A DNA stretch of 56,626 bases, taken from positions 1 to 56,626 of IMG/VR virus record IMGVR_UViG_3300013233_000139, one strand, 5' to 3'. Below, one piece after another: positions 1 to 56,626 of this stretch. Positions within the stretch are counted from its first letter, which is position 1. Each line of letters begins with the position of its first letter. A model generated the notes under the pieces. It saw nothing but the letters and a program-made list of their open reading frames with translations, did not search any database and was not told the DNA's origin. This stretch comes from a virus. Made by a program: the position numbers and the translations under genes.

Positions 1-2802
1 GTCTGTGGATTCGCGGACGAACAAGTTATCGACTGTGCCTGTGAATGCTGAAGCGGGCCTAATGGCTACTTGTCCAGGAATACCGCCTGTTGTAAATGTA
101 CCCTGCAAGGTGCCAACTGCCGCTAATGAACTTACAACAACCCCTGAAGCATAGGCAGTTAAAGTACCCGCCGTCCAAGATGTTATATCAAATGAAACAT
201 GATAGTTCTTATTAGGAGTTAACGCTACAGGCAGGTTATATGTTAAGTTGTTGGACGCAGCAGCTCCTGCCGCGACCCCATTAGCAATACTCCAACCAGT
301 GGTAGTTACCCACCCACTGGTTGTACTAAACTTACCATTAACAACAACATTGAAATCCAACAACACTGTACGCTTGGCTCCGCCGCTCCGATAAGCAGCC
401 AACTCACTATTAACATCAACCGCTGGCTGTGTCATCATCTTCGAGCCAATAACAATGCCTGTGTATGGGGTAGTCAAAGCTGTCGTTTTACTCTTGCTCT
501 CGATTACTGTTAGGCCATGAATAAGATCAACATCATTGGCTGTTTCTACAGCGTAGAGGTCAGTCTTGCTATCGTAACGTAGGTCAGTTACAGCGTCTGC
601 TTTGAGGAGGGCTTGCTTGCCACCATTGAGAGCATTTTCTAACTTAGCAATCTCCATTGACTGCTCTGCTGTTGGAGCTGTAGCTGATATACGAACACAA
701 GCACATTGGCCGCCTGTCCAAGGAGCCACACCACCAGCTAAGTCAAACCCAATTGCTAGAGGTTGAGCAATACTGACATTAGCACTAGAGCTTCCTGTCT
801 GAACGGTTACACCATCAACTCGTATATATACTGTACCACTGCTTCGGATCAACTCAACAGTGTGTTCATTTGCATCTGTATAAGCAGCCGTAGTAGTTGC
901 CGCAAGACCTGTACCCAACCAACTGTATAACTGATTACTGGGATTGAGACCTAAGAAAAACCCATTTGAAGCAGGTGAGCCTATCTCAAACATAATGCGA
1001 GTAATACCAGCAGTTCCCCACTTAACACCACTCATAATGATACTGAAATCACCTGTACCTGCGGTTCCAGTATAGGCACCGAGGTTATTCCAATCAGGAT
1101 GACTAGCTTCACTGAAATAGTGATTAGCATCAAACCCTGAATAAACATTACGAACACCATTATTAACAGTCTCGGTAGGATACCCAATAGCTGTCCATAC
1201 TGCTGTCCCATCACTCGTGGTATTACCTGCTGTGAAACTCCATGTAGGCTCGGTTGCAGAAGATGTTCCTGCTGTTGTGCATTTGAAGTAGGCTACTGTA
1301 GAGCCTGCGGTAGCTGACACCAATTGATCTAGGGTATAAGCGGTGGAAGCCTGCCATGCAGGGTGGGCAATAGCGTTCTTCACACTACGATCAGCAGTGA
1401 GAGAGTTAGCAAGGAAGCATCTACGCATATCCCCCACCATGCCCCCTGTGCTGTATGTTTTGGTTATGTATGCTTCGAGAAAGTCTGTAGGCGTAGCCTG
1501 ATTCAGTAAGCGTATTACTAAGCCCTTGCCTGAACCGAAAACCTGCACACCGTTCTTGGTTGATTTAATCAAGGAGTCATTGGTTAGAAGTGGGGTTGCA
1601 CCCATATCGTGGGCGATAGTCCAAGGGAAGTTATTAGAGTTATAGCCGCCAGCTAACACAGTCCGTGCTTGGGCAAAACCACTAAAGGTAACAACAATAT
1701 TCCCTGCATCATCAACAGATATGTGGCTATATGGGAGAGTATCGGAACTATTAACAACATTTCCATCATCCTTAATAACACTCACACCAGCGGCAGTGGT
1801 TAAAGCAATAGTAGGCTTAGGCATTCCAAACTCATCATAAGGTGCGTCAGGTAGGTAGGTGATGGCTACGGAGTTGACTGTGTTGGAGGCAATGGTAGGT
1901 GTGGCAACACTAGAAGCTAACCCAGCCTGCGCAGTGTTCCTAGCAGCAAAGTTTCCAATATATGTACGCAGGCCGCCTGCCCAGTATTGAAGGCACACTT
2001 CGCTAACTAAATTCCATATTAAAACAGCATTGGTGGATGAACCAATTACAATGATGTGCTTGTGAATACGAATGGAGGTTAAATTACCTGCGCCTAACCA
2101 GCCATTGGCAGCCACTATTGTTTCCGCAAACATCTTCGGACTACCACTCGTAGTGTCCCAGATGATAACTCTCGTAGCTTCCGCTGTAACAAATCCTCTC
2201 ATAGGGAACTTACGGCTACTGGCTCGTGTAGTAGTACCACCACCATACAGATTAAATGCTGTACCTGTAGAGTAAATATCACCAGCTACAATAGAAGGGT
2301 TAGCAGCTAGAGCAGCAGCATCATTAGCGTATGTAGCAGCCAGATACTGTGTACCATAGCTGACCGTCTCATTCTCCCAACTTGTATGCCCCTGCCTGTC
2401 AATCCAAGCAGAATCATCGGTGTTGTCGAATGTGTCATAATCGACGATAGTGCCAATGGGGAGGGTGGCAGTGATGGCAGGAACATCGTAGCCGCCTGTT
2501 GATACCCTTCGTGGAGTAGTGTTACCAATACCTAGCACACTGTGAATATCTTGAGAACCACTAGCTGCTGTAGCTGTTAGGGCTACAGAGCCATCAGGGA
2601 ACTCGTAGCCTGTAGCCTTCATGTGACCAGCGGTGGCTGGGACATTGCCGGTAGTGCCGACCCTATCTGCAATGACGTTAGCCGCCACAGTTACATCACC
2701 CGCTGCGGAGATAGGCCGAGGTAAGTGATAGGTGTCATTGGCTTGAGGCACTTGGACCTCGCCAGCCACCTCATTTAGTATCAGTACATCTTTTGCAGCC
2801 AT
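1..2802 (-). CDS. Large tail fibre / receptor-binding protein, C-terminus beyond window
   Basis: An uninterrupted frame of 934 codons runs from an ATG at 2802 to the window edge, so the 3' end is missing. An AGGAG ribosome site lies 7 bases upstream. The protein starts MAAKDVLILNEVAGE. Its middle holds a short repeat of the kind found in phage tail proteins (HPAWQASTAYTLDQLV, about residues 480-530), followed by a beta-rich region resembling a LamG/concanavalin-like fold (HTVELIRSSGTVYIRVDG, about residues 630-650), a typical sugar-binding module. It is the last visible gene of the late minus-strand run, right after another fibre-like gene. Role as a host-recognition fibre is inferred from size, composition and position; no enzymatic motif was seen. 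Confidence 0.75.
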   Translation of the reverse strand, partial: MAAKDVLILNEVAGEVQVPQANDTYHLPRPISAAGDVTVAANVIADRVGTTGNVPATAGHMKATGYEFPDGSVALTATAASGSQDIHSVLGIGNTTPRRVSTGGYDVPAITATLPIGTIVDYDTFDNTDDSAWIDRQGHTSWENETVSYGTQYLAATYANDAAALAANPSIVAGDIYSTGTAFNLYGGGTTTRASSRKFPMRGFVTAEATRVIIWDTTSGSPKMFAETIVAANGWLGAGNLTSIRIHKHIIVIGSSTNAVLIWNLVSEVCLQYWAGGLRTYIGNFAARNTAQAGLASSVATPTIASNTVNSVAITYLPDAPYDEFGMPKPTIALTTAAGVSVIKDDGNVVNSSDTLPYSHISVDDAGNIVVTFSGFAQARTVLAGGYNSNNFPWTIAHDMGATPLLTNDSLIKSTKNGVQVFGSGKGLVIRLLNQATPTDFLEAYITKTYSTGGMVGDMRRCFLANSLTADRSVKNAIAHPAWQASTAYTLDQLVSATAGSTVAYFKCTTAGTSSATEPTWSFTAGNTTSDGTAVWTAIGYPTETVNNGVRNVYSGFDANHYFSEASHPDWNNLGAYTGTAGTGDFSIIMSGVKWGTAGITRIMFEIGSPASNGFFLGLNPSNQLYSWLGTGLAATTTAAYTDANEHTVELIRSSGTVYIRVDGVTVQTGSSSANVSIAQPLAIGFDLAGGVAPWTGGQCACVRISATAPTAEQSMEIAKLENALNGGKQALLKADAVTDLRYDSKTDLYAVETANDVDLIHGLTVIESKSKTTALTTPYTGIVIGSKMMTQPAVDVNSELAAYRSGGAKRTVLLDFNVVVNGKFSTTSGWVTTTGWSIANGVAAGAAASNNLTYNLPVALTPNKNYHVSFDITSWTAGTLTAYASGVVVSSLAAVGTLQGTFTTGGIPGQVAIRPASAFTGTVDNLFVRESTD

Positions 2803-2811
2803 TAAACTCTC

Positions 2812-4011
2812 CTATGAAACCGTGACTAAATTGCCGAGGGCATTGCGAATAACATTTGCAGACGTGCGAATCAGAGAGCCGACGGCGTTGCGTACTGAAA
2901 AAGTCCCTCGGCCCATTGAGAATATCTTATACGTGTCACCGACTTGGGCCGCAGGGCCTGAAGCTAAGACCAAAGCCGTATTTGTGTGACTGGCTATGAT
3001 GGCTGTTCTCACGGTAAGGCCACTTCGTAATATGGTCACGTTAGCGCCCATAAAGGTATTGACCCCGAAATTAGCCGCGGTGTCTGAAATACCTGTAGCG
3101 CTTCCAGATGTCGCAGTACCAGATGCAATTGTAGCCACTGACGCGCTTGCGGCTGCACTAGCCGCAGCACTATCAGATGAGGCTACGGCTGAGTTGCCTG
3201 CGTTGGTCTCACTAATACCTGCATTAGTAGCAGAGACGCCTGCGTTGGTCTCACTAATACCGGCATTAGTAGCAGAGACGCCTGCGTTAGTCTCACTAAT
3301 ACCTGCATTAGTAGCAGAGGTCGCTGCAGCCAACGCATTAGCAGCACTTGTACCGTCCCTTAAAGCTACAGGTGAGCCCCACGACCCTGTAGCCTTAGGC
3401 CCGTACATATTATACGATGCGCTTGCCGTATCTATGTAGAGATCTGTGTCAACCCCTAGGCTTGAAGCGGGTGCACCAGTTCCACTATGAATTACAGAGC
3501 CTGCAGTACCTGCGTCAGAGACTAGTGACCAAAAAGCATCGGATATTGCAGGCGATGCCGGAGGAGTGTGTCCGGTATTATTCGCAACTAAAGATACAAA
3601 GTATCTACCTGCATGGCCTATAGCATCGCCAACTGCGTATGTAGTACCTACGACCCATGCGCCTCTATGAGTCATAGATGTAACAACTACGCCGTTATCA
3701 AGTGTTAACATAGCGCGTCGCACTATGCTCGAAGTCTCTATATCACCAGTTGATGGGTATGGAAGGTTTAAATTAGGTGTAAAGTCTCGAGTGATCGCGT
3801 ACAGTTGGCTAGAAGCTGTAACGCCTGCATAATTAGCAGATAAGGTTATACTGCCATCAGCGTTGACCGATGCCACCTCGTACCAGACGGCGTCGTTAGC
3901 TACGATAAATATATCGCCAATAGATATGTTGGATAGCCAAGCCGTGGAAGTGCCGGCTACTACTGCAGATCCGTTAGTTACACTTACTGTTCCTGCCAAG
4001 TATTGAGCCAA
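2812..4011 (-). CDS. Tail fibre / tail appendage protein with tandem repeats
   Basis: 399 residues, starting at a TTG 7 bases after a TAGGAG site. The N-terminal 90 residues are beta-rich (MAQYLAGTVSVTNGSAVV), a common start of phage tail appendage proteins. Around residues 115-165 there is a carbohydrate-binding-like stretch (RGAWVVGTTYAVGDAIGH). Residues 235-290 hold three copies of a 14-residue repeat (SATNAGISETNAGV) and an Ala/Ser-rich segment, probably a trimeric shaft. The gene has its own promoter (TTTACA-17-TATAAT) and lies behind a dispersed regulatory cassette, so it may be expressed separately from the upstream tail-tip genes. Fibre function is inferred. Confidence 0.7.
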   Translation of the reverse strand: MAQYLAGTVSVTNGSAVVAGTSTAWLSNISIGDIFIVANDAVWYEVASVNADGSITLSANYAGVTASSQLYAITRDFTPNLNLPYPSTGDIETSSIVRRAMLTLDNGVVVTSMTHRGAWVVGTTYAVGDAIGHAGRYFVSLVANNTGHTPPASPAISDAFWSLVSDAGTAGSVIHSGTGAPASSLGVDTDLYIDTASASYNMYGPKATGSWGSPVALRDGTSAANALAAATSATNAGISETNAGVSATNAGISETNAGVSATNAGISETNAGNSAVASSDSAAASAAASASVATIASGTATSGSATGISDTAANFGVNTFMGANVTILRSGLTVRTAIIASHTNTALVLASGPAAQVGDTYKIFSMGRGTFSVRNAVGSLIRTSANVIRNALGNLVTVS

Positions 4012-4030
4012 TAGTATCTCCTACCTTGTA

Positions 4031-4076
4031 ATTATACCTACATGGGACTCTAATGTAAACAAGTGCATTAGAGTCC
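4031..4076 (-). promoter_or_regulatory. Hairpin-embedded promoter of the 399-aa fibre gene
   Basis: On the minus strand TTTACA (4059-4054) and TATAAT (4036-4031) are 17 bases apart. An 11-bp perfect inverted repeat (GGACTCTAATG at 4045-4055 and CATTAGAGTCC at 4066-4076) overlaps the -35 box, which straddles the loop and the second arm. The TTG start at 4011 follows the TATAAT by about 20 bases. Confidence 0.6.
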
Positions 4077-4203
4077 TAAGTATTTGTTTATATTATACTA
4101 TTCTATGCGCTCCCAAGCGCTCTGAATCTATAGAAATTAGTTCTATATAGTAACATATAGCTGCTACTTTTCATTTTAGTTCAGAGCGGCCGGCCGAGCG
4201 CTA
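4075..4203 (-). repeat. Dispersed palindromic regulatory cassette, copy 1
   Basis: About 128 bp, nearly identical (reverse complemented) to segments at 37503-37631 and 44672-44800. It contains GCTCTGAA and TTCAGAGC arms around an AT-rich core, then a second GAGCG and a TATAAT-like box facing the 399-aa fibre gene. No coding potential. Confidence 0.8.
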
Positions 4204-4596
4204 TATTGTTGGCATTGTAGGCCAGGTTACAGCTGAAGGCGTGGCGGCACTGGTGATATCCCTGAGAGCCTGTTGGTATATGATGAGAGCATCGTGGAAT
4301 GCCTTCTTGGCCGCCGCTGACTTCTTTGGGTATGAGTCCGGTCTGCTGGCTAGAGCGATCAACGAATCTACATGTGACATTGTCGCGTCACGCTGATTGC
4401 GGATACCTTCCCACAAGTGAGCGTCAGTGGGTGTCTCTACAATCTTACCTTTCACAACTCTAGCATAAGATGTAGTGGCCATCTTGCCGGGCAACAAGCC
4501 ATAATTAGAGAACCTGCTAGGTATATCATGAGTAGGCATCTCGCCACTAAAGAGCACATTACCAGTGGTTAAGTCGTAAATAGATCCGTTAAACAT
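4201..4596 (-). CDS. Tail fibre assembly / chaperone-like protein
   Basis: 131 residues with a GAGGTGAT ribosome site before the ATG. The C-terminal half has the pattern of phage tail fibre assembly proteins: a helical stretch with paired Arg/Asp (IRNQRDATMSHVDSLIAL) and a terminal motif YQQALRDITS followed by VTWPTMP. Members of this group help fold or attach fibres and often sit beside fibre genes, as here between the tail tip and the fibres. The N-terminus (MFNGSIYDLTTG) is less conserved. The family assignment is by motif and context, not alignment. Confidence 0.6.
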   Translation of the reverse strand: MFNGSIYDLTTGNVLFSGEMPTHDIPSRFSNYGLLPGKMATTSYARVVKGKIVETPTDAHLWEGIRNQRDATMSHVDSLIALASRPDSYPKKSAAAKKAFHDALIIYQQALRDITSAATPSAVTWPTMPTI

Positions 4597-4599
4597 ATA

Positions 4600-7500
4600 T
4601 CACCTCGCTAAGAAAAAAGCTCGCAGGTTAGCCGAACCAGCTCCAGGTGCCACAGTTGAAGACAGATACAAATCTATTCGTATGTCTGCTGTCACGGATA
4701 TACTAGTACTTCCAGAGCCGATAAGGTACCCATTTCCTGATATTGTTAGTCCAGTATGTAGTATAGAACTATTAGGGCCGCTCCAAGATTGAATTCCAGA
4801 TGGATCCCTAGAATAGTAATTCACCCAAACTGCATACTTAAGAGTGGTTGACGGAGCGGATGTACCTGTGACCTCCCACACAAAATCGATTGCCAGTTTT
4901 AAGCTTTGGCCGTAATCAGGCGATAGAATATATAGACTAATGACTTCAGAGTTAGAGGTTGTTAGCGTAGTTGCCGAAGTCAGGGCGGCATTATATAGTG
5001 CCGAACTCATATTTGCAACATAAACCGACGCCATTGACGTGACTGCGTTATTCTTTAGGTGCAGGGTGTCAATCGTAGCTGTAGTGATATGTACCCCGTC
5101 AATAACAGAGCCGGCACCGGCAGTTACGGCTCCGCTGAATGATCCTGTGGCGGCTGTCAGGCTACCGGCGAAGGATCCTGTGGCTGCGTTTAAGCTACCG
5201 GCAAATGAGCCCGTAGCTGCACTAAGGCTACCTGCAAATGAGCTAGATCCGTCCTGATTAAGTTGTAAAACAGCCGTTGTGCCATTACCGAAGTAGAAGG
5301 GGTTTGTTGGGTTGATATCTATATAGTAACCAGACCCAGACCCTGACGCAACATGCACAGACGATGCTGTTAAGGCTCCAACAGCCGCGGCTGGGACGGA
5401 TAAGACGCCGGCTGTATCCCAGCTCATAGCTGTAGAACCGGATCCAAAGAACCCTGATCCGTCAGGATTAAGTCTACCGTTAACACCTAAATTGCTACTA
5501 AGTGTAATCCCAGCATTGTCGAGAACTATAGGCCTAGTAGATTGATTAGGGCTAGCATTATGATATACGGACTGAACGCCGGCTGTATAGTTAGTCAATA
5601 CCGTTACATATTTATTTCTTAAATCTGATATAGAGTTTGTAAACGTGACAACATAAACTCCATTCTTATGTATGGCTAAATGACCTAAAGTCCACACCAG
5701 CTTAACAACATCACCAGAAGCAAAGTACATGGCAGGAGTGGACGATCCCGAACCTGAGGTGTCCCAGTAAAATGACTGGTTAGACCCAGCAAATCCTAGA
5801 TGCTCCACCATAGATGCAGCTATAAACCCGTTAGATGTAACTCCAAGTCCTATATCAAAGGGCGTAGTTCCAAATATAGTAAACTCCAAAGTAAATGTGT
5901 ACACATTACCTAAAGGCACTGGGGATAATAGCGTTCGTGCAGGGTTAGACGTATCGAATGACGTGCCCTGTATCAGGTAATCTCCAACGTTAACCGTGGC
6001 ACCGCTTATAGTCCCGGCAGTGACAGTACCCATGTCGGCAGATATAGCGGATAATGTCGTGGCTGATATCTTATCCGCTGTAAGAGTGCCAACGGATATC
6101 CGGTTGCCACTCATAGTACCAGTAGTGATAGTGCCAGCGTCTAAGCTCGAAATTTGAGCTGTGCCTATGGCCGCGCTGGCTATGTAGTTGGTTATAGTAG
6201 CTGCGGATATAGTTGTAGCACTCGAAGTAATAGTACTTGACAATGTTGATACGATGCCAGTGGTGTCAACCGCCTGAGCCGCAAATGACCTAGAAACAGT
6301 TGGGTCCGGTGAAAGGTATACGAAACTAGTTCCTAAACCCTCATACTCAACGACGCTAGGTGTAGACCCTGTAGGTCCTGATAAAATCCTAACGTACTGT
6401 AAATCTGAATTGGTAGGTAATGACCAACTAAGCGTAATATGACCAAGACCAGGTGTAGCAGTAAGACTCGGTGTGACTATCGTAGCTACGGTCTTTCCTA
6501 TGGCTGTAACGGTGGACGCCGCGGGCGTAGATACGTTGCTAGCCCAGTCGACGGCTGTAACAGTTACGTCATAACTTACTCCTGGAACTAACCCACTAAG
6601 AATCGTAGTAAGTGACCCTGCGCCTTCCACAGTCTTAACCGGCGGGTTAGTGCTAGTAGGGTCTGTAGCCGCTACGTAGTACTTCGACACTTTACCACCT
6701 ATATCAGTCGAAGCGTCCCAACTAACTAAAAATGATGAAACTGGGTATGGGCCTACACTGACCGTTGGTGTAACGACCATATTCGCGGGTGTAGACGGCG
6801 GTGTAGTATCAACTATGCTAGACGAAATTAAGTCCAACGTAACAGCCTGCTCCGCTGATAAAACAGGGTTGTTATCGAATAAGTCGTTAACGCCTACTAC
6901 TACATAGTAAGTTTGGCCTGGCACCAGCGCCGCGCCATTTGTAAGATTTCCAACTATTACAGAGTTAGTAGTCGATGTAGATACAAGAGTCGTAGCATCA
7001 GGTGTAAACCCTGGCGTCTGACTAACCCATACTGACGTCCCGCTAAAATCTAAGTCTGTCGGCTTATCAAAATCCACATGAATATAGTTTATAGACGCCG
7101 TAACGGATAAATTCTGCGCGGCCATTGGTGCTGGGTTAGACACAGAGAGTATTGCAGCCGACTCAATGCGGCCGGTGCTAGTCATAATCCGCACCTCCAC
7201 TACGAATCCGCGATGAGGGCCTCCAGCATCTATTATATTCTTCTCATACGTATAAGTATAAGCATTGCTGGCTACATTCTCAGTGCGTAGCACTACGCCA
7301 CTAAGGCTTAATATAGTTACCACGTAACCTGAGAACCAGGATGTGAAGGTTCCTCCGTTGGCGCCCCAGATCTCGCTGCCAATAGCCGACAAGCTATTAG
7401 GTGTAACATTACGCCAAGAGATGACTGCATCTCGACCTGAGAACTCTGTGATGTTACCTTGACCAAAAAGCTCTAAACCATTAACCGTGATATTTAGATT

Positions 7501-9129
7501 ATTTCTAGAACCGGAAAATGCCGGGGTATACGCTTGTGTAGGTGGTACAGGTGGCGTAAACGTCAGCGCTGAGTAAATTGTAGGGTCGTTATACTCAAGA
7601 TCGAGAGCAATCCCTTTACCGTGGCTATAGTGCCAGCCTATGACTCTAAATACTTTATCCACCCAGCCGAACTGAGAAAAGCTGATCTTGACATTAGACA
7701 TCACTGAGATATCTAGGTGTTTAGGCTTAACCACTACGCTCATCACGAAGCTTCGTTGTGCAATGTTTACATAATATAATGCAATTTGTTGACACCTAGT
7801 AGATAGGGTGGTAAATGGCAGTGACAAATTCTTTGTCACAATTTGACCTGTGGCGGAGATGCCTGAGGAGTCAAACACGGTCTGATAAGACGTGGTTTTC
7901 CAGTTAGTCTCGAGACCGGAGTATTTACCCATCACGGTATTGAAGTTGGTCCTGCGGGACTTGGTAGTCGACACACTCACTTGACTAAGCATGTCGCCCT
8001 CAGATATATTCACGACTGGCGTAGCCCCAGGCTCCCCTGCAAATATTTGGATCTTACCGTCTACGATAGGGATAACAGATCCATTGCCCGCTGACATCAT
8101 TGACGTCAGCGCGTCTATTGGCTTAACTGATACGTCGATCCGACCGTCTATCGTATACCTAGGTAGCCCGCCGACCAATTGGTCTGAGATATCCGCTGCG
8201 GTGGATACACTCTGCCAATCCATACTCGAAGTAGGAATACCTAAACCCATATCAGTAGTGATATAATCAGCAACACATAGAGCCCAGTTATTCGACCAGG
8301 CCCAAGTGGCTGGGTTAGATAGAGACTGACTAGGATCCCGAGGGTCGAATACTTTCTTACCTCTAACGTCGGCCTGGATATTAGATAAGCCGGATGAGAA
8401 GGCTTTACTATCATACGTCAGCCGCAGATAGATATATGCAATGCCGTTACCAGAGCTGTTAGCGCCAAAGCTAGGTATATCATGCAGCAAGTCTGCGTCA
8501 ACAACTTGGCCCGCACCACCTAAATGCTTACGGATACGGACTAACTTAGCTAGAGCCGCGCGCTCCGCCTGAGCTGCGGCTACTAAAGGTATAAATGGTG
8601 TAGATACATTTGACACAGTACGAGATACGCCGGATGCCGTATAATCTCGACCAAAGAAATAATAGTCAGTCTGGCCGGTACTGCTATTAACGGCGGACGA
8701 CGCCGCGGTAGATCCGTACTGAGAACCGTCTGACGTTACCGCTACGCCGTTTACAAATATAGTGCCTATAGAGTCAATCTCATGACCCGCCAACAAGACC
8801 ATAACATGCATATACTTATTGGTAGGGCCTGTAGAGCCTATAGGAAAGTACGGGCCTGCGGTACGTATGGCCCCATAAATCAGGTTCTGTGTCGGTGATG
8901 CAGCTTTGAATATAGTGTTAGCGCCGGATACTTGGTACGGCGCTGGGCTATTAGGGCCTTGTGACGACCCATGACTATTTAACGCACCTAAACCTATTAT
9001 CCTTAGTGTGGCTGAGTCAACCTTATGTGTTAGGTCCTGTACTAAATGAAATCCAGAATTTAGACTAACCTGATGAAGGTTATGCTTTGTGAGCCCTACT
9101 TTGTGAAGAAATTTCTTAAAAAGGCCCAT
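4600..9129 (-). CDS. Central tail tip / host-specificity protein (lambda gpJ-like), FN3 domains
   Basis: 1509 residues. The N-terminal ~520 residues resemble tail-tip hub proteins that open the tail end and close the tube. At about residues 640-900 there are fibronectin-type-III-like repeats (PAPMAAQNLSVTASINYIHV and PPSTPANMVVTPTVSVG start two of them). The C-terminal 500 residues are Gly/Ser/Ala-rich with short repeats (AATGSFAGSL in several copies near 1290-1330), probably a triple-stranded fibre. It starts 1 base within the stop of the next upstream gene (9129), so the two are translationally coupled. Size, domain order and position after the tape measure support a gpJ-type role. Confidence 0.85.
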   Translation of the reverse strand: MGLFKKFLHKVGLTKHNLHQVSLNSGFHLVQDLTHKVDSATLRIIGLGALNSHGSSQGPNSPAPYQVSGANTIFKAASPTQNLIYGAIRTAGPYFPIGSTGPTNKYMHVMVLLAGHEIDSIGTIFVNGVAVTSDGSQYGSTAASSAVNSSTGQTDYYFFGRDYTASGVSRTVSNVSTPFIPLVAAAQAERAALAKLVRIRKHLGGAGQVVDADLLHDIPSFGANSSGNGIAYIYLRLTYDSKAFSSGLSNIQADVRGKKVFDPRDPSQSLSNPATWAWSNNWALCVADYITTDMGLGIPTSSMDWQSVSTAADISDQLVGGLPRYTIDGRIDVSVKPIDALTSMMSAGNGSVIPIVDGKIQIFAGEPGATPVVNISEGDMLSQVSVSTTKSRRTNFNTVMGKYSGLETNWKTTSYQTVFDSSGISATGQIVTKNLSLPFTTLSTRCQQIALYYVNIAQRSFVMSVVVKPKHLDISVMSNVKISFSQFGWVDKVFRVIGWHYSHGKGIALDLEYNDPTIYSALTFTPPVPPTQAYTPAFSGSRNNLNITVNGLELFGQGNITEFSGRDAVISWRNVTPNSLSAIGSEIWGANGGTFTSWFSGYVVTILSLSGVVLRTENVASNAYTYTYEKNIIDAGGPHRGFVVEVRIMTSTGRIESAAILSVSNPAPMAAQNLSVTASINYIHVDFDKPTDLDFSGTSVWVSQTPGFTPDATTLVSTSTTNSVIVGNLTNGAALVPGQTYYVVVGVNDLFDNNPVLSAEQAVTLDLISSSIVDTTPPSTPANMVVTPTVSVGPYPVSSFLVSWDASTDIGGKVSKYYVAATDPTSTNPPVKTVEGAGSLTTILSGLVPGVSYDVTVTAVDWASNVSTPAASTVTAIGKTVATIVTPSLTATPGLGHITLSWSLPTNSDLQYVRILSGPTGSTPSVVEYEGLGTSFVYLSPDPTVSRSFAAQAVDTTGIVSTLSSTITSSATTISAATITNYIASAAIGTAQISSLDAGTITTGTMSGNRISVGTLTADKISATTLSAISADMGTVTAGTISGATVNVGDYLIQGTSFDTSNPARTLLSPVPLGNVYTFTLEFTIFGTTPFDIGLGVTSNGFIAASMVEHLGFAGSNQSFYWDTSGSGSSTPAMYFASGDVVKLVWTLGHLAIHKNGVYVVTFTNSISDLRNKYVTVLTNYTAGVQSVYHNASPNQSTRPIVLDNAGITLSSNLGVNGRLNPDGSGFFGSGSTAMSWDTAGVLSVPAAAVGALTASSVHVASGSGSGYYIDINPTNPFYFGNGTTAVLQLNQDGSSSFAGSLSAATGSFAGSLNAATGSFAGSLTAATGSFSGAVTAGAGSVIDGVHITTATIDTLHLKNNAVTSMASVYVANMSSALYNAALTSATTLTTSNSEVISLYILSPDYGQSLKLAIDFVWEVTGTSAPSTTLKYAVWVNYYSRDPSGIQSWSGPNSSILHTGLTISGNGYLIGSGSTSISVTADIRIDLYLSSTVAPGAGSANLRAFFLAR

Positions 9130-9749
9130 TATTTAGTCCGTCCCCATAATATAGTCTTATCATAAAAAGTAGGGAATTGCTTAAAAAAGGTATCACTGGT
9201 ATTAGGCGTAGATGATGTATTGCCTGAAACTACAGTCCTAGATTGGTGGTCCGCGTCCGCAAAATACCTAGTTCGAGGTCTTTGCCAATCAACAAAAAGG
9301 CTCTCACACTTAACAGTGATCGAAGACTCTACGCCTGTTCTAACATCCATAACATCTATAGGCCATCTGCCTAAAACATAATAGTCAGTAAGCGCGTACG
9401 ATGCATCTAAAAAGCATACAAACACAGATGCGTTGCGGCCTTGATACCTGCCTGTAATAGCGTCAGGTAAAGTAGTGGGATCTAAACCGTTAAGCACTAT
9501 GGATATGCCACTGGCTTGCATAGAGTTAGACTCATCCACGGTAGAGATGCTGGCGAATTGGCCAAATCCGCTAAATACGTTACCCGCCAGCGTTACGTCC
9601 ATAGGCGCATCTGTAAACCTAATCCATTGTTGCACATAAGATGACGTAGTAACATCGTACAAGACTGTATCAAGCTCGCAAGCCAAAATCATTCGGACTG
9701 TCGGCTGGTTAAGCGCGGCCTGTATCGCAGCGCTTAAATTCCTAGCCAT
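9129..9749 (-). CDS. Tail tip / baseplate hub-associated protein
   Basis: 206 residues, beta-rich, with no signal peptide or membrane segment. It lies between the distal-tail protein and the gpJ-like protein, with one-base overlaps on both sides. Features such as MARNLSAAIQAALNQP at the start and TDYYVLGRWPIDVMDVRTG in the middle resemble the DUF2163-type proteins found before hub proteins in phage tail operons. The family is suggested by position and general sequence look only. Confidence 0.55.
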   Translation of the reverse strand: MARNLSAAIQAALNQPTVRMILACELDTVLYDVTTSSYVQQWIRFTDAPMDVTLAGNVFSGFGQFASISTVDESNSMQASGISIVLNGLDPTTLPDAITGRYQGRNASVFVCFLDASYALTDYYVLGRWPIDVMDVRTGVESSITVKCESLFVDWQRPRTRYFADADHQSRTVVSGNTSSTPNTSDTFFKQFPTFYDKTILWGRTK

Positions 9750-10339
9750 TAAAATTGCTCCAAGATAGTGAAGTTAAACTGGTGCAAGCCTATGGATGTA
9801 ATTGGCCATGCAGCATTGTTATTATTCTGCAGTCTAAAGGTCCCAGGCGCATTGTTTACTATCACTGGGCTACCTACACTTACAGGGTTTCGTAACGCAG
9901 GCTCAAAATTTAAGGTCGCGTTACCGCCGGCCAGATCAACTTGCTGAGTTATCATCTTGAGCTCGCCGCCCAACGAAATCCAGTCACCTGGCTGCAAGAA
10001 CGCTGTCACTGAACCAACTCCGAATGTGATTAAACAGGATGTGCCTGTAGCTGGCGTAGTGGCAACTACTAGGTTGCCGGCTATCGGCGTAGTAGGGCCT
10101 CTACGGACTGGGTCAAAAAATGTAAACGGTATAGCCATACCTCGCCGAGAGATTAGAAACGCTTTAATAATACCTGCAGTAGGCTCTTGGATATTCGTAT
10201 ACGCCAAATTGCAAGACCATATAGACCCTGGATACTCTAACACCTGGGTTGACTTATCGAAAGGTGATACAAATGATGTAGAATTAGCAAGTAAGTCCCA
10301 CTGGATTGAGCTAGGGTTTTGAATGGTTGTAGGAAACAT
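9749..10339 (-). CDS. Distal tail / minor tail protein
   Basis: 196 residues immediately downstream of the tape measure, with a one-base overlap at each end. The sequence is beta-rich and begins MFPTTIQNPSSIQWDLL; the segment SRRGMAIPFTFFDPV resembles minor tail proteins that form the ring joining tube and tip. In siphophage operons this slot holds the distal tail protein or lambda gpM-like proteins. Exact role is inferred from position. Confidence 0.5.
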   Translation of the reverse strand: MFPTTIQNPSSIQWDLLANSTSFVSPFDKSTQVLEYPGSIWSCNLAYTNIQEPTAGIIKAFLISRRGMAIPFTFFDPVRRGPTTPIAGNLVVATTPATGTSCLITFGVGSVTAFLQPGDWISLGGELKMITQQVDLAGGNATLNFEPALRNPVSVGSPVIVNNAPGTFRLQNNNNAAWPITSIGLHQFNFTILEQF

Positions 10340-13300
10340 TATGCAGCTAACGTCTGGCGAATCGGGCCGTTTGATTGGACATCTTGTAGCACGGCCTGAT
10401 GGGCTTGTGCAACCGCCGATTGGACTCCTTGGTTGATCATGTTAACTACTCCTGGGGTGGCATTAGTAGCATTAACCACAATGTGATTAGTAACGTTTTG
10501 CGCCGTATTTGCCTGACCCTTTGTAGGCGCATTGCCTAAGGATGAACCCAAAGTCGCAGGTTTATTTGAGCCTATGGAGATACTTGAAGGCGCCCCACCT
10601 CCACCTGCGGCTCCCCCTGGAACAGACTTAGCGCCAAACTGCGTGGACTGGATCTTCTGAACTCGCATGTAACCTGCGGCCAAAGCTGCAGCCGCGGCTA
10701 TGCCACCTAAGATAGGCCCAACGTATGGGATGCCGGCCATAGACGTAAACGCCTTTTGTGCACTAGAGATCGTATCAATTACGGCTTGCGCTGTAGCTGC
10801 CGCTTTACCAATCTCGAATGCCTTACGACTATGTGAGTTCATCAGCGTAGCCAAGTTACCAAACATAGACGAGAAGGCTTGCATGCGTTGTGAGGTCTCT
10901 TCCTTGTTTATAACCGCCATACGGTCCTTATGCGCTTGGCCCATAGCCTCTAAAGTGGCGTTATGCTGATTTGTTACATCTTCTCGCGCCTTTTGGCCAT
11001 CCGTTAGAGCGTTGAACTTAGCATCTTCCGCTCTCTTAGCTTTATCAAAAGACAAATTCTCAGTCTGGCGGCTTGCGTCAGCTTGTGACATATTGCCAAG
11101 TGCAACTTGTGAATTCATATCCCCCATCTGGGCGGATGACTGAGCATCCGCGGATGACTTTATGAACCTCTTAGAGACTACTAAGTCCTTTGCCTTTTGC
11201 TTCTTAGCAATCAGCTCATCGTATGCGGCTATCAGTTGGGATCTGATTACACCCGCCTCGTCTTGCATAGCCTGCACAACGTCAGGCGTAGCGCCCGCGG
11301 AAGCTTGCTCTAAGGCGTTATTTATTCGTTGAACTGCTATCAGCTTATTGTGAGCCTCTATAGATCCGCCCATAGCCGCTGTTCGGTCCTTTATCCTTGC
11401 AACAACATCGGCACCTTGGCTAAACGCCTTACCAAATGAGTTACGCCTCTGGTCATTCTCAATACTTTGGGCTAATTTGAGCCTCGCTGAACTAGCGGTA
11501 TCATTCTGAGGATGTAGACCTAGGTCGGCCTTAGTCTTATTGACCAAGTTAAATTTTGGACTGGCATCTGCGCCATAAACAGGGACCGAGGCCCGTAGCC
11601 GTTTAAGTGACGCCATCTGCTGAACCTGATGTTTTAACGCCTTGAGAGCAGTTGTAGCCTTATCCGCATTATTAGCTAGACCCAACAGATTCTCAAGATT
11701 ATTAGCTAATGCGTGATTCATATTGACTGCATCAACACTTAGACCATCAACAGGTGTCCTCAGAGCCTTTATCTGGGCCAGTAATTTACTCGTGAACGTA
11801 CTCGAGTTGTCCATACCATTAGATAAATCTTTAAGCTTAATGTTGGCTGAGGATAATGCCGTAGCTAATATCTTAGCCTCGTGCGCCAGCTTCTTGGTGC
11901 TCTTCAAATCGAGCGCCACACTGAGAGGTGCTAACGCTTGTCTAGCCGCGGCAGCCTCTCTAGCCGCCTTAGCTGCAGCACTCTCCTTCTCGCCTAAGAT
12001 ACCTGCACTAGCCGCAGATCTAGCTAACTTATTATCTATCGCGGCCCAAGTATCTGCTAAACCTGTAGAGTCAGTGTTAAGTAGGTCAAACAAGGTGGAT
12101 AGCCGCTTACTTGAAGCCTCTACCTTTGCTTGTGATACTATTGCGGGTCCAAAGTAATTAGCCAATCCAGCGGCCAATCCCTTTTTAGCGATGATAGACA
12201 GTGTATCAGGCAACCTAGTAACGTTGGGCTGTAAAGCCTTGGCCTCCAAAACTATGCCTTTCATTGACTCGTATATGATGTTCATTAATACCGCGGCCTT
12301 AAATAGCGCAGTGGGTATTGTAGCGATAATCTTGCCTATAGCTGAGAACTTATTCGTGACATTTGAGGTGTCTCCCAAGAGTGTCTTAATAGGTCCAACC
12401 AACTTAAATATTGGGTCTGTGAACCCAATAATCACTGCTCTCAGAGTGTTAAACGCAATGTTTAAACTTTCAACGTCTATCCTGGATATAGCTGTGGCGG
12501 CCTTCTGAAAATAGTAGTTCATCAGCTCGCCTAGCCGCTTAGCTATGACCTTCGAGTCTATTAGTTTCTTGCTAAGCTGGTCTAATACGCTAATAATGCC
12601 GTCCATAGCACCAGACTGTCCGACAGTGATGAAGAAATCCAACTTGATGTTACGAAGGCGAGCTAAATTGGCGAGGTATTGCTGGGATGCGGTCTTGATG
12701 GCGCCGGCAAACTCCTCGTTAATTTGATTGGACAAACCCGATATTACATCTGCAACTCTAGCGGATCCATCAGAGATCGCTGTGTAAAACCTAGCCAACG
12801 CTTGGCCTGTATTAACCGTGGCGCCCTCAGTGGACTTAATCTTATCAACCACCTTAACCCAACCGACAGCGGCCAAACGCATTGCGCCTGGTAACTGCTG
12901 AGCCAGCTGCTTTTGAAACTCTTCAAGCTGGATTCGGCCTTTGGACGCGGCTTGCTCAATGGCTTTAAACATGAGGTTTGTATCAAATGCGTTCTTATGT
13001 AGCACAACTGACGCCATACTAATTGACTCAAAGATCCGTTTAGTTAGGCTACCTGCATTGTTTACGCCTTTTAAAGACGCTGACAACCTAGCGAATGGTT
13101 CAGCCAGGCCAACCATTTGGACGCCTAACTTATTAGCCACACTCATCAAGTAAACCCAAGACTTAGCGGCCTTTTGTACGGTACCGTCAACCACCTTCAT
13201 CGTAGAGATAAACCCTGTATAGACGTTATTAAGGTCTACCATCTCCTTAATGAACCGCCTAATTATATCCACCTGAAGTAGGAGCTTATAAAACCCGCTA

Positions 13301-13479
13301 AATGCCTCATACACTTTCTTAATGATCTTAGTGCCAGCACCTAACACGTTATACATTCTTGATATGCCACGAGTCCCAGTTTTAGACATCCCAGAGATCG
13401 CGTCTTTGATCTTATTAGCCCCGTCAACCGCTGCAGCTGGGTCAATAACTACTTTAAGGTTCGATTGTTTCGTACTCAT
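10339..13479 (-). CDS. Tape measure protein
   Basis: 1046 residues, largely alpha-helical, right after the tail chaperones as in nearly all siphophages. Residues about 70-210 (starting IRRFIKEMVDLNNVYTGF, with LEEFQKQLAQQLPGAMRL) match the tape-measure domain that follows the N-terminal helix. The middle is a long coiled-coil (Ala/Lys/Glu/Gln-rich). Near residues 930-960 is a hydrophobic segment (MAGIPYVGPILGGIAAAAAL) of the type proposed to enter the host membrane during ejection. The length predicts a tail of roughly 150 nm using the usual ~0.15 nm per residue. It overlaps the upstream chaperone gene by 4 bases. Confidence 0.92.
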   Translation of the reverse strand: MSTKQSNLKVVIDPAAAVDGANKIKDAISGMSKTGTRGISRMYNVLGAGTKIIKKVYEAFSGFYKLLLQVDIIRRFIKEMVDLNNVYTGFISTMKVVDGTVQKAAKSWVYLMSVANKLGVQMVGLAEPFARLSASLKGVNNAGSLTKRIFESISMASVVLHKNAFDTNLMFKAIEQAASKGRIQLEEFQKQLAQQLPGAMRLAAVGWVKVVDKIKSTEGATVNTGQALARFYTAISDGSARVADVISGLSNQINEEFAGAIKTASQQYLANLARLRNIKLDFFITVGQSGAMDGIISVLDQLSKKLIDSKVIAKRLGELMNYYFQKAATAISRIDVESLNIAFNTLRAVIIGFTDPIFKLVGPIKTLLGDTSNVTNKFSAIGKIIATIPTALFKAAVLMNIIYESMKGIVLEAKALQPNVTRLPDTLSIIAKKGLAAGLANYFGPAIVSQAKVEASSKRLSTLFDLLNTDSTGLADTWAAIDNKLARSAASAGILGEKESAAAKAAREAAAARQALAPLSVALDLKSTKKLAHEAKILATALSSANIKLKDLSNGMDNSSTFTSKLLAQIKALRTPVDGLSVDAVNMNHALANNLENLLGLANNADKATTALKALKHQVQQMASLKRLRASVPVYGADASPKFNLVNKTKADLGLHPQNDTASSARLKLAQSIENDQRRNSFGKAFSQGADVVARIKDRTAAMGGSIEAHNKLIAVQRINNALEQASAGATPDVVQAMQDEAGVIRSQLIAAYDELIAKKQKAKDLVVSKRFIKSSADAQSSAQMGDMNSQVALGNMSQADASRQTENLSFDKAKRAEDAKFNALTDGQKAREDVTNQHNATLEAMGQAHKDRMAVINKEETSQRMQAFSSMFGNLATLMNSHSRKAFEIGKAAATAQAVIDTISSAQKAFTSMAGIPYVGPILGGIAAAAALAAGYMRVQKIQSTQFGAKSVPGGAAGGGGAPSSISIGSNKPATLGSSLGNAPTKGQANTAQNVTNHIVVNATNATPGVVNMINQGVQSAVAQAHQAVLQDVQSNGPIRQTLAA

Positions 13480-13835
13480 GTGACACCTCCTTCAGCCTTG
13501 GCTTTAGCTCTATCAGCCTTTTGCTTTTTACCGTAAGCTATAAAATACTCTTCATCCATGGCTAATATAGCCCTAATCAACAACTCAAAATCCGTACAAC
13601 TATATAATCGTATATAAGACTCTATCTCAGATAACGGTATAGGGTTTGGACACTCCCCGGATGATCTTCTACTAGAGAGTAGGCTATATGCCAACCAATA
13701 CTCTCTCATCCAGTCATAGAATATCGGCTTATTCTCTAAAGCAGGAGGATTAACACCGGTCTCCTCCAAAGACTCTAGAAAATCAAGCTTGGAACCCCAA
13801 TCGAGGTCCCAAGCTAGGTACTCTCTTAGCTTTTT
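13476..13835 (-). CDS. Tail assembly chaperone, frameshift extension (gpT-like part of gpGT)
   Basis: This frame has no good start of its own: a TTG near 13769 is possible, but the frame is open upstream to the A-run at 13831-13835 where it meets the end of the 128-aa chaperone gene in the -1 relation. The joined product would continue KKLREYLAWDLDWGSKL, then LEETGVNPPALENKPIF. It would add about 119 residues, helical and highly charged at the end (KKQKADRAKAKAE). G/GT-type chaperones hold the tape measure before tube assembly, and this gene lies directly upstream of it. The frameshift is inferred from the overlap and the AAAAA slip site. Confidence 0.7.
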   Translation of the reverse strand, partial: KKLREYLAWDLDWGSKLDFLESLEETGVNPPALENKPIFYDWMREYWLAYSLLSSRRSSGECPNPIPLSEIESYIRLYSCTDFELLIRAILAMDEEYFIAYGKKQKADRAKAKAEGGVT

Positions 13836-14212
13836 ACAGCCTCATCATCAGACTCATCCTTGAAATTCTCCAAGTCTAGTGATATATCCTGCACAAATTC
13901 ACGCAAATCTTCATTATTCAACAAGGCCTGCTCGCACCTCTCGGAGGTATAAGATACCTCTTCGCCATCAGAACTACACACGTGGCGCCAGCCGACTACA
14001 ATATGCTCAGCCATAGCCTTACACAGATTGTCCTGAGCTACTTTAGGGTCCAAAGTGCCTCGTTCAATCTTTTTACGGTATGGCGCACTTAGCTTACCAA
14101 GACTACGCTGGAACCGTAGATCACTAGATGGCTTTATTAAGAATTCGCTGCCACCGAACTTCTTCCACACACCCGTGTCGAGCTTTGCACTCTTTGTATC
14201 AAAAACAATCAT
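13826..14212 (-). CDS. Tail assembly chaperone (gpG-like)
   Basis: 128 residues from the ATG at 14212, chosen because an AGGAGAGG site lies 9 bases upstream; an earlier ATG at 14266 lies inside a regulatory palindrome. The protein (MIVFDTKSAKLDTGVWKKF) has the size and acidic C-terminus (FKDESDDEAVKS) of phage tail chaperones. It sits between the tail tube gene and the tape measure. Its last codons read GTA AAA AGC TAA; slipping back one base on the five-A run opens the downstream frame. A palindromic regulatory cassette lies just upstream, so the chaperones may have a separate promoter. Confidence 0.75.
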   Translation of the reverse strand: MIVFDTKSAKLDTGVWKKFGGSEFLIKPSSDLRFQRSLGKLSAPYRKKIERGTLDPKVAQDNLCKAMAEHIVVGWRHVCSSDGEEVSYTSERCEQALLNNEDLREFVQDISLDLENFKDESDDEAVKS

Positions 14213-14222
14213 AAATATACCT

Positions 14223-14325
14223 CTCCTTAATATATAGAACGCTCTGATTGCGCTCTGAACGCTCAAACTAGCTAACTTATATAGTAATATATAGCTGGCT
14301 AATTCGGTGAGCGTTCAGAGCGTAA
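14223..14325 (-). repeat. Palindromic regulatory cassette upstream of tail chaperones
   Basis: A 15-bp perfect inverted repeat, CGCTCTGAACGCTCA (14251-14265) and its complement (14308-14322), flanks a 42-base AT-rich core. Downstream towards the chaperone gene follow a second GAGCG (about 14240) and TATATT. The same arms occur at 52847-52918. Confidence 0.75.
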
Positions 14326-14356
14326 TAATTAATGTAATAAATTCAACAGCTTAGAC

Positions 14357-15274
14357 TTAAGCTGATACAATTTGTATTGTATTGCCAGAAACTGCGTCGT
14401 GTAACGATGTAAACGCCATAGTCGCGATAACGTCCTGGTTGTTACCGCCTGCAACAATGGTAGACGATGAGTATTTATTGTTGGGAATGGTAAAGATATA
14501 CTGGTTACCGGCCCCTGTACCCATCGTAAAGCTCAATGCAAATGACGTTGCACCGACGAATTTATTGTACTCGGTTAAATTCTGGAAATACAAATCGATT
14601 TGACCAGAGACAGCTAACTGACCATCACCAATACCGATGCTACCAAGTATTCCTACAGCCTTCTGTTCACGAAGATTATTCTCAATGGTCAAGGCTAAGT
14701 TATTGACCGCTGTAACACCTACGCCGTCAATAGTGATAGCGCTTACGTCTGTCACTGTATTCATAACTCCACCGGCAAGCGTAGGAGCCGTAAACGTTGC
14801 GCCTGTAGGTACTACAGAAGATGTACTACTACCAAGACCTACCCAAGAGGATGACGCAGTAACAATGGCTCCGGTAGCCATGGTAAAGGCAAGAGTCTTG
14901 CAGCGCATACCTGTAAACAGTTGGACTACACTAACGTCCTGGAACTGCTTGATAAACGTGTAGGACTGGCCTGTTACACCGTTAACAAGAGTGCCAGTTG
15001 TAAATACATCCATCATAGCAGCTTCTAGGACCCAGTCATACGCGGTATGCGTAAGCTCAAAGTCGATATTTCCAGCCGCGGACTTGTCAGTCAAGATAGC
15101 ATCGGCTACCTCACGATCTGACCTAATCTCATTGCTGTTTGTAAAGGTTAAAGCGCTATTTAATCCTTCACCTGTAAACCCGATACCTGTAAATGCTGGG
15201 GTAGCTGGTGTTACTCCAGGTGTTACCTCCGCTATGTAGCTCAAAGCTACACGATTTGTTGTTGCAATTGCCAT
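14357..15274 (-). CDS. Major tail tube protein
   Basis: 305 residues, beta-rich, with no Cys-rich or membrane parts. It begins MAIATTNRVALSYIAEVTPG, a typical start of siphophage tail tube proteins, and contains GVTPATPAFTGIGFTGEGL and several Gly/Thr-rich beta strands. It is the first gene of the tail block, between the tail terminator and the chaperones. A GCGAGGTATAGTC stretch before the ATG supplies the ribosome site. Position and fold type make this assignment fairly secure. Confidence 0.8.
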   Translation of the reverse strand: MAIATTNRVALSYIAEVTPGVTPATPAFTGIGFTGEGLNSALTFTNSNEIRSDREVADAILTDKSAAGNIDFELTHTAYDWVLEAAMMDVFTTGTLVNGVTGQSYTFIKQFQDVSVVQLFTGMRCKTLAFTMATGAIVTASSSWVGLGSSTSSVVPTGATFTAPTLAGGVMNTVTDVSAITIDGVGVTAVNNLALTIENNLREQKAVGILGSIGIGDGQLAVSGQIDLYFQNLTEYNKFVGATSFALSFTMGTGAGNQYIFTIPNNKYSSSTIVAGGNNQDVIATMAFTSLHDAVSGNTIQIVSA

Positions 15275-15276
15275 GA

Positions 15277-15660
15277 CTATACCTCGCTATAAAAGTCAAC
15301 TAATACGTTTATTTGGTACCAATTATTGTTCGGACCAATTTTCTGAATGTTTGGGACTTGAAAAACTACTGAACCTAATCTTCTAGATTTTAGCAGAGCG
15401 TCAATCTCGTCCGCTATCGTCACGGCTCGACCCGAACCAATGCCTAATTTAGTGAATATCTGAAAGATAATCACTCCTGGATACCTGTATATTGGATTAT
15501 TACCTAAAGAAGCTATATGTCCATTACCACCTTGTATAGTGACCCTAGCCCACTCACTCCAACCCAAATCCGGTTCCATATTTTCGTACACTACGTTAGT
15601 AGTCAAAGGGTTTGCCACTAAATACTGCTCTATCGCAACCTTATCAGACAAAAAACTCAT
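15277..15660 (-). CDS. Tail terminator / tail completion protein
   Basis: 127 residues (MSFLSDKVAIEQYL...). The length, a helix followed by a beta sheet, and the place just before the tail tube gene fit the lambda gpU-like tail terminator group that caps the tube. Its start overlaps the stop of the next upstream gene by 4 bases. The region ITIADEIDALL-like (TIADEIDALLKSRRLG) is typical of this fold. Assignment is by context and general pattern. Confidence 0.6.
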   Translation of the reverse strand: MSFLSDKVAIEQYLVANPLTTNVVYENMEPDLGWSEWARVTIQGGNGHIASLGNNPIYRYPGVIIFQIFTKLGIGSGRAVTIADEIDALLKSRRLGSVVFQVPNIQKIGPNNNWYQINVLVDFYSEV

Positions 15661-16025
15661 GATAAGCCACTCAACGTAGCCGCCACCATACCTACAGCCG
15701 GGTTGTGAGGCCCTCCAGCTTCAACTACTACTGCGTACGGCTGATTATTAGAGATAATCACCTTATCGGTGGCCTTTATAGAAAATGACGGGGCTCCTGG
15801 AGGAGGAAGAGGACTTCCAGGAGCCCCACCTGTGGAGACAATAGAAGAGTCCTCGATATTGACCGCAAGATTCCACGATGCCCTGAGTCGTCCAGTGTAT
15901 ACAGGCGTTCTAGATACTACGCCCTTAAGCACATCTCGAGCTACTCGCTCCGTCACTGCGACGATATCGTCGTCTACTGTACTCATAAACTCCATGGGAT
16001 CGACGTCCCAAGCCATGCTAGTCAC
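15657..16025 (-). CDS. HK97 gp10-like neck / minor tail protein
   Basis: 122 residues. The motif SRTPVYTGRLRASWNL (about residues 38-53) is the hallmark of HK97 gp10-like proteins, which act at the head-tail joint. It starts at GTG (16025), overlapping the previous stop in GTGA; an in-frame ATG three codons later is an alternative. Neighbours are the head-closure and tail-terminator genes, agreeing with a neck role. Confidence 0.7.
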   Translation of the reverse strand: MTSMAWDVDPMEFMSTVDDDIVAVTERVARDVLKGVVSRTPVYTGRLRASWNLAVNIEDSSIVSTGGAPGSPLPPPGAPSFSIKATDKVIISNNQPYAVVVEAGGPHNPAVGMVAATLSGLS

Positions 16026-16417
16026 TTAGATAGCCCAAAAGTATAAATCACAGGCGTCAAACCTACATATACAGGGACGATCTCTTTGATATTATACCTT
16101 AAACCATTGACCGTCATCTCATCAGCCACGTTAGCAGACGCACTATTAGCATCATAAAACACTAGCGCTTCAACATCATATGTACCAGCTAAGCCAACCT
16201 TCAGGTTTCCGTATCTACTAGCCTTACCAGCGTCATCACTGGACGAAGCAGTTGAGATAACCCCTCTGAGCGCTATGTCCGACGACACTACATTGTTATT
16301 GCCTGTAGCTGCATCATACACCCTAGACGTTTTGTGCAAAGTAAAATTGGGCGCCAGAGTCCCTAATTTGGCAGGTATAGCCGCTACTTGCTTAGCTACT
16401 AAAGCTGCGAGACCCAT
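16022..16417 (-). CDS. Head-tail closure (stopper) protein
   Basis: 131 residues (MGLAALVAKQVAAIP...), with a beta-rich second half (LRYNIKEIVPVYVGLTPVIY). In this conserved gene order the slot between the head-tail adaptor and the gp10-like protein holds the stopper that closes the filled head. The family is not recognised with confidence from residues alone; the call rests on order, size and overlap with the neighbour. Confidence 0.5.
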   Translation of the reverse strand: MGLAALVAKQVAAIPAKLGTLAPNFTLHKTSRVYDAATGNNNVVSSDIALRGVISTASSSDDAGKASRYGNLKVGLAGTYDVEALVFYDANSASANVADEMTVNGLRYNIKEIVPVYVGLTPVIYTFGLSK

Positions 16418-16420
16418 ACA

Positions 16421-16927
16421 CTAAGCCCTGGATAAGTGGACAGCTCGTGCTTCGCCACTCGTAGGCAGTAAATTCTCGCCCCAAAAAGTAATACCTTCAC
16501 GAACTAATTTAGGAAATCCAGGTCTACTCATTGCATCGTTAAAATCCAATTTGATAGGTCCGACTGTTAAATTATTCAGTGGGTTATCGTCCAGATTCGG
16601 ACCGTTATTCTCAATCAACCAGTAAGCCAATTCATACGTTATGTTTTTAATAGGTAAAGGTATTACATCTGGCTGTATCAGGAATCCGTTTATATCGTAT
16701 ACCCACCACCTAGGCCAGCTCAAAGCCTGGTGGGTACCAAAAATCAGGATCCCTTTCCACTTAACGAAGGTGTTAAGCAATCGGGTCGCCTCTATCAGAG
16801 CCGCGTCTTTAAATGCGTAGGAGGCCCATAGCCCTTTATTTATGCTATCGGTAAAATAGGTGGTAGCCTCAGTTACAGTGACGTAACTATTAGACGCTGT
16901 ACCCCCAACGGTAGCGTCAAGGGCCAT
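16421..16927 (-). CDS. Head-tail adaptor (often labelled DnaT-like)
   Basis: 168 residues. The N-terminus MALDATVGGTASNSYVTV, followed by TEATTYF and an Ala/Leu helix (ALIEATRLLNTFVKWKG), is characteristic of a widespread head-proximal phage family that databases often call putative DnaT-like ssDNA-binding protein. Its constant position after the capsid gene and before the stopper argues for a head-tail connector instead. The Trp-rich part (ALSWPRWWVYDINGF) is also typical. No DNA-binding motif was seen. Confidence 0.65.
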   Translation of the reverse strand: MALDATVGGTASNSYVTVTEATTYFTDSINKGLWASYAFKDAALIEATRLLNTFVKWKGILIFGTHQALSWPRWWVYDINGFLIQPDVIPLPIKNITYELAYWLIENNGPNLDDNPLNNLTVGPIKLDFNDAMSRPGFPKLVREGITFWGENLLPTSGEARAVHLSRA

Positions 16928-17194
16928 TTACTTAGCTTTGGATGCGGGCGATGTTGCAGGCTTAGTATTAGCTGCAGCCACTGACGGGCTCGCTAAATTA
17001 GCTCCCGCCGCCTTAGGTTTATCAATTACAACTTTGCAACCATAAAATGTAGTCATAACACCAGCATAACGCTCTACGGATAGACGATCCATTTCACATA
17101 CGCCATCAATAAAGCGCAACTCTCCAAGCTCCATCACCCCTTTGCGGGCCTCAGCTGAAAATGCGTTGCCTAAAACAATCTTTGATCCACTCAT
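16928..17194 (-). CDS. Small head-associated protein of unknown function
   Basis: 88 residues directly between the capsid gene and the adaptor, abutting the adaptor start by one base. It contains EARKGVMELGELRFIDGVCE and ends in an Ala/Pro/Lys tail (NTKPATSPASKAK) like a flexible linker. An AAGGAG site precedes the ATG. Possibly a decoration or head-completion protein; family not recognised. Confidence 0.5.
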   Translation of the reverse strand: MSGSKIVLGNAFSAEARKGVMELGELRFIDGVCEMDRLSVERYAGVMTTFYGCKVVIDKPKAAGANLASPSVAAANTKPATSPASKAK

Positions 17195-17209
17195 ATTAAT
17201 CTCCTTATA

Positions 17210-17243
17210 AATAAAAGCCCACCAGCAATTGCTGGTGGGCTAT
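17210..17243 (-). terminator. Rho-independent terminator after the capsid gene
   Basis: A 26-bp perfect palindrome (17216-17241, core CCAGCAATTGCTGG) is followed on the minus strand by TTTTATTT. It lies between the capsid gene and the downstream head genes, so it probably trims transcription to give more capsid message. Confidence 0.85.
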
Positions 17244-17257
17244 ATTATGCGCGACTA

Positions 17258-18235
17258 CTAGTTAGTTACGCCAGAACAAGTTGCGATGCCGAGTTGCGAG
17301 AAGTTAGCAAATCCGCAATAGAACTTCACACGAGTGATTGTCTCATCCGCGGTCTCACGAGTACCAACTTCCTCAACCCGAATACCTGCGTTTCCGCTTG
17401 CAGTCAGACCAGAGATACCCATAGTGCCTGAACCATCGTCAATGGTGCCGGCAATTACGGATGTACTTGTAGTAGAAGTGCCTTGCACTTGGTTGATCGG
17501 AATATAATCGTTGACAAAGATTGGTACGCCTCGATAGGCTGGAACTTGACGACCACCTGGCAGTGTAATAGTCTCAGAGATATCTGCTCCACCCAATGCA
17601 CGAAGCAAGTTGAAATACGAACGCCGTGTACGAGCAGGCATCATAATATAATCAACTTCACCATCTTTATCTTTAACCATGTCAAGCAAGGTATCAAGCA
17701 GCTCAAAAGTGATGCCGCCACCATTGCTGGTAGAACCAGTGATAGGCTCAACGCCCCCTGCGCCACCATTCAGCAAAGTATTAGCAACAATGTGCTGACC
17801 GACGTTGGTAGTCATAAGTTGGACGATACCATCGAAGTTAGTACCTGCAGCAGCAACGCCAGTAATCATCGATTGCTGATAAGTACGAGCAATAGACTTG
17901 GCTTTAGACGCGACTTGGACGCCCTTCTGGCTGGTCAAGTTAGACCGAGTAGCCGCGATCAAACCATTGACCTCAGCGTCACCCAACAGGGAAGTCAGGT
18001 TAGACGTAGCCTGAGTGAATGTGGTTGCAGCCTTGGCTGTAATAACGCCGCCTGGAGCCAAGAACTCAGAGTCACCGATAACGGTCTCGCGGTTATACGC
18101 GAGCGCATTACCTTCAATCTCCATGAAGGGCAAGAGGTCGTAAAACGGATTCACCGTAACGATACTTTCAATAACTCCGCGGACTAGCAAGTCCTGAGAG
18201 AGTAGCGCAGATTGCGCCAATGTAATAGAAGCCAT
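17258..18235 (-). CDS. Major capsid protein
   Basis: 325 residues. It follows the scaffold gene and starts 7 bases after an AAGGAG site. The sequence begins MASITLAQSALLSQDLLVRG and contains LPFMEIEGNALAYNRE and GGRQVPAYRGVPIFVNDYIP, patterns of HK97-fold capsid proteins with the P-domain motif near residues 220-240. No N-terminal scaffold domain is fused; the separate scaffold gene upstream supplies this. The gene has its own pair of promoters and its own terminator, fitting the need for several hundred copies. Confidence 0.88.
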   Translation of the reverse strand: MASITLAQSALLSQDLLVRGVIESIVTVNPFYDLLPFMEIEGNALAYNRETVIGDSEFLAPGGVITAKAATTFTQATSNLTSLLGDAEVNGLIAATRSNLTSQKGVQVASKAKSIARTYQQSMITGVAAAGTNFDGIVQLMTTNVGQHIVANTLLNGGAGGVEPITGSTSNGGGITFELLDTLLDMVKDKDGEVDYIMMPARTRRSYFNLLRALGGADISETITLPGGRQVPAYRGVPIFVNDYIPINQVQGTSTTSTSVIAGTIDDGSGTMGISGLTASGNAGIRVEEVGTRETADETITRVKFYCGFANFSQLGIATCSGVTN

Positions 18236-18313
18236 AACAATTCTCCTTGGTGGCCAAAATATATTTTAAAATACACCCCTCACCGAGGAGATCTGGTTAC
18301 CTTCAAGGTATCC

Positions 18314-18373
18314 ATTATATGAATTATACGGTCCATGACAAAGTATGTACACACCTACGATCATGGACCGTAT
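18314..18373 (-). promoter_or_regulatory. Capsid gene promoters embedded in a long hairpin
   Basis: Two overlapping minus-strand promoters are visible: TGTACA (18351-18346)-17-TATAAT (18328-18323), and TTGTCA (18341-18336)-16-TATAAT (18319-18314). A 13-bp perfect inverted repeat (18326-18338 with 18361-18373, ATACGGTCCATGA type) encloses the first -35 box in its loop. Confidence 0.65.
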
Positions 18374-18385
18374 ATCATGGGCTAA

Positions 18386-19096
18386 TTACTCGTTAGAAAG
18401 ACCTAGAGTAATCTTCTGTGCAGGTGTCAGCTTGCTGATATCAGCCGCAGATCGACCGTTAGATCCGCTAGCACCGCCGCCAGACGACTGCATAAACAGG
18501 TGGGGCGCAGTCTTTTGCAAACCTTTTACCCACTGCTCAGGAGTGATAGGCGTTACGCCATCTGTCCCATACAAGCCATCCGCTACAAGCTTACCATCCT
18601 TAACTTGGAACACAGACCTAGCGCGAAGCAATACGTCCGACACTGCACTACTATTCACTTTATGGGCCAAAGACGCATCAGTAATACTGCGATCGATAAC
18701 CATGGACTCGAACTTAGATTGTGTAGCCTGCAGATCTGTTTGCAATGCCTTATTGGCCGCGGTTAATTCAGCCCGCATACTAGACATACGCTCAGCGACT
18801 ATAGCATCGACCTTCGAAGCTTTAATCGTCTTCTTACCCTCGAGGTCTTCCTGAGCCTTCATCAACTCTCTATACTTCTTAACGTCGAGGCCTTTAAACT
18901 TCTCCAAGGCCGCCTTAGCTTCCTCAGCCGATTTCATCAGAGCCACGTTATTATCACGGAACTCATCTAGCTTCGACTTGTCAACTGCGCCTGATACCTG
19001 CAGCGTATATTTACCAGAATTGTCGTCTTTACTGTACAACCCTGCTATACTCTCATCTAGACCCTCTAGACTGTCAACAACAAATTTTAAACCCAT
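18386..19096 (-). CDS. Capsid scaffolding protein
   Basis: 236 residues. The N-terminal half is a long charged coiled-coil (KLDEFRDNNVALMKSAEEAK, about 40-140), the C-terminal half has GLYGTDGVTPITPEQWVKGL and a Gly/Ser-rich tail ending in DISKLTPAQKITLGLS. This is the usual build of phage scaffold proteins encoded between portal and capsid. It would guide procapsid assembly and then leave or be degraded; no separate prohead protease is evident in the window. Confidence 0.8.
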   Translation of the reverse strand: MGLKFVVDSLEGLDESIAGLYSKDDNSGKYTLQVSGAVDKSKLDEFRDNNVALMKSAEEAKAALEKFKGLDVKKYRELMKAQEDLEGKKTIKASKVDAIVAERMSSMRAELTAANKALQTDLQATQSKFESMVIDRSITDASLAHKVNSSAVSDVLLRARSVFQVKDGKLVADGLYGTDGVTPITPEQWVKGLQKTAPHLFMQSSGGGASGSNGRSAADISKLTPAQKITLGLSNE

Positions 19097-19097
19097 C

Positions 19098-20438
19098 TTA
19101 CTCTCCTACACTCTTATTATTTATGAGCTCGCTGAGCTCATCCTTATCTTCCCGGTCAGGGGAAATTATATCGCCTCTTCGTAAGTTATACACTAGGGTC
19201 TGCTCAGACAAGCCGCCAGATATATACGAATCGACTAAACTCTTAACTTCAGACGGTGAAAGCCTGGAATTGAGGAACCCTGTATCCAACTCAACCAAGA
19301 TGTCATCCGGATTTTCATCCTCCATCAGCGCCACGGTCTTATACAAAATAGACAAAAAGGTCTGTGCGGACTTGACTATTGTAATCAAGTTTGCACCCTC
19401 TGACACATATCTCAAGCGAACAGTGTCAGCGTTCTCAGACCCTCGTTTTGAATTATCTAGCATCCTAGCAGACAGACTAGCTATCTGCGACTGCTTCTCA
19501 ACTAACGCCTTCTCCAGGCTAGAAAGTCCTTGGCCTGTATACTCCAAATACTTAGCATTACCACGGACGTCAGGAATAACCCAAGCAGTAGATGATCCAA
19601 TCTTCAAAACAGTGGATGTGTCTGCGCCTATAATGACAGGTGTTGGCAGCGCCGTAAAGTGACGACCATGCTCGAGATCTGCACTGGTCATATAGTGAGA
19701 GATGTTAATGTCGACGATGTCTATGGATGGCGACTTCTCCACGTTAAATGATACACCTGATGGGTTAACTACGAAAAAAGGTATAAAGTCCATCGTATTG
19801 CCGAAGTTAGTCGGCGCAAACTCGGCGCTCACTATCTCACCTTTTTCAGAGTACACTGCCTGAGTATACTCTCCATCCCTGATGCGTAGCACCCGGTACT
19901 GCGTGACTTGGGCCGTCTCAAACTCACTGCCATCTACGTCTACCGAGGTTATTTCTTCCAACACGACCAACACAGGTTTCCCACTACTATCCAGCTTCCA
20001 ATTAATTATGGACTCAGCCATATACAGCACAACCCTCGCAGGTCCTCCATCTGCAGGCCTATCGAGCAAGGCCCCAATCCGTCCTACCAAGACCAACTCC
20101 ATAATAGTCTTGACAATAACTTCGCCTACCTGGATCCCTGTATGATCCTTAAAGTACCCAACCATCGACTCTGGATACTTTATGACTGGGGCCTTGGTGA
20201 CGACCATCCCAGCCATAGCCGATGTCGCCTTACTGACTATCGAATAAAACAGTGCACGCGCCTTATAAGCCTCATACTCCTGCTTATCTTGACCAGACAG
20301 CATCGGCAGATACCGCACACCTGCAGCCTTAACCGCGTCTGACCCCTCAAACGTATCTCTACACTTCACCCATTGTCTTATCGAAGCCAAAAAGGCCTGA
20401 TGCTTGGTCCCAACACCTTCATTTTTTCCTGAACTCAT
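19098..20438 (-). CDS. Portal protein (DUF4055-like)
   Basis: 446 residues between terminase and scaffold. It contains a helical N-terminal region (EYEAYKARALFYSIVSKATSA), a central beta part and a long helical crown region (LEKALVEKQSQIASLSARML). The pattern GLSSLEKALVEKQSQIASL with downstream LRYVSEGANL is typical of DUF4055-type portals. The dodecameric portal forms the DNA channel at one capsid vertex and docks the terminase. Start is spaced 1 base from the terminase stop. Confidence 0.8.
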   Translation of the reverse strand: MSSGKNEGVGTKHQAFLASIRQWVKCRDTFEGSDAVKAAGVRYLPMLSGQDKQEYEAYKARALFYSIVSKATSAMAGMVVTKAPVIKYPESMVGYFKDHTGIQVGEVIVKTIMELVLVGRIGALLDRPADGGPARVVLYMAESIINWKLDSSGKPVLVVLEEITSVDVDGSEFETAQVTQYRVLRIRDGEYTQAVYSEKGEIVSAEFAPTNFGNTMDFIPFFVVNPSGVSFNVEKSPSIDIVDINISHYMTSADLEHGRHFTALPTPVIIGADTSTVLKIGSSTAWVIPDVRGNAKYLEYTGQGLSSLEKALVEKQSQIASLSARMLDNSKRGSENADTVRLRYVSEGANLITIVKSAQTFLSILYKTVALMEDENPDDILVELDTGFLNSRLSPSEVKSLVDSYISGGLSEQTLVYNLRRGDIISPDREDKDELSELINNKSVGE

Positions 20439-20439
20439 A

Positions 20440-21855
20440 TCATGCTCCTTCTACTTTAATCTTCTTACACGCCTTATCCGCCTTAAGCAGTCTATACCGG
20501 ACCACGTCCCAACAGTGATCCTCTCCGGTTGTGTCAATGTCCTCTATCTTCTTCTCGTCGCTCTCCAAATTCGGAATAGTCCGTATACAGTGATAACAAG
20601 ACTCAAAAAAGATCACTCCCGGTCGCTCCATCGGCCTCGCAATAGCCGCACTCAACCTACGCCGCATGACATCGACACCATTTACTCTACTCCCTGGGCT
20701 CTTTATGCTCCTGCAAAACAGAGCGCCCTCCATAGCCATGTCATCAGCTATCGCCGTATGCCCTGGCTCCGATGAAAATATCGAGTTATCTGCAGGTCCT
20801 GGCTCTACGCGCTTCCAACCCTGATCCTTCTCAAACGACATGATTCGTTTGGCTTGCTCCGCTGCTGGTAATCTGAGACCTTCATGCCGTTTATTCGCAA
20901 GGTACACTTCTCCAATGACGAATATAGTACCCTTAGGGACCCAGCACTCTACCTTATTAGAATCAATGAACTCATCTCCGTCCGATTCCGCGAACCACAG
21001 GGCTACAGCTGGTGCGGCTGAGCCATAGTCATACCCTCTATCAATCCGCCAAGTATTGGGTATCTTAAAGTCGTTAATGACATGATAGGCGCTTCGCCAC
21101 ATATCTGCGAACCCACCTGAGCTCATCGCCTCCCAGTCACCCTCTAACATAGCCTGCACAGTGGCAGTATCGCCCATACCTTTAAGCCGAGCATGATAAC
21201 TGGGATCGTTTAACATCAAGACTTTATTATCAGTGAGCTTGGCAGGTATAAATTCGCGAGTCATAGAGCCTTCATCCTCAGGCGCTTGAAACACGTGATC
21301 CTTCCCGTGATCTACAAAATTGCTCTTGAAGTAATGATGACCTACACCTCCAGGGTTAGACGCATAGAGTATCCGAGGGAATAACCCTTTCCACCTATCT
21401 GGTACTGTCATAGAACCTAGCCGAACACGAGAGCGGATAAATCTAATCATAGCTGGAGTAAAGTGGGTTGCTTCATCAATAATCAGATAGCCAATTTGGG
21501 CTCCTTGATGAGCATAAATGTCACCTTCATATTGACTATGGGCTAACTGAATACGAGACCCGTTACGAAACGTAAAAGAGAAGTCGCTCTTACTAAAGAT
21601 ACACTCTTTCTCACGTATAAGATCGGCGAGCATCTCTAAGTAACCACCTGGGGTGTAGACGTGATTAGCTAAAACTTCTTTGAATGTTCGCCTAAACAGG
21701 TAGGTTACTAATCCAGGTATCTCAAGAGAATAGATGATGGATGATACGCGAATAAGGTATGATTTACCACCACCTGCAGCTCCGCCATATAGGATCTCTT
21801 GGGCAGAGGACATAAGCGCACGATGTTGGCCAGGGTATAACCTGAAATTTGTCAC
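20440..21855 (-). CDS. terL: Terminase large subunit
   Basis: 471 residues. Walker A is GGAAGGGKS (residues 24-32); Walker B is LIIDEA (124-129) followed by THF. The C-terminal nuclease half has an acidic residue in RGYDYGSAAP (about 269-278), DDMAMEGA and a late Asp in GEDHCWD. It cuts concatemeric DNA and drives it through the portal by ATP hydrolysis. The ATG abuts the preceding gene by one base. All elements of the ATPase and nuclease appear intact. Confidence 0.93.
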   Translation of the reverse strand: MTNFRLYPGQHRALMSSAQEILYGGAAGGGKSYLIRVSSIIYSLEIPGLVTYLFRRTFKEVLANHVYTPGGYLEMLADLIREKECIFSKSDFSFTFRNGSRIQLAHSQYEGDIYAHQGAQIGYLIIDEATHFTPAMIRFIRSRVRLGSMTVPDRWKGLFPRILYASNPGGVGHHYFKSNFVDHGKDHVFQAPEDEGSMTREFIPAKLTDNKVLMLNDPSYHARLKGMGDTATVQAMLEGDWEAMSSGGFADMWRSAYHVINDFKIPNTWRIDRGYDYGSAAPAVALWFAESDGDEFIDSNKVECWVPKGTIFVIGEVYLANKRHEGLRLPAAEQAKRIMSFEKDQGWKRVEPGPADNSIFSSEPGHTAIADDMAMEGALFCRSIKSPGSRVNGVDVMRRRLSAAIARPMERPGVIFFESCYHCIRTIPNLESDEKKIEDIDTTGEDHCWDVVRYRLLKADKACKKIKVEGA

Positions 21856-22140
21856 TTAAGCAGGGATGGGTATAAGTGATTGCTCCAGAGCAAGAATAGG
21901 CTCAGAAATGATTTCAGCGTCTTCAAACAGTGACACCGTCACTCTGGGTCCATCATTTGATAACGACCGAACCTCGATCGATTTCAACTCCGGGGCAACA
22001 TACTTAGCCACTGCGTGGTGGGCTTTAAATTGCAATTCTACATCTACAGACGGATCGTTAGCGATTCTAGCCATCGACAAAATAGGGTGATAGCCTGGAA
22101 ATTCCAGTCTAATCATATCTAATAAAGGTCCGTCAGCCAT
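21856..22140 (-). CDS. Putative terminase small subunit
   Basis: 94 residues just upstream of the large terminase and the first gene of the late operon. The helical segment RIANDPSVDVELQFKAHHAV AKYVAPELKSIEV is a pattern seen in short proteins that precede many large terminases. A complete HTH is not obvious, so the DNA-recognition role is inferred from position. If correct, repeats directly upstream (22281-22902) could be its packaging site rather than, or as well as, a replication origin. Confidence 0.55.
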   Translation of the reverse strand: MADGPLLDMIRLEFPGYHPILSMARIANDPSVDVELQFKAHHAVAKYVAPELKSIEVRSLSNDGPRVTVSLFEDAEIISEPILALEQSLIPIPA

Positions 22141-22280
22141 TTGGAGATCCTAATACATGGATAGCTTAAAGTAAACAAGTAGGGTTGCGGGCCTTCTGGG
22201 TTTTATAGGTTACGACATAAACACGGTGGTTTGGGCGTGCTAGGTCGCGAGGTGTTGGGCGCTGTGTGCTAGGGACTGGA
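22141..22280. other. Leader of the late operon
   Basis: 140 bp between the small terminase gene and the first repeat array. It is G-rich on the plus strand. No clear TNTACA/TATAAT promoter was found for the late operon, so its promoter may lie within the arrays or depend on an activator. Confidence 0.4.
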
Positions 22281-22502
22281 GGTGACCAAGCCTGTTGATA
22301 ACTGGTGACCAAGCCCGTTGATAACAGGTGACTCAACTTGTGGATAACTGGTGACCAAGCCCGTTGATAACTGGTGACTCAACTTGTGGATAACTGGTGA
22401 CTCAGCTTGTGGATACCTGGTGACCAAGCCCGTTGATAACTGGTGACCAAGCCCATTGATAACTGGTGACCAAGCCCGTTGATAACTGGTGACCAAGCCC
22501 GA
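22281..22502. repeat. Tandem 23-bp iterons with DnaA boxes (candidate origin)
   Basis: Ten units of about 23 bp starting GGTGACC or GGTGACT, the last partial. Two units carry a perfect DnaA box TGTGGATAA (22339-22347 and 22385-22393), a third carries TGTGGATAC (22408-22416); the others have the related TTGATAAC. This is the arrangement of DnaA-dependent origins. Confidence 0.75.
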
Positions 22503-22595
22503 GGCACGAAGCATTGTTGATGTGATGTAGCTTTGCCAGGTTGAAAAAATATCCCGGACAGTGAGCCGCCGGGCCCTCTGGGTTATGCCCCCTGT

Positions 22596-22688
22596 GATAA
22601 TGATTATCGTTATCGCTTTCATCGAGGCGATGATATTGATTATCGTTATCGCTTTCATCGAGGCGATGATACTGATTATCGTTATCGT
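22596..22688. repeat. Three 36-bp repeats with Fur-box-like 19-mers
   Basis: Units begin at about 22596, 22632 and 22668. Each carries GATANTGATTATCGTTATC, 16-17 of 19 matches to the classical Fur operator. The units also contain TTTCATCGAGGCGATGA, a short inverted repeat. Confidence 0.7.
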
Positions 22689-22689
22689 T

Positions 22690-22902
22690 GAGCAATCCGG
22701 CAATCGTTGTGCAGTCATTGAGCAATCCGGCAATCGTTGTGCAGTCATTGAGCAATCCGGCAATCGTTGTGCAGTGATGTGCAATCCGGCAATCGTTGTG
22801 CAGTGATGTGCAATCCAGCAATCGTTGTGCAGTCATTGAGCAATCCGGCAATCGTTGTGCAGTCATTGAGCAATCCGGCAATCGTTGTGCAGTCATTGAG
22901 CC
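22690..22902. repeat. Tandem 30-bp repeats (8 copies)
   Basis: Eight copies of a unit with core CAATCCGGCAATCGTTGTGC, spaced 30 bp (29 bp around the third to fifth copies, where GTCATTGAG changes to GTGATGTG). One copy has CCAGC instead of CCGGC. No unique spacers lie between the copies, so this is not CRISPR. Confidence 0.85.
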
Positions 22903-22918
22903 GCTGATATCAAAATAT

Positions 22919-22937
22919 GATACTGATAATCATTATC
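22919..22937. promoter_or_regulatory. Fur-box-like operator, 18 of 19 match
   Basis: GATACTGATAATCATTATC differs at one position from the Fur consensus GATAATGATAATCATTATC. It lies between the repeat arrays and a terminator. Binding by host Fur is a hypothesis; it could also be an unrelated AT-rich iteron. Confidence 0.35.
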
Positions 22938-22947
22938 GTCAAAGCCA

Positions 22948-22978
22948 TAAAAAAGCGGGCACTTTATGTGCCCGCTTT
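22948..22978 (-). terminator. Terminator of the HTH gene
   Basis: An 11-bp perfect stem (AAAGCGGGCAC at 22952-22962 and GTGCCCGCTTT at 22968-22978) is followed on the minus strand by a T-run. It lies just after the stop of the HTH gene and shields the repeat arrays from early transcription. Confidence 0.88.
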
Positions 22979-22993
22979 GAGTGCTGCCTTTAT

Positions 22994-23329
22994 TTATTTA
23001 TTGGCTTCAGCTGCGGCCTTAGCGGCGTCAGCCACTTCCTTGTGTATATGCTTGAATGTAAAGCATTTGCGCGCTGAATAAATTTGGCCGTACGAAAGGC
23101 CGAGCAATTCCGCACACTCTTTGTGAGAGCTTGCAGCTAGATCACCCGAGATAACCCGACGAGCGTGATCATCATTCATAGCATTCTCGCTCTTGGGGCC
23201 ACGGCTTCGGGCTTCGGGCTTGGCCTCAAATGCTGCAGCCAATTTGTTATGTTCAGTGACAAGCTCATTGACCTTAGCCAGCAAGTCTTTCATAGTCATC
23301 TTCTTAGTGGAATCAAGTAGTTCAATCAT
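22994..23329 (-). CDS. HTH DNA-binding protein, paralogue A
   Basis: 111 residues from the ATG at 23329 (CGGAGACT site 7 bases before). The core RRVISGDLAASSHKECAELL followed by GLSYGQIYSARKCFTF is a helix-turn-helix-like segment shared almost word for word with the protein at 26444-26755. The N-terminus is coiled-coil (LLAKVNELVTEHNKLAAAFE), suggesting a dimer. Many tailed phages carry similar small proteins of unknown target. It stands alone behind an early promoter cassette and next to the iteron arrays, so it may bind there. Confidence 0.65.
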   Translation of the reverse strand: MIELLDSTKKMTMKDLLAKVNELVTEHNKLAAAFEAKPEARSRGPKSENAMNDDHARRVISGDLAASSHKECAELLGLSYGQIYSARKCFTFKHIHKEVADAAKAAAEANK

Positions 23330-23411
23330 TATAGTCTCCGTTCGGTCTGAATTTACTGGCACAGCCAGCATATAAGTATTCTATCAAGTCAATCTGCTAT
23401 GTACACGCCGA
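23330..23411 (-). promoter_or_regulatory. Early promoter/leader cassette (HTH paralogue A)
   Basis: TGTACA (23405-23400)-16-TAGAAT (23383-23378), then a leader with the hairpin CTGGCTGTGCCAG and a GGAGACT ribosome site. Same architecture as six other cassettes in the window. Confidence 0.75.
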
Positions 23412-23563
23412 ATGTGACGAACTGTGTCAAATTGTCACACCTGTCAAATTCATTATATACGAGCTGGCTTGTTGAATACATATAAGTATTCTATCAAGTC
23501 AATCTGCTATGTACACGCCGAATGTGACGAACTGTGTCAAATTGTCACACCATCATTCGTCAG
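23378..23563. repeat. 82-bp direct repeat with operator-like palindrome
   Basis: The segment at about 23373-23454 recurs at 23483-23564 with virtually no change. Each copy has TGTACA-16-TAGAAT and the imperfect palindrome TGTGTCAAATTGTCACA (14 of 17 positions symmetrical). The second copy has no gene directly behind it. The intervening 28 bases add a further TTTGACAGGTG box. Confidence 0.8.
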
Positions 23564-23564
23564 C

Positions 23565-23938
23565 GCTTCGCACTTCGGGCGTAGGGCTATGCGCTTAGCC
23601 TATCGACGCAGCGTATCGTATGAATCGTGCGCTCTAATGTGCAGATTCGCAAGAGCAGCGCGAAATCGTTTTTACGATGCACTATGCGCTAAAACAGTCG
23701 ATGTAGCCTGAGGCTGATCTGGTCGAACTGCATCGTTATAGCGCACCAGATCAGCCGTACGCGCTCTGAATATCGAATGCGTATATGTATACGTTCGAGC
23801 AATTACAGCTACACCAGACTGATCTGACGAAACACTGAATCTGAGCGCTTGCACAGCCGACAGCGCAGGGCCAAGCGCCTCGCACTTCGCGCATCGTATA
23901 TTTCATATTAGCGTATCGACATATTCGCATATTAGACT
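23565..23938. other. Non-coding stretch with inverted repeat
   Basis: No supportable gene. It contains a 12-bp perfect inverted repeat (GGCTGATCTGGT at 23712-23723 and ACCAGATCAGCC at 23745-23756) and two GC-rich CGCACTTCGGGCG-type segments. Confidence 0.5.
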
Positions 23939-23987
23939 ATGAAATCCGAGACGAGAATCCTGCCAAAATCTTTGTTGGCATCTGAGG

Positions 23988-24180
23988 CGAGGTCCCTCCC
24001 ATGGATCCTCAAAACGATCGTGCACGGCGTGCTGTACCATAGATTTCTATACAGACGAGGTCCCTCCCATGGATCCTCAAAACGATCGTGCACGGCGTGC
24101 TGTACCATAGATTTCTATACAGACGAGGTCCCTCCCATGGATCCTCAAAACGATCGTGCACGGCGTGCTGTACCATAGAT
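23988..24180 (+). repeat. 68-bp tandem triplicate encoding a repeated 13-aa mini-ORF
   Basis: Three copies (the ATG positions are 24001, 24069 and 24137) spaced exactly 68 bp. Each contains CGAGG about 8 bases before an ATG opening MDPQNDRARRAVP and a TAG stop, plus the palindromes GCACGCCGTGC and CGATCG. No promoter was found on the plus strand. Confidence 0.7.
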
Positions 24181-24200
24181 CCTTTCATGGGAATCCACAC

Positions 24201-24230
24201 AAAAGAAAGCCACCATTAATGGTGGCTTTC
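24201..24230 (-). terminator. Terminator after the 168-aa acidic-tail gene
   Basis: A 26-bp perfect palindrome (24205-24230, core CACCATTAATGGTG) followed on the minus strand by TTTT. It ends the 24.3-25.5 kb transcripts. Confidence 0.85.
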
Positions 24231-24268
24231 CGCTAGCTTGACCGGAGACTAAACCGTCATGCTAAGTG

Positions 24269-24775
24269 TTATGCTAAGAGATCGTCTTCCTCTACGTCTC
24301 CCTCAGCAGGTGCTACGCCAGCGCCGCGACGATTACCGCCACCTGCATTTGCGTCTTCACCATCTTTAGTCTTTGTGTTTTGCCCGCGTGCTGCAGTACG
24401 AATCTCTTCAAAAGTCTTTGCCTCCTCTTCAGTGGCAACACCCATGGCTTCGATCTCCGCGATGATTGTATCTACGTTGTCTTCATCGTAACGTGGATGC
24501 TTCTTGATGAACTCAATTGCCTGAGCTGATTGCTCAACAGTTGGCACAAAGGACTCAGTCACGTAAGCAAAGTTCCGATTAGCTCGGATATCCGACACTT
24601 TACCAACTGTGGTACCAAACTTCTTGGCCGCATCCGCAACAGCATCAGTCTTTGTATCACCGAACCGAATTACCGCGACCAATGCTACTGGCATCCGTCC
24701 ACGAATAATTTCAAGTGCTTCTTTCTTTGGTGCAGCCTCGGCCACTTCAGTTGCGTCGTTTTGTGTATCAGTCAT
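24269..24775 (-). CDS. Putative DNA-binding protein with acidic tail
   Basis: 168 residues, family not recognised. The core (ADAAKKFGTTVGKVSDIRAN, about 48-67) looks like a helix-turn-helix; the C-terminus is a disordered Gly/Asn/Glu segment ending EEDDLLA, reminiscent of acidic tails of phage ssDNA-binding proteins. It has its own TGTACA-17-TATAAT promoter, a terminator, and a ribosome site sitting in a hairpin loop (TATGCTAGGAGCATA), so it is probably abundant and translationally controlled. Confidence 0.6.
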   Translation of the reverse strand: MTDTQNDATEVAEAAPKKEALEIIRGRMPVALVAVIRFGDTKTDAVADAAKKFGTTVGKVSDIRANRNFAYVTESFVPTVEQSAQAIEFIKKHPRYDEDNVDTIIAEIEAMGVATEEEAKTFEEIRTAARGQNTKTKDGEDANAGGGNRRGAGVAPAEGDVEEDDLLA

Positions 24776-24859
24776 TGTATGCTCCTAGCATAAGATTTTA
24801 ATCGGCTAGCTCCGCTAGCTGAATATAGAGATTATATTGATTTGAGAATGTAATGTACA
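24776..24859 (-). promoter_or_regulatory. Promoter and ribosome-site hairpins of the acidic-tail gene
   Basis: TGTACA (24859-24854)-17-TATAAT (24836-24831). The leader then forms two small hairpins whose loops contain GGA: GCTAGC-GGA-GCTAGC and TATGCT-AGG-AGCATA; the second one holds the ribosome site 5-6 bases before the ATG. Confidence 0.65.
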
Positions 24860-24868
24860 CACTCCTAA

Positions 24869-25033
24869 TCAATGATCCATGTCGGAATGTCTATCGATGA
24901 TAGACTCTACCCACATGGCACCTATTATCGGCGTTGCATTGAATGACTCCACCATCCATGCACCGAGTAACAGCAACAATAAATCCCCAGAACCGAAGCC
25001 CCAGAAGAATACGATCAATCCAATAGCTTGCAC
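24869..25033 (-). CDS. Small membrane protein
   Basis: 54 residues starting at GTG in a TAGTG overlap with the previous gene. One long hydrophobic segment (IGLIVFFWGFGSGDLLLLLL, residues 4-23) is followed by a short polar tail (ESIIDRHSDMDH). The role is unknown; candidates are superinfection exclusion or inhibition of a host membrane function. Coupling to two upstream genes supports that it is translated. Confidence 0.5.
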   Translation of the reverse strand: MQAIGLIVFFWGFGSGDLLLLLLGAWMVESFNATPIIGAMWVESIIDRHSDMDH

Positions 25034-25167
25034 TAAGTTATTGCGATGATCACGGCAATAAACGCAACAGCCACGAACCTAAATATAAGATATGTGGAAA
25101 TAGCCAGGAATGACACAGCTGCAAAGCTGACCTCCAAAGTCTTCCACATGTAGTCCGTCGTAGTCAT
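25033..25167 (-). CDS. Small membrane protein
   Basis: 44 residues, overlapping the upstream stop by one base (TAATG). After a short polar start (MTTTDYMWKTLEV) it is almost entirely hydrophobic (SFAAVSFLAISTYLIF and FVAVAFIAVIIAIT), predicting one or two membrane spans. Its partner downstream is also a membrane protein and overlaps it, so they may act together. Confidence 0.5.
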   Translation of the reverse strand: MTTTDYMWKTLEVSFAAVSFLAISTYLIFRFVAVAFIAVIIAIT

Positions 25168-25445
25168 TACAGGGCGCTCCATAAGTCACTAGCAGTGCGC
25201 TCAAGACTTATATCAGCGCTCATCCAAGATACCCCTAACCTAGACGCACCTTGATTAAGAAAACTCTCAAGAAGCAGGTTTCTGTCATCGTCAAAGACCG
25301 AAATTCTGGCGTCTTTGGCCGACTCTAGTAGCTTCTCTTGTAAAACCATTAAGGATCTTAACATCCTGGGTTGGTGTACGTCCGTGGTAAATACTTTGGA
25401 TGCCACCATGCCCGTATCCTCTGAGTATACGTGAATCATTATCAT
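25167..25445 (-). CDS. Early protein of unknown function
   Basis: 92 residues from the ATG at 25445, chosen for the GGAGACT site 5 bases before; it starts MIMIHVYSEDTGMVASKVF. Likely alpha/beta, no known motif. It is the first gene of a three-gene unit with two membrane proteins and stands behind an early promoter cassette. Confidence 0.55.
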   Translation of the reverse strand: MIMIHVYSEDTGMVASKVFTTDVHQPRMLRSLMVLQEKLLESAKDARISVFDDDRNLLLESFLNQGASRLGVSWMSADISLERTASDLWSAL

Positions 25446-25527
25446 TTGTTTAGTCTCCATATAAATAGCTGGTTGCAACCAGCATGTAAGTATTCTATCA
25501 AGTCAAACGTGTATGTACACGTTTTAA
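25446..25527 (-). promoter_or_regulatory. Early promoter/leader cassette
   Basis: TGTACA (25519-25514)-16-TAGAAT (25497-25492); the leader has the perfect hairpin GCTGGTTGCAACCAGC and a TGGAGAC ribosome site. Confidence 0.75.
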
Positions 25528-25689
25528 ATTAGAGGACTTTGTCTTATGATTTATGCACTGGTCAGCCTCATAAAACTTATTCATCACCAAGGCCTTAAAG
25601 TCGCTAGCATCCGCATCTCGAATAACCATGACCGCCAGCGCCTCGACTATATCCGACTTTTTCACGTGTGAGATTATTCTAATATCCAT
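25498..25689 (-). CDS. Early protein of unknown function
   Basis: 63 residues from the ATG at 25689, which overlaps the end of the upstream gene by 11 bases (GGGATGCTCGTGATG). It starts MDIRIISHVKKSDIVEALAV and is basic at the end (HKTKSSNLKRVHTRL). The stop falls within the TAGAAT box of the next cassette. No family recognised; translation would rely on coupling. Confidence 0.5.
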   Translation of the reverse strand: MDIRIISHVKKSDIVEALAVMVIRDADASDFKALVMNKFYEADQCINHKTKSSNLKRVHTRLT

Positions 25690-26020
25690 CACGAGCATCC
25701 CACGCAGCCGCTTCACACTCAGCCCGCTCAGCCTCTCTATCCCCCGCCATCGTTACAACCATATCATTAATCTCCTCAGCCACTTTCGTCTTGAGCACAT
25801 CGAGAATCTTAGGGTCAATTTTCATCAGGTCCTCAAGAACGTCGTCCCCCTCATGCTCAACGGTGTAAACAGTGATTGTGCTGTCAGTTCCGGGGCAGTC
25901 GAAGGTCTCAGGCTCCGCTGGGACCGCCTCGTACAACGCTACAAGCTCTACGTCAGTCTCGCCTATTACGGGTAACATCACAGTAATCGTCGTGTCAATG
26001 CTTCCATATATCGTATCCAT
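25679..26020 (-). CDS. Early protein of unknown function
   Basis: 113 residues with an AAGGAGACT site before the ATG. It is strongly acidic (DVELVALYEAVPAEPETFD, KIDPKILDVLKTKVAEEIND), the kind of composition seen in phage inhibitors that mimic DNA, but no family is recognised. First gene behind an early promoter cassette. Confidence 0.55.
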   Translation of the reverse strand: MDTIYGSIDTTITVMLPVIGETDVELVALYEAVPAEPETFDCPGTDSTITVYTVEHEGDDVLEDLMKIDPKILDVLKTKVAEEINDMVVTMAGDREAERAECEAAAWDARDGY

Positions 26021-26097
26021 TTTAGTCTCCTTGTAAATAGCCAGCTCAGCCAGCCTGTGTTTATTCTATCAAGTCAAGTCAGCTTGTACACACTTTA
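26021..26097 (-). promoter_or_regulatory. Early promoter/leader cassette
   Basis: TGTACA (26090-26085)-16-TAGAAT (26068-26063). The leader copy here reads AGGCTGGCTGAGC instead of ATGCTGGCTGAGC, which removes the in-frame ATG present in other copies and argues that the leader is not translated. Confidence 0.75.
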
Positions 26098-26112
26098 AAT
26101 TAATGGCAATGC

Positions 26113-26318
26113 TCAAGGATAACCAGGCGCCAAGCCCCAAGCGCTACGCAAGTAATCGGCAATCTCTTGGTCTACCTCATCCTCAGCCTCGTATCTAGGA
26201 TCATCGTGATTGTGACTTTAGCCGCATGCCAAGCTCCAATAGCCTGGGCCTTAGTCAGGTTATGCTTAGTCCTCATAGTGTCAATAAATTCCGATGTCCG
26301 CACAAATGCCTCATCCAT
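26113..26318 (-). pseudogene. Frameshifted paralogue of the 73-aa early protein
   Basis: The ATG at 26318 has an AAAAGGAG site. Frame 1 gives MDEAFVRTSEFIDTMRTKHN and AIGAWHAAK, then runs to a TAG at 26172 with an unrelated tail. Shifted by one base after AAA, the other frame continues DDPRYEAEDEVDQEIADYL RSAWGLAPGYP to 26113. Both parts match the intact paralogue at 26835-27056 (TSEFVGAMM, RAWHVAD, MIEDYLGRDWGLEPDYL). The 206-bp length is one short of a whole number of codons, so a base is missing in the gene or in the sequence. Confidence 0.6.
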
Positions 26319-26466
26319 TATAATCTCCTTTTACCCACACTCTTATCAGTTGGCGCACTGCCTCAGTGAACTCCTCAGAGCTGATTGCTCCGACCCTTAA
26401 GCTCACCGAGGCTAGTGACACTTTGCACAATGCCTTCGTGAGGCTACTTCTCAAGACCAGCTGCAT
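26311..26466 (-). CDS. Small early protein coupled to HTH paralogue B
   Basis: 51 residues from an ATG at 26466 inside the end of the HTH gene; it ends in ATGGATGA, overlapping the start of the next (frameshifted) gene. Sequence contains SLRVGAISSEEFTEAVRQLI. No family recognised; support comes from the tight overlap on both sides. Confidence 0.4.
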   Translation of the reverse strand: MQLVLRSSLTKALCKVSLASVSLRVGAISSEEFTEAVRQLIRVWVKGDYNG

Positions 26467-26755
26467 CACGAGCTTCTTGGTTAACGCCTTTGAATGTAAA
26501 ACATTTGCGGGCTGAATAGATCTGCCCATAAGACAGCTCTAACGTCTCCGCAGCCACTTTGTGCGACGCATCCTTCAGGTCACCCATAATAACACGACGT
26601 GCATCGTCCTCAGTCATTGGTTTGTCACTCTTTGGACCTCTATCACGCCCTTGGGGCCTCGCACTAAGCTCATTAACGGCATCGATGAGCGTTGCCACCA
26701 ATTTAGTCAGCTCCACCACAGTATGCTTTTTGTCCAGGTCAATTTGTTCAATCAT
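26444..26755 (-). CDS. HTH DNA-binding protein, paralogue B
   Basis: 103 residues from the ATG at 26755 (AAGGAGACT site). The core DDARRVIMGDLKDASHKVAA then LSYGQIYSARKCFTFKG matches paralogue A at 22994-23329; both have RGPKS before it. The N-terminal region (LTKLVATLIDAVNELSA) is probably a dimerising helix. The upstream in-frame ATG lies in the shared leader cassette and is not used here as the start. Probably a regulator; target unknown. Confidence 0.65.
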   Translation of the reverse strand: MIEQIDLDKKHTVVELTKLVATLIDAVNELSARPQGRDRGPKSDKPMTEDDARRVIMGDLKDASHKVAAETLELSYGQIYSARKCFTFKGVNQEARDAAGLEK

Positions 26756-26830
26756 CTTAGTCTCCTTATAAATAGCCAGCTCAGCCAGCATGTGTTTATT
26801 CTATCAAGTCAAATCATTATGTACACACTT
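26756..26830 (-). promoter_or_regulatory. Early promoter/leader cassette (HTH paralogue B)
   Basis: TGTACA (26825-26820)-16-TAGAAT (26803-26798), GCTGGCT direct repeat in the leader, AAGGAGACT ribosome site. Confidence 0.78.
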
Positions 26831-26834
26831 TAAA

Positions 26835-27056
26835 TTATAGGAACTCCATCAAATAATCAGGCTCTAAGCCCCAGTCACGCCCTAGATAATCCTCAATCAT
26901 CGTGTACGCCTCACCTTCTGATTCCATCTCCGACATAATCCTAATCGCGTCATCCGCCACGTGCCAAGCTCTAACAGCCTGCTCCTCAGTCATACCGTCC
27001 CTACGCATCATCGCTCCAACGAACTCTGATGTCTCTTTATTTATTGCCATCGCCAT
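26835..27056 (-). CDS. Early protein of unknown function
   Basis: 73 residues from the ATG at 27056 (AAGGAGACT site; a second ATG two codons later is possible). It is helical and acidic: TSEFVGAMMRRDGMTEEQAV, RAWHVADDAI, then MIEDYLGRDWGLEPDYLMEF. A broken paralogue lies at 26113-26318. No known family. Confidence 0.6.
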   Translation of the reverse strand: MAMAINKETSEFVGAMMRRDGMTEEQAVRAWHVADDAIRIMSEMESEGEAYTMIEDYLGRDWGLEPDYLMEFL

Positions 27057-27128
27057 TTTAGTCTCCTTGTAAATAGCCAGCTCAGCCAGCATGTGTTTAT
27101 TCTATCAAGTCAAGTCAGCTTGTACACT
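27057..27128 (-). promoter_or_regulatory. Early promoter/leader cassette
   Basis: TGTACA (27126-27121)-16-TAGAAT (27104-27099), followed by the shared leader and AAGGAGACT. Confidence 0.78.
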
Positions 27129-27135
27129 TTTTAAA

Positions 27136-27408
27136 TTAGTAGGTATCCAGAGATTCCTTCTTAAGCCTTGCAACAGTGCTCTGAGAATTATGTGACGTTG
27201 CCCGCCGTGTATACATGCATAAATTAGGCTCCTCTACCTTATATGTGTAGATCTTCCCATTAATTTCCTCTTCCCCAACGCACTTGCCAAACAGTGTATT
27301 AAACACGTCAGTTGCCTCTTGAACACTGAGCTCAAAGCTCTGTGCTCCAATCTCCAAGACCGCCACCATCCTAATTCCTGTTGGAAATGCAGGTTTCGTA
27401 TCACTCAT
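27136..27408 (-). CDS. Early protein of unknown function
   Basis: 90 residues from the ATG at 27408 (AAGGAGACT site). It starts MSDTKPAFPTGIRMVAVLEI and contains SFELSVQEATDVFNTLFG; probably alpha/beta. First gene of the leftward early region beside the divergent control region. No family recognised. Confidence 0.55.
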   Translation of the reverse strand: MSDTKPAFPTGIRMVAVLEIGAQSFELSVQEATDVFNTLFGKCVGEEEINGKIYTYKVEEPNLCMYTRRATSHNSQSTVARLKKESLDTY

Positions 27409-27487
27409 TTTAGTCTCCTTATAAATAGCCAGCTCAGCCAGCATGTGTTTATTCTATCAAGTCAAATCATTATGTACACACTTTAAA
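27409..27487 (-). promoter_or_regulatory. Early promoter/leader cassette (first leftward gene)
   Basis: TGTACA (27478-27473)-16-TAGAAT (27456-27451) with a TAATTTAAA stretch directly upstream. Two further upstream fragments with TGTACACTACTTAAATTA but no TAGAAT lie at about 27592 and 27652. Confidence 0.78.
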
Positions 27488-27869
27488 TTAGTGACGATAT
27501 CCTGACCTCCTGGCGCCCATACCGCAGAAGAAATCGTGGACTATTTATTAGAAACGCGCGCCTGCGCCTGCGTATCACAACGAAAACTGAATGTACACTA
27601 CTTAAATTATGGACCCCAAGCCCAACGTGCTACTACATTGAGAACTAAATGTACACTACTTAAATTAAGGGTCCACTGCCCTGGCCAGGATCTCACTTTG
27701 CGCTCCCAGGCCTGGAACCCGAGCCAGGAATGATTCATTTTTGGCCAAGGTCCTCATGGATAATCATGAGGGTCCATGCACTAAGCACCTCGCTGCCCCG
27801 GCCTGAAAATGAAAACACACGGTAGAGGTAAAACATGGATTTTAGTCGTTTTTCTATAGATTCCAAATA

Positions 27870-28320
27870 CACGGCATAGTTATTATGTTATATATGTATG
27901 TATTATGTTATGTCAAAGTAGTTATTGATGCGCTCTGAACGTATGTTTTAGCGCTCCAAATAGTTTTTATATGTACCTTTATGTAGCTACTAAAAATTAA
28001 CGTTCAGAGCGCAACGGACTAAGTATCATCCTAATATAGGACTCCTTGGGGGTAGAGCTATACTGGACAACAAATCGTGTGGAGCGTTGCGCTCTGCCGG
28101 GCGAACTTCGCACCCCAGAGCGCGACATCCTACCCAAATAATTAATAGATTAAATCTCTGTATTTACAGTTTTATTGTATTATATTATATGTAGGTATTA
28201 TATTATGTCAAAGTAGTTATCTGAGCGCTCTGAACGTATGTTTTAGCGCTCCAAATAGTTTTTATATGTAATGCTACGTAAGCGCATTTGTATATCATTC
28301 AGAGCGCAACGGATGCATAA
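27870..28320. repeat. Duplicated palindromic cassette pair
   Basis: Segments around 27890-28015 and 28190-28320 share TTATGTCAAAGTAGTTAT and a GCGCTCTGAACGTATG block. In the first the arms GCGCTCTGAACGT (27930-27942) and its complement (28000-28012) are 13 bp perfect; in the second the right arm has changed (ATTCAGAGCGC, 28307-28317). Confidence 0.75.
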
Positions 28321-28577
28321 AGGTGCAATACTCCTAAACAGTTGAAATATAACGAAGTATGCATTTTTAAGCGCTGGGAGCGCACCCCGAGGCGCCATGC
28401 ACGAGGCCCATGGTCACCAGAGCTATACCAGGTATCAAATTGTGCGAACGCCTCGCTCCCAGCAGTATGTATGCGCTCGCTTTTTACCAAGGACCAGGCC
28501 AGGATCCGATAAAATTCACAGAATCCTCAAGGGTGGGGAGTTCAGAGCGCGAACCTCTATAGGGATCCTTAATACCG

Positions 28578-29287
28578 GAATTCAACAATTTGGAAAGCCA
28601 CTTCACGAATGCAGATATACGATTCAACAAATGGAATGCCACATCGGCGTTTTTGCTACTTCAAATCGACTTTCAGCGGCTTTTGAAGTACTTTGCACGT
28701 TGCACGAGGCCCAGAGCGCGAACTTCTATGCGGACCCGAGCCAGGAATTCAACAAAAAGGAAACCACATTCAACAAAAAGGAAACCCACGAGCTCCAAAC
28801 TAAAAAAGTTTGTCACGAACGAACCAAAGAGCGCTAAGTTGTTGTTTTTAAACAGTATTTCCGACCCCTTGGTGCAAAGCTCCTAAATGTTTGTTTTTGT
28901 TGCACTTTTTACTTCAACATCCTGTGCGTTGCGCTCCCATCCTATTTACTAAACATTTTTTAAACTTTTAAGTTAATATATAATAGTTATATATGTCTTA
29001 TATGTCCTTTTATGCCCTTTTAGCTATTATTAATATATATAATTAGTAAATAGTAAATAGGATGGGAGCGATATGCTACACACACATTGTTGCTCTGTAT
29101 AGTTCTTGGCTCCTGGGTCCTCGAAGCCTCGAAGTGACGAGTCCTCCTTTTACAAGTCCCATATTTCCAAATTGTTGAATCAGCAAATTCAACAAAAGGA
29201 AATTCACCGATTCAACAAAAAGGAAAATCGACGCGTTTTGCGCTCTGATTCCTTTTTGTTGAATCAATAAATTCAACAAAAGGAAAT
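28578..29287. repeat. Array of ATTCAACAAAAAGGAAA repeats
   Basis: About nine copies of a 14-17 bp unit, in both orientations, at roughly 28578, 28620, 28747, 28768, 29165, 29186, 29210, 29250 and 29270. The last two form an inverted repeat with CCTTTTTGTTGAAT. Confidence 0.6.
28932..29070. repeat. 20-bp inverted repeat around an AT-rich core
   Basis: CGCTCCCATCCTATTTACTA (28932-28951) and its exact complement (29051-29070) enclose 99 bp that is overwhelmingly A/T (ATATATAATAGTTATATATG-type). Could be an unwinding element, a miniature mobile element or a promoter region. Confidence 0.75.
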
Positions 29288-29358
29288 TTTGAAGTACAAA
29301 AATGTAAAAATAGCATCTCGGAAGACCATGGGGCCCAAATGTACTTTTATTTTAATGT

Positions 29359-29386
29359 TGTACATCCTGTTTTCGGTCTATATAAT
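29359..29386 (+). promoter_or_regulatory. Rightward early promoter
   Basis: TGTACA (29359-29364)-16-TATAAT (29381-29386). The ATG at 29393 lies 7 bases after the -10 box, so the message would be leaderless. Confidence 0.65.
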
Positions 29387-29392
29387 GATCAA

Positions 29393-30748
29393 ATGATTAA
29401 TTCTAAACTAATTAACGCTCTGAGAGCCCAAATTGCCTACGAACCCGTTTGCGGCATTCTAAATTGGATAAATCCTATTAATAAATCTGCTAACATACGT
29501 TCTGATAGACCATTCTATGTTTATTACAGAGTACGAACGCCATACAACGTGGCCTGGTGCATCCATTATGGAGACGTGCCGCGCGGGAAAATTAGATTCG
29601 TGGACGGAGATAAAACGAACATCTGCATATCCAATTTAGTAGACGTGAGAGACCGAACGAGCCACGATATATGCAATATGCCGCAGTTTAAAGAGAAATA
29701 TATATACCATGTCGCCAATAGTATGTCTTGGAGGGTATGCGTTCACGCTCACTATGTCGGCTGTTTTAGAACTCTAGGCGCTGCTCGCAAGGTTCGTGAT
29801 CTAGCTGTTTTGTACTATCAGCAGGGGAATTTCAACGACTTTAAGCATGGGGTCCATAATTTTATGCAGACAATAAACCCTTCAGACGTACCAAGTATAG
29901 TCGCCCAGACCGCCTTGTCAACGCCTTCAACAGCCCCGGAACTCTTGCATACCCAACCTGTTAATCAAGATCATCACATGATTAGCCCAATAGGCGCCCA
30001 GACCGCTCAGGCCGCCTCAGAGTCCTCAGAGGGAGTTATACGAGAGGCTAGGTTTGAGCCGGGTTACGTCCAAATAGACGTGGACGAGCTAATATACCCA
30101 GAGCGTTACTCCCAGGTCTCCTCACCATCTGATAACGAAGTAACCTCAGAACGTCGCCCCTCGACAGCCCCGGACCTTACGCATACACAACCTGCTAATA
30201 CGGAAACTGACACCTCGACAGCCTCGGACCTTACGCATACACAACCTGTTAATCAAGATGCTAGCCCCTCGACAGCCCCGGACCTTACGCATACACAACC
30301 TGTTAATATGGAAGCCAGCTCAGAGCGTTGCGCTCAGCTATCTGATAACGAAGTAACTCCAGAGCGTTGCACTCAGCTATCTGATAACGAAGTAACCCCA
30401 GAGCGTTGCACTTTAGGTGCAACGAGTGGCGTCGGTGGAGGCGGGGGCGAGCAGGTGTCGAGTGAGCCTGGGGGCTTGGGAGCTACGGGTTTGGTGCCTA
30501 GCCCAGAGACAGCCTCGGACCTTATTAATACGGAAGCTAGCCCAGAGACAGCCCCGGACCTTGTTAATACGGAAGCTAGCCCAGCGCCTAGCAGTGATAC
30601 GGAAGCTAGCCCAGCGCCTAGCAGTGATACGGAAGCTAGCCCAGCGCCTAGCAGTGATACGGAAGCTAGCCCAGCGCCTAGCGAAGAGAAACCTGAAGAG
30701 GCATCTCATGACGATATCTTATGGCTAATAGCCCAAATGGAGGATTAA
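29393..30748 (+). CDS. HNH/AP2-like DNA-binding protein with repeat tail
   Basis: 451 residues from the ATG at 29393; an ATG 18 codons earlier (29339) lies inside the promoter and is less likely. The first 170 residues resemble HNH homing endonucleases with an AP2-like DNA-binding part (VAWCIHYGDVPRG, VDGDKTNICISNLVDV, then YVGCFRTLGAARKVRDLA). The His expected before DGDK is replaced (IRFVDGDK), so nuclease activity is doubtful. The C-terminal half is low-complexity: several copies of STAPDLTHTQPVN and of DTEASPAPSS. First gene of the rightward early region. Confidence 0.6.
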   Translation: MINSKLINALRAQIAYEPVCGILNWINPINKSANIRSDRPFYVYYRVRTPYNVAWCIHYGDVPRGKIRFVDGDKTNICISNLVDVRDRTSHDICNMPQFKEKYIYHVANSMSWRVCVHAHYVGCFRTLGAARKVRDLAVLYYQQGNFNDFKHGVHNFMQTINPSDVPSIVAQTALSTPSTAPELLHTQPVNQDHHMISPIGAQTAQAASESSEGVIREARFEPGYVQIDVDELIYPERYSQVSSPSDNEVTSERRPSTAPDLTHTQPANTETDTSTASDLTHTQPVNQDASPSTAPDLTHTQPVNMEASSERCAQLSDNEVTPERCTQLSDNEVTPERCTLGATSGVGGGGGEQVSSEPGGLGATGLVPSPETASDLINTEASPETAPDLVNTEASPAPSSDTEASPAPSSDTEASPAPSSDTEASPAPSEEKPEEASHDDILWLIAQMED

Positions 30749-30749
30749 T

Positions 30750-31181
30750 ATGACACGTGGACGGTTTACACTGTTGAGAGAAGTAAATAAAGGGAGCCAG
30801 AAGGCTTCGGCAGTCTGGGTTGTGAAGTGCTCATGCGGTAGGGTATCACAAAAGAGCTGGACACAGATAAAGGCTACATGTTTGAGAGCTTGCCGATGCG
30901 AGCAGTTGGAAAAGGCAGATAAGGTGAAGGCTTGGCTAATAAAGCATCACGATGAGTATACCACTCTGGAGGCAGCCGAGAAGTGGGGAATGACTAAGGC
31001 ACCCATAACGATGCATTGCAAGAGGTTGGGTATAAAGATGATGGCAGCGCCTCCGCAGATTGCGCTGAGTCAGTCACAGAAGGCTGAGAAGTATAGGGCC
31101 TTGGCGCTAAGGGCTAAGCTGCCGGCCTTTCTTAAAGTGTTTACCGGGGAGCCAACTGGCGATGCTAGGACGGGACTATGA
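30750..31181 (+). CDS. Zinc-binding HTH-like protein
   Basis: 143 residues with a GGAGG site overlapping the end of the previous gene. The N-terminal part has spaced Cys (VVKCSCGRVSQKSW, CLRACRCEQ) as in a zinc ribbon. Residues 70-95 (YTTLEAAEKWGMTKAPITMH) fit a helix-turn-helix. Similar two-part proteins accompany phage HNH/AP2 genes. Likely a regulator; target unknown. Confidence 0.55.
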   Translation: MTRGRFTLLREVNKGSQKASAVWVVKCSCGRVSQKSWTQIKATCLRACRCEQLEKADKVKAWLIKHHDEYTTLEAAEKWGMTKAPITMHCKRLGIKMMAAPPQIALSQSQKAEKYRALALRAKLPAFLKVFTGEPTGDARTGL

Positions 31182-31357
31182 GCGAGGACTCCGCTGAGTC
31201 TAGTGCTCCAACGATTGAGGATCTAGTTATAGACTCGCCGCCGCTTAAGACGGACCTCACCTATTTAGAGATCTTAATTTAGCTTAAGTTAAGGGACAAG
31301 ACAGAGCTTGAGAGTGAGGTAAGCGCGCTGCGCGAAGCCTGCCAAGCCGTTGTGTAA
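31178..31357 (+). pseudogene. Small gene with in-frame amber codon
   Basis: The ATG overlaps the previous stop (CTATGAG). The frame encodes 34 residues (MSEDSAESSAPTIEDLVIDS...) to a TAG at 31280-31282, then stays open for 24 further codons with coiled-coil character (LRDKTELESEVSALREACQA) to a TAA at 31357. Either a 34-aa peptide, a gene broken by a nonsense change, or a readthrough product. The next ~60 bases hold no gene. Confidence 0.4.
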
Positions 31358-31385
31358 GGATCCTTGATGGCATTAATTTAAATGA

Positions 31386-31414
31386 TATACATAAGTAGTC
31401 AGTACTGATAGAAT
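31386..31414 (+). promoter_or_regulatory. Early promoter
   Basis: TATACA (31386-31391)-17-TAGAAT (31409-31414). The next ATG (31421) lies 7 bases downstream without a ribosome site, again pointing to a leaderless start. Confidence 0.55.
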
Positions 31415-31420
31415 AACAAA

Positions 31421-31533
31421 ATGAATGAAGAAACTACACCAAAAGAAATTAGTGACGACGGAAGCATCCTGTTTACACTGAAGAAAAGGCAGAGCAAGTG
31501 TGTAAATTATTGACGGAATGGGGCATCAAATGA
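31421..31533 (+). pseudogene. Short early gene, apparently frameshifted
   Basis: From the ATG at 31421 the frame gives MNEETTPKEISDDGSILF and then a basic tail to TGA at 31513. In the next frame the same place continues TEEKAEQVCKLLTEWGIK to a TGA at 31533 that overlaps the next gene's ATG (AAATGATAG). That overlap and the acidic helix suggest the second frame is the original continuation. Confidence 0.35.
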
Positions 31534-31922
31534 TAGAGAAGAAATACAGATTGGCGGATAAACGGCCAGTCAGAGTGATATGTACAAATAGGAAGCACGC
31601 TGATTATCCACTTGTGACTTTAGTTGAGAATGAGGATGAAGAGGTCATAGCCTCTTATACAACAGATGGCTTCTACTGCGCAAGTAAGGTTGACCACTAT
31701 ATGAATCTTATTGAGATCACCAAGTGGGATGACTTTGAGGTTGATGAACCTGTTATGGTACAGGACGAAGATAGTCCATCTTGGCGTAAACGCTATTTTG
31801 CTGGAGTTTCTAAGACCGGAAAGCCTATGGTATGGGATGGCGGTCACACAAGTTGGCTGGCTGACTACACTACAGAGTGGGACTATTGCCGCCGTCCAAC
31901 GAAAGAGGAGCTGTCGAAATGA
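31530..31922 (+). CDS. Early protein of unknown function, tandem paralogue 1
   Basis: 130 residues. The ATG at 31530 was chosen over one at 31518 because it overlaps the previous stop and the paralogue starts likewise. Sequence MIEKKYRLADKRPVRVICTN, then VHYM-type beta strands and TKEELSK at the end. It shares about half its residues with the next gene (RPVRI, EVTEWDDFKVDEPVMV, CRRPTKEEL). Confidence 0.6.
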   Translation: MIEKKYRLADKRPVRVICTNRKHADYPLVTLVENEDEEVIASYTTDGFYCASKVDHYMNLIEITKWDDFEVDEPVMVQDEDSPSWRKRYFAGVSKTGKPMVWDGGHTSWLADYTTEWDYCRRPTKEELSK

Positions 31923-32344
31923 AAGTTACAATGGAAGGGGAGTATCGCACACGCGGAGGAAGACCCGTTCGGATATTATGCGTGGATAGGAATAGTCTAA
32001 GATTTCCTGTGATAGCTTTGATACAAGATGATAAGGCTGACCACGAAGAGGCCCTGTCCTTTACAGCAGAAGGCACCTTTAGTTCTACCAGCGTCCCACA
32101 CTGCTTGGATCTTATTGAAGTCACTGAATGGGACGACTTTAAGGTTGATGAACCGGTCATGGTTCGTGACATGCAAGATGACGCATGGGACAAGCGATAT
32201 TTTGCCGCAGTTAAAAATGGACTGCCATATGTTTGGTGTTGCGGTAAAACCTCTTGGTCTGTGCTATCTCTTGATGACTGCACGCCATGGCCTCACTGTC
32301 GCCGTCCAACTAAGGAAGAACTACATGATTGCCTACCTAAGTAA
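31919..32344 (+). CDS. Early protein of unknown function, tandem paralogue 2
   Basis: 141 residues from the ATG at 31919, which overlaps the previous stop (ATGA) and has GAGGAG 11 bases upstream. Sequence MKVTMEGEYRTRGGRPVRIL, then LIEVTEWDDFKVDEPVMVRD and PHCRRPTKEELHD. Tandem duplicate of the previous gene; beta-rich small phage protein, role unknown. Confidence 0.6.
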   Translation: MKVTMEGEYRTRGGRPVRILCVDRNSLRFPVIALIQDDKADHEEALSFTAEGTFSSTSVPHCLDLIEVTEWDDFKVDEPVMVRDMQDDAWDKRYFAAVKNGLPYVWCCGKTSWSVLSLDDCTPWPHCRRPTKEELHDCLPK

Positions 32345-32585
32345 CAAAAATGGACTTACTCTGCTGGGCAACTTGAACATCTCTCCAGAGGCAGCCGAAC
32401 GTGACTACTGGCGTTTTGCTGTTATCGAGAAGCCTCTGTGTGTACCATCAAAAAGACTACCACCCATAACAGGAGAAATGACAGCGATTGATGTACCTAT
32501 AAAAACAGTGGCGGAGCCTGACGGTACGTTTATTAGAGTTTTGATGTTTAGTGACAGAGAGTCGTACGATAAGATACTAAAGTGA
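32325..32585 (+). CDS. Early protein of unknown function
   Basis: 86 residues. The ATG at 32325 overlaps the end of the previous gene and has an AAGGAAG site. Sequence MIAYLSNKNGLTLLGNLNIS ... RVLMFSDRESYDKILK. No family recognised. Confidence 0.5.
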   Translation: MIAYLSNKNGLTLLGNLNISPEAAERDYWRFAVIEKPLCVPSKRLPPITGEMTAIDVPIKTVAEPDGTFIRVLMFSDRESYDKILK

Positions 32586-32699
32586 TAGTAACAAACTTGC
32601 TGCCCCTAAACAGTAGGGGTAGAACCAGTGGACGATAGGTATAACCGCCCGGTAAATGGATGGGTAGTCGCGACTGGTACTAATTACGGAGAGGTTAAG

Positions 32700-32966
32700 A
32701 TGAAAGTAATAGCGAAGGCATCGAACGATGAATATCTCTGCTTGGTAAATCATAGTGAGCTTGAGAAATTCATGAATCTATATTATGCAAATATGAAAAA
32801 GTTAAAAGTCGGCGATGAGATCGACTTAGGCAAAGGCTACGACTTCATGCACGATACGAAAGAAGCTTTAAGCTCAACTCAGAAGCTTCTAAGAGACAAT
32901 AGGAAAGTGATAGATGCCATAACAACTGGAATTAAGGTTATGGGAGGTAAAGCGAAGGCCGAGTAA
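32700..32966 (+). CDS. Early protein of unknown function
   Basis: 88 residues from the ATG at 32700, chosen for the GGAGAGG site 6 bases upstream. Sequence MKVIAKASNDEYLCLVNHSE and a C-terminal helix (ALSSTQKLLRDNRKVIDAI). No family recognised. The 115 bases before it contain a small hairpin and no gene. Confidence 0.55.
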   Translation: MKVIAKASNDEYLCLVNHSELEKFMNLYYANMKKLKVGDEIDLGKGYDFMHDTKEALSSTQKLLRDNRKVIDAITTGIKVMGGKAKAE

Positions 32967-33032
32967 GCGTTATTGTTATGACGAGCAAGACTGGATGATT
33001 TACAAATGGACGGGTATGAACAGGAGTATTAA

Positions 33033-33248
33033 ATGAAGAAGACAACAGTACAAGACTTCCCAATGGAGTCGCTAAGAGGAGCAGTGGTACGAATCGACGG
33101 GGAGGAACGGGCGGTACTCAGTTACGGTGGCAGCACACTCTGGACATGTGATGTAGAAGACTATGCAAAGAAGAGCAAGAAAGTTTCTCCGGTGATAATC
33201 GAAGCATCGGACTTACTAGAGGTGGAGGTCGTACGGTGGATAAAGTAA
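33033..33248 (+). CDS. Early protein of unknown function
   Basis: 71 residues with a CAGGAG site. Sequence MKKTTVQDFPMESLRGAVVR ... LEVEVVRWIK. Probably a small beta-barrel-like protein. It ends within the start region of a coupled 25-aa frame. Confidence 0.5.
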   Translation: MKKTTVQDFPMESLRGAVVRIDGEERAVLSYGGSTLWTCDVEDYAKKSKKVSPVIIEASDLLEVEVVRWIK

Positions 33249-33313
33249 GTGAACAAAAGAAGTCCATGGCTTTAGCCAGACTGATGGGTTGGGAGGTTGT
33301 AAGATGGTTGTAA
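33236..33313 (+). CDS. Very short coupled ORF
   Basis: 25 residues from a GTG with GGTGGAGG just upstream: VDKVSEQKKSMALARLMGWE then VVRWL. It overlaps both neighbours (12 bases each side) and echoes the VVRWIK end of the upstream protein. May be a real peptide or only a translation bridge. Confidence 0.3.
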   Translation: MDKVSEQKKSMALARLMGWEVVRWL

Positions 33314-33522
33314 AAGATGCCACTTGCGGGCTGCATGTAGCAGTCTATGGGAAGGTTCCACCAAGGATGGTTTTGCGCAAGGTTACTGCAGAACCATATT
33401 CAGTGTCGCAAGTAGGATCTGATGGAAAGTTTGTAGTCCACCAATACGGCGTGTCTTGTGTGAACTGTGGGAAGGTGTGGTACATAGACACGCCAATAGT
33501 TGAGGAGTCAAACGATGAATGA
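33304..33522 (+). CDS. Small Cys-containing early protein
   Basis: 72 residues from the ATG at 33304 (GGGAGG site). It contains a CVNCGKVWY pair at about residues 56-64, possibly half of a zinc site together with an earlier Cys (ATCGLH). Role unknown. Confidence 0.5.
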   Translation: MVVKDATCGLHVAVYGKVPPRMVLRKVTAEPYSVSQVGSDGKFVVHQYGVSCVNCGKVWYIDTPIVEESNDE

Positions 33523-33775
33523 TACCTGCACAGAGCGAGAGTTTTTGGCTAGGAGGGTGGTTATTTTAGAAACAGTCGTGCAAGAGCTTATGAACCTATT
33601 AAGTGCGCATAATCCTGCAATGGATGAGCAACTGGGCTTGTTAGGTGATAGCGCTTACACAGCCGCCCCTAAGATTCAAGACGGGATCAAGCTGCGCTCC
33701 GATTTCAGATTTGCGGATGGGAGATTACAAGAGTATCAAGTCCCTGTCGGCGGAAACTGGCATGAAGGTAGTTAG
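33515..33775 (+). CDS. Early protein of unknown function
   Basis: 86 residues from the ATG at 33515 (GAGGAG site), overlapping the previous stop by 8 bases. The start MNDTCTEREFLARRVVILET leads into a helix (VVQELMNLLSAHNPAMDEQL). No family recognised. Confidence 0.5.
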   Translation: MNDTCTEREFLARRVVILETVVQELMNLLSAHNPAMDEQLGLLGDSAYTAAPKIQDGIKLRSDFRFADGRLQEYQVPVGGNWHEGS

Positions 33776-33834
33776 AATGATATCAAGGAGTCGGTGAATG
33801 AAAAGGCCACTGACATAATGGAAGGGGGGGCTAA

Positions 33835-34434
33835 ATGAACGAACACGATAAGATTAGGGCCCTGGCAAATACGATGGGCATTGCCGTGTACCCGCATGAA
33901 AACTGCAAGGACTGTGATGAATTCGGGTATGACTGGCACACCGAGGGAGATACAGAGTACAATCCGTATAAGGGCGGCACGCTAGGTCTGGCGCAATTTG
34001 CTGACATCTTGCTTAAATTCCCAGAGGTCATGTCTTTATTTAGAGAACTACCGAGGAGGTTTGACATGGATTTAGAAGATAAGATCAAAGAACTGGAGAA
34101 GGCCGTAGCTGAGTTGAAGAGAGCTGCTGGGCAGCGGGATGAGCCTGAAGGTTACAACTGGGAGTTGGCTGCTAAGCTGAGAGCGCTGGTGTGTAGCTAC
34201 TCAGGTAAAACATTTGTGTTATGTGACAATGATAATCTTGATCTAGCTACAATATGGCCGTCTGGTTTAGCTGGTCACATTAGAGTACATGACGGGGACA
34301 AGGAGTCTCCTGTTGATGAGGATGCTACAGTAGCAGTGCAATATGGTGGGGTTGAGTGGATTGTGCAGCTATCAGGTTGCGTAGTATGGAGAAGTGTAGT
34401 TGCATTTGTTGAACTGCCGGAGGTGGAGGTGTGA
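33835..34434 (+). CDS. Early protein of unknown function
   Basis: 199 residues after a strong GGAAGGGGGGG site. Starts MNEHDKIRALANTMGIAVYP; Cys pair in HENCKDCDEFGYDW; central coiled-coil (KIKELEKAVAELKRAAGQRD, about 84-103); then a beta-rich end. Could bind a metal or nucleic acid; family not recognised. Confidence 0.55.
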   Translation: MNEHDKIRALANTMGIAVYPHENCKDCDEFGYDWHTEGDTEYNPYKGGTLGLAQFADILLKFPEVMSLFRELPRRFDMDLEDKIKELEKAVAELKRAAGQRDEPEGYNWELAAKLRALVCSYSGKTFVLCDNDNLDLATIWPSGLAGHIRVHDGDKESPVDEDATVAVQYGGVEWIVQLSGCVVWRSVVAFVELPEVEV

Positions 34435-34613
34435 CTGAAGAACAAGCATTAGAGAAACTAGAAGAAATTGTAGAACAAAACTTAGGAGACACTGACATCA
34501 TACACAAAGAAGCAACGGCTATATTGCTCGAATGCTTAGACGGCTATGCACCAAAGCTTTCAGCTAGGTTCAGGGAGATTGCAGAGAAGGCTGCCTTCGG
34601 GTATTATCTATGA
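34431..34613 (+). CDS. Small acidic early protein
   Basis: 60 residues from a GTG that overlaps the previous stop (GTGTGA). Helical: TEEQALEKLEEIVEQNLGDT and KLSARFREIAEKAAFGYYL. Translation is probably coupled to the upstream gene. Confidence 0.5.
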   Translation: MTEEQALEKLEEIVEQNLGDTDIIHKEATAILLECLDGYAPKLSARFREIAEKAAFGYYL

Positions 34614-34777
34614 ATGATTGGAAAGAAACTGGTATCGTGATTTTGATATTAATCTTCATGTTCGTATTGATAGTAATAGGTGCAAGCGTCGAACAAAAAA
34701 TTATGCAAGAGCATGCAATAAAACACGGGTGTGCAATGTACGACCCATACACAGGAGATTTCAAATGGAAGAAATGA
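34610..34777 (+). CDS. Small membrane protein
   Basis: 55 residues, overlapping the previous stop (CTATGA). Residues 8-26 (GIVILILIFMFVLIVIGAS) form one membrane span; the C-terminus is polar with a single Cys. Role unknown; typical of phage early proteins acting at the inner membrane. Confidence 0.5.
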   Translation: MNDWKETGIVILILIFMFVLIVIGASVEQKIMQEHAIKHGCAMYDPYTGDFKWKK

Positions 34778-35172
34778 GTAACATAAGACCATGTCCATTC
34801 TGTGGACATACGCCTGAGATGGCCGCAAAAGATACTTACATATTCTGTAACAACAAAAAGTGCGTGCTACACAGCTTTTTAATACCTTCGGAAATGTGGG
34901 ACACCTTGCCGGTAACAACTCACATGACAGACGAAGAGCTGGCGGCGTTAGGCTACGCTCCACTGACTGATGAGGCGGCTGGGAGCCTGGCACCAAAACG
35001 ACCGTACTTCGAAGACGAGGGAGACCTTGATTGGAAAGAGCATCACCACATCTGGGTAAAGACTATGGATTTAAGGTGGTCAAAGACCAAATCTGATAAC
35101 GGTTATTGGAAAGTATTGCAACAGCGTCAAAGCTGTAAATGCGGAAAGAATCAGTGGAACGATGTAAACTGA
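34765..35172 (+). CDS. Zinc-ribbon protein, Lar-like start
   Basis: 135 residues from the ATG at 34765 (CAGGAG site). The N-terminus IRPCPFCGHTPEM, then FCNNKKC, matches the zinc ribbon of Lar-type restriction alleviation proteins, a domain also present in many phage proteins without proven anti-restriction activity. A second cluster (SCKCGKNQW) lies at the end. Function inferred only to the level of zinc-binding. Confidence 0.5.
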   Translation: MEEMSNIRPCPFCGHTPEMAAKDTYIFCNNKKCVLHSFLIPSEMWDTLPVTTHMTDEELAALGYAPLTDEAAGSLAPKRPYFEDEGDLDWKEHHHIWVKTMDLRWSKTKSDNGYWKVLQQRQSCKCGKNQWNDVN

Positions 35173-35185
35173 AAGGAGAAAAATA

Positions 35186-35416
35186 ATGGTTGACCTTGAG
35201 GACATGACGAATAGTCGCGACAATATAGTACGCGCGGTGCTGATAGCGTCGGATTGTGGAGAAGCCATGGCTGCCACCTTGTTTGGGTCTGCTGTCGGCA
35301 TACTCTCTAAGTATATGACTGAAGACGAGTTAAATAGTTATCTTAAGGCGTCGGAGAAATATGCAAAATGGAGAGACGTAGAGGGGTCGGAGAAATATGC
35401 AAATGAAGAGATGTAA
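35186..35416 (+). CDS. Early protein of unknown function
   Basis: 76 residues with an AAAGGAG site. Helical; near the end the DNA and peptide repeat themselves (SEKYAKWRDVEG, SEKYANEEM). The sequence following it also repeats 30 bases from the end of the previous gene, so this locus grew by short duplications. Confidence 0.5.
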   Translation: MVDLEDMTNSRDNIVRAVLIASDCGEAMAATLFGSAVGILSKYMTEDELNSYLKASEKYAKWRDVEGSEKYANEEM

Positions 35417-35439
35417 ATACAGAAAGAATCAGTGGAACG

Positions 35440-35613
35440 ATGTATAGATATCGTAAGTATCGTAAACTGACTTCGAGATATAACATCTTAGGCAGAAGAT
35501 TTCACCCACCTCTAGGGCCATTCTGCAGAGTGCGTAACACTGCAAAACTCACATTAAAAGAGGCGATCAGATCTGCACCACCTGTGGAGGTAACACATGA
35601 CAACAGCATCTGA
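35440..35613 (+). CDS. Small basic early protein
   Basis: 57 residues beginning MYRYRKYRKLTSRYNILGRR, very basic, possibly nucleic-acid binding. It overlaps the next gene by 17 bases. The ATG lies in a duplicated segment (also at 35140-35170). No clear ribosome site; moderate support only. Confidence 0.4.
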   Translation: MYRYRKYRKLTSRYNILGRRFHPPLGPFCRVRNTAKLTLKEAIRSAPPVEVTHDNSI

Positions 35614-35791
35614 TATTGAGTATGATATCTCAATGCTCAGGGCGAGCATCGAGAACACCAAGAGCGACCTAAATGACTATCGTCGGACTAAGGACCACGA
35701 ACTTATTGATGAAGCTAGATTGGAGATAGAGATGATGAATGATGAAATGGCTGATTTAAAGGCTGAATTGGTGTCGCTGAGGTCCGCATGA
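35597..35791 (+). CDS. Coiled-coil early protein
   Basis: 64 residues with a GGAGG site. Almost wholly coiled-coil (IEYDISMLRASIENTKSDLN, LEIEMMNDEMADLKAELVSL). Similar small proteins are common in phage early regions; role unknown. Confidence 0.5.
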   Translation: MTTASDIEYDISMLRASIENTKSDLNDYRRTKDHELIDEARLEIEMMNDEMADLKAELVSLRSA

Positions 35792-36000
35792 ATATTGATA
35801 AAGATAAGTTTGGTCAGATGTACCTAAATCGTGATGGTTACAAAGTAGTTTTGAGGTCTAAGCAGGGCATAAAACCTAATTTCTATGCCACTATGGAGAC
35901 TGTGTCTGAGGCATTCACCGCGTGGTATCCTGTCAATATAAACGGCCAAGCCGTTAGCCCCAATGTGAAGTCAGGGCTGGACCTGGTAAAACGGCTATGA
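35788..36000 (+). CDS. Early protein of unknown function
   Basis: 70 residues, ATG overlapping the previous stop (ATGA). MNIDKDKFGQMYLNRDGYKV ... SGLDLVKRL; looks like a small alpha/beta fold. No family recognised. Confidence 0.5.
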   Translation: MNIDKDKFGQMYLNRDGYKVVLRSKQGIKPNFYATMETVSEAFTAWYPVNINGQAVSPNVKSGLDLVKRL

Positions 36001-36296
36001 GTACCTTGTTACACGTTACTGAGAGCCCTCGTAGGATAGGCCTTGTCCATGTGGATGATAGAGTTATTTCGTCAGAATCGTTTAAGAGTTTGAAACGCAT
36101 CTTCGCTGATATTATCGTGATAGATGTCCAGCGTCACTACGATAGTAATGATACCATCTATAAAGCACTGTCGCCAATGTTTGAGCCGATCGATAGAGGA
36201 TCCGTCATTCCTCAATACGACCTGATTGTTACTAAAGATGATAAAGGCGCTGTGACTAATGTCATAGCCGAGAGGCGCCATAATTTAATCCGTTAA
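35997..36296 (+). CDS. Early protein of unknown function
   Basis: 99 residues, again starting in ATGA with the previous stop. MSTLLHVTESPRRIGLVHVD ... YDLIVTKDDKGAVTNVIAER. No family recognised; last gene before the plus-strand cassette. Confidence 0.5.
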   Translation: MSTLLHVTESPRRIGLVHVDDRVISSESFKSLKRIFADIIVIDVQRHYDSNDTIYKALSPMFEPIDRGSVIPQYDLIVTKDDKGAVTNVIAERRHNLIR

Positions 36297-36363
36297 CTTA
36301 GCATCTCTCATTTAGTAGAATAAACGCATGCTGGTTGAGCCAGCTATCTATAAGGAGACCAAC
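36293..36363 (+). promoter_or_regulatory. Early promoter/leader cassette, plus-strand copy
   Basis: TAGAAT (36316-36321) then AAACGCATGCTGG, hairpin GCTGGTTGAGCCAGC and AAGGAGACC before the ATG. The upstream box is weak (TTAACT, 36293-36298, 17-bp spacing) compared with TGTACA in the minus-strand copies. Confidence 0.65.
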
Positions 36364-37503
36364 ATGATTTACTTCTACAATAAAGAAGTTATGGATATTC
36401 GCGCGGTTAAGATGTTTGGGCTTAGCGTTAAGGGGTCAGATAACCCAATAGGGTATTTTGGTACAGGTTTAAAGTATGCAGTGGCCATAATTATAAACAA
36501 CGGCGGCTCTGTTACAATGGCCTTGGGTACTGACATATATGAATTCACAAAGGCTAGAGATGAGTTTAGGGGTGTAGAGTATGACTCGATCCAGTGTAAC
36601 GGCGTGGACTTACCGTTCACTACAGCCTTAGGCAAACATTGGGAGTTATGGCAGGCGTATAGGGAGCTATACTGTAACGCTAAGGACGAAGACGGCGGTG
36701 TTAGTGATACGTACCCTGAAGGAGCCTATGGCACTGTGATTTCAGTCGAAGGGTTAGACCAAGTGTATAAGGATAGAGGGTTATACTTTCTAGATACTCC
36801 TCCAACTTGGTCTGACGACAATATAGAGATTCATCCAGGGTCCGGCGGTATCTTTTATAAAGGCGTGCGGGTTAAGGAGCTTGATAGTTCTCTGTACAAT
36901 TACAATATGCTGTGCAGCATAGATCTAACTGAAGATCGTGGGATTAAGGATTCTTGGTCAGTCAGATGGCGCATTGCACGAAGTATTATGGACATCGATG
37001 ACGTGAAGATCATTGAGAATTTTGCGTTAATGCCACAAGGCTGTATGGAGCGGTCACTTGACTTTGGGTCTAACATGTCACCAGAATGGCTAGAGTGGAT
37101 GAATACAAATAGAAGCAACCTGCATATATTTCATGATTTTAGGGAAATATTTAGGAGACTAGAGCCGGCTAAATCTCTAGACACGATTGGCGCATCCGAA
37201 GATCAGAATATGTATATAGATAAAGCTGTAGATACACTGCACAAAATGGGATTTGAAATAACTCAAGATATTCGCATAGTAGAGTCTCTAGGTGGAAACG
37301 GGGTCTTAGCCGCAGCTATTGATGGTGACATTATCTTGTCAAAGCAGCTGTTTAATAAAGGGTTCCAAACAGTGTTGCTAGCTGTTCTAGAGGAGCACGT
37401 GCATATCTTTACTGGTTATAACGATGAAACTAGAGCTTTACAGACGTATTTATTCAACGAAGTTATTCGCCAGTACGCACGAAGTTCGGGCGAAGTTATA
37501 TAG
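36364..37503 (+). CDS. GHKL (Hsp90-like) ATPase-domain protein
   Basis: 379 residues from the ATG at 36364 (AAGGAGACC site); an earlier in-frame ATG lies in the shared leader. Near residues 22-35 the motif KGSDNPIGYFGTGLKYAV resembles the ATP-lid G-motif of GHKL ATPases (GxFGxGLK); an N-terminal Glu/Asn motif is less clear. The rest includes WQAYRELYCNAKDEDGG and LLAVLEEHVHIFTGYNDETR, where HVH/E might bind metal. Proteins of this look occur in other phages without known role. It stands alone behind its own promoter and in front of a palindromic cassette. Confidence 0.5.
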   Translation: MIYFYNKEVMDIRAVKMFGLSVKGSDNPIGYFGTGLKYAVAIIINNGGSVTMALGTDIYEFTKARDEFRGVEYDSIQCNGVDLPFTTALGKHWELWQAYRELYCNAKDEDGGVSDTYPEGAYGTVISVEGLDQVYKDRGLYFLDTPPTWSDDNIEIHPGSGGIFYKGVRVKELDSSLYNYNMLCSIDLTEDRGIKDSWSVRWRIARSIMDIDDVKIIENFALMPQGCMERSLDFGSNMSPEWLEWMNTNRSNLHIFHDFREIFRRLEPAKSLDTIGASEDQNMYIDKAVDTLHKMGFEITQDIRIVESLGGNGVLAAAIDGDIILSKQLFNKGFQTVLLAVLEEHVHIFTGYNDETRALQTYLFNEVIRQYARSSGEVI

Positions 37504-37631
37504 CGCTCTGCCGGCCGCTCTGAACTAAAATGAAAAGTAGCAGCTATATGTTACTATATAGAACTAATTTCTATAGATTCAGAGCGCTTGGGAGCGCATA
37601 GAATAGTATAATATAAACAAATACTTAGGAG
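37503..37631 (+). repeat. Dispersed palindromic regulatory cassette, copy 2
   Basis: Differs at only two positions over about 128 bp from the copy at 44672-44800, and is nearly identical to the inverted copy at 4075-4203. Ends in TAGGAG. Confidence 0.85.
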
Positions 37632-37705
37632 TTCTGGTCCAATATTTGGATGATGTACTAAAGTATGTCGAATTGGTACAATCTTTTAATGATAGGAGCA
37701 ATACT

Positions 37706-38362
37706 ATGAAGTTTCAAAGTCCGCATAAGAATATGGTATCGATAGCTAAGGTTATCGAGTACGGCCATTTTGGGTACACATACAGGGTCGAGATGCTGAG
37801 CGAGCTTGACGGCTTGAAACCGGTAGTGGCTTGCTACGACTCGCAAGGCGTGTATCTCGGTGATAATGCGAATGCTCGACTGATTAAGCAGAAGCTTCAC
37901 CTATCGGACTATTACACAGTGCATGGGGCAACGGTCCAACCTAATGTCGGTCGTAAATTCGATTGCTGGGATACTTGGTATTGCTGGATATTTAAGAAGT
38001 CTAGACCACAAGTGTACATATTTGATGCAGGCTATACACCAGGCCTAGGTCAGATGGGCTTCGCGCCAAGCACTAAGCTCGAAGCTTCTCTTCACGGAGC
38101 CTCACTGATTTACAAAGAGGTTAGACACTCTACGATGGTGTCTGTTAAGCATGACTCTGTAGCTATCTGCCCAGTGACAGGGGATGAGGTTCCAGGTGTT
38201 TATATTAAGTATCTCATCAGTAATAAGTTTGGGCGAGTTCATTCGATGGGCCATAAGTTTATGAGGTACGATTTCCACAATGTGGTGCACAGTTTACCGT
38301 CATGTTGTGGTTACGCTGAGATATGCGCGCTGACCCTGGATACTTTTGACTGTAGACCATAG
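37706..38362 (+). CDS. Protein of unknown function
   Basis: 218 residues from the ATG at 37706, chosen for the AGGAG site 8 bases upstream (GATAGGAGCAATACT). A TTG at 37646 would add 20 residues and lies nearer to the cassette. Sequence MKFQSPHKNMVSIAKVIEYG ... with several aromatic and Cys residues (DCWDTWYCWIFKKS). No family recognised. Confidence 0.5.
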   Translation: MKFQSPHKNMVSIAKVIEYGHFGYTYRVEMLSELDGLKPVVACYDSQGVYLGDNANARLIKQKLHLSDYYTVHGATVQPNVGRKFDCWDTWYCWIFKKSRPQVYIFDAGYTPGLGQMGFAPSTKLEASLHGASLIYKEVRHSTMVSVKHDSVAICPVTGDEVPGVYIKYLISNKFGRVHSMGHKFMRYDFHNVVHSLPSCCGYAEICALTLDTFDCRP

Positions 38363-38765
38363 CGCAGCGGTAGCTATTAGGTTAACCGCTAGAAGGTGTA
38401 AATCGTCAGGGCTGAGTCATACGTATCGTATGGACTCAGCGTTTAAAAACATCATTAGACTTAGCAAAGATAGTATGCCGTTCTGTAGATGTCGGGACGT
38501 GATATTTACACTGGACCATGAAGGTGATAGGCTGTGGGAAGATATCCGTAGGCTTGATGAGCCTGATTGTCTTCAGCGGAAGGGTATAGAGGATGTCTTG
38601 GTTGCGTTGTGGCTGATGGCAGGAGAGGCCAGCCTGTTAGTCCCGCTGACGACGTTTGAGCGGGACTGGTTGATAAAGAGAACTGATAGCCGGATTTTGA
38701 GACGACTACGTGTGGATGACCACGACAAGCGGATTATAGATGTCAAGTGGCTTAAGAAATTATAG
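38346..38765 (+). CDS. Protein of unknown function
   Basis: 139 residues from a TTG overlapping the previous gene by 17 bases; an ATG at 38430 would give a 111-residue protein. Neither has a good ribosome site. The part MPFCRCRDVIFTLDHEGDRL and the charged helical end (RILRRLRVDDHDKRIIDVKW) suggest a folded protein. No family recognised. Confidence 0.4.
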   Translation: MTVDHSAAVAIRLTARRCKSSGLSHTYRMDSAFKNIIRLSKDSMPFCRCRDVIFTLDHEGDRLWEDIRRLDEPDCLQRKGIEDVLVALWLMAGEASLLVPLTTFERDWLIKRTDSRILRRLRVDDHDKRIIDVKWLKKL

Positions 38766-38774
38766 GAGAGTAAA

Positions 38775-39014
38775 ATGACAGATACGAGAGATGAGAACTT
38801 CCTGCTTATAAACAGGGAGGTTAAAATGGTCCAAGAGATCTTGGCTTGCCGAGATTGTAAGATTGCGATGATCGCCGTTTCCAAGACCGCAGACGAAGTT
38901 ATTGTGATGGAGTGTCCAAAATGCAAAGCAACCGTAAATTCAGACGTAGTGTACCCAAGAGTGGTGCCTATGGAAATAAATCCAACCATCGACTGGAACC
39001 CGGATTCGAAGTAG
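38775..39014 (+). CDS. Small zinc-ribbon protein
   Basis: 79 residues with a TAGGAGAG site. CRDC (about residue 25) and CPKC (about 47) form a four-Cys ribbon spaced by 20 residues. Probably nucleic-acid or protein binding. Lies two genes before the primase-helicase. Confidence 0.6.
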   Translation: MTDTRDENFLLINREVKMVQEILACRDCKIAMIAVSKTADEVIVMECPKCKATVNSDVVYPRVVPMEINPTIDWNPDSK

Positions 39015-39025
39015 AGGTAGCTGTT

Positions 39026-39232
39026 ATGTGGAGCTTTAACGAGATAACTCAAGTGGTTACCAGCGACACTTGTTTTGACCAAGCTAGTCGCGCGGTCATG
39101 AATGTAGCTGAGGAGCAGGTTAGGTTTGCCTTAATTAAGATGGGCTGGACGCCACCTAGCGCGGAGTCTAAGGTTGTCAGCAAAGGTAAATCCTCAACTT
39201 ATATCAGAGTGGCTAACACGACTATCCACTAA
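39026..39232 (+). CDS. Protein of unknown function
   Basis: 68 residues from the ATG at 39026 (AGAGGTAG site). MWSFNEITQVVTSDTCFDQA ... GWTPPSAESKVV. It closes the small-gene run before the primase-helicase promoter. No family recognised. Confidence 0.5.
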   Translation: MWSFNEITQVVTSDTCFDQASRAVMNVAEEQVRFALIKMGWTPPSAESKVVSKGKSSTYIRVANTTIH

Positions 39233-39241
39233 ATTGTGAAG

Positions 39242-39270
39242 TTTACATTTAGTTACTTTTTTAGTATAAT
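39242..39270 (+). promoter_or_regulatory. Promoter of the replication operon
   Basis: TTTACA (39242-39247)-17-TATAAT (39265-39270). The predicted start at about 39277 coincides with the first base of the structured leader. Confidence 0.75.
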
Positions 39271-39277
39271 ATAGCTT

Positions 39278-39354
39278 CCGAGAGTGGTGGTCTAGGCCAG
39301 ACCAGAGGGCTTACTGACGTAAGCCCTCATACTCGGAAATCAAATCTCTCGGAG
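39278..39354 (+). ncRNA. Structured leader with alternative pairings (riboswitch-like)
   Basis: CCGAG (39278-39282) can pair with CTCGG (39332-39336), closing a three-way junction with hairpins 39288-39304 (TGGTCT/AGACCA) and 39305-39328 (ten pairs, TGAC loop). Alternatively CCGAGAG (39278-39284) pairs with CTCTCGG (39346-39352), which covers the first bases of the GGAG ribosome site (39351-39354). The two states exclude each other. No match to a known riboswitch class was recognised. Confidence 0.6.
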
Positions 39355-39362
39355 TCTTATGA

Positions 39363-41747
39363 GTGCATGAATTAGCTCTACAATTTGCCGCTAACGGCTA
39401 TTACGTATTCCCTAGATATAACTCATCAAGAGGTCCACAGAGGCCATTCGGATGGGCCCGTAATACCCCTAAAGAGGCTGTACCAGAAAACAAAATAATA
39501 CCCGCATCTAATGACGTTGAGTATGTAAAGATATGGCCGCAACTAATCAAGGATGGCTATAATTCTACGATCCATAGTTATGGCGTTTTAGGTGTTGGCT
39601 GCCTGATTATTGACCTAGACGTCAAAGACGGTAAAGACGGCGTCAATGAGTTTAATCTATTAAGGGCTAAATTTAAATTCCCCTCGCCTAATCTGGTTGT
39701 CAAGTCTAAAAGTGGTGGCGTCCACTTATACTACAAAAAACCCCTTTCTTTAATATCGTCTGAGCTTAAAACTCTAGCTAGCATTGTCATTGACCAGGTT
39801 AAGTACGAAGGTGTAGACTTGCGAGGGGATGGGGGCTTCGTTGTAGGCCCTTCAAGGTCAGGTAAATGGGCTCCAGGTGAGTACGTTATATCAAAAGGCT
39901 CGCCATCAGATGAGTTATCAGAGGCCCCTGCTGACTTTATATCTAATTTCACTAGGACCACGTTCTCGAATACGTCAGACGCAGGTGAAGCTCTCATAGG
40001 AGCCAGTAGCAGCGTGACAACAGATGTCATGTCACAGCTACGCATGGGTGAGATCCCTACATCTCTACCAGAAGGGCAACGGAACGAAGGATTCTTTTCA
40101 TACATCTCTGCTTTGAGAAACAAGGGTTTTAGCAAGGACACAGTCAAGCGTATGCTTCCAACCTTGGTGGCCGTCACTGAGAATAAGGATACTCTCTTTG
40201 AGTCTATTGATATTGAGGAGATGCTATCTCGTCTATTCAAAGTAAATATGGACAACCCATATGACGTCTGCAGAGACTTATTTAACTACGGCCTGTATAG
40301 GCTTACGGGATATAAAACTAAAATACACTACACGATGATTAGTGATAACCCTTATGTCAGAAGTAGAGGGATACACGACGCAGCCAGCATGAAGCAGCTT
40401 TTATGTAAATATGAGCGGATGGTACCGAATAAGAGCGGCAAAGACAAGCTTATATCCCCAGCCACGCTCATTGATTATTTGGTGCCTGACGATCACGACG
40501 TGGATATCCTAGCTTTTAAGCCTGGGTCTGGACTGGCCTTCACGTCAGGAAACAAGCGTGCTTTGAATATATGGCTAGACCCTAGAGCCCGGTCAACTAC
40601 TAGTCCGGACCCAGCGGTATGGACGGAGTTTACTACTCTCATTGAGAGATTATTTGGCCCTAAGGAATCTGAGAACTTCTCACTGTGCCTAGACTTCTTA
40701 GCCTGGGTTATACAGAACCCAGGGATTAAGCCGTCAATAGCCCCGTTCATAATGTCTAGCAAGAGGGGTGTAGGAAAGTCACTGTTTATGTCTATAATGA
40801 TGAAGATATGTGGGTTTAACCTTATGGGCGAGACCCAGGCTAGGCCGTTTAAGATTAATGAGATATCTAGTAGATTTTTTGACCCATCAAGATCAGCCTT
40901 ACTGATATTCGATGAGGTGCAATTTCCTGTACATCGGAATATGAGGCAAGCGGCTTCGGACTTCTGGATGAATTTGAAAAACCTAATAACTTGTGACACG
41001 TACTCTGTAGAGATAAAGGGCGGGGACACCTTCGACGTGCCAAACTTGGGCGGAGTCATATTAGCCGGCAATGCGGGTGGCCACTTCCCTGTGGAAGAGT
41101 TTGACCGCAGGATGTGGATTGTTGACAACAACGCGCCACTGCTAGAGCGTGGAGTGTGTGACACCTTATTTAAAGCCAGATCGGACCACTCGGTAGAGCA
41201 AATAGTTATACCTACGCTGATTACTAAATTGAGTAAATATAAGATCGTAGAGGATATTTCCTCAATACGTGCACCGATGACCGCTATAAAACAAGAGATG
41301 TTTATGGCAACGCTCGACAGGTTGTCTGAGTGGTTTATGAGTCACTTTGATAGTCCAGATAACTTACTATCCCGTACTCCGATAATAACTAAATCAGCGT
41401 TGTTATATCTAATAGAGACGGACCCATTATTAGCCAATACAAATTACAGAGATGACCCTGAGCTAGCCTTTAGAGAGATACGCAGGGCAAACCTGATTCA
41501 CCCAATACGAGTAAAGCATAACACCAACCTATCCAGAAGCTTGCAGCTATTAGCCATATCCTCTACAGGCGACGTGTATGAGGAAACAAAGAGGGTGGTT
41601 ATTTATACCACTAGAGATCATGGTGAATATAACACGTTAGAGTCTACCGCACTGGCGCAGCTATATCTGCAAAACATTCATACAGTCAAGCGCTGGAGAG
41701 AGAATATGGTTTTAGCCAGTAAAGGCCGCCAGGCAAACTTAGTATAA
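39363..41747 (+). CDS. Primase-polymerase / SF3-type helicase fusion
   Basis: 794 residues starting at GTG. The N-terminal AEP-type Prim-Pol domain has LIIDLDVKDGKDG (about 84-96, catalytic acidic pair) and KSKSGGVHLYY (about 114-124, the sxH motif). The C-terminal half is an SF3/D5-like ATPase: Walker A SKRGVGKS (about 464-472), Walker B ALLIFDEVQF (about 515-524), sensor GGVILAGNAG and an arginine in FDRRMW. It would prime and unwind at the phage fork; no separate primase or helicase gene is needed. It is the first gene of the replication operon, under the structured leader. Confidence 0.88.
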   Translation: MHELALQFAANGYYVFPRYNSSRGPQRPFGWARNTPKEAVPENKIIPASNDVEYVKIWPQLIKDGYNSTIHSYGVLGVGCLIIDLDVKDGKDGVNEFNLLRAKFKFPSPNLVVKSKSGGVHLYYKKPLSLISSELKTLASIVIDQVKYEGVDLRGDGGFVVGPSRSGKWAPGEYVISKGSPSDELSEAPADFISNFTRTTFSNTSDAGEALIGASSSVTTDVMSQLRMGEIPTSLPEGQRNEGFFSYISALRNKGFSKDTVKRMLPTLVAVTENKDTLFESIDIEEMLSRLFKVNMDNPYDVCRDLFNYGLYRLTGYKTKIHYTMISDNPYVRSRGIHDAASMKQLLCKYERMVPNKSGKDKLISPATLIDYLVPDDHDVDILAFKPGSGLAFTSGNKRALNIWLDPRARSTTSPDPAVWTEFTTLIERLFGPKESENFSLCLDFLAWVIQNPGIKPSIAPFIMSSKRGVGKSLFMSIMMKICGFNLMGETQARPFKINEISSRFFDPSRSALLIFDEVQFPVHRNMRQAASDFWMNLKNLITCDTYSVEIKGGDTFDVPNLGGVILAGNAGGHFPVEEFDRRMWIVDNNAPLLERGVCDTLFKARSDHSVEQIVIPTLITKLSKYKIVEDISSIRAPMTAIKQEMFMATLDRLSEWFMSHFDSPDNLLSRTPIITKSALLYLIETDPLLANTNYRDDPELAFREIRRANLIHPIRVKHNTNLSRSLQLLAISSTGDVYEETKRVVIYTTRDHGEYNTLESTALAQLYLQNIHTVKRWRENMVLASKGRQANLV

Positions 41748-41761
41748 CCATAATTTGATTG

Positions 41762-41791
41762 TTGTCAATATAAACATCACAATTGTACAAT
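41762..41791 (+). promoter_or_regulatory. Candidate promoter with palindrome before DNA polymerase
   Basis: TTGTCA (41762-41767)-18-TACAAT (41786-41791), the latter inside the perfect palindrome AATTGTACAATT (41781-41792), a possible repressor site. Confidence 0.45.
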
Positions 41792-41814
41792 TATTTACGA
41801 AGAGGTAAGATAAT

Positions 41815-43701
41815 ATGTCAGAAATTTACACGCTAGATATTGAGACTAGACCCACAGATCCTAATTGTCAGTATCCATACGCCTTGGAGCCTTGGCGGCT
41901 CCGTCAAGGTAAAGCTGAAATATCCTCTATAGCTGTGTGCAAGCCCGATGAGCAAGTTATCCAGATAGTCAACACAGGGCAAAGTTCCTGGGCCCAAGAT
42001 GTAAGCTCCTTGCTCAAAGACTTACGTGGTAAAACTGTATTCGCACATAATACCGTGTTTGATGTTGCATGGATGATTGCCACTTTGCAGCCTAATAGGA
42101 ACGGTAGAATCCCATCTGAGATAAGAGAAGTAAACTGGATGGATACGATGTTGCTGGCTAAATGGTTAGTTAATGGCCAAAAGGCGGACTCTATCAGGTT
42201 CAGCTTCTCACTTAAGAATTTATGTGCTACATTTTTAGAGCCGTCTAAGGATTTAGATGACTTCTTAGAAGTCAAAAGCGCAGAGGTAGCTGCAGGTGAA
42301 GATGCAGACTACTGGGAAAATCGTGGCCGATTAGACGTAATAATGACACTACGTCTAGCCAAGTTCCTAAGATCTAAGACCAAGCCCAGCATGATAACAG
42401 GTTACAAGACTGAGTGTAAATGCCTCGTAGCGGTATCTAACAGCTGGATAATGGGAATCAGGGTTGACACAGATAAGCTATCTGTTTTAGGGCCAAAATA
42501 TGAGCAGCAGAGATTAAATTTAGCGGAGAGTATAGGCGTGGCACCTACGATGTTCTCATCGCCTAAACAGTTAGGCGTCTTCTTGTTTGACAAGAATGGG
42601 TTTCCAATACGCGAGCGGACTAAGTCTGGTGCACCCAGCACCGCCAAAGATACTCTAATGTGGACTAGGTATGACTTACTTAAGACTAAAGATGAGAGTC
42701 GGATTAAACTGCTAGACACGATAATAGAGGCTAAAGGGCTTAGTACTGTGCTGTCTAAGTATGTGAAGACAACAGAGAAAGCTTTAGATTATACCGGAGA
42801 TGGTTATATCTATGGAGCTCCTCGGATATTCGGGACTTACACTGGCAGATTCACGTATAGCAATGCTACGCTTAAGAAGTTTAAGACCGGGATTGCCTTG
42901 CATCAGATGCCTCGGAAGGCTAAGGATATTAGAGGCATGCTGTTACCACCTGAAGGCATGTCAGTATATGAGGCGGATGCCTCGGGCCAAGAGTCCAGGC
43001 TAATGGCTATCAGGTGTGGCGATCCTACAATGATTAGGATATTTAACGAAGATATGAACTTCCACTCCATGACAGGGTCTAGCATTATTGGCAAGGACTA
43101 CGATGAGTTTGAGGAAGGCCGGGCTGAAGAGCATGGGGCTGGTTACTTCACAGAGCAGCGGCAATTAGGTAAGCTGACTAACTTGTCATGTAACTATAGG
43201 ATCGGCGGCAAAGCATTATCAAATAAAGCATTCATTGATTATGACACATTTATGACCATTGAGACAGGTAACTTTTTAGTTAAAACATTCCAGCGAGCGT
43301 ATAAAGGTATCCCGGACTATTGGAAAGAGGTTGTGGCTACGTCCAGAGCTAATGGCTATACTGAAGAGTTTGGAGGCCGTAGATACAAGTTATGCGAGTG
43401 GTCAGCTCACAGGTGGGCTACAGAGTCATCCGCAATTAATTTCCCCATCCAAGGGGCTGGTGCATCGATGAAGGAGATAGCCATCGCAGAACTATCAGAA
43501 CACTGTCCGGATGCTATGTTCTCACTAGACTTACACGATGCAAGCTTCATGTTTGTAGAAGATCATCTCATGGCAAGCATGGCTGTAGAGATGGATCAGG
43601 TGTTAAAGAACATTGACTACTCCAAATATTGGGGCTTCGAGCCTCCAATCAGGCTGGAGTATGAGTCAGCTAATGGTACTAAATTCTCGGACGTTAAATA
43701 A
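41815..43701 (+). CDS. Family A DNA polymerase with 3'-5' exonuclease (T7-like)
   Basis: 628 residues; AGAGGTAAG ribosome site. The exonuclease has LDIETRP (residues 7-13), FAHNTVFDVAW (about 77-87) and RGRLDVIMT (about 170). Polymerase motif A is DASGQESR (Asp about 387), as in T7 DASGLELR; motif B lies in RQLGKLTNLSCNYRIGG; motif C is LDLHDASFM (about 570-578), where the usual HDE is HDA. The loss of that Glu is seen in the sequence; its effect is unknown. A host processivity factor such as thioredoxin may be used, as in T7, but no binding loop was identified. Confidence 0.93.
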   Translation: MSEIYTLDIETRPTDPNCQYPYALEPWRLRQGKAEISSIAVCKPDEQVIQIVNTGQSSWAQDVSSLLKDLRGKTVFAHNTVFDVAWMIATLQPNRNGRIPSEIREVNWMDTMLLAKWLVNGQKADSIRFSFSLKNLCATFLEPSKDLDDFLEVKSAEVAAGEDADYWENRGRLDVIMTLRLAKFLRSKTKPSMITGYKTECKCLVAVSNSWIMGIRVDTDKLSVLGPKYEQQRLNLAESIGVAPTMFSSPKQLGVFLFDKNGFPIRERTKSGAPSTAKDTLMWTRYDLLKTKDESRIKLLDTIIEAKGLSTVLSKYVKTTEKALDYTGDGYIYGAPRIFGTYTGRFTYSNATLKKFKTGIALHQMPRKAKDIRGMLLPPEGMSVYEADASGQESRLMAIRCGDPTMIRIFNEDMNFHSMTGSSIIGKDYDEFEEGRAEEHGAGYFTEQRQLGKLTNLSCNYRIGGKALSNKAFIDYDTFMTIETGNFLVKTFQRAYKGIPDYWKEVVATSRANGYTEEFGGRRYKLCEWSAHRWATESSAINFPIQGAGASMKEIAIAELSEHCPDAMFSLDLHDASFMFVEDHLMASMAVEMDQVLKNIDYSKYWGFEPPIRLEYESANGTKFSDVK

Positions 43702-43713
43702 GGAGTCACATAA

Positions 43714-44436
43714 ATGACAAGGAAAAGAATAGCGCTAAGTCACTCAAGACTAAACGACTACAACCAATGCCCATTAAAGTTCAAGCTGAAATACTTGGAT
43801 AAGGCCAAGGAATTCAAGATTGACATGGATAAATCCCCGCACCTAGTGCGAGGCACGAATGTCCATGAGGCCCTGGAAAAGGTTATCGTCAAGATTAATG
43901 CGGGTGAGAAGAACTTGCGGATGTCGTCTTTGCCAGAAGTCAACACTGCTATGCCGCTTATTAATAGTCTATTTGATAACTATCAGCGGGTACTGCCAGA
44001 GGCGCAGATTGCTATTGATGATCAGTGGGAGCATTGTGAGTGGTTTAGCCATGATGCATACTACAGAGCAATCTTTGATGCTATCTGTTTAAACAAGACT
44101 GAGGCTTTAATCGTTGACTGGAAGACGGGTAAGTTCAGGGATTATACACCACCTGGTGGCATGGGTCAATTGGAGTTATCCGCAGCAATAGCGTTGTGTT
44201 TATGGCCCCAGATGGACTCTATCACAACGATGTATGTCTATGTTGATCATAAAAAGACTGTTAAGAAGACCGTCACAATGGCTGACAAAGAACGTTTAAT
44301 GGATCACTTTAAAGCAGAGCATGAGAAGGTTAATGCCGATACAGACTTTATAGCTACGACTAATCAGTACTGCAAGTGGTGCGAGGCTACCAAGTCTCAG
44401 TGCAGATTCTCTCGTAAGATGGACCTAACAATATGA
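43714..44436 (+). CDS. Cas4/RecB-like PD-(D/E)XK nuclease
   Basis: 240 residues; AAGGAG site. RLNDYNQCPLKFKLKYL near the N-terminus, RGTNVHEALEKV (about 47), then the catalytic core ALIVDWKTGKF (about 130-140) and QLELSAA. Three C-terminal Cys (YCKWCEATKSQC) with the early Cys (QCPLKF) fit the 4Fe-4S cluster of Cas4/AddB-like nucleases. Probably processes ends during replication and recombination; the neighbours are DNA polymerase, a VRR-NUC and a helicase. Not linked to any CRISPR array. Confidence 0.85.
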   Translation: MTRKRIALSHSRLNDYNQCPLKFKLKYLDKAKEFKIDMDKSPHLVRGTNVHEALEKVIVKINAGEKNLRMSSLPEVNTAMPLINSLFDNYQRVLPEAQIAIDDQWEHCEWFSHDAYYRAIFDAICLNKTEALIVDWKTGKFRDYTPPGGMGQLELSAAIALCLWPQMDSITTMYVYVDHKKTVKKTVTMADKERLMDHFKAEHEKVNADTDFIATTNQYCKWCEATKSQCRFSRKMDLTI

Positions 44437-44672
44437 GCAATGTTATAGGGTTTGGAGGTGAGAGCCAGCCGATAGCGGACGAGTCTCGAGCTAAAATTGC
44501 CATTGGGGAGATGGTTGCGGCCATATCCAGCATGAAATCTGGCTGTGAAGCAGACTTAGTTAGAGAGTTAAACTCTTTTGAGGAGTTTACACAGATGGAA
44601 GTATTTGATATTGAGATCGTGCGTGACGATATGAATAAGATCACTAAGATCGACGTAAAGGTCAAAATATAG
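44433..44672 (+). CDS. Small protein in the replication operon
   Basis: 79 residues, ATG overlapping the nuclease stop (ATGA). MSNVIGFGGESQPIADESRA ... EIVRDDMNKITKIDVKVKI. Similar short acidic proteins accompany phage replication genes; role unknown. Ends at the regulatory cassette. Confidence 0.5.
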   Translation: MSNVIGFGGESQPIADESRAKIAIGEMVAAISSMKSGCEADLVRELNSFEEFTQMEVFDIEIVRDDMNKITKIDVKVKI

Positions 44673-44800
44673 CGCTCTGCCGTCCGCTCTGAACTAAAAT
44701 GAAAAGTAGCAGCTATATGTTACTATATAGAACTAATTTCTATAGATTCAGAGCGCTTGGGAGCGCATAGAATAGTATAATATAAACAACTACTTAGGAG
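44672..44800 (+). repeat. Dispersed palindromic regulatory cassette, copy 3
   Basis: See copies at 4075 and 37503. Here it leads directly to the TTG start of the VRR-NUC gene, with CTTAGGAG as ribosome site. Confidence 0.85.
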
Positions 44801-44806
44801 ATACTG

Positions 44807-45130
44807 TTGGCTCTGACACCTGAAGCTAAGGTAAAACAATTTATTCGTAAATATATGAAGGAGCACTTCCCTGATGCTTGGTTCTACGCACCTCCTGGCG
44901 GCGCGTTCGGTAAGGCCGGCGTACCTGATTATATGTACTTCTGGCATGGCGTATTCATTATGATTGAGGCAAAGGCGGGCCGTAATAAGGCTACGAAGCT
45001 TCAGCTGCGTAATTTGAAGCAAGTTCAAGCGCAGTCTGGAGTAGCTGCAATCGTGACTGATAGAGATATTGCTAAAATGGATTCAATCAGGAAGGCTATA
45101 ATGGAGAAAGCAATTGATTGTTCCGTTTGA
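44807..45130 (+). CDS. VRR-NUC domain nuclease
   Basis: 107 residues from a TTG 6 bases after AGGAG. GKAGVPDYMYFWHG (about 38-51) and FIMIEAKAGRNKATKLQ (about 53-69) are the PD and (D/E)XK halves of the minimal VRR-NUC fold; the C-terminus continues VTDRDIAKMDSIRKAI. Phage members of this size cut branched DNA such as Holliday junctions or flaps. It overlaps the helicase gene by 17 bases, indicating linked function in recombination or packaging clean-up. Confidence 0.85.
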   Translation: MALTPEAKVKQFIRKYMKEHFPDAWFYAPPGGAFGKAGVPDYMYFWHGVFIMIEAKAGRNKATKLQLRNLKQVQAQSGVAAIVTDRDIAKMDSIRKAIMEKAIDCSV

Positions 45131-46499
45131 CGAATACCATTGGCCTATGAAGAATAAGGAGCACAAGCCGTTCGATCACCAGGTGGAATCCGTCAAGTTC
45201 TTGTTATCTAATAAGCGAGCCTTTAACTTCTCAGACCTTGGCACCGGCAAGACTTTATCTGCGCTATGGGCGGCAGACTTCTTACTACTGAACAATAAAA
45301 TCAATAAAGTGTTGGTGGTTGCGCCGTTATCCACTCTGGGCGCGGTATGGGGTCAAGAGATCTTTTATAACTTGCCATACAGAAAGTATGTCATAGTGCA
45401 TGGGTCTAAACCCAAGCGGCTTGCCTTACTTAACTCCGCAGCCGACTTTTACATAATTAACCATGATGGTGTAACGACTACAGAGATAAATATAATCAAT
45501 CAGAAGTTCGACCTGATTATAATCGATGAGCTCACTGCTTATAAGAGTTTTGGGACTAATAGGAGTAAGGCTATGCGGAATATAGCCAATCACTCTGCAG
45601 CTGTATGGGGTATGACTGGAGACCCAACCCCTAATACCCCCACTGAGGCATTTGGTCAGGCCCATGTGGTTAACCCTGCGAATAAATTATTGCCCAAGTA
45701 CTTTACGAAGTTCAGACAATCCGTAGAGTACCAGCTAAATCAATTTACGTGGCTACCTAAGGCTGACGCCAAGAAGATCGTTAGCCAAGTGTTACGGCCA
45801 TCAATAAGGTTTAAACGTGATATGTGTATTGACATACCTCCGTGTCAGTATATAGATAAGATCGTTGAGTTTACCAGCCAGCAAAAAGAGTATTATGAGC
45901 AGATGAAGGAAGACCTCCTGATTGAGTATGAAGCAGGTGAGATAACCGCATCTAACGCAGCCGTGAAGGCTATGAAGCTTTTGCAAGTGGCCGCTGGAGG
46001 TGTAAAAGACTCAGAAGGCCAGGATGTAGATATTGACTCTAAAACTAGGGACGATGAGCTGTGGCATATCTTTGAAGAGACTAGTCACCATAAGTTAGTC
46101 ATATTTTGCACTTTCAGAGCTGCTATAAGAAAGACTGTCAACATGTTTATAGGCAAAAAAGTTAAGGTGGACACTATAAATGGGAGTGTGTCACAAAAGA
46201 AGCGGGCCGACCTTATTAGAGACTTCCAAGAGGGTGACTTGCAAGTGCTGGTTATCCAGCCACAGTCCTCAGCTCACGGAATTACTTTAACTGCAGCCAG
46301 TACTATCGTGTGGCAATCTCTCATAGCGTCTGGCGAGATCTATAAGCAAGCTAATGGCCGCATCACTAGGGCTGGCCAGACCAGAAAGCAGTTGGTTATC
46401 CACTTGATTGGTTGTAAAGCAGAGAGGCATATCTTGGATATACTTAACGGCAAGGGCAGGATGTCTGCAGAGATTCTCGGCATGTTTGAGGAGCTCTAA
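45114..46499 (+). CDS. SNF2/SF2-like DNA helicase
   Basis: 461 residues from a TTG with a GGAGAAAG site inside the VRR-NUC gene. Walker A is DLGTGKT (about 41-47), motif II IIIDELTAYKS (about 134-144, DELT in place of DEAH), motif III GMTGDPTPN, and motif VI NGRITRAGQT (about 412-421). The compact size matches phage SNF2-like helicases that partner VRR-NUC proteins. Probably used in branch migration or fork rescue. Confidence 0.9.
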   Translation: MIVPFDEYHWPMKNKEHKPFDHQVESVKFLLSNKRAFNFSDLGTGKTLSALWAADFLLLNNKINKVLVVAPLSTLGAVWGQEIFYNLPYRKYVIVHGSKPKRLALLNSAADFYIINHDGVTTTEINIINQKFDLIIIDELTAYKSFGTNRSKAMRNIANHSAAVWGMTGDPTPNTPTEAFGQAHVVNPANKLLPKYFTKFRQSVEYQLNQFTWLPKADAKKIVSQVLRPSIRFKRDMCIDIPPCQYIDKIVEFTSQQKEYYEQMKEDLLIEYEAGEITASNAAVKAMKLLQVAAGGVKDSEGQDVDIDSKTRDDELWHIFEETSHHKLVIFCTFRAAIRKTVNMFIGKKVKVDTINGSVSQKKRADLIRDFQEGDLQVLVIQPQSSAHGITLTAASTIVWQSLIASGEIYKQANGRITRAGQTRKQLVIHLIGCKAERHILDILNGKGRMSAEILGMFEEL

Positions 46500-46508
46500 T
46501 TTAATCAG

Positions 46509-46537
46509 TATACATTACATAGTCAGTCTAGTATAAT
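46509..46537 (+). promoter_or_regulatory. Promoter before the 128-aa gene
   Basis: TATACA (46509-46514)-17-TATAAT (46532-46537) in the 72-bp gap after the helicase. Confidence 0.65.
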
Positions 46538-46571
46538 TTCTATATGCTGCAATAGTAATAAGGAGAATAAA

Positions 46572-46958
46572 ATGGATATCGATGAAGCTGTATCTGAAGT
46601 GGTACGCATTCGGGATGACTTGGATAGTCATCGTAAAGAGTTTAAGGCGTATGAGGCGGATGCCAAGTCACGTATTGACGAGCTGTCTATGTGGCTACGG
46701 GATAAGGCCGACGATCTAGGCGTTGACTCATTCAAAACCAGGTCAGGCACGGCTTATCGAGCTGTTAAAACATCTTACAGATCAGGGAACTGGGACGAGT
46801 TCCTTGAGTGGGTCAAACGCACTGATAATTTTCAGTGTCTTGAGAAGCGGGTGGCTAAAAACGCCACCAAGGAGATCCATGAGGACACTGGTGAAGTTCC
46901 ACCAGGCGTGGACTACTTGGCAGAAGTTGAAATCCAAGTACGACGTCCATCTAAATAA
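46572..46958 (+). CDS. Conserved phage replication-associated protein
   Basis: 128 residues; AAGGAG site. An N-terminal coiled-coil (AVSEVVRIRDDLDSHRKEFK) is followed by SFKTRSGTAYRAVKTSY and the tail EDTGEVPPGVDYLAEVEIQV, a pattern I know from many tailed phages next to ssDNA-binding and recombination genes. Function not established; possibly part of an ssDNA annealing or binding complex with the next gene, 11 bases away. Confidence 0.55.
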   Translation: MDIDEAVSEVVRIRDDLDSHRKEFKAYEADAKSRIDELSMWLRDKADDLGVDSFKTRSGTAYRAVKTSYRSGNWDEFLEWVKRTDNFQCLEKRVAKNATKEIHEDTGEVPPGVDYLAEVEIQVRRPSK

Positions 46959-46969
46959 TATAGGAGAAC

Positions 46970-47812
46970 ATGAAAATGTCTACAAATGTAACACCGCTGG
47001 AAAAGCCAGCATATCTCAATTCAGTCGATGCTGGGGATGATGCCGCGTCCTTGGCTGCATCATCTACGTCTGTGCCACGGATTTCGCTCAAAGGCCGAAA
47101 ATATCGTATGATTGAAGGCGGTGAGGAAGTCCATAAGGCTGATACACTTAAGGTTATCATCTTGGGTATTGAGCCCGAAGGCTCTAAATTCATTAAAGCC
47201 TACTATGACGGTCCGTACAACCCTCAAGATACTGCTCCGCCTGATTGTGCAAGCTCAACTGGACTATATCCAGACGGTTGGGTCCAACAGCCTCAGTCAG
47301 ACCGTTGCATGACTTGCCCAAAGAATCAGTTTGGTTCGGCTACTAGCATGTCAGGCAAAAAGGCCAAGGCTTGCAAAGACAGCAAGAGGGCTTGGGTCCA
47401 AGTGCTACCAATTGAGGGCGTAAACCACGATCCTGAGACCATCTATGCTATGGGAATTCCTGTAACGTCATTGCGGTCCGCTGCAGAGTATGGCCGGACT
47501 GTTAAGGCTCAGGGCGTACCTTTGGCCGTATGTATCACAGAACTAAGCATGGAAGACTCTGAATTCCCACAGATTGCTTTTCAGCTGACTGGATTCCTTG
47601 ATGAGTCTGCAGGCTTGAAGGCTATTGATGTAAGCAATAAGAAGTCTTGGCAAGTGGTGGAATCTCCTCGTGAAGATCAGCCTAAGCTGGCAAAGCCTGA
47701 TTATCTTAAAGCTGTGGAAGATAAATCAGAGTCAACTCCTGCAGAAACTGTGGAGCCGGCTGCTAAGGCTCCTACCGCTGCTAGCGTCGATAGCGTAGTA
47801 GATAGCTGGTAA
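46970..47812 (+). CDS. Zinc-containing putative ssDNA-binding protein
   Basis: 280 residues; AGGAGAACATGAAAATG gives two possible starts two codons apart. Central motif SDRCMTCPKNQFGSATSMSG ending KACKDSKR plus PPDCASSTGLYPDGW resembles a widespread phage protein with a Cys cluster. The C-terminal 45 residues are disordered and acidic/Ala-rich (PAETVEPAAKAPTAASV), like SSB tails. It closes the replication operon and is followed by a strong hairpin. Confidence 0.5.
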   Translation: MKMSTNVTPLEKPAYLNSVDAGDDAASLAASSTSVPRISLKGRKYRMIEGGEEVHKADTLKVIILGIEPEGSKFIKAYYDGPYNPQDTAPPDCASSTGLYPDGWVQQPQSDRCMTCPKNQFGSATSMSGKKAKACKDSKRAWVQVLPIEGVNHDPETIYAMGIPVTSLRSAAEYGRTVKAQGVPLAVCITELSMEDSEFPQIAFQLTGFLDESAGLKAIDVSNKKSWQVVESPREDQPKLAKPDYLKAVEDKSESTPAETVEPAAKAPTAASVDSVVDSW

Positions 47813-47820
47813 ATAATGTA

Positions 47821-47847
47821 GGACCTCAGGCACGATGCCTGAGGTCC
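47821..47847 (+). terminator. Hairpin between replication and hypermodification genes
   Basis: A 12-bp perfect stem with CGA loop (GGACCTCAGGCA and complement). No U-run follows, so it may attenuate or process the transcript rather than fully end it. Confidence 0.55.
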
Positions 47848-47867
47848 TAACCCATATGGAGAATTAG

Positions 47868-49460
47868 ATGGTTGATTTAGTACTGACACTGGGGCATAAC
47901 TCCAGTGCGATTGCCGTTGATGACGGCGTTATTCTTGATGGATATGAAGAGGAGCGGTTCACAGGCTTAAAAGCGGATAGTGACTACCCGCGTAACTGTA
48001 TTGATAGGCTCTGTGACACTTATGCCTTCGATACAGCTTACGTCAGTCACTGGAATGTTGACGGGGTATTAGCTGACGATAAACATTTTGATAGGTCACA
48101 TATCATGAGCGTCGTCGATAAGGTGATAAGTGTCAACACTAAATTCACTCATCACGATGCACATGCTATGTCGGCAGTAGTCTTTGCTGGAGAGGCTTAT
48201 ACTCAAGATTGCTTAATGATTGTAGCGGATGGCTTCGGTACTATGGGCGAGGTCATGTCCATGTATAACGTGCACAATGGCAAACCCAAACTGTTTAGCC
48301 GCTTCTTTGGCTATGAGAAGTCTTTAGGTCTATACTATCAGTATGCAACATCGTATATGGGTATGAAAGAGCATAACCATGAGTATAAAATGTTGGCTTA
48401 CGAGACCTTGATTTCCAGTATCGATGTTGACACGGACGCTCTCAACAAAGTAACCTTGAAGAAGGCCACAAAGATTATCAATAGTTACACAGCTCGTGAG
48501 CTGCATCGTGAAACGGATCCTCTGCGGATGGTATCAGCTTTAGGTGTAGTTAAGCAGCAAGTCCATGCGTTTTGTGATGACGTGGTAGCCTGCATTGAGT
48601 CGGATAATCCTACGGAGCATGAAATCAGGGTGGTAGTGTCCTTTGCTATACAGCATATAGTGGAGAGAGTCATGGCCCACATGTGCAAAGGGTCTCATAG
48701 CAAGTTACTATTAGTCGGAGGTCTATTCTATAACGTGAAGCTTAATTGGCTCCTGTCTATGGACCATGAGGTGTGCGTCATGCCTATTGCTGGGGACCAA
48801 GGTGCTGGTTTAGGGGTCTACGCACATTATAATCACTTGCAGTGGCCAGATCATATATTCTGGGGATCTCGTGATCTAACTAATTTCCAGCCGGATGACG
48901 ATGTGTTAGTGTATAAGTCTATGGACGATGCTATGTCATCAATTATCATGGAGTTAAAGTATACGGGATTTGTGAACTTGGTGCGAGGCGCTATGGAGTT
49001 TGGGCCTCGATCCTTATGCAACACCTGCACGCTTGGGTTGCCGACTGAAGAAGTTGTTGATACCATAAACCAAATGAACGGTCGTACCAGTGAAATGCCG
49101 ATGGCGCCTGTAGTGACGCAGAGTCAATACGATCAATACTTTAAAAATAACGAATCTGTGTATAAGTCATCAGAGTACATGATAATCGCCAGACAATATA
49201 AAGACGGAATGTCTAAGAATGTCAAAGGCGTAGCCCATGAGTACCCAAAAATGAATTTACACACTGGAAGGCCACAAGTTACAAAGGACCCACATCTGGT
49301 AACCCTTTTAGATACATTCGGGCCTCTTATCAATAGCAGCTATAATTACCATGGCCGCCCTATTGTTTTTGAGCGAGAGAGCATCTTGAGCTCATTAGTT
49401 TTACAGCGTCAAGCGTTGCCTGACGTTAATTTCCAAACCTTTATTATAACAGGAGAATAA
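47868..49460 (+). CDS. Carbamoyltransferase (NodU/CmcH/TobZ family), probable DNA 5-hydroxymethyl-dC modifier
   Basis: 530 residues, full length. LTLGHNSSAIAV (7-18) is the N-terminal motif of the Kae1-like domain; THHDAHAMSA (94-103) is the metal-binding HHxxH; VADGFGTMGE and LLVGGLFYNVKLN belong to the carbamoyl-adenylate site; GAMEFGPRSL (about 367) and INSSYNYHGRPIVF mark the C-terminal YrdC-like part that uses carbamoyl phosphate and ATP. The family transfers carbamoyl to hydroxyl groups. Here it heads a cassette with a dCMP hydroxymethylase-like enzyme, so the likely target is the hydroxymethyl group on cytosine (in DNA or nucleotide). Target inferred from neighbours. Confidence 0.88.
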   Translation: MVDLVLTLGHNSSAIAVDDGVILDGYEEERFTGLKADSDYPRNCIDRLCDTYAFDTAYVSHWNVDGVLADDKHFDRSHIMSVVDKVISVNTKFTHHDAHAMSAVVFAGEAYTQDCLMIVADGFGTMGEVMSMYNVHNGKPKLFSRFFGYEKSLGLYYQYATSYMGMKEHNHEYKMLAYETLISSIDVDTDALNKVTLKKATKIINSYTARELHRETDPLRMVSALGVVKQQVHAFCDDVVACIESDNPTEHEIRVVVSFAIQHIVERVMAHMCKGSHSKLLLVGGLFYNVKLNWLLSMDHEVCVMPIAGDQGAGLGVYAHYNHLQWPDHIFWGSRDLTNFQPDDDVLVYKSMDDAMSSIIMELKYTGFVNLVRGAMEFGPRSLCNTCTLGLPTEEVVDTINQMNGRTSEMPMAPVVTQSQYDQYFKNNESVYKSSEYMIIARQYKDGMSKNVKGVAHEYPKMNLHTGRPQVTKDPHLVTLLDTFGPLINSSYNYHGRPIVFERESILSSLVLQRQALPDVNFQTFIITGE

Positions 49461-49462
49461 TT

Positions 49463-49864
49463 ATGTTTGCACAAAATGTAGCAGAGTTTAATGAGAAAGT
49501 ACTAAAGATTGCACCACGAAAGCCTACAATGCTTAAACCTGAGGAGTTTGATATCTCTGTAAAAGCATTACGTGAAGAAGTGGATGAGTTTGTAGTATCT
49601 ACCACTATGGGTGATTATATTGGATGTGTCGATGCTATCATTGACTTGCAGTATTTCGCGTATGGCGTATTGTACAAGATGGGCTTAACGCCGGAGATAA
49701 TTTCTGAGATTGCTCAAGCTGTTCATGATGCCAATATGACTAAGAAATTAGGGGTTGTGGCAAAACGTGGTGATGGATCTGCCGCGGACGCTATCAAGCC
49801 TGAAGGTTGGGTCCCACCAGAAGTGCAGATTGCAAATATCCTCGATAAGCACGAATGCTTATAG
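49463..49864 (+). CDS. MazG-like NTP pyrophosphohydrolase
   Basis: 133 residues; AGGAG site and two bases from the previous stop. The all-alpha pyrophosphatase motif is visible as ALREEVDEF (about 34-42) and DAIIDLQYFAYG (about 54-65), with VHDANMTKKLG after it. In T4-like phages a dCTPase removes dCTP so that only modified cytosine enters DNA; this all-alpha enzyme could do the same. Substrate is inferred; dUTP or others are possible. Confidence 0.78.
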   Translation: MFAQNVAEFNEKVLKIAPRKPTMLKPEEFDISVKALREEVDEFVVSTTMGDYIGCVDAIIDLQYFAYGVLYKMGLTPEIISEIAQAVHDANMTKKLGVVAKRGDGSAADAIKPEGWVPPEVQIANILDKHECL

Positions 49865-50322
49865 TTGAAGGCATGGATGGTAGCGGCAAGAGTACTCTTG
49901 CCGCTATCCTATCCAAGAACCCATACCATCCACAAGGCCACCCAAAGGATTACACTGAGGCTCTGCCATATATGGTTGACCAGGTAACCATGTTAAACAG
50001 TGGGACTGTGTTGGACCGTTGCACTTGTGTGTCGACAATGGCATATAGATTAGACCAGCCACTAGATGGTAAGTTAATGGATATGGCCTTATCTTTACAC
50101 GAGCGAGGTGCTATATTCATATATTGCCGTCCACCTACGGAGTTGATGCTGGATATAGCCTCTCATGAGCCGTCTGAGTTTGACACCGCTTACACTCTGA
50201 AAATCTTAAAAGATCACGCCGCGGAGATAATTACTCGATACGACAAGATATTCTCAGTTATCCCGCATATACGTTACGATTACACAAAAGGAATAATTCA
50301 TGAAAGCCAAACTGCAACCTAA
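49855..50322 (+). CDS. Deoxynucleoside monophosphate kinase (thymidylate-kinase-like)
   Basis: 155 residues, starting inside the end of the previous gene. P-loop VEGMDGSGKSTLA (residues 4-16), then VLDRCTCVSTMAYRLD (DRx motif, about 58) and FIYCRPP. Short for the family (about 200), with a reduced lid. Would convert the hydroxymethylated dCMP to the diphosphate, as T4 gp1 does. It overlaps the hydroxymethylase gene by 23 bases, supporting this link. Confidence 0.75.
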   Translation: MLIVEGMDGSGKSTLAAILSKNPYHPQGHPKDYTEALPYMVDQVTMLNSGTVLDRCTCVSTMAYRLDQPLDGKLMDMALSLHERGAIFIYCRPPTELMLDIASHEPSEFDTAYTLKILKDHAAEIITRYDKIFSVIPHIRYDYTKGIIHESQTAT

Positions 50323-51103
50323 CAGCCAAATATGGCTCGACATGTTTGCCAAGACAATTCTTGGAGACGTAGTTAAGCCTAGAGGAATTGAGATACGAGA
50401 GAGTAGAAACTTAACTATCGAATTTAGCCCTGAAGAGCCGTTCATGAGCTTTGCTGATCGTAAATACGACGTTGGATACTTTAAAAAGGAAATGTGCTGG
50501 AAGCTAGGCGCTAGCAAGTACGATGAGAGCATTAAGCAGCACGCTAAGATGTGGGAATCTGTGCAGAACCCAGACGGAACCTTTAATAGCAACTATGGAC
50601 AATACTGGTTTGGTGAACAGAACGGCATGATGAGTGTTGTGATGGAGCTTATACGAGATAAAGACAGCCGCAGAGCTGTTATCCCTATGCTTAGTAAAGA
50701 GCACATGACGCCTCAAACCGTTGATATAGTCTGCACAGAGTGTGTAGGGTTTATGATACGTGAGAACACTTTATACATGACAGTCCACATGAGGTCGTCT
50801 GATCAGATATTTGGCTTAGGCACTGACATACCTACCTTCTCATTCCTATACAGACTCGTATATGGACTGCTCAGCGCTTCGCACTTGGGTCTTAAAAAAG
50901 GATCAATCAGTATTACGGCTATGTCCAGTCATATCTATAGCAGACACTATGACATGGTAAATAAGATCGTTGCCGCAGGTATGTACGGGTTTGAGCCTGT
51001 GACGATGCCTTGGTGCGAAGCCCCTGAAGCTATGGCTATAGTTGCAGGTCGTGGCAAGTACACAGTCGTTTGGGGCTACGACCTTATGAGCTGGTTACTA
51101 TAA
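50300..51103 (+). CDS. dCMP hydroxymethylase (thymidylate synthase family)
   Basis: 267 residues; AAGGAA site. Double Arg of the phosphate site in KDSRRAVIPM (124-125); catalytic Cys145 in VDIVCTECVGF, aligned with PPCH of thymidylate synthase; VHMRSSD (162-168) matches the QRSCD motif; in FGLGTDIPTF Asp176 stands where thymidylate synthase has Asn177. That Asn-to-Asp change is the known mark of dCMP rather than dUMP binding (T4 gp42). Expected reaction: dCMP plus methylenetetrahydrofolate to 5-hydroxymethyl-dCMP. The alignment was done by eye. Confidence 0.8.
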   Translation: MKAKLQPNSQIWLDMFAKTILGDVVKPRGIEIRESRNLTIEFSPEEPFMSFADRKYDVGYFKKEMCWKLGASKYDESIKQHAKMWESVQNPDGTFNSNYGQYWFGEQNGMMSVVMELIRDKDSRRAVIPMLSKEHMTPQTVDIVCTECVGFMIRENTLYMTVHMRSSDQIFGLGTDIPTFSFLYRLVYGLLSASHLGLKKGSISITAMSSHIYSRHYDMVNKIVAAGMYGFEPVTMPWCEAPEAMAIVAGRGKYTVVWGYDLMSWLL

Positions 51104-51603
51104 TGAGACCTCAGAGAGACTCTTACTTTATGGCTATGGCGCTGATCGTTGCTCAGCGGTCAACTTGCGTACGTCGAGCAGTAGGCTGCGTCATGATTAA
51201 TGATCGAGGCCATGTGCTAGCTACAGGATATAACGGAGTGGCAACGGGCTTAGTGCATTGCACCGAGGCCCGTTGCCCTGGTGCAGACTTAGTATCAGGT
51301 ACCGGTCTATCTGCGTGTGAGGCTGTACACGCTGAGGTCAATGCAATCATTCAATGTAAGAATGTATTTGAGATCGATACTCTATACAGCACCACGTCTA
51401 TGTGTGTAAACTGTGCGAAACTCGTTATGTCTACGAGCTGTAAACGCATCGTGTTTCTTCACAAATATACCCAGGAAGGCGCAGATAACTTGCTGGAGCA
51501 GCGAGGCATCCAGCAGGTAGAGTTTAAAGACTTTGATGGGTTGGGTAAGTTATTCAATAACGCTACAAATGGGATTACGAACCCTAAGCGCGTAGCAAAT
51601 TAG
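51103..51603 (+). CDS. dCMP deaminase
   Basis: 166 residues; the ATG overlaps the previous stop (TAATG). Zinc ligands and catalytic Glu are in CEAVHAEVNAI (His76, Glu78) and TSMCVNCAKLV (Cys101, Cys104; the usual Pro before the Cys is Met). An extra Cys/His set (CTEARCPG) also fits the family. It makes dUMP for dTTP and is allosterically controlled in relatives. In the cassette it balances cytosine and thymine pools. Confidence 0.88.
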   Translation: MRPQRDSYFMAMALIVAQRSTCVRRAVGCVMINDRGHVLATGYNGVATGLVHCTEARCPGADLVSGTGLSACEAVHAEVNAIIQCKNVFEIDTLYSTTSMCVNCAKLVMSTSCKRIVFLHKYTQEGADNLLEQRGIQQVEFKDFDGLGKLFNNATNGITNPKRVAN

Positions 51604-51611
51604 GAGGGTAT

Positions 51612-52676
51612 ATGTTAGAGACTTTATACAGGCTTAACGCCGGCGGTAAAATAGGCACTTGGGAGATATGGTCCGAAGGATCAACCTTGTTTTATGCCAG
51701 CTGTCAAGTTGAGAACGGAGCAAAAGTAATTCACTCTGAGCAGGTACAACTTAATCAGAGCGGCAGGTCTATTGAGGAGCAATTAGCATTGCAGAAAAAG
51801 GCTAGGATATCTAGGGTCCTAGATAAAGGCTATAAGCGGGATAGGTCCGAGGCGTTAAAAGGGTCAACTAATCAGTTAGGGCTGCTTAGGCCGATGCTAG
51901 CCCAATCTATAAGTAAGATAAAGAATACATCATTTTTTGGAGCTGTACTGCAAAAGAAGCTTGATGGACACCGCTGTCTAATCAGATCGCATGACGGAAT
52001 GCTGACTGCATACTCACGACAAGGTAAGATACTCTCTACGATCGGACATATCACAGATGAGTTAGTTAACTTGCCGGATGGAGTTACTCTAGACGGTGAG
52101 CTGTATTGCCATGGTAAATCATTGCAGACCCTATCCAGCTGGATAAAACGTAAGCAGGATAATACTGCGAAGTTACGATATATGGTGTATGACCTAATCA
52201 CAGAGGAACCTATGTCTTATAAGGTTAGGCATAACCGGCTAACTCAAATGATTGATGGATTAGAGAATATCGAAGTGCTAGGTTATGTGGACTATAAAAG
52301 CCAAGAGCATCTGATGAGAGTATTTGCAGACGTCAGAAAGCGCGGATACGAAGGTGTGATTATCCGTATGGATAATAGACCGTATGAAGTCGGCAAGCGT
52401 AGCACTAGTCTCATAAAAGTCAAAGAGTTCATGGACGAGGACTTCTTGGTTATTGATGTTATCCCCTCCAAGGACGGCTGGGGCAAGTGCGTATGTGAGA
52501 CTGATAAATGCGTACAGTTTACCACCAGCGCGCCTGGTAATATAGCTCAGAAGACAGAGATCCTCAAAAACAAGAATGACTATATCGGCCGGAAGCTAAC
52601 GGTTGAGTTTGCATGTTATACCAAAGATGGTAAACCATTTCACGCAGCCGCTCTACGTTTCTTGGAGCTAGTATGA
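51612..52676 (+). CDS. ATP-dependent DNA ligase with WGR-like N-terminus
   Basis: 354 residues; GGAGG site. Adenylation motif KKLDGHRCL (Lys116), LDGELYCHG (motif III), EGVIIRM (motif IV) and SLIKVKEF (motif V). The first ~75 residues (KIGTWEIWSEGSTLFYAS ... GRSIEEQLALQKKARISRVL) look like a WGR domain, a DNA-binding module also present in PARPs and some phage ligases. Seals nicks in replication or repair, possibly on modified DNA. Confidence 0.9.
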   Translation: MLETLYRLNAGGKIGTWEIWSEGSTLFYASCQVENGAKVIHSEQVQLNQSGRSIEEQLALQKKARISRVLDKGYKRDRSEALKGSTNQLGLLRPMLAQSISKIKNTSFFGAVLQKKLDGHRCLIRSHDGMLTAYSRQGKILSTIGHITDELVNLPDGVTLDGELYCHGKSLQTLSSWIKRKQDNTAKLRYMVYDLITEEPMSYKVRHNRLTQMIDGLENIEVLGYVDYKSQEHLMRVFADVRKRGYEGVIIRMDNRPYEVGKRSTSLIKVKEFMDEDFLVIDVIPSKDGWGKCVCETDKCVQFTTSAPGNIAQKTEILKNKNDYIGRKLTVEFACYTKDGKPFHAAALRFLELV

Positions 52677-52837
52677 TTGCTAACCTGCGGATCTTTCTAA
52701 CAGCTGCGACCGCGTATATCTTAGCCATAATACTGCTTATAGTTACAGCTATGATTATGAGTTTCACCGCTTGTGTAGTCTATTCAGGCGGTCGTTATGG
52801 GGTTGAACTAGCTCACAAGTTGTTGAATTTACTATAG
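52673..52837 (+). CDS. Small membrane protein
   Basis: 54 residues; the ATG overlaps the ligase stop (GTATGA). One long hydrophobic span (YILAIILLIVTAMIMSFTAC, 15-34) then a polar C-terminus (SGGRYGVELAHKLLNLL). Last well-supported plus-strand gene. Role unknown. Confidence 0.5.
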   Translation: MIANLRIFLTAATAYILAIILLIVTAMIMSFTACVVYSGGRYGVELAHKLLNLL

Positions 52838-52846
52838 AAATTATTG

Positions 52847-52930
52847 CGCTCTGAACGCTCAGTAAATTACTTAGCTATGTATTACTATATAAGTTAACTA
52901 ACTTGAGCGTTCAGAGCGAATTGGGAGCGC
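52847..52930 (+). repeat. Palindromic regulatory cassette
   Basis: CGCTCTGAACGCTCA (52847-52861) and complement (52904-52918) are the same 15-bp arms as at 14251-14322; then GGGAGCGC and TAGATT follow, in the plus-strand direction. Confidence 0.75.
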
Positions 52931-52933
52931 TAG

Positions 52934-53128
52934 ATTACTACTAGAGATTACATCAGATGCCCAAAATGTTCTAGGCTGATTAAAAAGTGCACAATGACTA
53001 CCCACAAGACAAAACACTGCGACGCGGTGTTGTATATACAGCAAGAGAAGATGGGGCGCAGTGAATCAGAGAGTTATGCGCCTAGGTTCGACGGTGTAGT
53101 TAAGAGCACAAGAAGCTCTGACAGATAA
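52934..53128 (+). pseudogene. Zinc-finger-like fragment without a normal start
   Basis: An open frame from a TAG at 52931 to a TAA at 53128 encodes IRCPKCSRLIKKC followed by THKTKHCDAVL, a CxxC...C/H cluster. No ATG, GTG or TTG is available before the Cys pair; a rare ATT/ATC start or a lost base must be assumed. It directly follows a palindromic cassette, so it may be a real short gene with unusual start. Confidence 0.3.
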
Positions 53129-53154
53129 CTAAACTATCACACCGCGCACCAATT

Positions 53155-53202
53155 CTAGCGTAGTAACGGTCTCACCACGAGTGTGAAAATATCGTCAATC
53201 AT
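53155..53202 (-). CDS. Very short coupled ORF
   Basis: 15 residues (MIDDIFTLVVRPLLR), ATG overlapping the upstream stop (ATGA) with GGAG before it. Could be a real peptide; support is only the overlap. Confidence 0.2.
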   Translation of the reverse strand: MIDDIFTLVVRPLLR

Positions 53203-54519
53203 CTCAACTCCTTCCATGAAATACCTCCTACACAGGTGGAGGCTTGAACCAATCCTGAGGCAGCAATGGTTAGTATGTCTCCAACATTGGTGAATCTATT
53301 TACAGAGAGCGGGTTGAGGAAGTCTAAGATTTCTGCTGTTAGAGAAGTCTTCTTACTAGCTGTGCCTCCAGCTATCCGTCTAGCCCCTATGGTAGTCATT
53401 GCTGTAGCTGCAACATCTACCATTACACCATCATCAGCTCCTGCATCAGTGAAGACAGCACCTGTAAGGGTGGCATTGAGGTAGGCTCCCCATTCAATCT
53501 CTTTGTTCAAGCTCATAAGATCGAGGTCAATAGGGACAATGTTGTTCCGATTGAACTGACCAGATAAAAGAGGGAGTTGGCTCTTCACTTGTATGCTTAT
53601 GATAGGAGTCATTACCCCTATGGCAGCAATAGCACCAACACTGTTTGTAACAATGTGCTGCCCTAATCCAAAGCGTTGTGTACCTGCCCCACCTTCTGCT
53701 TTCACTGTAGAACAAATCTGTTTAATAGATGCTGCTCCTGCTGTGATAGCTTCAATACGATAGGTGACAGGGAGTGTGCCTGACTTCATGTAAACTGTAG
53801 TGATGGAGTTAGCATTATCTATAGTGTGGCAATAGACAACGCTGTTACCGATTGATACGCCAAAGCGAACAACACCCACTCCTAGCCATTCAAAGTCCAC
53901 AACCATGATCTGTGTCTTGGTGAAGTCTATGGTGAGACCACTTACACCTGTACCATCAAGAGGATCATCCCATGAAGTTCTAGGTATGATGTTCTCTACA
54001 GGTGTCCCTGTCATTGACCCTCGTACTACCACTGACTCTGTAGCACCACAACGAAACATGACGCCATCATTGGCATCAAAGAGTCCTATATCAGATCGAG
54101 CTGTAGCTGTCCCATGGTTAAGGATGCCTGTGAAGAAACCAAGCTGGCTAATGCCCGGCTCATAAGGAATGTAATGGTGGCTAGTCTGTTCTGCTACATC
54201 TCCTAATGCTGTAACAGAGTGGCTAACCGCCGACTCATTAGGGAGGTGTGTGCTCAGCCCTGTACCCACTACATTCATCGTCCACTTGTCTGTATATACA
54301 GCGGGGTTAAGTTCGTTCTTTCCACTGAAGAGCGTAATAGGAGAGCTAACTCTAAATCTACCAAAAGCATCTCTCAGCAGCGGACCCAGAACTAGCTGCC
54401 GAGCCTGTTTGGGATACGATCAGTGGGTTGGTCGCTGTGCCGGAATCGTTACCTGAACTATCTACTAAGATAGTCGGTCGTATATATTCATTTGTTACTG
54501 CTGAAAATCTCGCGGCCAT
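53199..54519 (-). pseudogene. Phage surface protein split by a +1 frame change
   Basis: From the ATG at 54519 (AGAGGA site) the first frame gives MAARFSAVTNEYIRPTILVD and ends after 52 codons at a TAG near 54360. In the +1 frame, overlapping this end, LRDAFGRFRVSSPITLF begins and runs to 53199 with about 390 residues, including MNVVGTGLSTHLPNESAVSH. The DAFGRFRVS block is a recurrent motif of phage structural proteins and lies upstream of the only ATG of the second frame (54278), so the two frames should be one protein. Position in the lysis/fibre region suggests a virion surface or receptor protein. Confidence 0.65.
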
Positions 54520-54544
54520 TATTTAATCCTCTTATTACCAATCA

Positions 54545-55033
54545 TTACTTCTTTGCTTCCTCAACCTTAGCTGCACCTCTGTGCCACGATGCTACACCGA
54601 GTACCGCGCCTATCATCATCCATGCTTCTGATGGGATCACTGGAACCGGAACCTTGGCTAAAGGCAACACAAGATATACACCGGCGAAGGTCAACCCGAA
54701 GATGAACCCGATAAATGGTCGCCATGACCACTGCATCCAATGTTCACTCTTCGACTCAGACTGCATGGTGGCGTTGACTGCTTGTATGCGTGCCGTCTCG
54801 GCTGTGAGTAATTGCTGCTGGAGCAATGCTCGATTGTCGGCCTCGATCTGCGCCAGCTTAACTGCGGCTTGAGGGTCAGCTTGAATGGCCGCATGGATTG
54901 CGTCGGGTGTAGAGTCGCAACCAAGGGCTGCACTGATTAGCTTTCCCGCTATACCTGCACCAGGGATGGGTAGAAGATCTCCCAGCATGGGAGCATACTT
55001 ACCAACAGTTTCGCTTATGTCTTTCCAGTTCAT
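54545..55033 (-). CDS. Putative holin / membrane protein of the lysis module
   Basis: 162 residues from the ATG at 55033, chosen for the ATGA overlap with the upstream gene. An N-terminal amphipathic part (ISETVGKYAPMLGDLLPIPG AGIAGKLISAAL) is followed by a helical Gln/Ala segment, then two spans (PFIGFIFGLTFAGVYLVLPL and MMIGAVLGVASW) and a charged tail. This build occurs in HP1-like or DUF3154-type phage holins near lysozyme genes. It would form the membrane lesion that lets the lysozyme out. Topology by eye. Confidence 0.65.
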   Translation of the reverse strand: MNWKDISETVGKYAPMLGDLLPIPGAGIAGKLISAALGCDSTPDAIHAAIQADPQAAVKLAQIEADNRALLQQQLLTAETARIQAVNATMQSESKSEHWMQWSWRPFIGFIFGLTFAGVYLVLPLAKVPVPVIPSEAWMMIGAVLGVASWHRGAAKVEEAKK

Positions 55034-55173
55034 CCCGTTACCGCCTTCCATATTGCGCCCGCTAGTGCCACACCCAATCCACCACAAACGCCCATAATGA
55101 CCTTATATCTGCGTCCTAGGATACCACGAATGGTGTCAATCTCCTCTGCTGTTAATGGCTTGATCTCATCCAT
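55030..55173 (-). CDS. Small membrane protein of the lysis module
   Basis: 47 residues with a GAGGAG site: MDEIKPLTAEEIDTIRGILG, then one span (VIMGVCGGLGVALAGAIW). Overlaps both neighbours by 4 and 8 bases. Perhaps a pinholin- or antiholin-like partner; no family recognised. Confidence 0.5.
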   Translation of the reverse strand: MDEIKPLTAEEIDTIRGILGRRYKVIMGVCGGLGVALAGAIWKAVTG

Positions 55174-55273
55174 TGTGCTTCTCCTCTTCTATCAAGACCA
55201 ATACACGGCAGCATGCCACTGTCACCATGATTACAATCCCCAGCCATAAAGCTGCTTGTGCAATCCAGCTCAT
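55166..55273 (-). CDS. Small membrane protein of the lysis module
   Basis: 35 residues, ATG overlapping the previous stop. MSWIAQAALWLGIVIMVTVA followed by CC and a charged tail (LIEEEKHNG): a single N-terminal span. The VACC site is only loosely lipobox-like. Could be a spanin subunit or lysis regulator. Confidence 0.45.
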   Translation of the reverse strand: MSWIAQAALWLGIVIMVTVACCRVLVLIEEEKHNG

Positions 55274-55515
55274 GCGCAGGAGAGTCCTGTTGCTTCCATG
55301 TGATGGGCAAGTGCGTGGAAGTCAATATGGGGATTCTGTAGGGAGAGGCGACTCCCTTTATCCAGCCACTGCTCAAAGTGTATTGAACCTCCCACTGTGT
55401 GCGTGTAGTACTGGTAGTCTAGATCAAAACCATTCTTCTCTAGGATGGCATTAATATCCTTGTTGTCCAACTTAGATAGTTGCACTATAGTAAAGTCACA
55501 AACTTTTAAGCTCAT
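55270..55515 (-). CDS. Protein of unknown function in the lysis module
   Basis: 81 residues, soluble: MSLKVCDFTIVQLSKLDNKD ... HFEQWLDKGSRLSLQNPHID. Overlaps both neighbours in ATGA junctions. No family recognised. Confidence 0.5.
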   Translation of the reverse strand: MSLKVCDFTIVQLSKLDNKDINAILEKNGFDLDYQYYTHTVGGSIHFEQWLDKGSRLSLQNPHIDFHALAHHMEATGLSCA

Positions 55516-55610
55516 TTAAATATACCGAACCCATTTAAGATTAAACCGTACGCATCAAGGAAGAGAACAAAGATTGTGACTGCTGTTGCTACTATCTCTA
55601 CCTTATCCAT
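55512..55610 (-). CDS. Very small membrane protein
   Basis: 32 residues: MDKVEIVATAVTIFVLFLDA then YGLILNGFGIFK. One span covering most of the protein. Overlaps the previous stop in TAATG and the next start in ATGA. Confidence 0.45.
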   Translation of the reverse strand: MDKVEIVATAVTIFVLFLDAYGLILNGFGIFK

Positions 55611-56038
55611 TACACATGAATTTCCTGTATTGTGCCACCTGTGAACATATCTCTTTTACAGGCAACGGCAACAGCTTCTCTTGCAGATGCCCCCATATCC
55701 ATTGCGCCTACTGCATAACGCTGCCCGCTGCCCCAAGCAGAGTCCCAAGATACAGGTTGAACGCATCGTTCGCCTTTATCTGTGCAGTACAGCCTCATGA
55801 CCTGTCCGCTATCAACTACAATAAGATCACTCTCATCCAACAATGAATGATCCTTCACTGTAGGTTTGTTGAAATACAAGGCAATAAGGTCTTCAAAATC
55901 ACAAGGGTATCCACTGAGAAAAAACAGACAACCACCCTCTTCTTTATGCTTATCATAAGAATCAGTGAGAATGTCGCCACCTCTGGTAATTCTAGAATCG
56001 AACGCAATCATATTATCTTTGAATGCTATTGTTGTCAT
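55610..56038 (-). CDS. Proteasome-beta/HslV-like (Ntn-hydrolase fold) protein
   Basis: 142 residues. MTTIAFKDNMIAFDSRITRG GD is the start typical of phage Ntn-hydrolase-like proteins, where the Thr after Met would be the nucleophile; GGCLFFLSGYPCDFEDLIAL and YAVGAMDMGASAREAVAVAC match the later strands and helices (AVGSG..A..A pattern). Similar proteins occur in many phages without a known target. Its place among lysis genes is constant here but unexplained. Confidence 0.65.
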   Translation of the reverse strand: MTTIAFKDNMIAFDSRITRGGDILTDSYDKHKEEGGCLFFLSGYPCDFEDLIALYFNKPTVKDHSLLDESDLIVVDSGQVMRLYCTDKGERCVQPVSWDSAWGSGQRYAVGAMDMGASAREAVAVACKRDMFTGGTIQEIHV

Positions 56039-56091
56039 GAGCGGTTATCCCGCCATTCTCCGTTGTCTGGGTTGTAGGATAAGTTTTCCAT
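56035..56091 (-). CDS. Very short coupled ORF
   Basis: 18 residues (MENLSYNPDNGEWRDNRS) with GGAG 10 bases before its ATG, ATGA overlap with the Ntn-hydrolase gene, and one base from the upstream stop. May only bring ribosomes to the next gene, which lacks its own good site. Confidence 0.35.
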   Translation of the reverse strand: MENLSYNPDNGEWRDNRS

Positions 56092-56211
56092 TTAGTCACC
56101 ACTCCCTGCGCCTATGACGGTTTCTTCTTGTTTCAGCAGAAGTATGCCGCATAACAAATAAATGCCTACATACAGAGTACCGAAAAACATAAGTAAAATT
56201 ACAGCGTTCAC
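56092..56211 (-). CDS. Small membrane protein next to lysozyme
   Basis: 39 residues from a GTG that overlaps the lysozyme stop (TAGTG), AGGAG 11 bases before. VNAVILLMFFGTLYVGIYLL CGILLL is one long span, then KQEETVIGAGSGD. A holin or holin-regulator candidate by position. Confidence 0.5.
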   Translation of the reverse strand: MNAVILLMFFGTLYVGIYLLCGILLLKQEETVIGAGSGD

Positions 56212-56626
56212 TATGCGTATTCTCCTGTTCTCAATTGTTCACTAACTCGCTCTGCCCTAGCTGGTGTCTGCTCAGCCCACCTGGAGTCTAAAGCTTGCTT
56301 ACCTGCTTCATCATAGTCACCGATCTCCAGTGCTTTAAGCATGTGCTTGAAGTGGCCAATCTTACCTACACCCATCTGGAAAGCCATAGAGAGGATAGCA
56401 TCAAAGCGTGCTTGATCCATGTCCTGCATCCATGGGTACTTGGCTAGCAGCTTACCAGTTACATCTAGGATATCCTGACGAAGTAGCCACTCTGCATTAT
56501 CCTTGCTGATGCCATGGGTGTAGAGCCACTCTGTAGCGTTATCCTGAGACAAAGACTTACCACATATCTTCTTGATCTGTGCTTTACTTAGGGGGTTTGT
56601 GACTATGCAATGGCCATATCCCGTTG
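56211..56626 (-). CDS. GH24 lysozyme (endolysin), N-terminus beyond window
   Basis: The frame stays open to the window edge (138 codons here); a TTG at 56552 is not the true start because the family motif TGYGHCIVTN lies upstream of it. The rest matches T4-type lysozymes: RFDAILSMAFQMGVGKIGHF, DSRWAEQTPARAERVSEQLR TGEY. The catalytic Glu and the following Asp/Thr residues lie outside the window, so activity cannot be judged. Cleaves the glycan strands of peptidoglycan. First visible gene of the lysis module. Confidence 0.9.
   Translation of the reverse strand, partial: TGYGHCIVTNPLSKAQIKKICGKSLSQDNATEWLYTHGISKDNAEWLLRQDILDVTGKLLAKYPWMQDMDQARFDAILSMAFQMGVGKIGHFKHMLKALEIGDYDEAGKQALDSRWAEQTPARAERVSEQLRTGEYA

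Follow-up and report, generated by a model that had tools for sequence, protein, structure and literature searches.

To our knowledge, the regulation of replication genes at the RNA level has been little explored in most tailed phages beyond the classical models. The leader of the MS2 maturation gene is kinetically trapped, and a transient fold permits translation before the final fold is reached. In bacteriophage T4, the operator of gene 43 folds into a hairpin whose loop, UAAC, is conserved, and the gene 32 site is a pseudoknot located 67 nt upstream of the start, according to the sections of PMC3014915 that describe these operators. Here, we report a mutually exclusive two-state leader at the 5' end of a predicted Prim-Pol transcript, and our analyses support that it is real and conserved. 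The structural claim is strong, and the function is one that we infer. Since the choice between two partners is kept in related phages despite changed letters, the leader has the appearance of a true RNA switch that acts on the replication of viral DNA. Among the matches listed in literature searches on phage riboswitch leaders, bistable leaders, primase-linked structured RNA and three-way-junction candidates (including PMC8040213), there was nothing on this element.

The leader is found in a 56.6 kb virus record, the whole of which was analyzed and is referred to as the window, where it lies in the 92 nt between a promoter and the GTG codon of the Prim-Pol gene (Table 1). A promoter at 39242 had been proposed in the original prediction and was borne out, as were a three-way junction closed by CCGAG/CTCGG and an alternative CCGAGAG/CTCTCGG stem. 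Both stems are two base pairs longer than proposed, with seven rather than five pairs between strands A and B (AB) and nine rather than seven between strands A and C (AC), and the inner hairpin (P3) is as perfect as claimed. The window leader folds better than expected by chance (z = -3.27; 1 of 200 shuffles equally good). ViennaRNA prefers its AC stem over AB by just 1.8 kcal/mol, so both states are within reach. The Rfam 15 covariance models gave no match to the window at the gathering threshold, and none even at E<=10 to positions 39230-39400 or to the leaders of L002, L006, L056, L065, L111, L112 and L060, in keeping with the earlier statement that no riboswitch class was recognizable. A family A DNA polymerase gene comes after Prim-Pol. 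A tiny frame, ATG-AGT-GCA-TGA (39359-39370), overlaps the Prim-Pol GTG start, and the cumulative GC skew of the window has its minimum near 29000, close to the switch from minus- to plus-strand genes.

Table 1. Features of the leader and its surroundings (window positions unless a contig is named)
Feature	Location	Strand	Remarks
Sigma70-type promoter TTTACA-17-TATAAT	39242..39270	+	11/12 consensus match; strong; predicted transcript start near 39277
Strand A, TTCCGAGAG	39276..39284	+	5' strand common to both mutually exclusive stems
P2 hairpin TGGTCT/AGACCA	39288-39293/39299-39304	+	Loop AGGCC, U-A closing pair, conserved GGCCA letters
P3 hairpin GAGGGCTTAC/GTAAGCCCTC	39305-39314/39319-39328	+	Ten perfect pairs, loop TGAC
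Linker J, P3 to C, contains B	39329..39345	+	Loose U-rich/CGG consensus in relatives
Strand B, CTCGGAA	39332..39338	+	7 bp with A 39276-39282, -14.1
Strand C, CTCTCGGAG	39346..39354	+	9 bp with A 39276-39284, -18.3; Shine-Dalgarno site within
GGAG Shine-Dalgarno site	39351..39354	+	Within strand C
Prim-Pol + DUF5906 primase-helicase, 794 aa, GTG start	39363..41747	+	PF09250 6.8e-11, PF19263 3.4e-10
HNH endonuclease ORF	L111:3087-3506; L112:2919-3506		Between leader and Prim-Pol

At the DNA level, no homologue of the window leader beyond chance was found in phages. Relatives were retrieved through proteins. Five phage records carry a close Prim-Pol (Xanthomonas phage Xp15, 45%; four Acinetobacter records, 41-42%), and a protein scan of viral contigs yielded L006 and, via the neighboring polymerase, L056, L060, L061 and L062, followed by L065, L067, L111, L112 and many distant loci. 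A total of 51 loci were inspected, Prim-Pol was present in 23, and the upstream region was read for 21 (L079 and L108 are truncated). Six more leaders were identified upstream of homologous Prim-Pol genes, in Xp15 and in five IMG/VR contigs (L006, L056, L065, L111 and L112), all with the order TATAAT, A, GGCCA-loop hairpin, long hairpin, B and C. An extended TGn precedes the TATAAT in six of the seven, the window being the exception. In a Prim-Pol tree of 18 rows, with more distant rows omitted, the seven leader owners form one clade (support 100/99) in which the window branches first, and L060 is its probable sister (85/84). The leader played no part in the retrieval of these seven and L060, which came from homology to Prim-Pol or polA; L067 was picked out for its GGCCA hairpin. 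In L111 and L112, which are 83% identical in Prim-Pol DNA and 64% in the leader, an HNH endonuclease gene (PF01844) separates the leader from Prim-Pol and the leader remains by the promoter, so that it heads an HNH-Prim-Pol operon there.

Outside this clade, the picture is mixed. L060 combines the GGCCA hairpin with the long hairpin but lacks the A/B/C choice (847 of 1000 shuffles as good). In L067, whose Prim-Pol is distant, the GGCCA hairpin occurs together with the choice in a different topology (0 of 1000). No such leader was found upstream of Prim-Pol in L062, where the genes abut, in the Acinetobacter phages L003-L005 or in contig L008. The genome contigs searched held no relative, and the plasmids searched gave a single match, distant and partial. 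Scans of viral contigs for the leader pattern returned 35 + 10 stretches, of which just L006 and Xp15 were real, the others being unrelated by inspection. Further leaders of distant Prim-Pol genes were read by eye. L066 has a different possible leader that hides the Shine-Dalgarno (SD) site, in which a hairpin loop following TATAAT, TCCCAGAGA, is complementary to TCTCTGGGA before the start codon (about 3200-3279). Candidate competing pairings in L072 (about 1420-1536), L099 (about 2110-2318) and L071 (about 3350-3444) also involve the ribosome site. In L056, L060, L065 and L066, a U-rich tail resembling an intrinsic terminator comes after the long hairpin, and the window is without such a tail.

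Helix-based tests were used in place of an alignment count because MAFFT alignments of the leaders misaligned the helices. Each leader was scored by the weaker of two helices sharing at least 4 bases of A with non-overlapping partners, and the score was compared with those of partner-region shuffles (Table 2). In the window, one shuffle in 1000 equalled the weaker helix, and in the distant L061, 80 did. Among 390 distinct TATAAT sites on both strands of 61 sequences (duplicate or overlapping L057, L058, L063, L064, L113-L121 and L123 omitted), the eight best scores fell on the seven clade leaders, with L112 appearing twice on account of its doubled -10 element. The clade leaders scored -13.3 to -18.2 and the next site, which lacks GGCCA, scored -13.0, leaving a thin margin at the bottom of the clade leaders (L111). 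When strands were swapped between phages, the mean fell from -15.7 kcal/mol for a phage's own strands to -7.8 kcal/mol, and the 3 of 42 swaps that reached the weakest own pair (-13.3) were each between sister phages. Both stems, AB and AC, are retained in homologues, and the covariation that the original prediction had left to such a comparison is present as a concerted change of A, B and C in seven phages. G-U pairs make up 14 of 129 helix pairs, which fits a plus-strand RNA.

Table 2. Tests and calculations for the seven clade leaders (nearest-neighbor calculations without pseudoknots; start sites predicted)
Leader	Shuffles as good per 1000	Same, A trimmed to nt 7	AC minus AB, nt 7 start (kcal/mol)	AC minus AB, full 5' end (kcal/mol)	Mean SD unpaired, AB	Mean SD unpaired, AC
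Window	1	1	-1.8	-1.8	.52	.26
Xp15	0	1	-2.5	+1.3	.12	.09
L006	0	0	-0.1	+5.3	.43	.44
L056	0	51	-2.3	+1.3	.62	.50
L065	0	3	-0.4	-1.3	.58	.37
L111	10	3	-0.8	0.0	.55	.52
L112	0	0	+1.4	+0.8	.64	.82

The first bases of the A helix lie 3-8 nt past TATAAT. With transcripts starting at nt 7, which shortens the AB stem of L056 to 5 bp, the calculated probability of AB before the synthesis of C is 1.00 in all seven. Once C is included, AB is favored in L112, and also in Xp15, L006 and L056 when the full 5' end is included. With 30 coding bases added, A pairs elsewhere in L006 and L111; when these bases are omitted, the AB/AC values are about 0.16/0.18 and 0.20/0.33, respectively.

The likeliest output is translation, reached through differing pairings, and here the explanation is at its weakest. 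In the window, the SD site lies within C, and AC consequently hides it. The proposed burial of GGAG therefore holds for the window, but the SD is outside C in the six relatives, where its exposure from AB to AC changes little or in either direction (Table 2). In the distant L061, GAGG is partly in its C and its AB is weak. Pairing of the linker with the ribosome-binding site exceeds chance in L006 (8 and 31 of 5000 shuffles), L111 (21 and 10) and L112 (179 and 53) and is not beyond shuffles in the window, Xp15, L056 and L065; the Fisher p over seven is 4e-4, for leaders that are not independent (sister pairs L111/L112 and Xp15/L006). The idea that the B-linker always pairs with the SD region after C was kept as partial support only, on account of the shuffle counts per 20000 (window 16007, Xp15 3088, L006 160).

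The P2 loop carries GGCCA in the seven clade leaders, L060 and L067, and in the first eight of these the loop is kept on differing stems. By eye, conservation among the unpaired letters of nine leaders is confined to GGCCA and a loose U-rich/CGG stretch. Known metabolite aptamers have far more conserved letters, so a classical riboswitch of the metabolite type is disfavored. The leaders do have the mutually exclusive structures of a riboswitch, but no conserved aptamer core was seen, and ligand-driven switching is less likely than switching driven by a protein or by kinetics. Fixed loop letters on a varying stem resemble a site for protein binding or for contact between loops, to judge from the sequences, and because GGCC is self-complementary, two transcripts might touch. 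A GGCCA hairpin with TATAAT just upstream (at most 45 nt; that of L060 is slightly farther away) occurs at this operon only, once in each of seven sequences scanned, among them the complete window and 25.8 kb of Xp15. No second element per genome, as with HK022 put after both early promoters, was found in these seven sequences. Two other candidates were dropped by eye: an intramolecular pseudoknot of the GGCC loop, which has no consistent partner across leaders, and a tRNA-like fold hinted at by GGTTCAATTCC in Xp15, since a T-stem is not present in all leaders.

We hypothesize, as the on balance probable reading, that the element is a co-transcriptional, cis-acting two-state leader RNA controlling the replication operon. 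Transcription would begin at strand A or slightly upstream, and the polymerase would produce A, P2 with its GGCCA loop, P3 and then B, such that A pairs first with B. C would be finished 8 to 16 nucleotides after B and, because the stability of AC is about equal to or slightly exceeds that of AB, may take the place of B on A through branch migration. How strongly the first replication gene is expressed would depend on the state adopted and its duration. Because AC buries the SD site in the window, AB would be ON there and AC would be OFF. A factor that biases the state, most probably a protein of the phage or the host, would likely dock at the GGCCA hairpin. The analysis shows the sequences, the pairings that they permit, their conservation and concerted change, and a near-equal calculated stability; the start site, folding order, translational output and trigger follow by inference. 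More tentatively, the leader may be an RNA timer, in which every nascent transcript passes through AB and then branch-migrates to AC, giving a limited period of translation that a GGCCA-binding factor could lengthen or shorten. Given that the three strands diverge fast between close phages with the logic fixed, such a timer would represent a new class of leader RNA.

The balance of the two closing strands would also suit a small-molecule riboswitch, in which AB or AC is locked when a nucleotide or cofactor binds to P2, P3 and the junction. The three-way junction with alternative closing strands, the near-equal energies and a gene for a thymidylate synthase complementing protein (nucleotide metabolism) just upstream in Xp15 speak for it; we consider it unlikely, as the shared unpaired letters are so few, junction lengths vary, the leaders match nothing in Rfam at E<=10 and only a single operon per phage sequence scanned has the element. 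Antitermination by the nascent RNA, as at HK022 put, is a rather improbable alternative, in which the two 5' hairpins would ride RNA polymerase past terminators and A/B/C would merely close the fold. Position at the predicted transcript start, the two hairpins and a total size similar to that given for put in the relevant part of PMC9378689 agree with this, as does a U-rich, intrinsic-terminator-like tail on P3 (5-7 U in 8) in 7 of 9 leaders. However, that tail has only 2 U in 8 in the window and 4 in Xp15, HK022 has two put sites against one element per sequence scanned here, put requires no second closing strand, and there is little conserved sequence for contact with the polymerase.

The inconsistent calculated effect on the SD site, together with the pairing of A near the 5' end in either state, would be expected of a 5' structure whose role is passive protection of the message, with B and C as redundant closing strands. 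Two balanced, exclusive partners kept through complete sequence change exceed what protection needs, however, which makes this explanation doubtful. The near-perfect direct repeats formed by B and C in L111 might suggest a DNA element, i.e., operator half-sites or origin iterons with B and C as direct repeats and A as their inverse. This is very improbable in light of the G-U pairs, the P2 loop letters kept on a changing stem and the cumulative GC skew, which is lowest near 29 kb and not near 39 kb.

The two-state leader RNA that we favor is well delimited and statistically strong, is present in the cultivated phage Xp15 and metagenomic relatives, and matches nothing in Rfam. With one strand and two balanced tandem partners, it is simple enough that a small number of point changes in a reporter could test it, and it could reveal how the onset of replication is timed in a phage. 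It resembles the autogenous translational operators of T4 (gene 43 for DNA polymerase, gene 32 for Ssb) in placing a structured RNA before a replication gene. It differs in that a two-state choice is not part of their description in the relevant sections of PMC3014915, in its GGCCA loop as opposed to the UAAC of gene 43, and in that any binding protein here is putative. Like HK022 putL and putR, as presented in part of PMC9378689, it has two hairpins at or near an early transcript start; unlike them, it occurs as a single copy per sequence scanned, offers the A-B/A-C choice and often has a terminator-like P3 tail. It shares with translational metabolite riboswitches mutually exclusive junction-closing strands able to expose or hide the SD, but shows no conserved aptamer core and no Rfam match. 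Finally, as in the MS2 maturation leader, a transient fold during synthesis would permit translation before final closure, whereas here the leader belongs to a DNA phage and has two defined alternative 3' strands.

Follow-up and report, generated by a model that had tools for sequence, protein, structure and literature searches.

A predicted five-gene cassette for 5-carbamoyloxymethyl-deoxycytosine in an Xp15-like phage

Gene content and organization of the locus

The window analyzed here is an entire virus record of 56.6 kb, and it carries five head-to-tail ORFs on the plus strand at positions 47868-51603. In order, they encode a NodU/TobZ-type carbamoyltransferase (CT) with N and C Carbam_trans domains (47868..49460, 530 aa), the predicted capper of the 5hmC hydroxyl; a MazG-like (PRA-PH) nucleotide pyrophosphohydrolase (49463..49864, 133 aa), a putative dCTPase; a thymidylate-kinase-like P-loop nucleotide kinase (49855..50322, 155 aa), a putative 5hm-dCMP kinase; a predicted dCMP 5-hydroxymethylase of the thymidylate synthase (TS) family (50300..51103, 267 aa) with Cys145, Thr146 and Asp176; and a dCMP deaminase (51103..51603, 166 aa). 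All five genes and families proposed in a preliminary description of this DNA were recovered by Pfam and PHROG matches, whereas NCBIfam gave nothing above cut-off for any of the five proteins. The same description called the genes mostly overlapping, which is right for MazG/kinase (10 bases), kinase/TS (23 bases) and the deaminase, but not for CT/MazG, where a 2-base gap separates the two genes. The deaminase most likely starts at the ATG at 51103, whose first base is shared with the TS stop codon (TAATG), rather than at the TTG at 51070 (177 aa). Chance is not the explanation for this cassette, because all five genes have counterparts in the same order in Xanthomonas phage Xp15 (gp35-gp39, NC_007024), with 39-65% identity.

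The MazG-like protein matched PF01503 (3e-10) and the deaminase PF00383 (3e-17), and each is 45% identical to its Xp15 counterpart. The kinase contains the P-loop GMDGSGKST, matched the thymidylate kinase family PHROG 761 (5e-16) and is 39% identical to the Xp15 protein; its Pfam match was below cut-off, and a sequence search of the PDB found no relative.

Both flanks of the cassette are conserved. Directly upstream of the CT, both here and in most complete cassettes, lies a 280-aa gene of unknown function (46970..47812, plus strand; PHROG 27714), which is 43-51% identical to its counterparts in Xp15 and in Acinetobacter phages HHU4 and Effie. Its product has four Cys spaced in a CxxC-like manner and might bind DNA. 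Directly downstream is an ATP-dependent DNA ligase (51612..52676, plus strand), which belongs to the replication module rather than to the core cassette. Elsewhere in the window, the plus-strand ORF at 34618-35172 had a weak, sub-cut-off match to the restriction alleviation protein Lar (PF14354, E 8e-4). Two minus-strand ORFs (22994-23371 and 26444-26791) are probably paralogues, because both matched the same stretch of Xp15 gp02 (466-771) at 51-56%. No tRNA genes were found in the window, and seven of its other proteins scanned with PADLOC gave no match.

The carbamoyltransferase belongs to the clade of an assayed 5hmC enzyme

The CT matched PF16861 (5e-20), PF02543 (5e-16) and PHROG 1601 (6e-61), and its AF2 model (pLDDT 93.8) matched GdmN, TobZ, NovN and VtdB over approximately 470-480 residues (Z 32 to 39). 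Equivalents of TobZ His14, Met473 and Ser530 are kept, together with the presumed metal ligands. From end to end, the protein is 37% identical to the MetaGPA 5hmC carbamoyltransferase, a phage enzyme assayed by Yang et al. (2021, eLife; PMC8670742). According to that paper, the enzyme requires carbamoyl phosphate, ATP and 5hmdC, yields 5-carbamoyloxymethyl-C, and is active on ssDNA and 5hmdCTP but inactive on 5mdCTP and 5hmdUTP; on modified contigs, CT, TS, PRA-PH and dCMP-deaminase domains co-occur. The link between carbamoyltransferases and this modified base that the preliminary description drew from metavirome work therefore exists, and the published work goes further than stated there, with an assayed enzyme and nearly the same set of domains found together.

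In a CT tree of 46 rows, the window protein and the assayed enzyme fell within one clade of 42 rows, where they share a 12-row subclade (support 93/86). The CTs outside this clade, separated at 100/100, were L065, C48C1 and two cyanophage proteins, all of them non-cassette; since the tree was rooted at its midpoint and the outgroup branches are long, the clade represents a split and not a dated origin. At the equivalents of TobZ W408, G421 and R423, the positions named as modification-associated by Yang et al. (PMC8670742), the window has Leu, Cys and Thr, the assayed enzyme Ile, Cys and Thr, and L065 Trp, Gly and Arg, with the TobZ numbering inferred from motif spacing. At the position of TobZ Lys443, each of the 38 cassette rows (Asn404 in the window) and the assayed enzyme have Asn, whereas Lys is kept in L065 and in the cyanophage CTs. 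Cassette CTs share two changes from TobZ, Arg423->Thr and Lys443->Asn, of which the latter is not mentioned in the available text of PMC8670742.

The TS-family enzyme resembles cytidylate hydroxymethylases

The TS-family enzyme matched PF00303 (1e-15). In an alignment with E. coli ThyA, Asp176 corresponds to Asn177, Cys145 to Cys146, Thr146 to His147 and Asp142 to Leu143, and ThyA residues Glu58, Trp80, Tyr94, Arg126, Arg166, Asp169, His207 and Tyr209 are kept. The pairing of Asp176 with Asn177, which had been named beforehand as the alignment on which the reading could fail, came out as claimed. TS proteins of unmodified contigs are reported to have mostly Asn at 177 (Yang et al., PMC8670742).

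A sequence search of the PDB placed the T4 dCMP hydroxymethylase first (2.7e-17), followed by the CMP hydroxymethylase MilA (4e-10); a phage dCMP hydroxylase, AfhB, reached 5e-8 and E. coli TS about 1e-4. With a profile built from 36 cassette TS-family proteins, the values were 2e-52 for MilA, 1e-48 for T4, 6e-37 at best for TS and 1e-29 for AfhB. By sequence, the closest relatives of this enzyme are the cytidylate hydroxymethylases (T4 gp42 and MilA) and not TS. Its AF2 model (pLDDT 95.6) was nearest to MilA (Z 26.8, rmsd 2.2, 252 residues), and TS, T4 gp42 and AfhB were tied near Z 22 (AfhB, Z 22.6). The predicted fold thus favours MilA and leaves T4 gp42 and ordinary TS unseparated. Neither ThyX nor a second TS was found in the window.

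Occurrence of the cassette among CT loci

We surveyed 65 CT loci, comprising 60 from IMG/VR (identified by a CT profile scan), four named phages and the window; these counts are not independent, because truncated loci, near-copies and Xp15 itself are included. A TS-family gene was located near the CT in 59 of the 65 loci, and all five genes were present in 25. Every one of the 63 aligned TS-family proteins has Asp at 177 and retains the catalytic Cys. Among the loci with no TS nearby, L049 carries an Asp-type TS gene in another part of its contig; L065, whose CT has a non-cassette motif, has none on its contig, and the remaining ones are short contigs or are cut at one end.

Two further arrangements were observed. 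Four genomes contain two Asp-type TS homologues each, namely L004 (Bacteroides phage BF503P2; 10456-11259 and 13336-14013), L025, L043 and L052. In the last three, one copy has Asn in place of the RSxD Asp (ThyA Asp169) and, from its sequence, may be divergent or a partner subunit. In six loci (L024, L037, L039, L042, L058 and L061), the order is kinase, TS and CT, almost touching, with no MazG or deaminase gene nearby; their contigs reach up to 230 kb.

Proposed pathway and alternative explanations

Families, gene order, active-site residues, phylogeny and predicted folds were computed here, and from the T4 pathway and the gene order we infer the substrates of the MazG-like enzyme and the kinase. 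The cassette very probably replaces dC with 5-carbamoyloxymethyl-deoxycytosine. The reading first proposed, hydroxymethylation of dC followed by carbamoylation, is supported by residues, phylogeny, structure prediction and gene order, which all agree. In this pathway, the MazG-like enzyme would convert dCTP to dCMP and so remove the normal precursor, and the TS-family enzyme would place a hydroxymethyl group onto C5 of dCMP. The kinase would phosphorylate 5hm-dCMP, a host NDP kinase would complete 5hm-dCTP, and the family A polymerase of the phage would incorporate it. Using ATP and carbamoyl phosphate, and via a carbamoyl-adenylate, the CT would cap the hydroxyl, with either 5hm-dCTP or ssDNA at the fork as its acceptor, and the dCMP deaminase would divert some dCMP to dUMP for dTMP. 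In vivo, the capped base would be expected in the phage DNA and would protect it against host nucleases, among them enzymes that recognize free 5hmC.

The TS-family enzyme might instead make 5-methyl-dCMP, as happens in phage XP12, or 5-hydroxy-dCMP, in which case the CT would cap another hydroxyl or have another role; we consider this improbable. A hydroxylase has a precedent in AfhB of phage HY126 (PDB 9iqc and 9iqu, titled as an FAD-dependent dCMP hydroxylase), the TS homologue that matched the window enzyme in both sequence and fold. However, both the sequence search and the cassette profile give much stronger scores for the T4 hydroxymethylase and MilA, and an FAD-dependent enzyme of the AfhB type is therefore less likely. 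A literature search on AfhB-type hydroxylases and later 5cmdC work, with subscription papers mostly outside its coverage, found nothing useful. As for the methyl product, 5mdC was not a substrate of the assayed CT from the same clade, which does act on 5hmdC (PMC8670742).

It is highly unlikely that the substrate of the CT is a sugar or some other small molecule, as for NodU, TobZ and the cyanophage relatives, with the nucleotide genes as mere neighbours. Cyanophage CTs with the same PHROG annotation do sit among sugar genes, but they and other non-cassette CTs keep the GNR motif together with Lys443, whereas the window has CNT and Asn404; they also fall outside the cassette clade at full support (100/100), and within that clade linkage to an Asp-type TS is near universal. 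With motif, clade and gene context all different, we rejected small-molecule carbamoylation. Least credible of all is an ordinary dTMP-supply set without base replacement, consisting of deaminase, TS, kinase and a dUTPase-like MazG. Although the first three are common in dTMP supply and the window has neither ThyX nor a second TS, the enzyme has Asp at 177 and Thr at 147, its closest relatives are hydroxymethylases, and Xp15 has a separate ThyX beside the same TS-family enzyme. A plain thymidylate synthase was rejected on the basis of Asp176 and the PDB matches (2.7e-17 for T4 versus about 1e-4 for E. coli TS).

Within the favoured 5-carbamoyloxymethyl-dC pathway, the stage of capping can be addressed more tentatively. 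In T4, capping follows DNA synthesis. Here, the CT could conceivably carbamoylate 5hm-dCTP, with the polymerase then incorporating 5cm-dCTP directly, although we hold this version with rather less than even confidence. Capping before replication was suggested by Yang et al. (PMC8670742), and it is compatible with the present cassette because all four partners of the CT would act on free nucleotides. If this is true, the cassette would carry out the whole assembly of the base at the nucleotide level, and the changes Lys443->Asn and Arg423->Thr seen across the clade would mark a change of acceptor.

Comparison with known systems

The MetaGPA system is alike in having a homologous CT of the same clade, an Asp177 TS homologue, PRA-PH and dCMP deaminase, and the predicted product, 5-carbamoyloxymethyl-dC, is the same. 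It comes from a different phage. In addition, the kinase is absent from the co-occurring domains named in the available text of Yang et al. (PMC8670742), and the Pfam match of the window kinase lies below cut-off.

The preliminary description implied that the five-gene arrangement was new; it is in fact already present in the sequenced phages Xp15, HHU4 and Effie, whose genome sizes are similar to that of the window. Xp15 also matches many of the replication and structural genes of the window (terminase 69.6%, helicase 61.9%, major head protein 60% and polymerase 52.7%), but differs in having ThyX (gp49) and extra genes between the deaminase and the ligase. As a cultured phage, Xp15 allows the base to be sought directly. 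HHU4 and Effie have the five genes in the same order as the window, with 40-42% identity for the CT and 47-52% for TS, but Gly instead of Cys at TobZ G421. Their MazG ORF is longer (L003:9652-10326 and L005:8652-9326) and is matched twice by the window protein, which looks like an internal duplication. For genes of Acinetobacter and Bacteroides phages annotated as NodU-type carbamoyltransferase or as hypothetical, a likely function can now be proposed, which is of use in understanding phage escape from host nucleases.

The T4 5hmC system (gp42, gp1, gp56, cd and glucosyltransferases) works alike up to 5hm-dCTP, and its gp42 and the TS-family enzyme of the window are homologues. Consistent with the lack of a glucosyltransferase noted in the preliminary description, the window gave no match to the models PF09198, PF11440 or PF00535, with the first two lacking a positive control and the contig possibly incomplete. 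The T4 cap is glucose, whereas the cap predicted here is carbamoyl.

The cassette is thus clearly a further instance of a system already described rather than a new kind of system, because the activity, the base and a nearly identical domain co-occurrence were published in 2021 (PMC8670742) and the gene order exists in deposited genomes. Our analysis adds a well-supported example from an Xp15-like phage. It also adds the kinase as a regular member of the cassette, the uniform Asp at 177 in 63 relatives, and two CT residues that mark the clade, and it speaks for the 5-carbamoyloxymethyl-dC pathway being a compact and widespread phage cassette.
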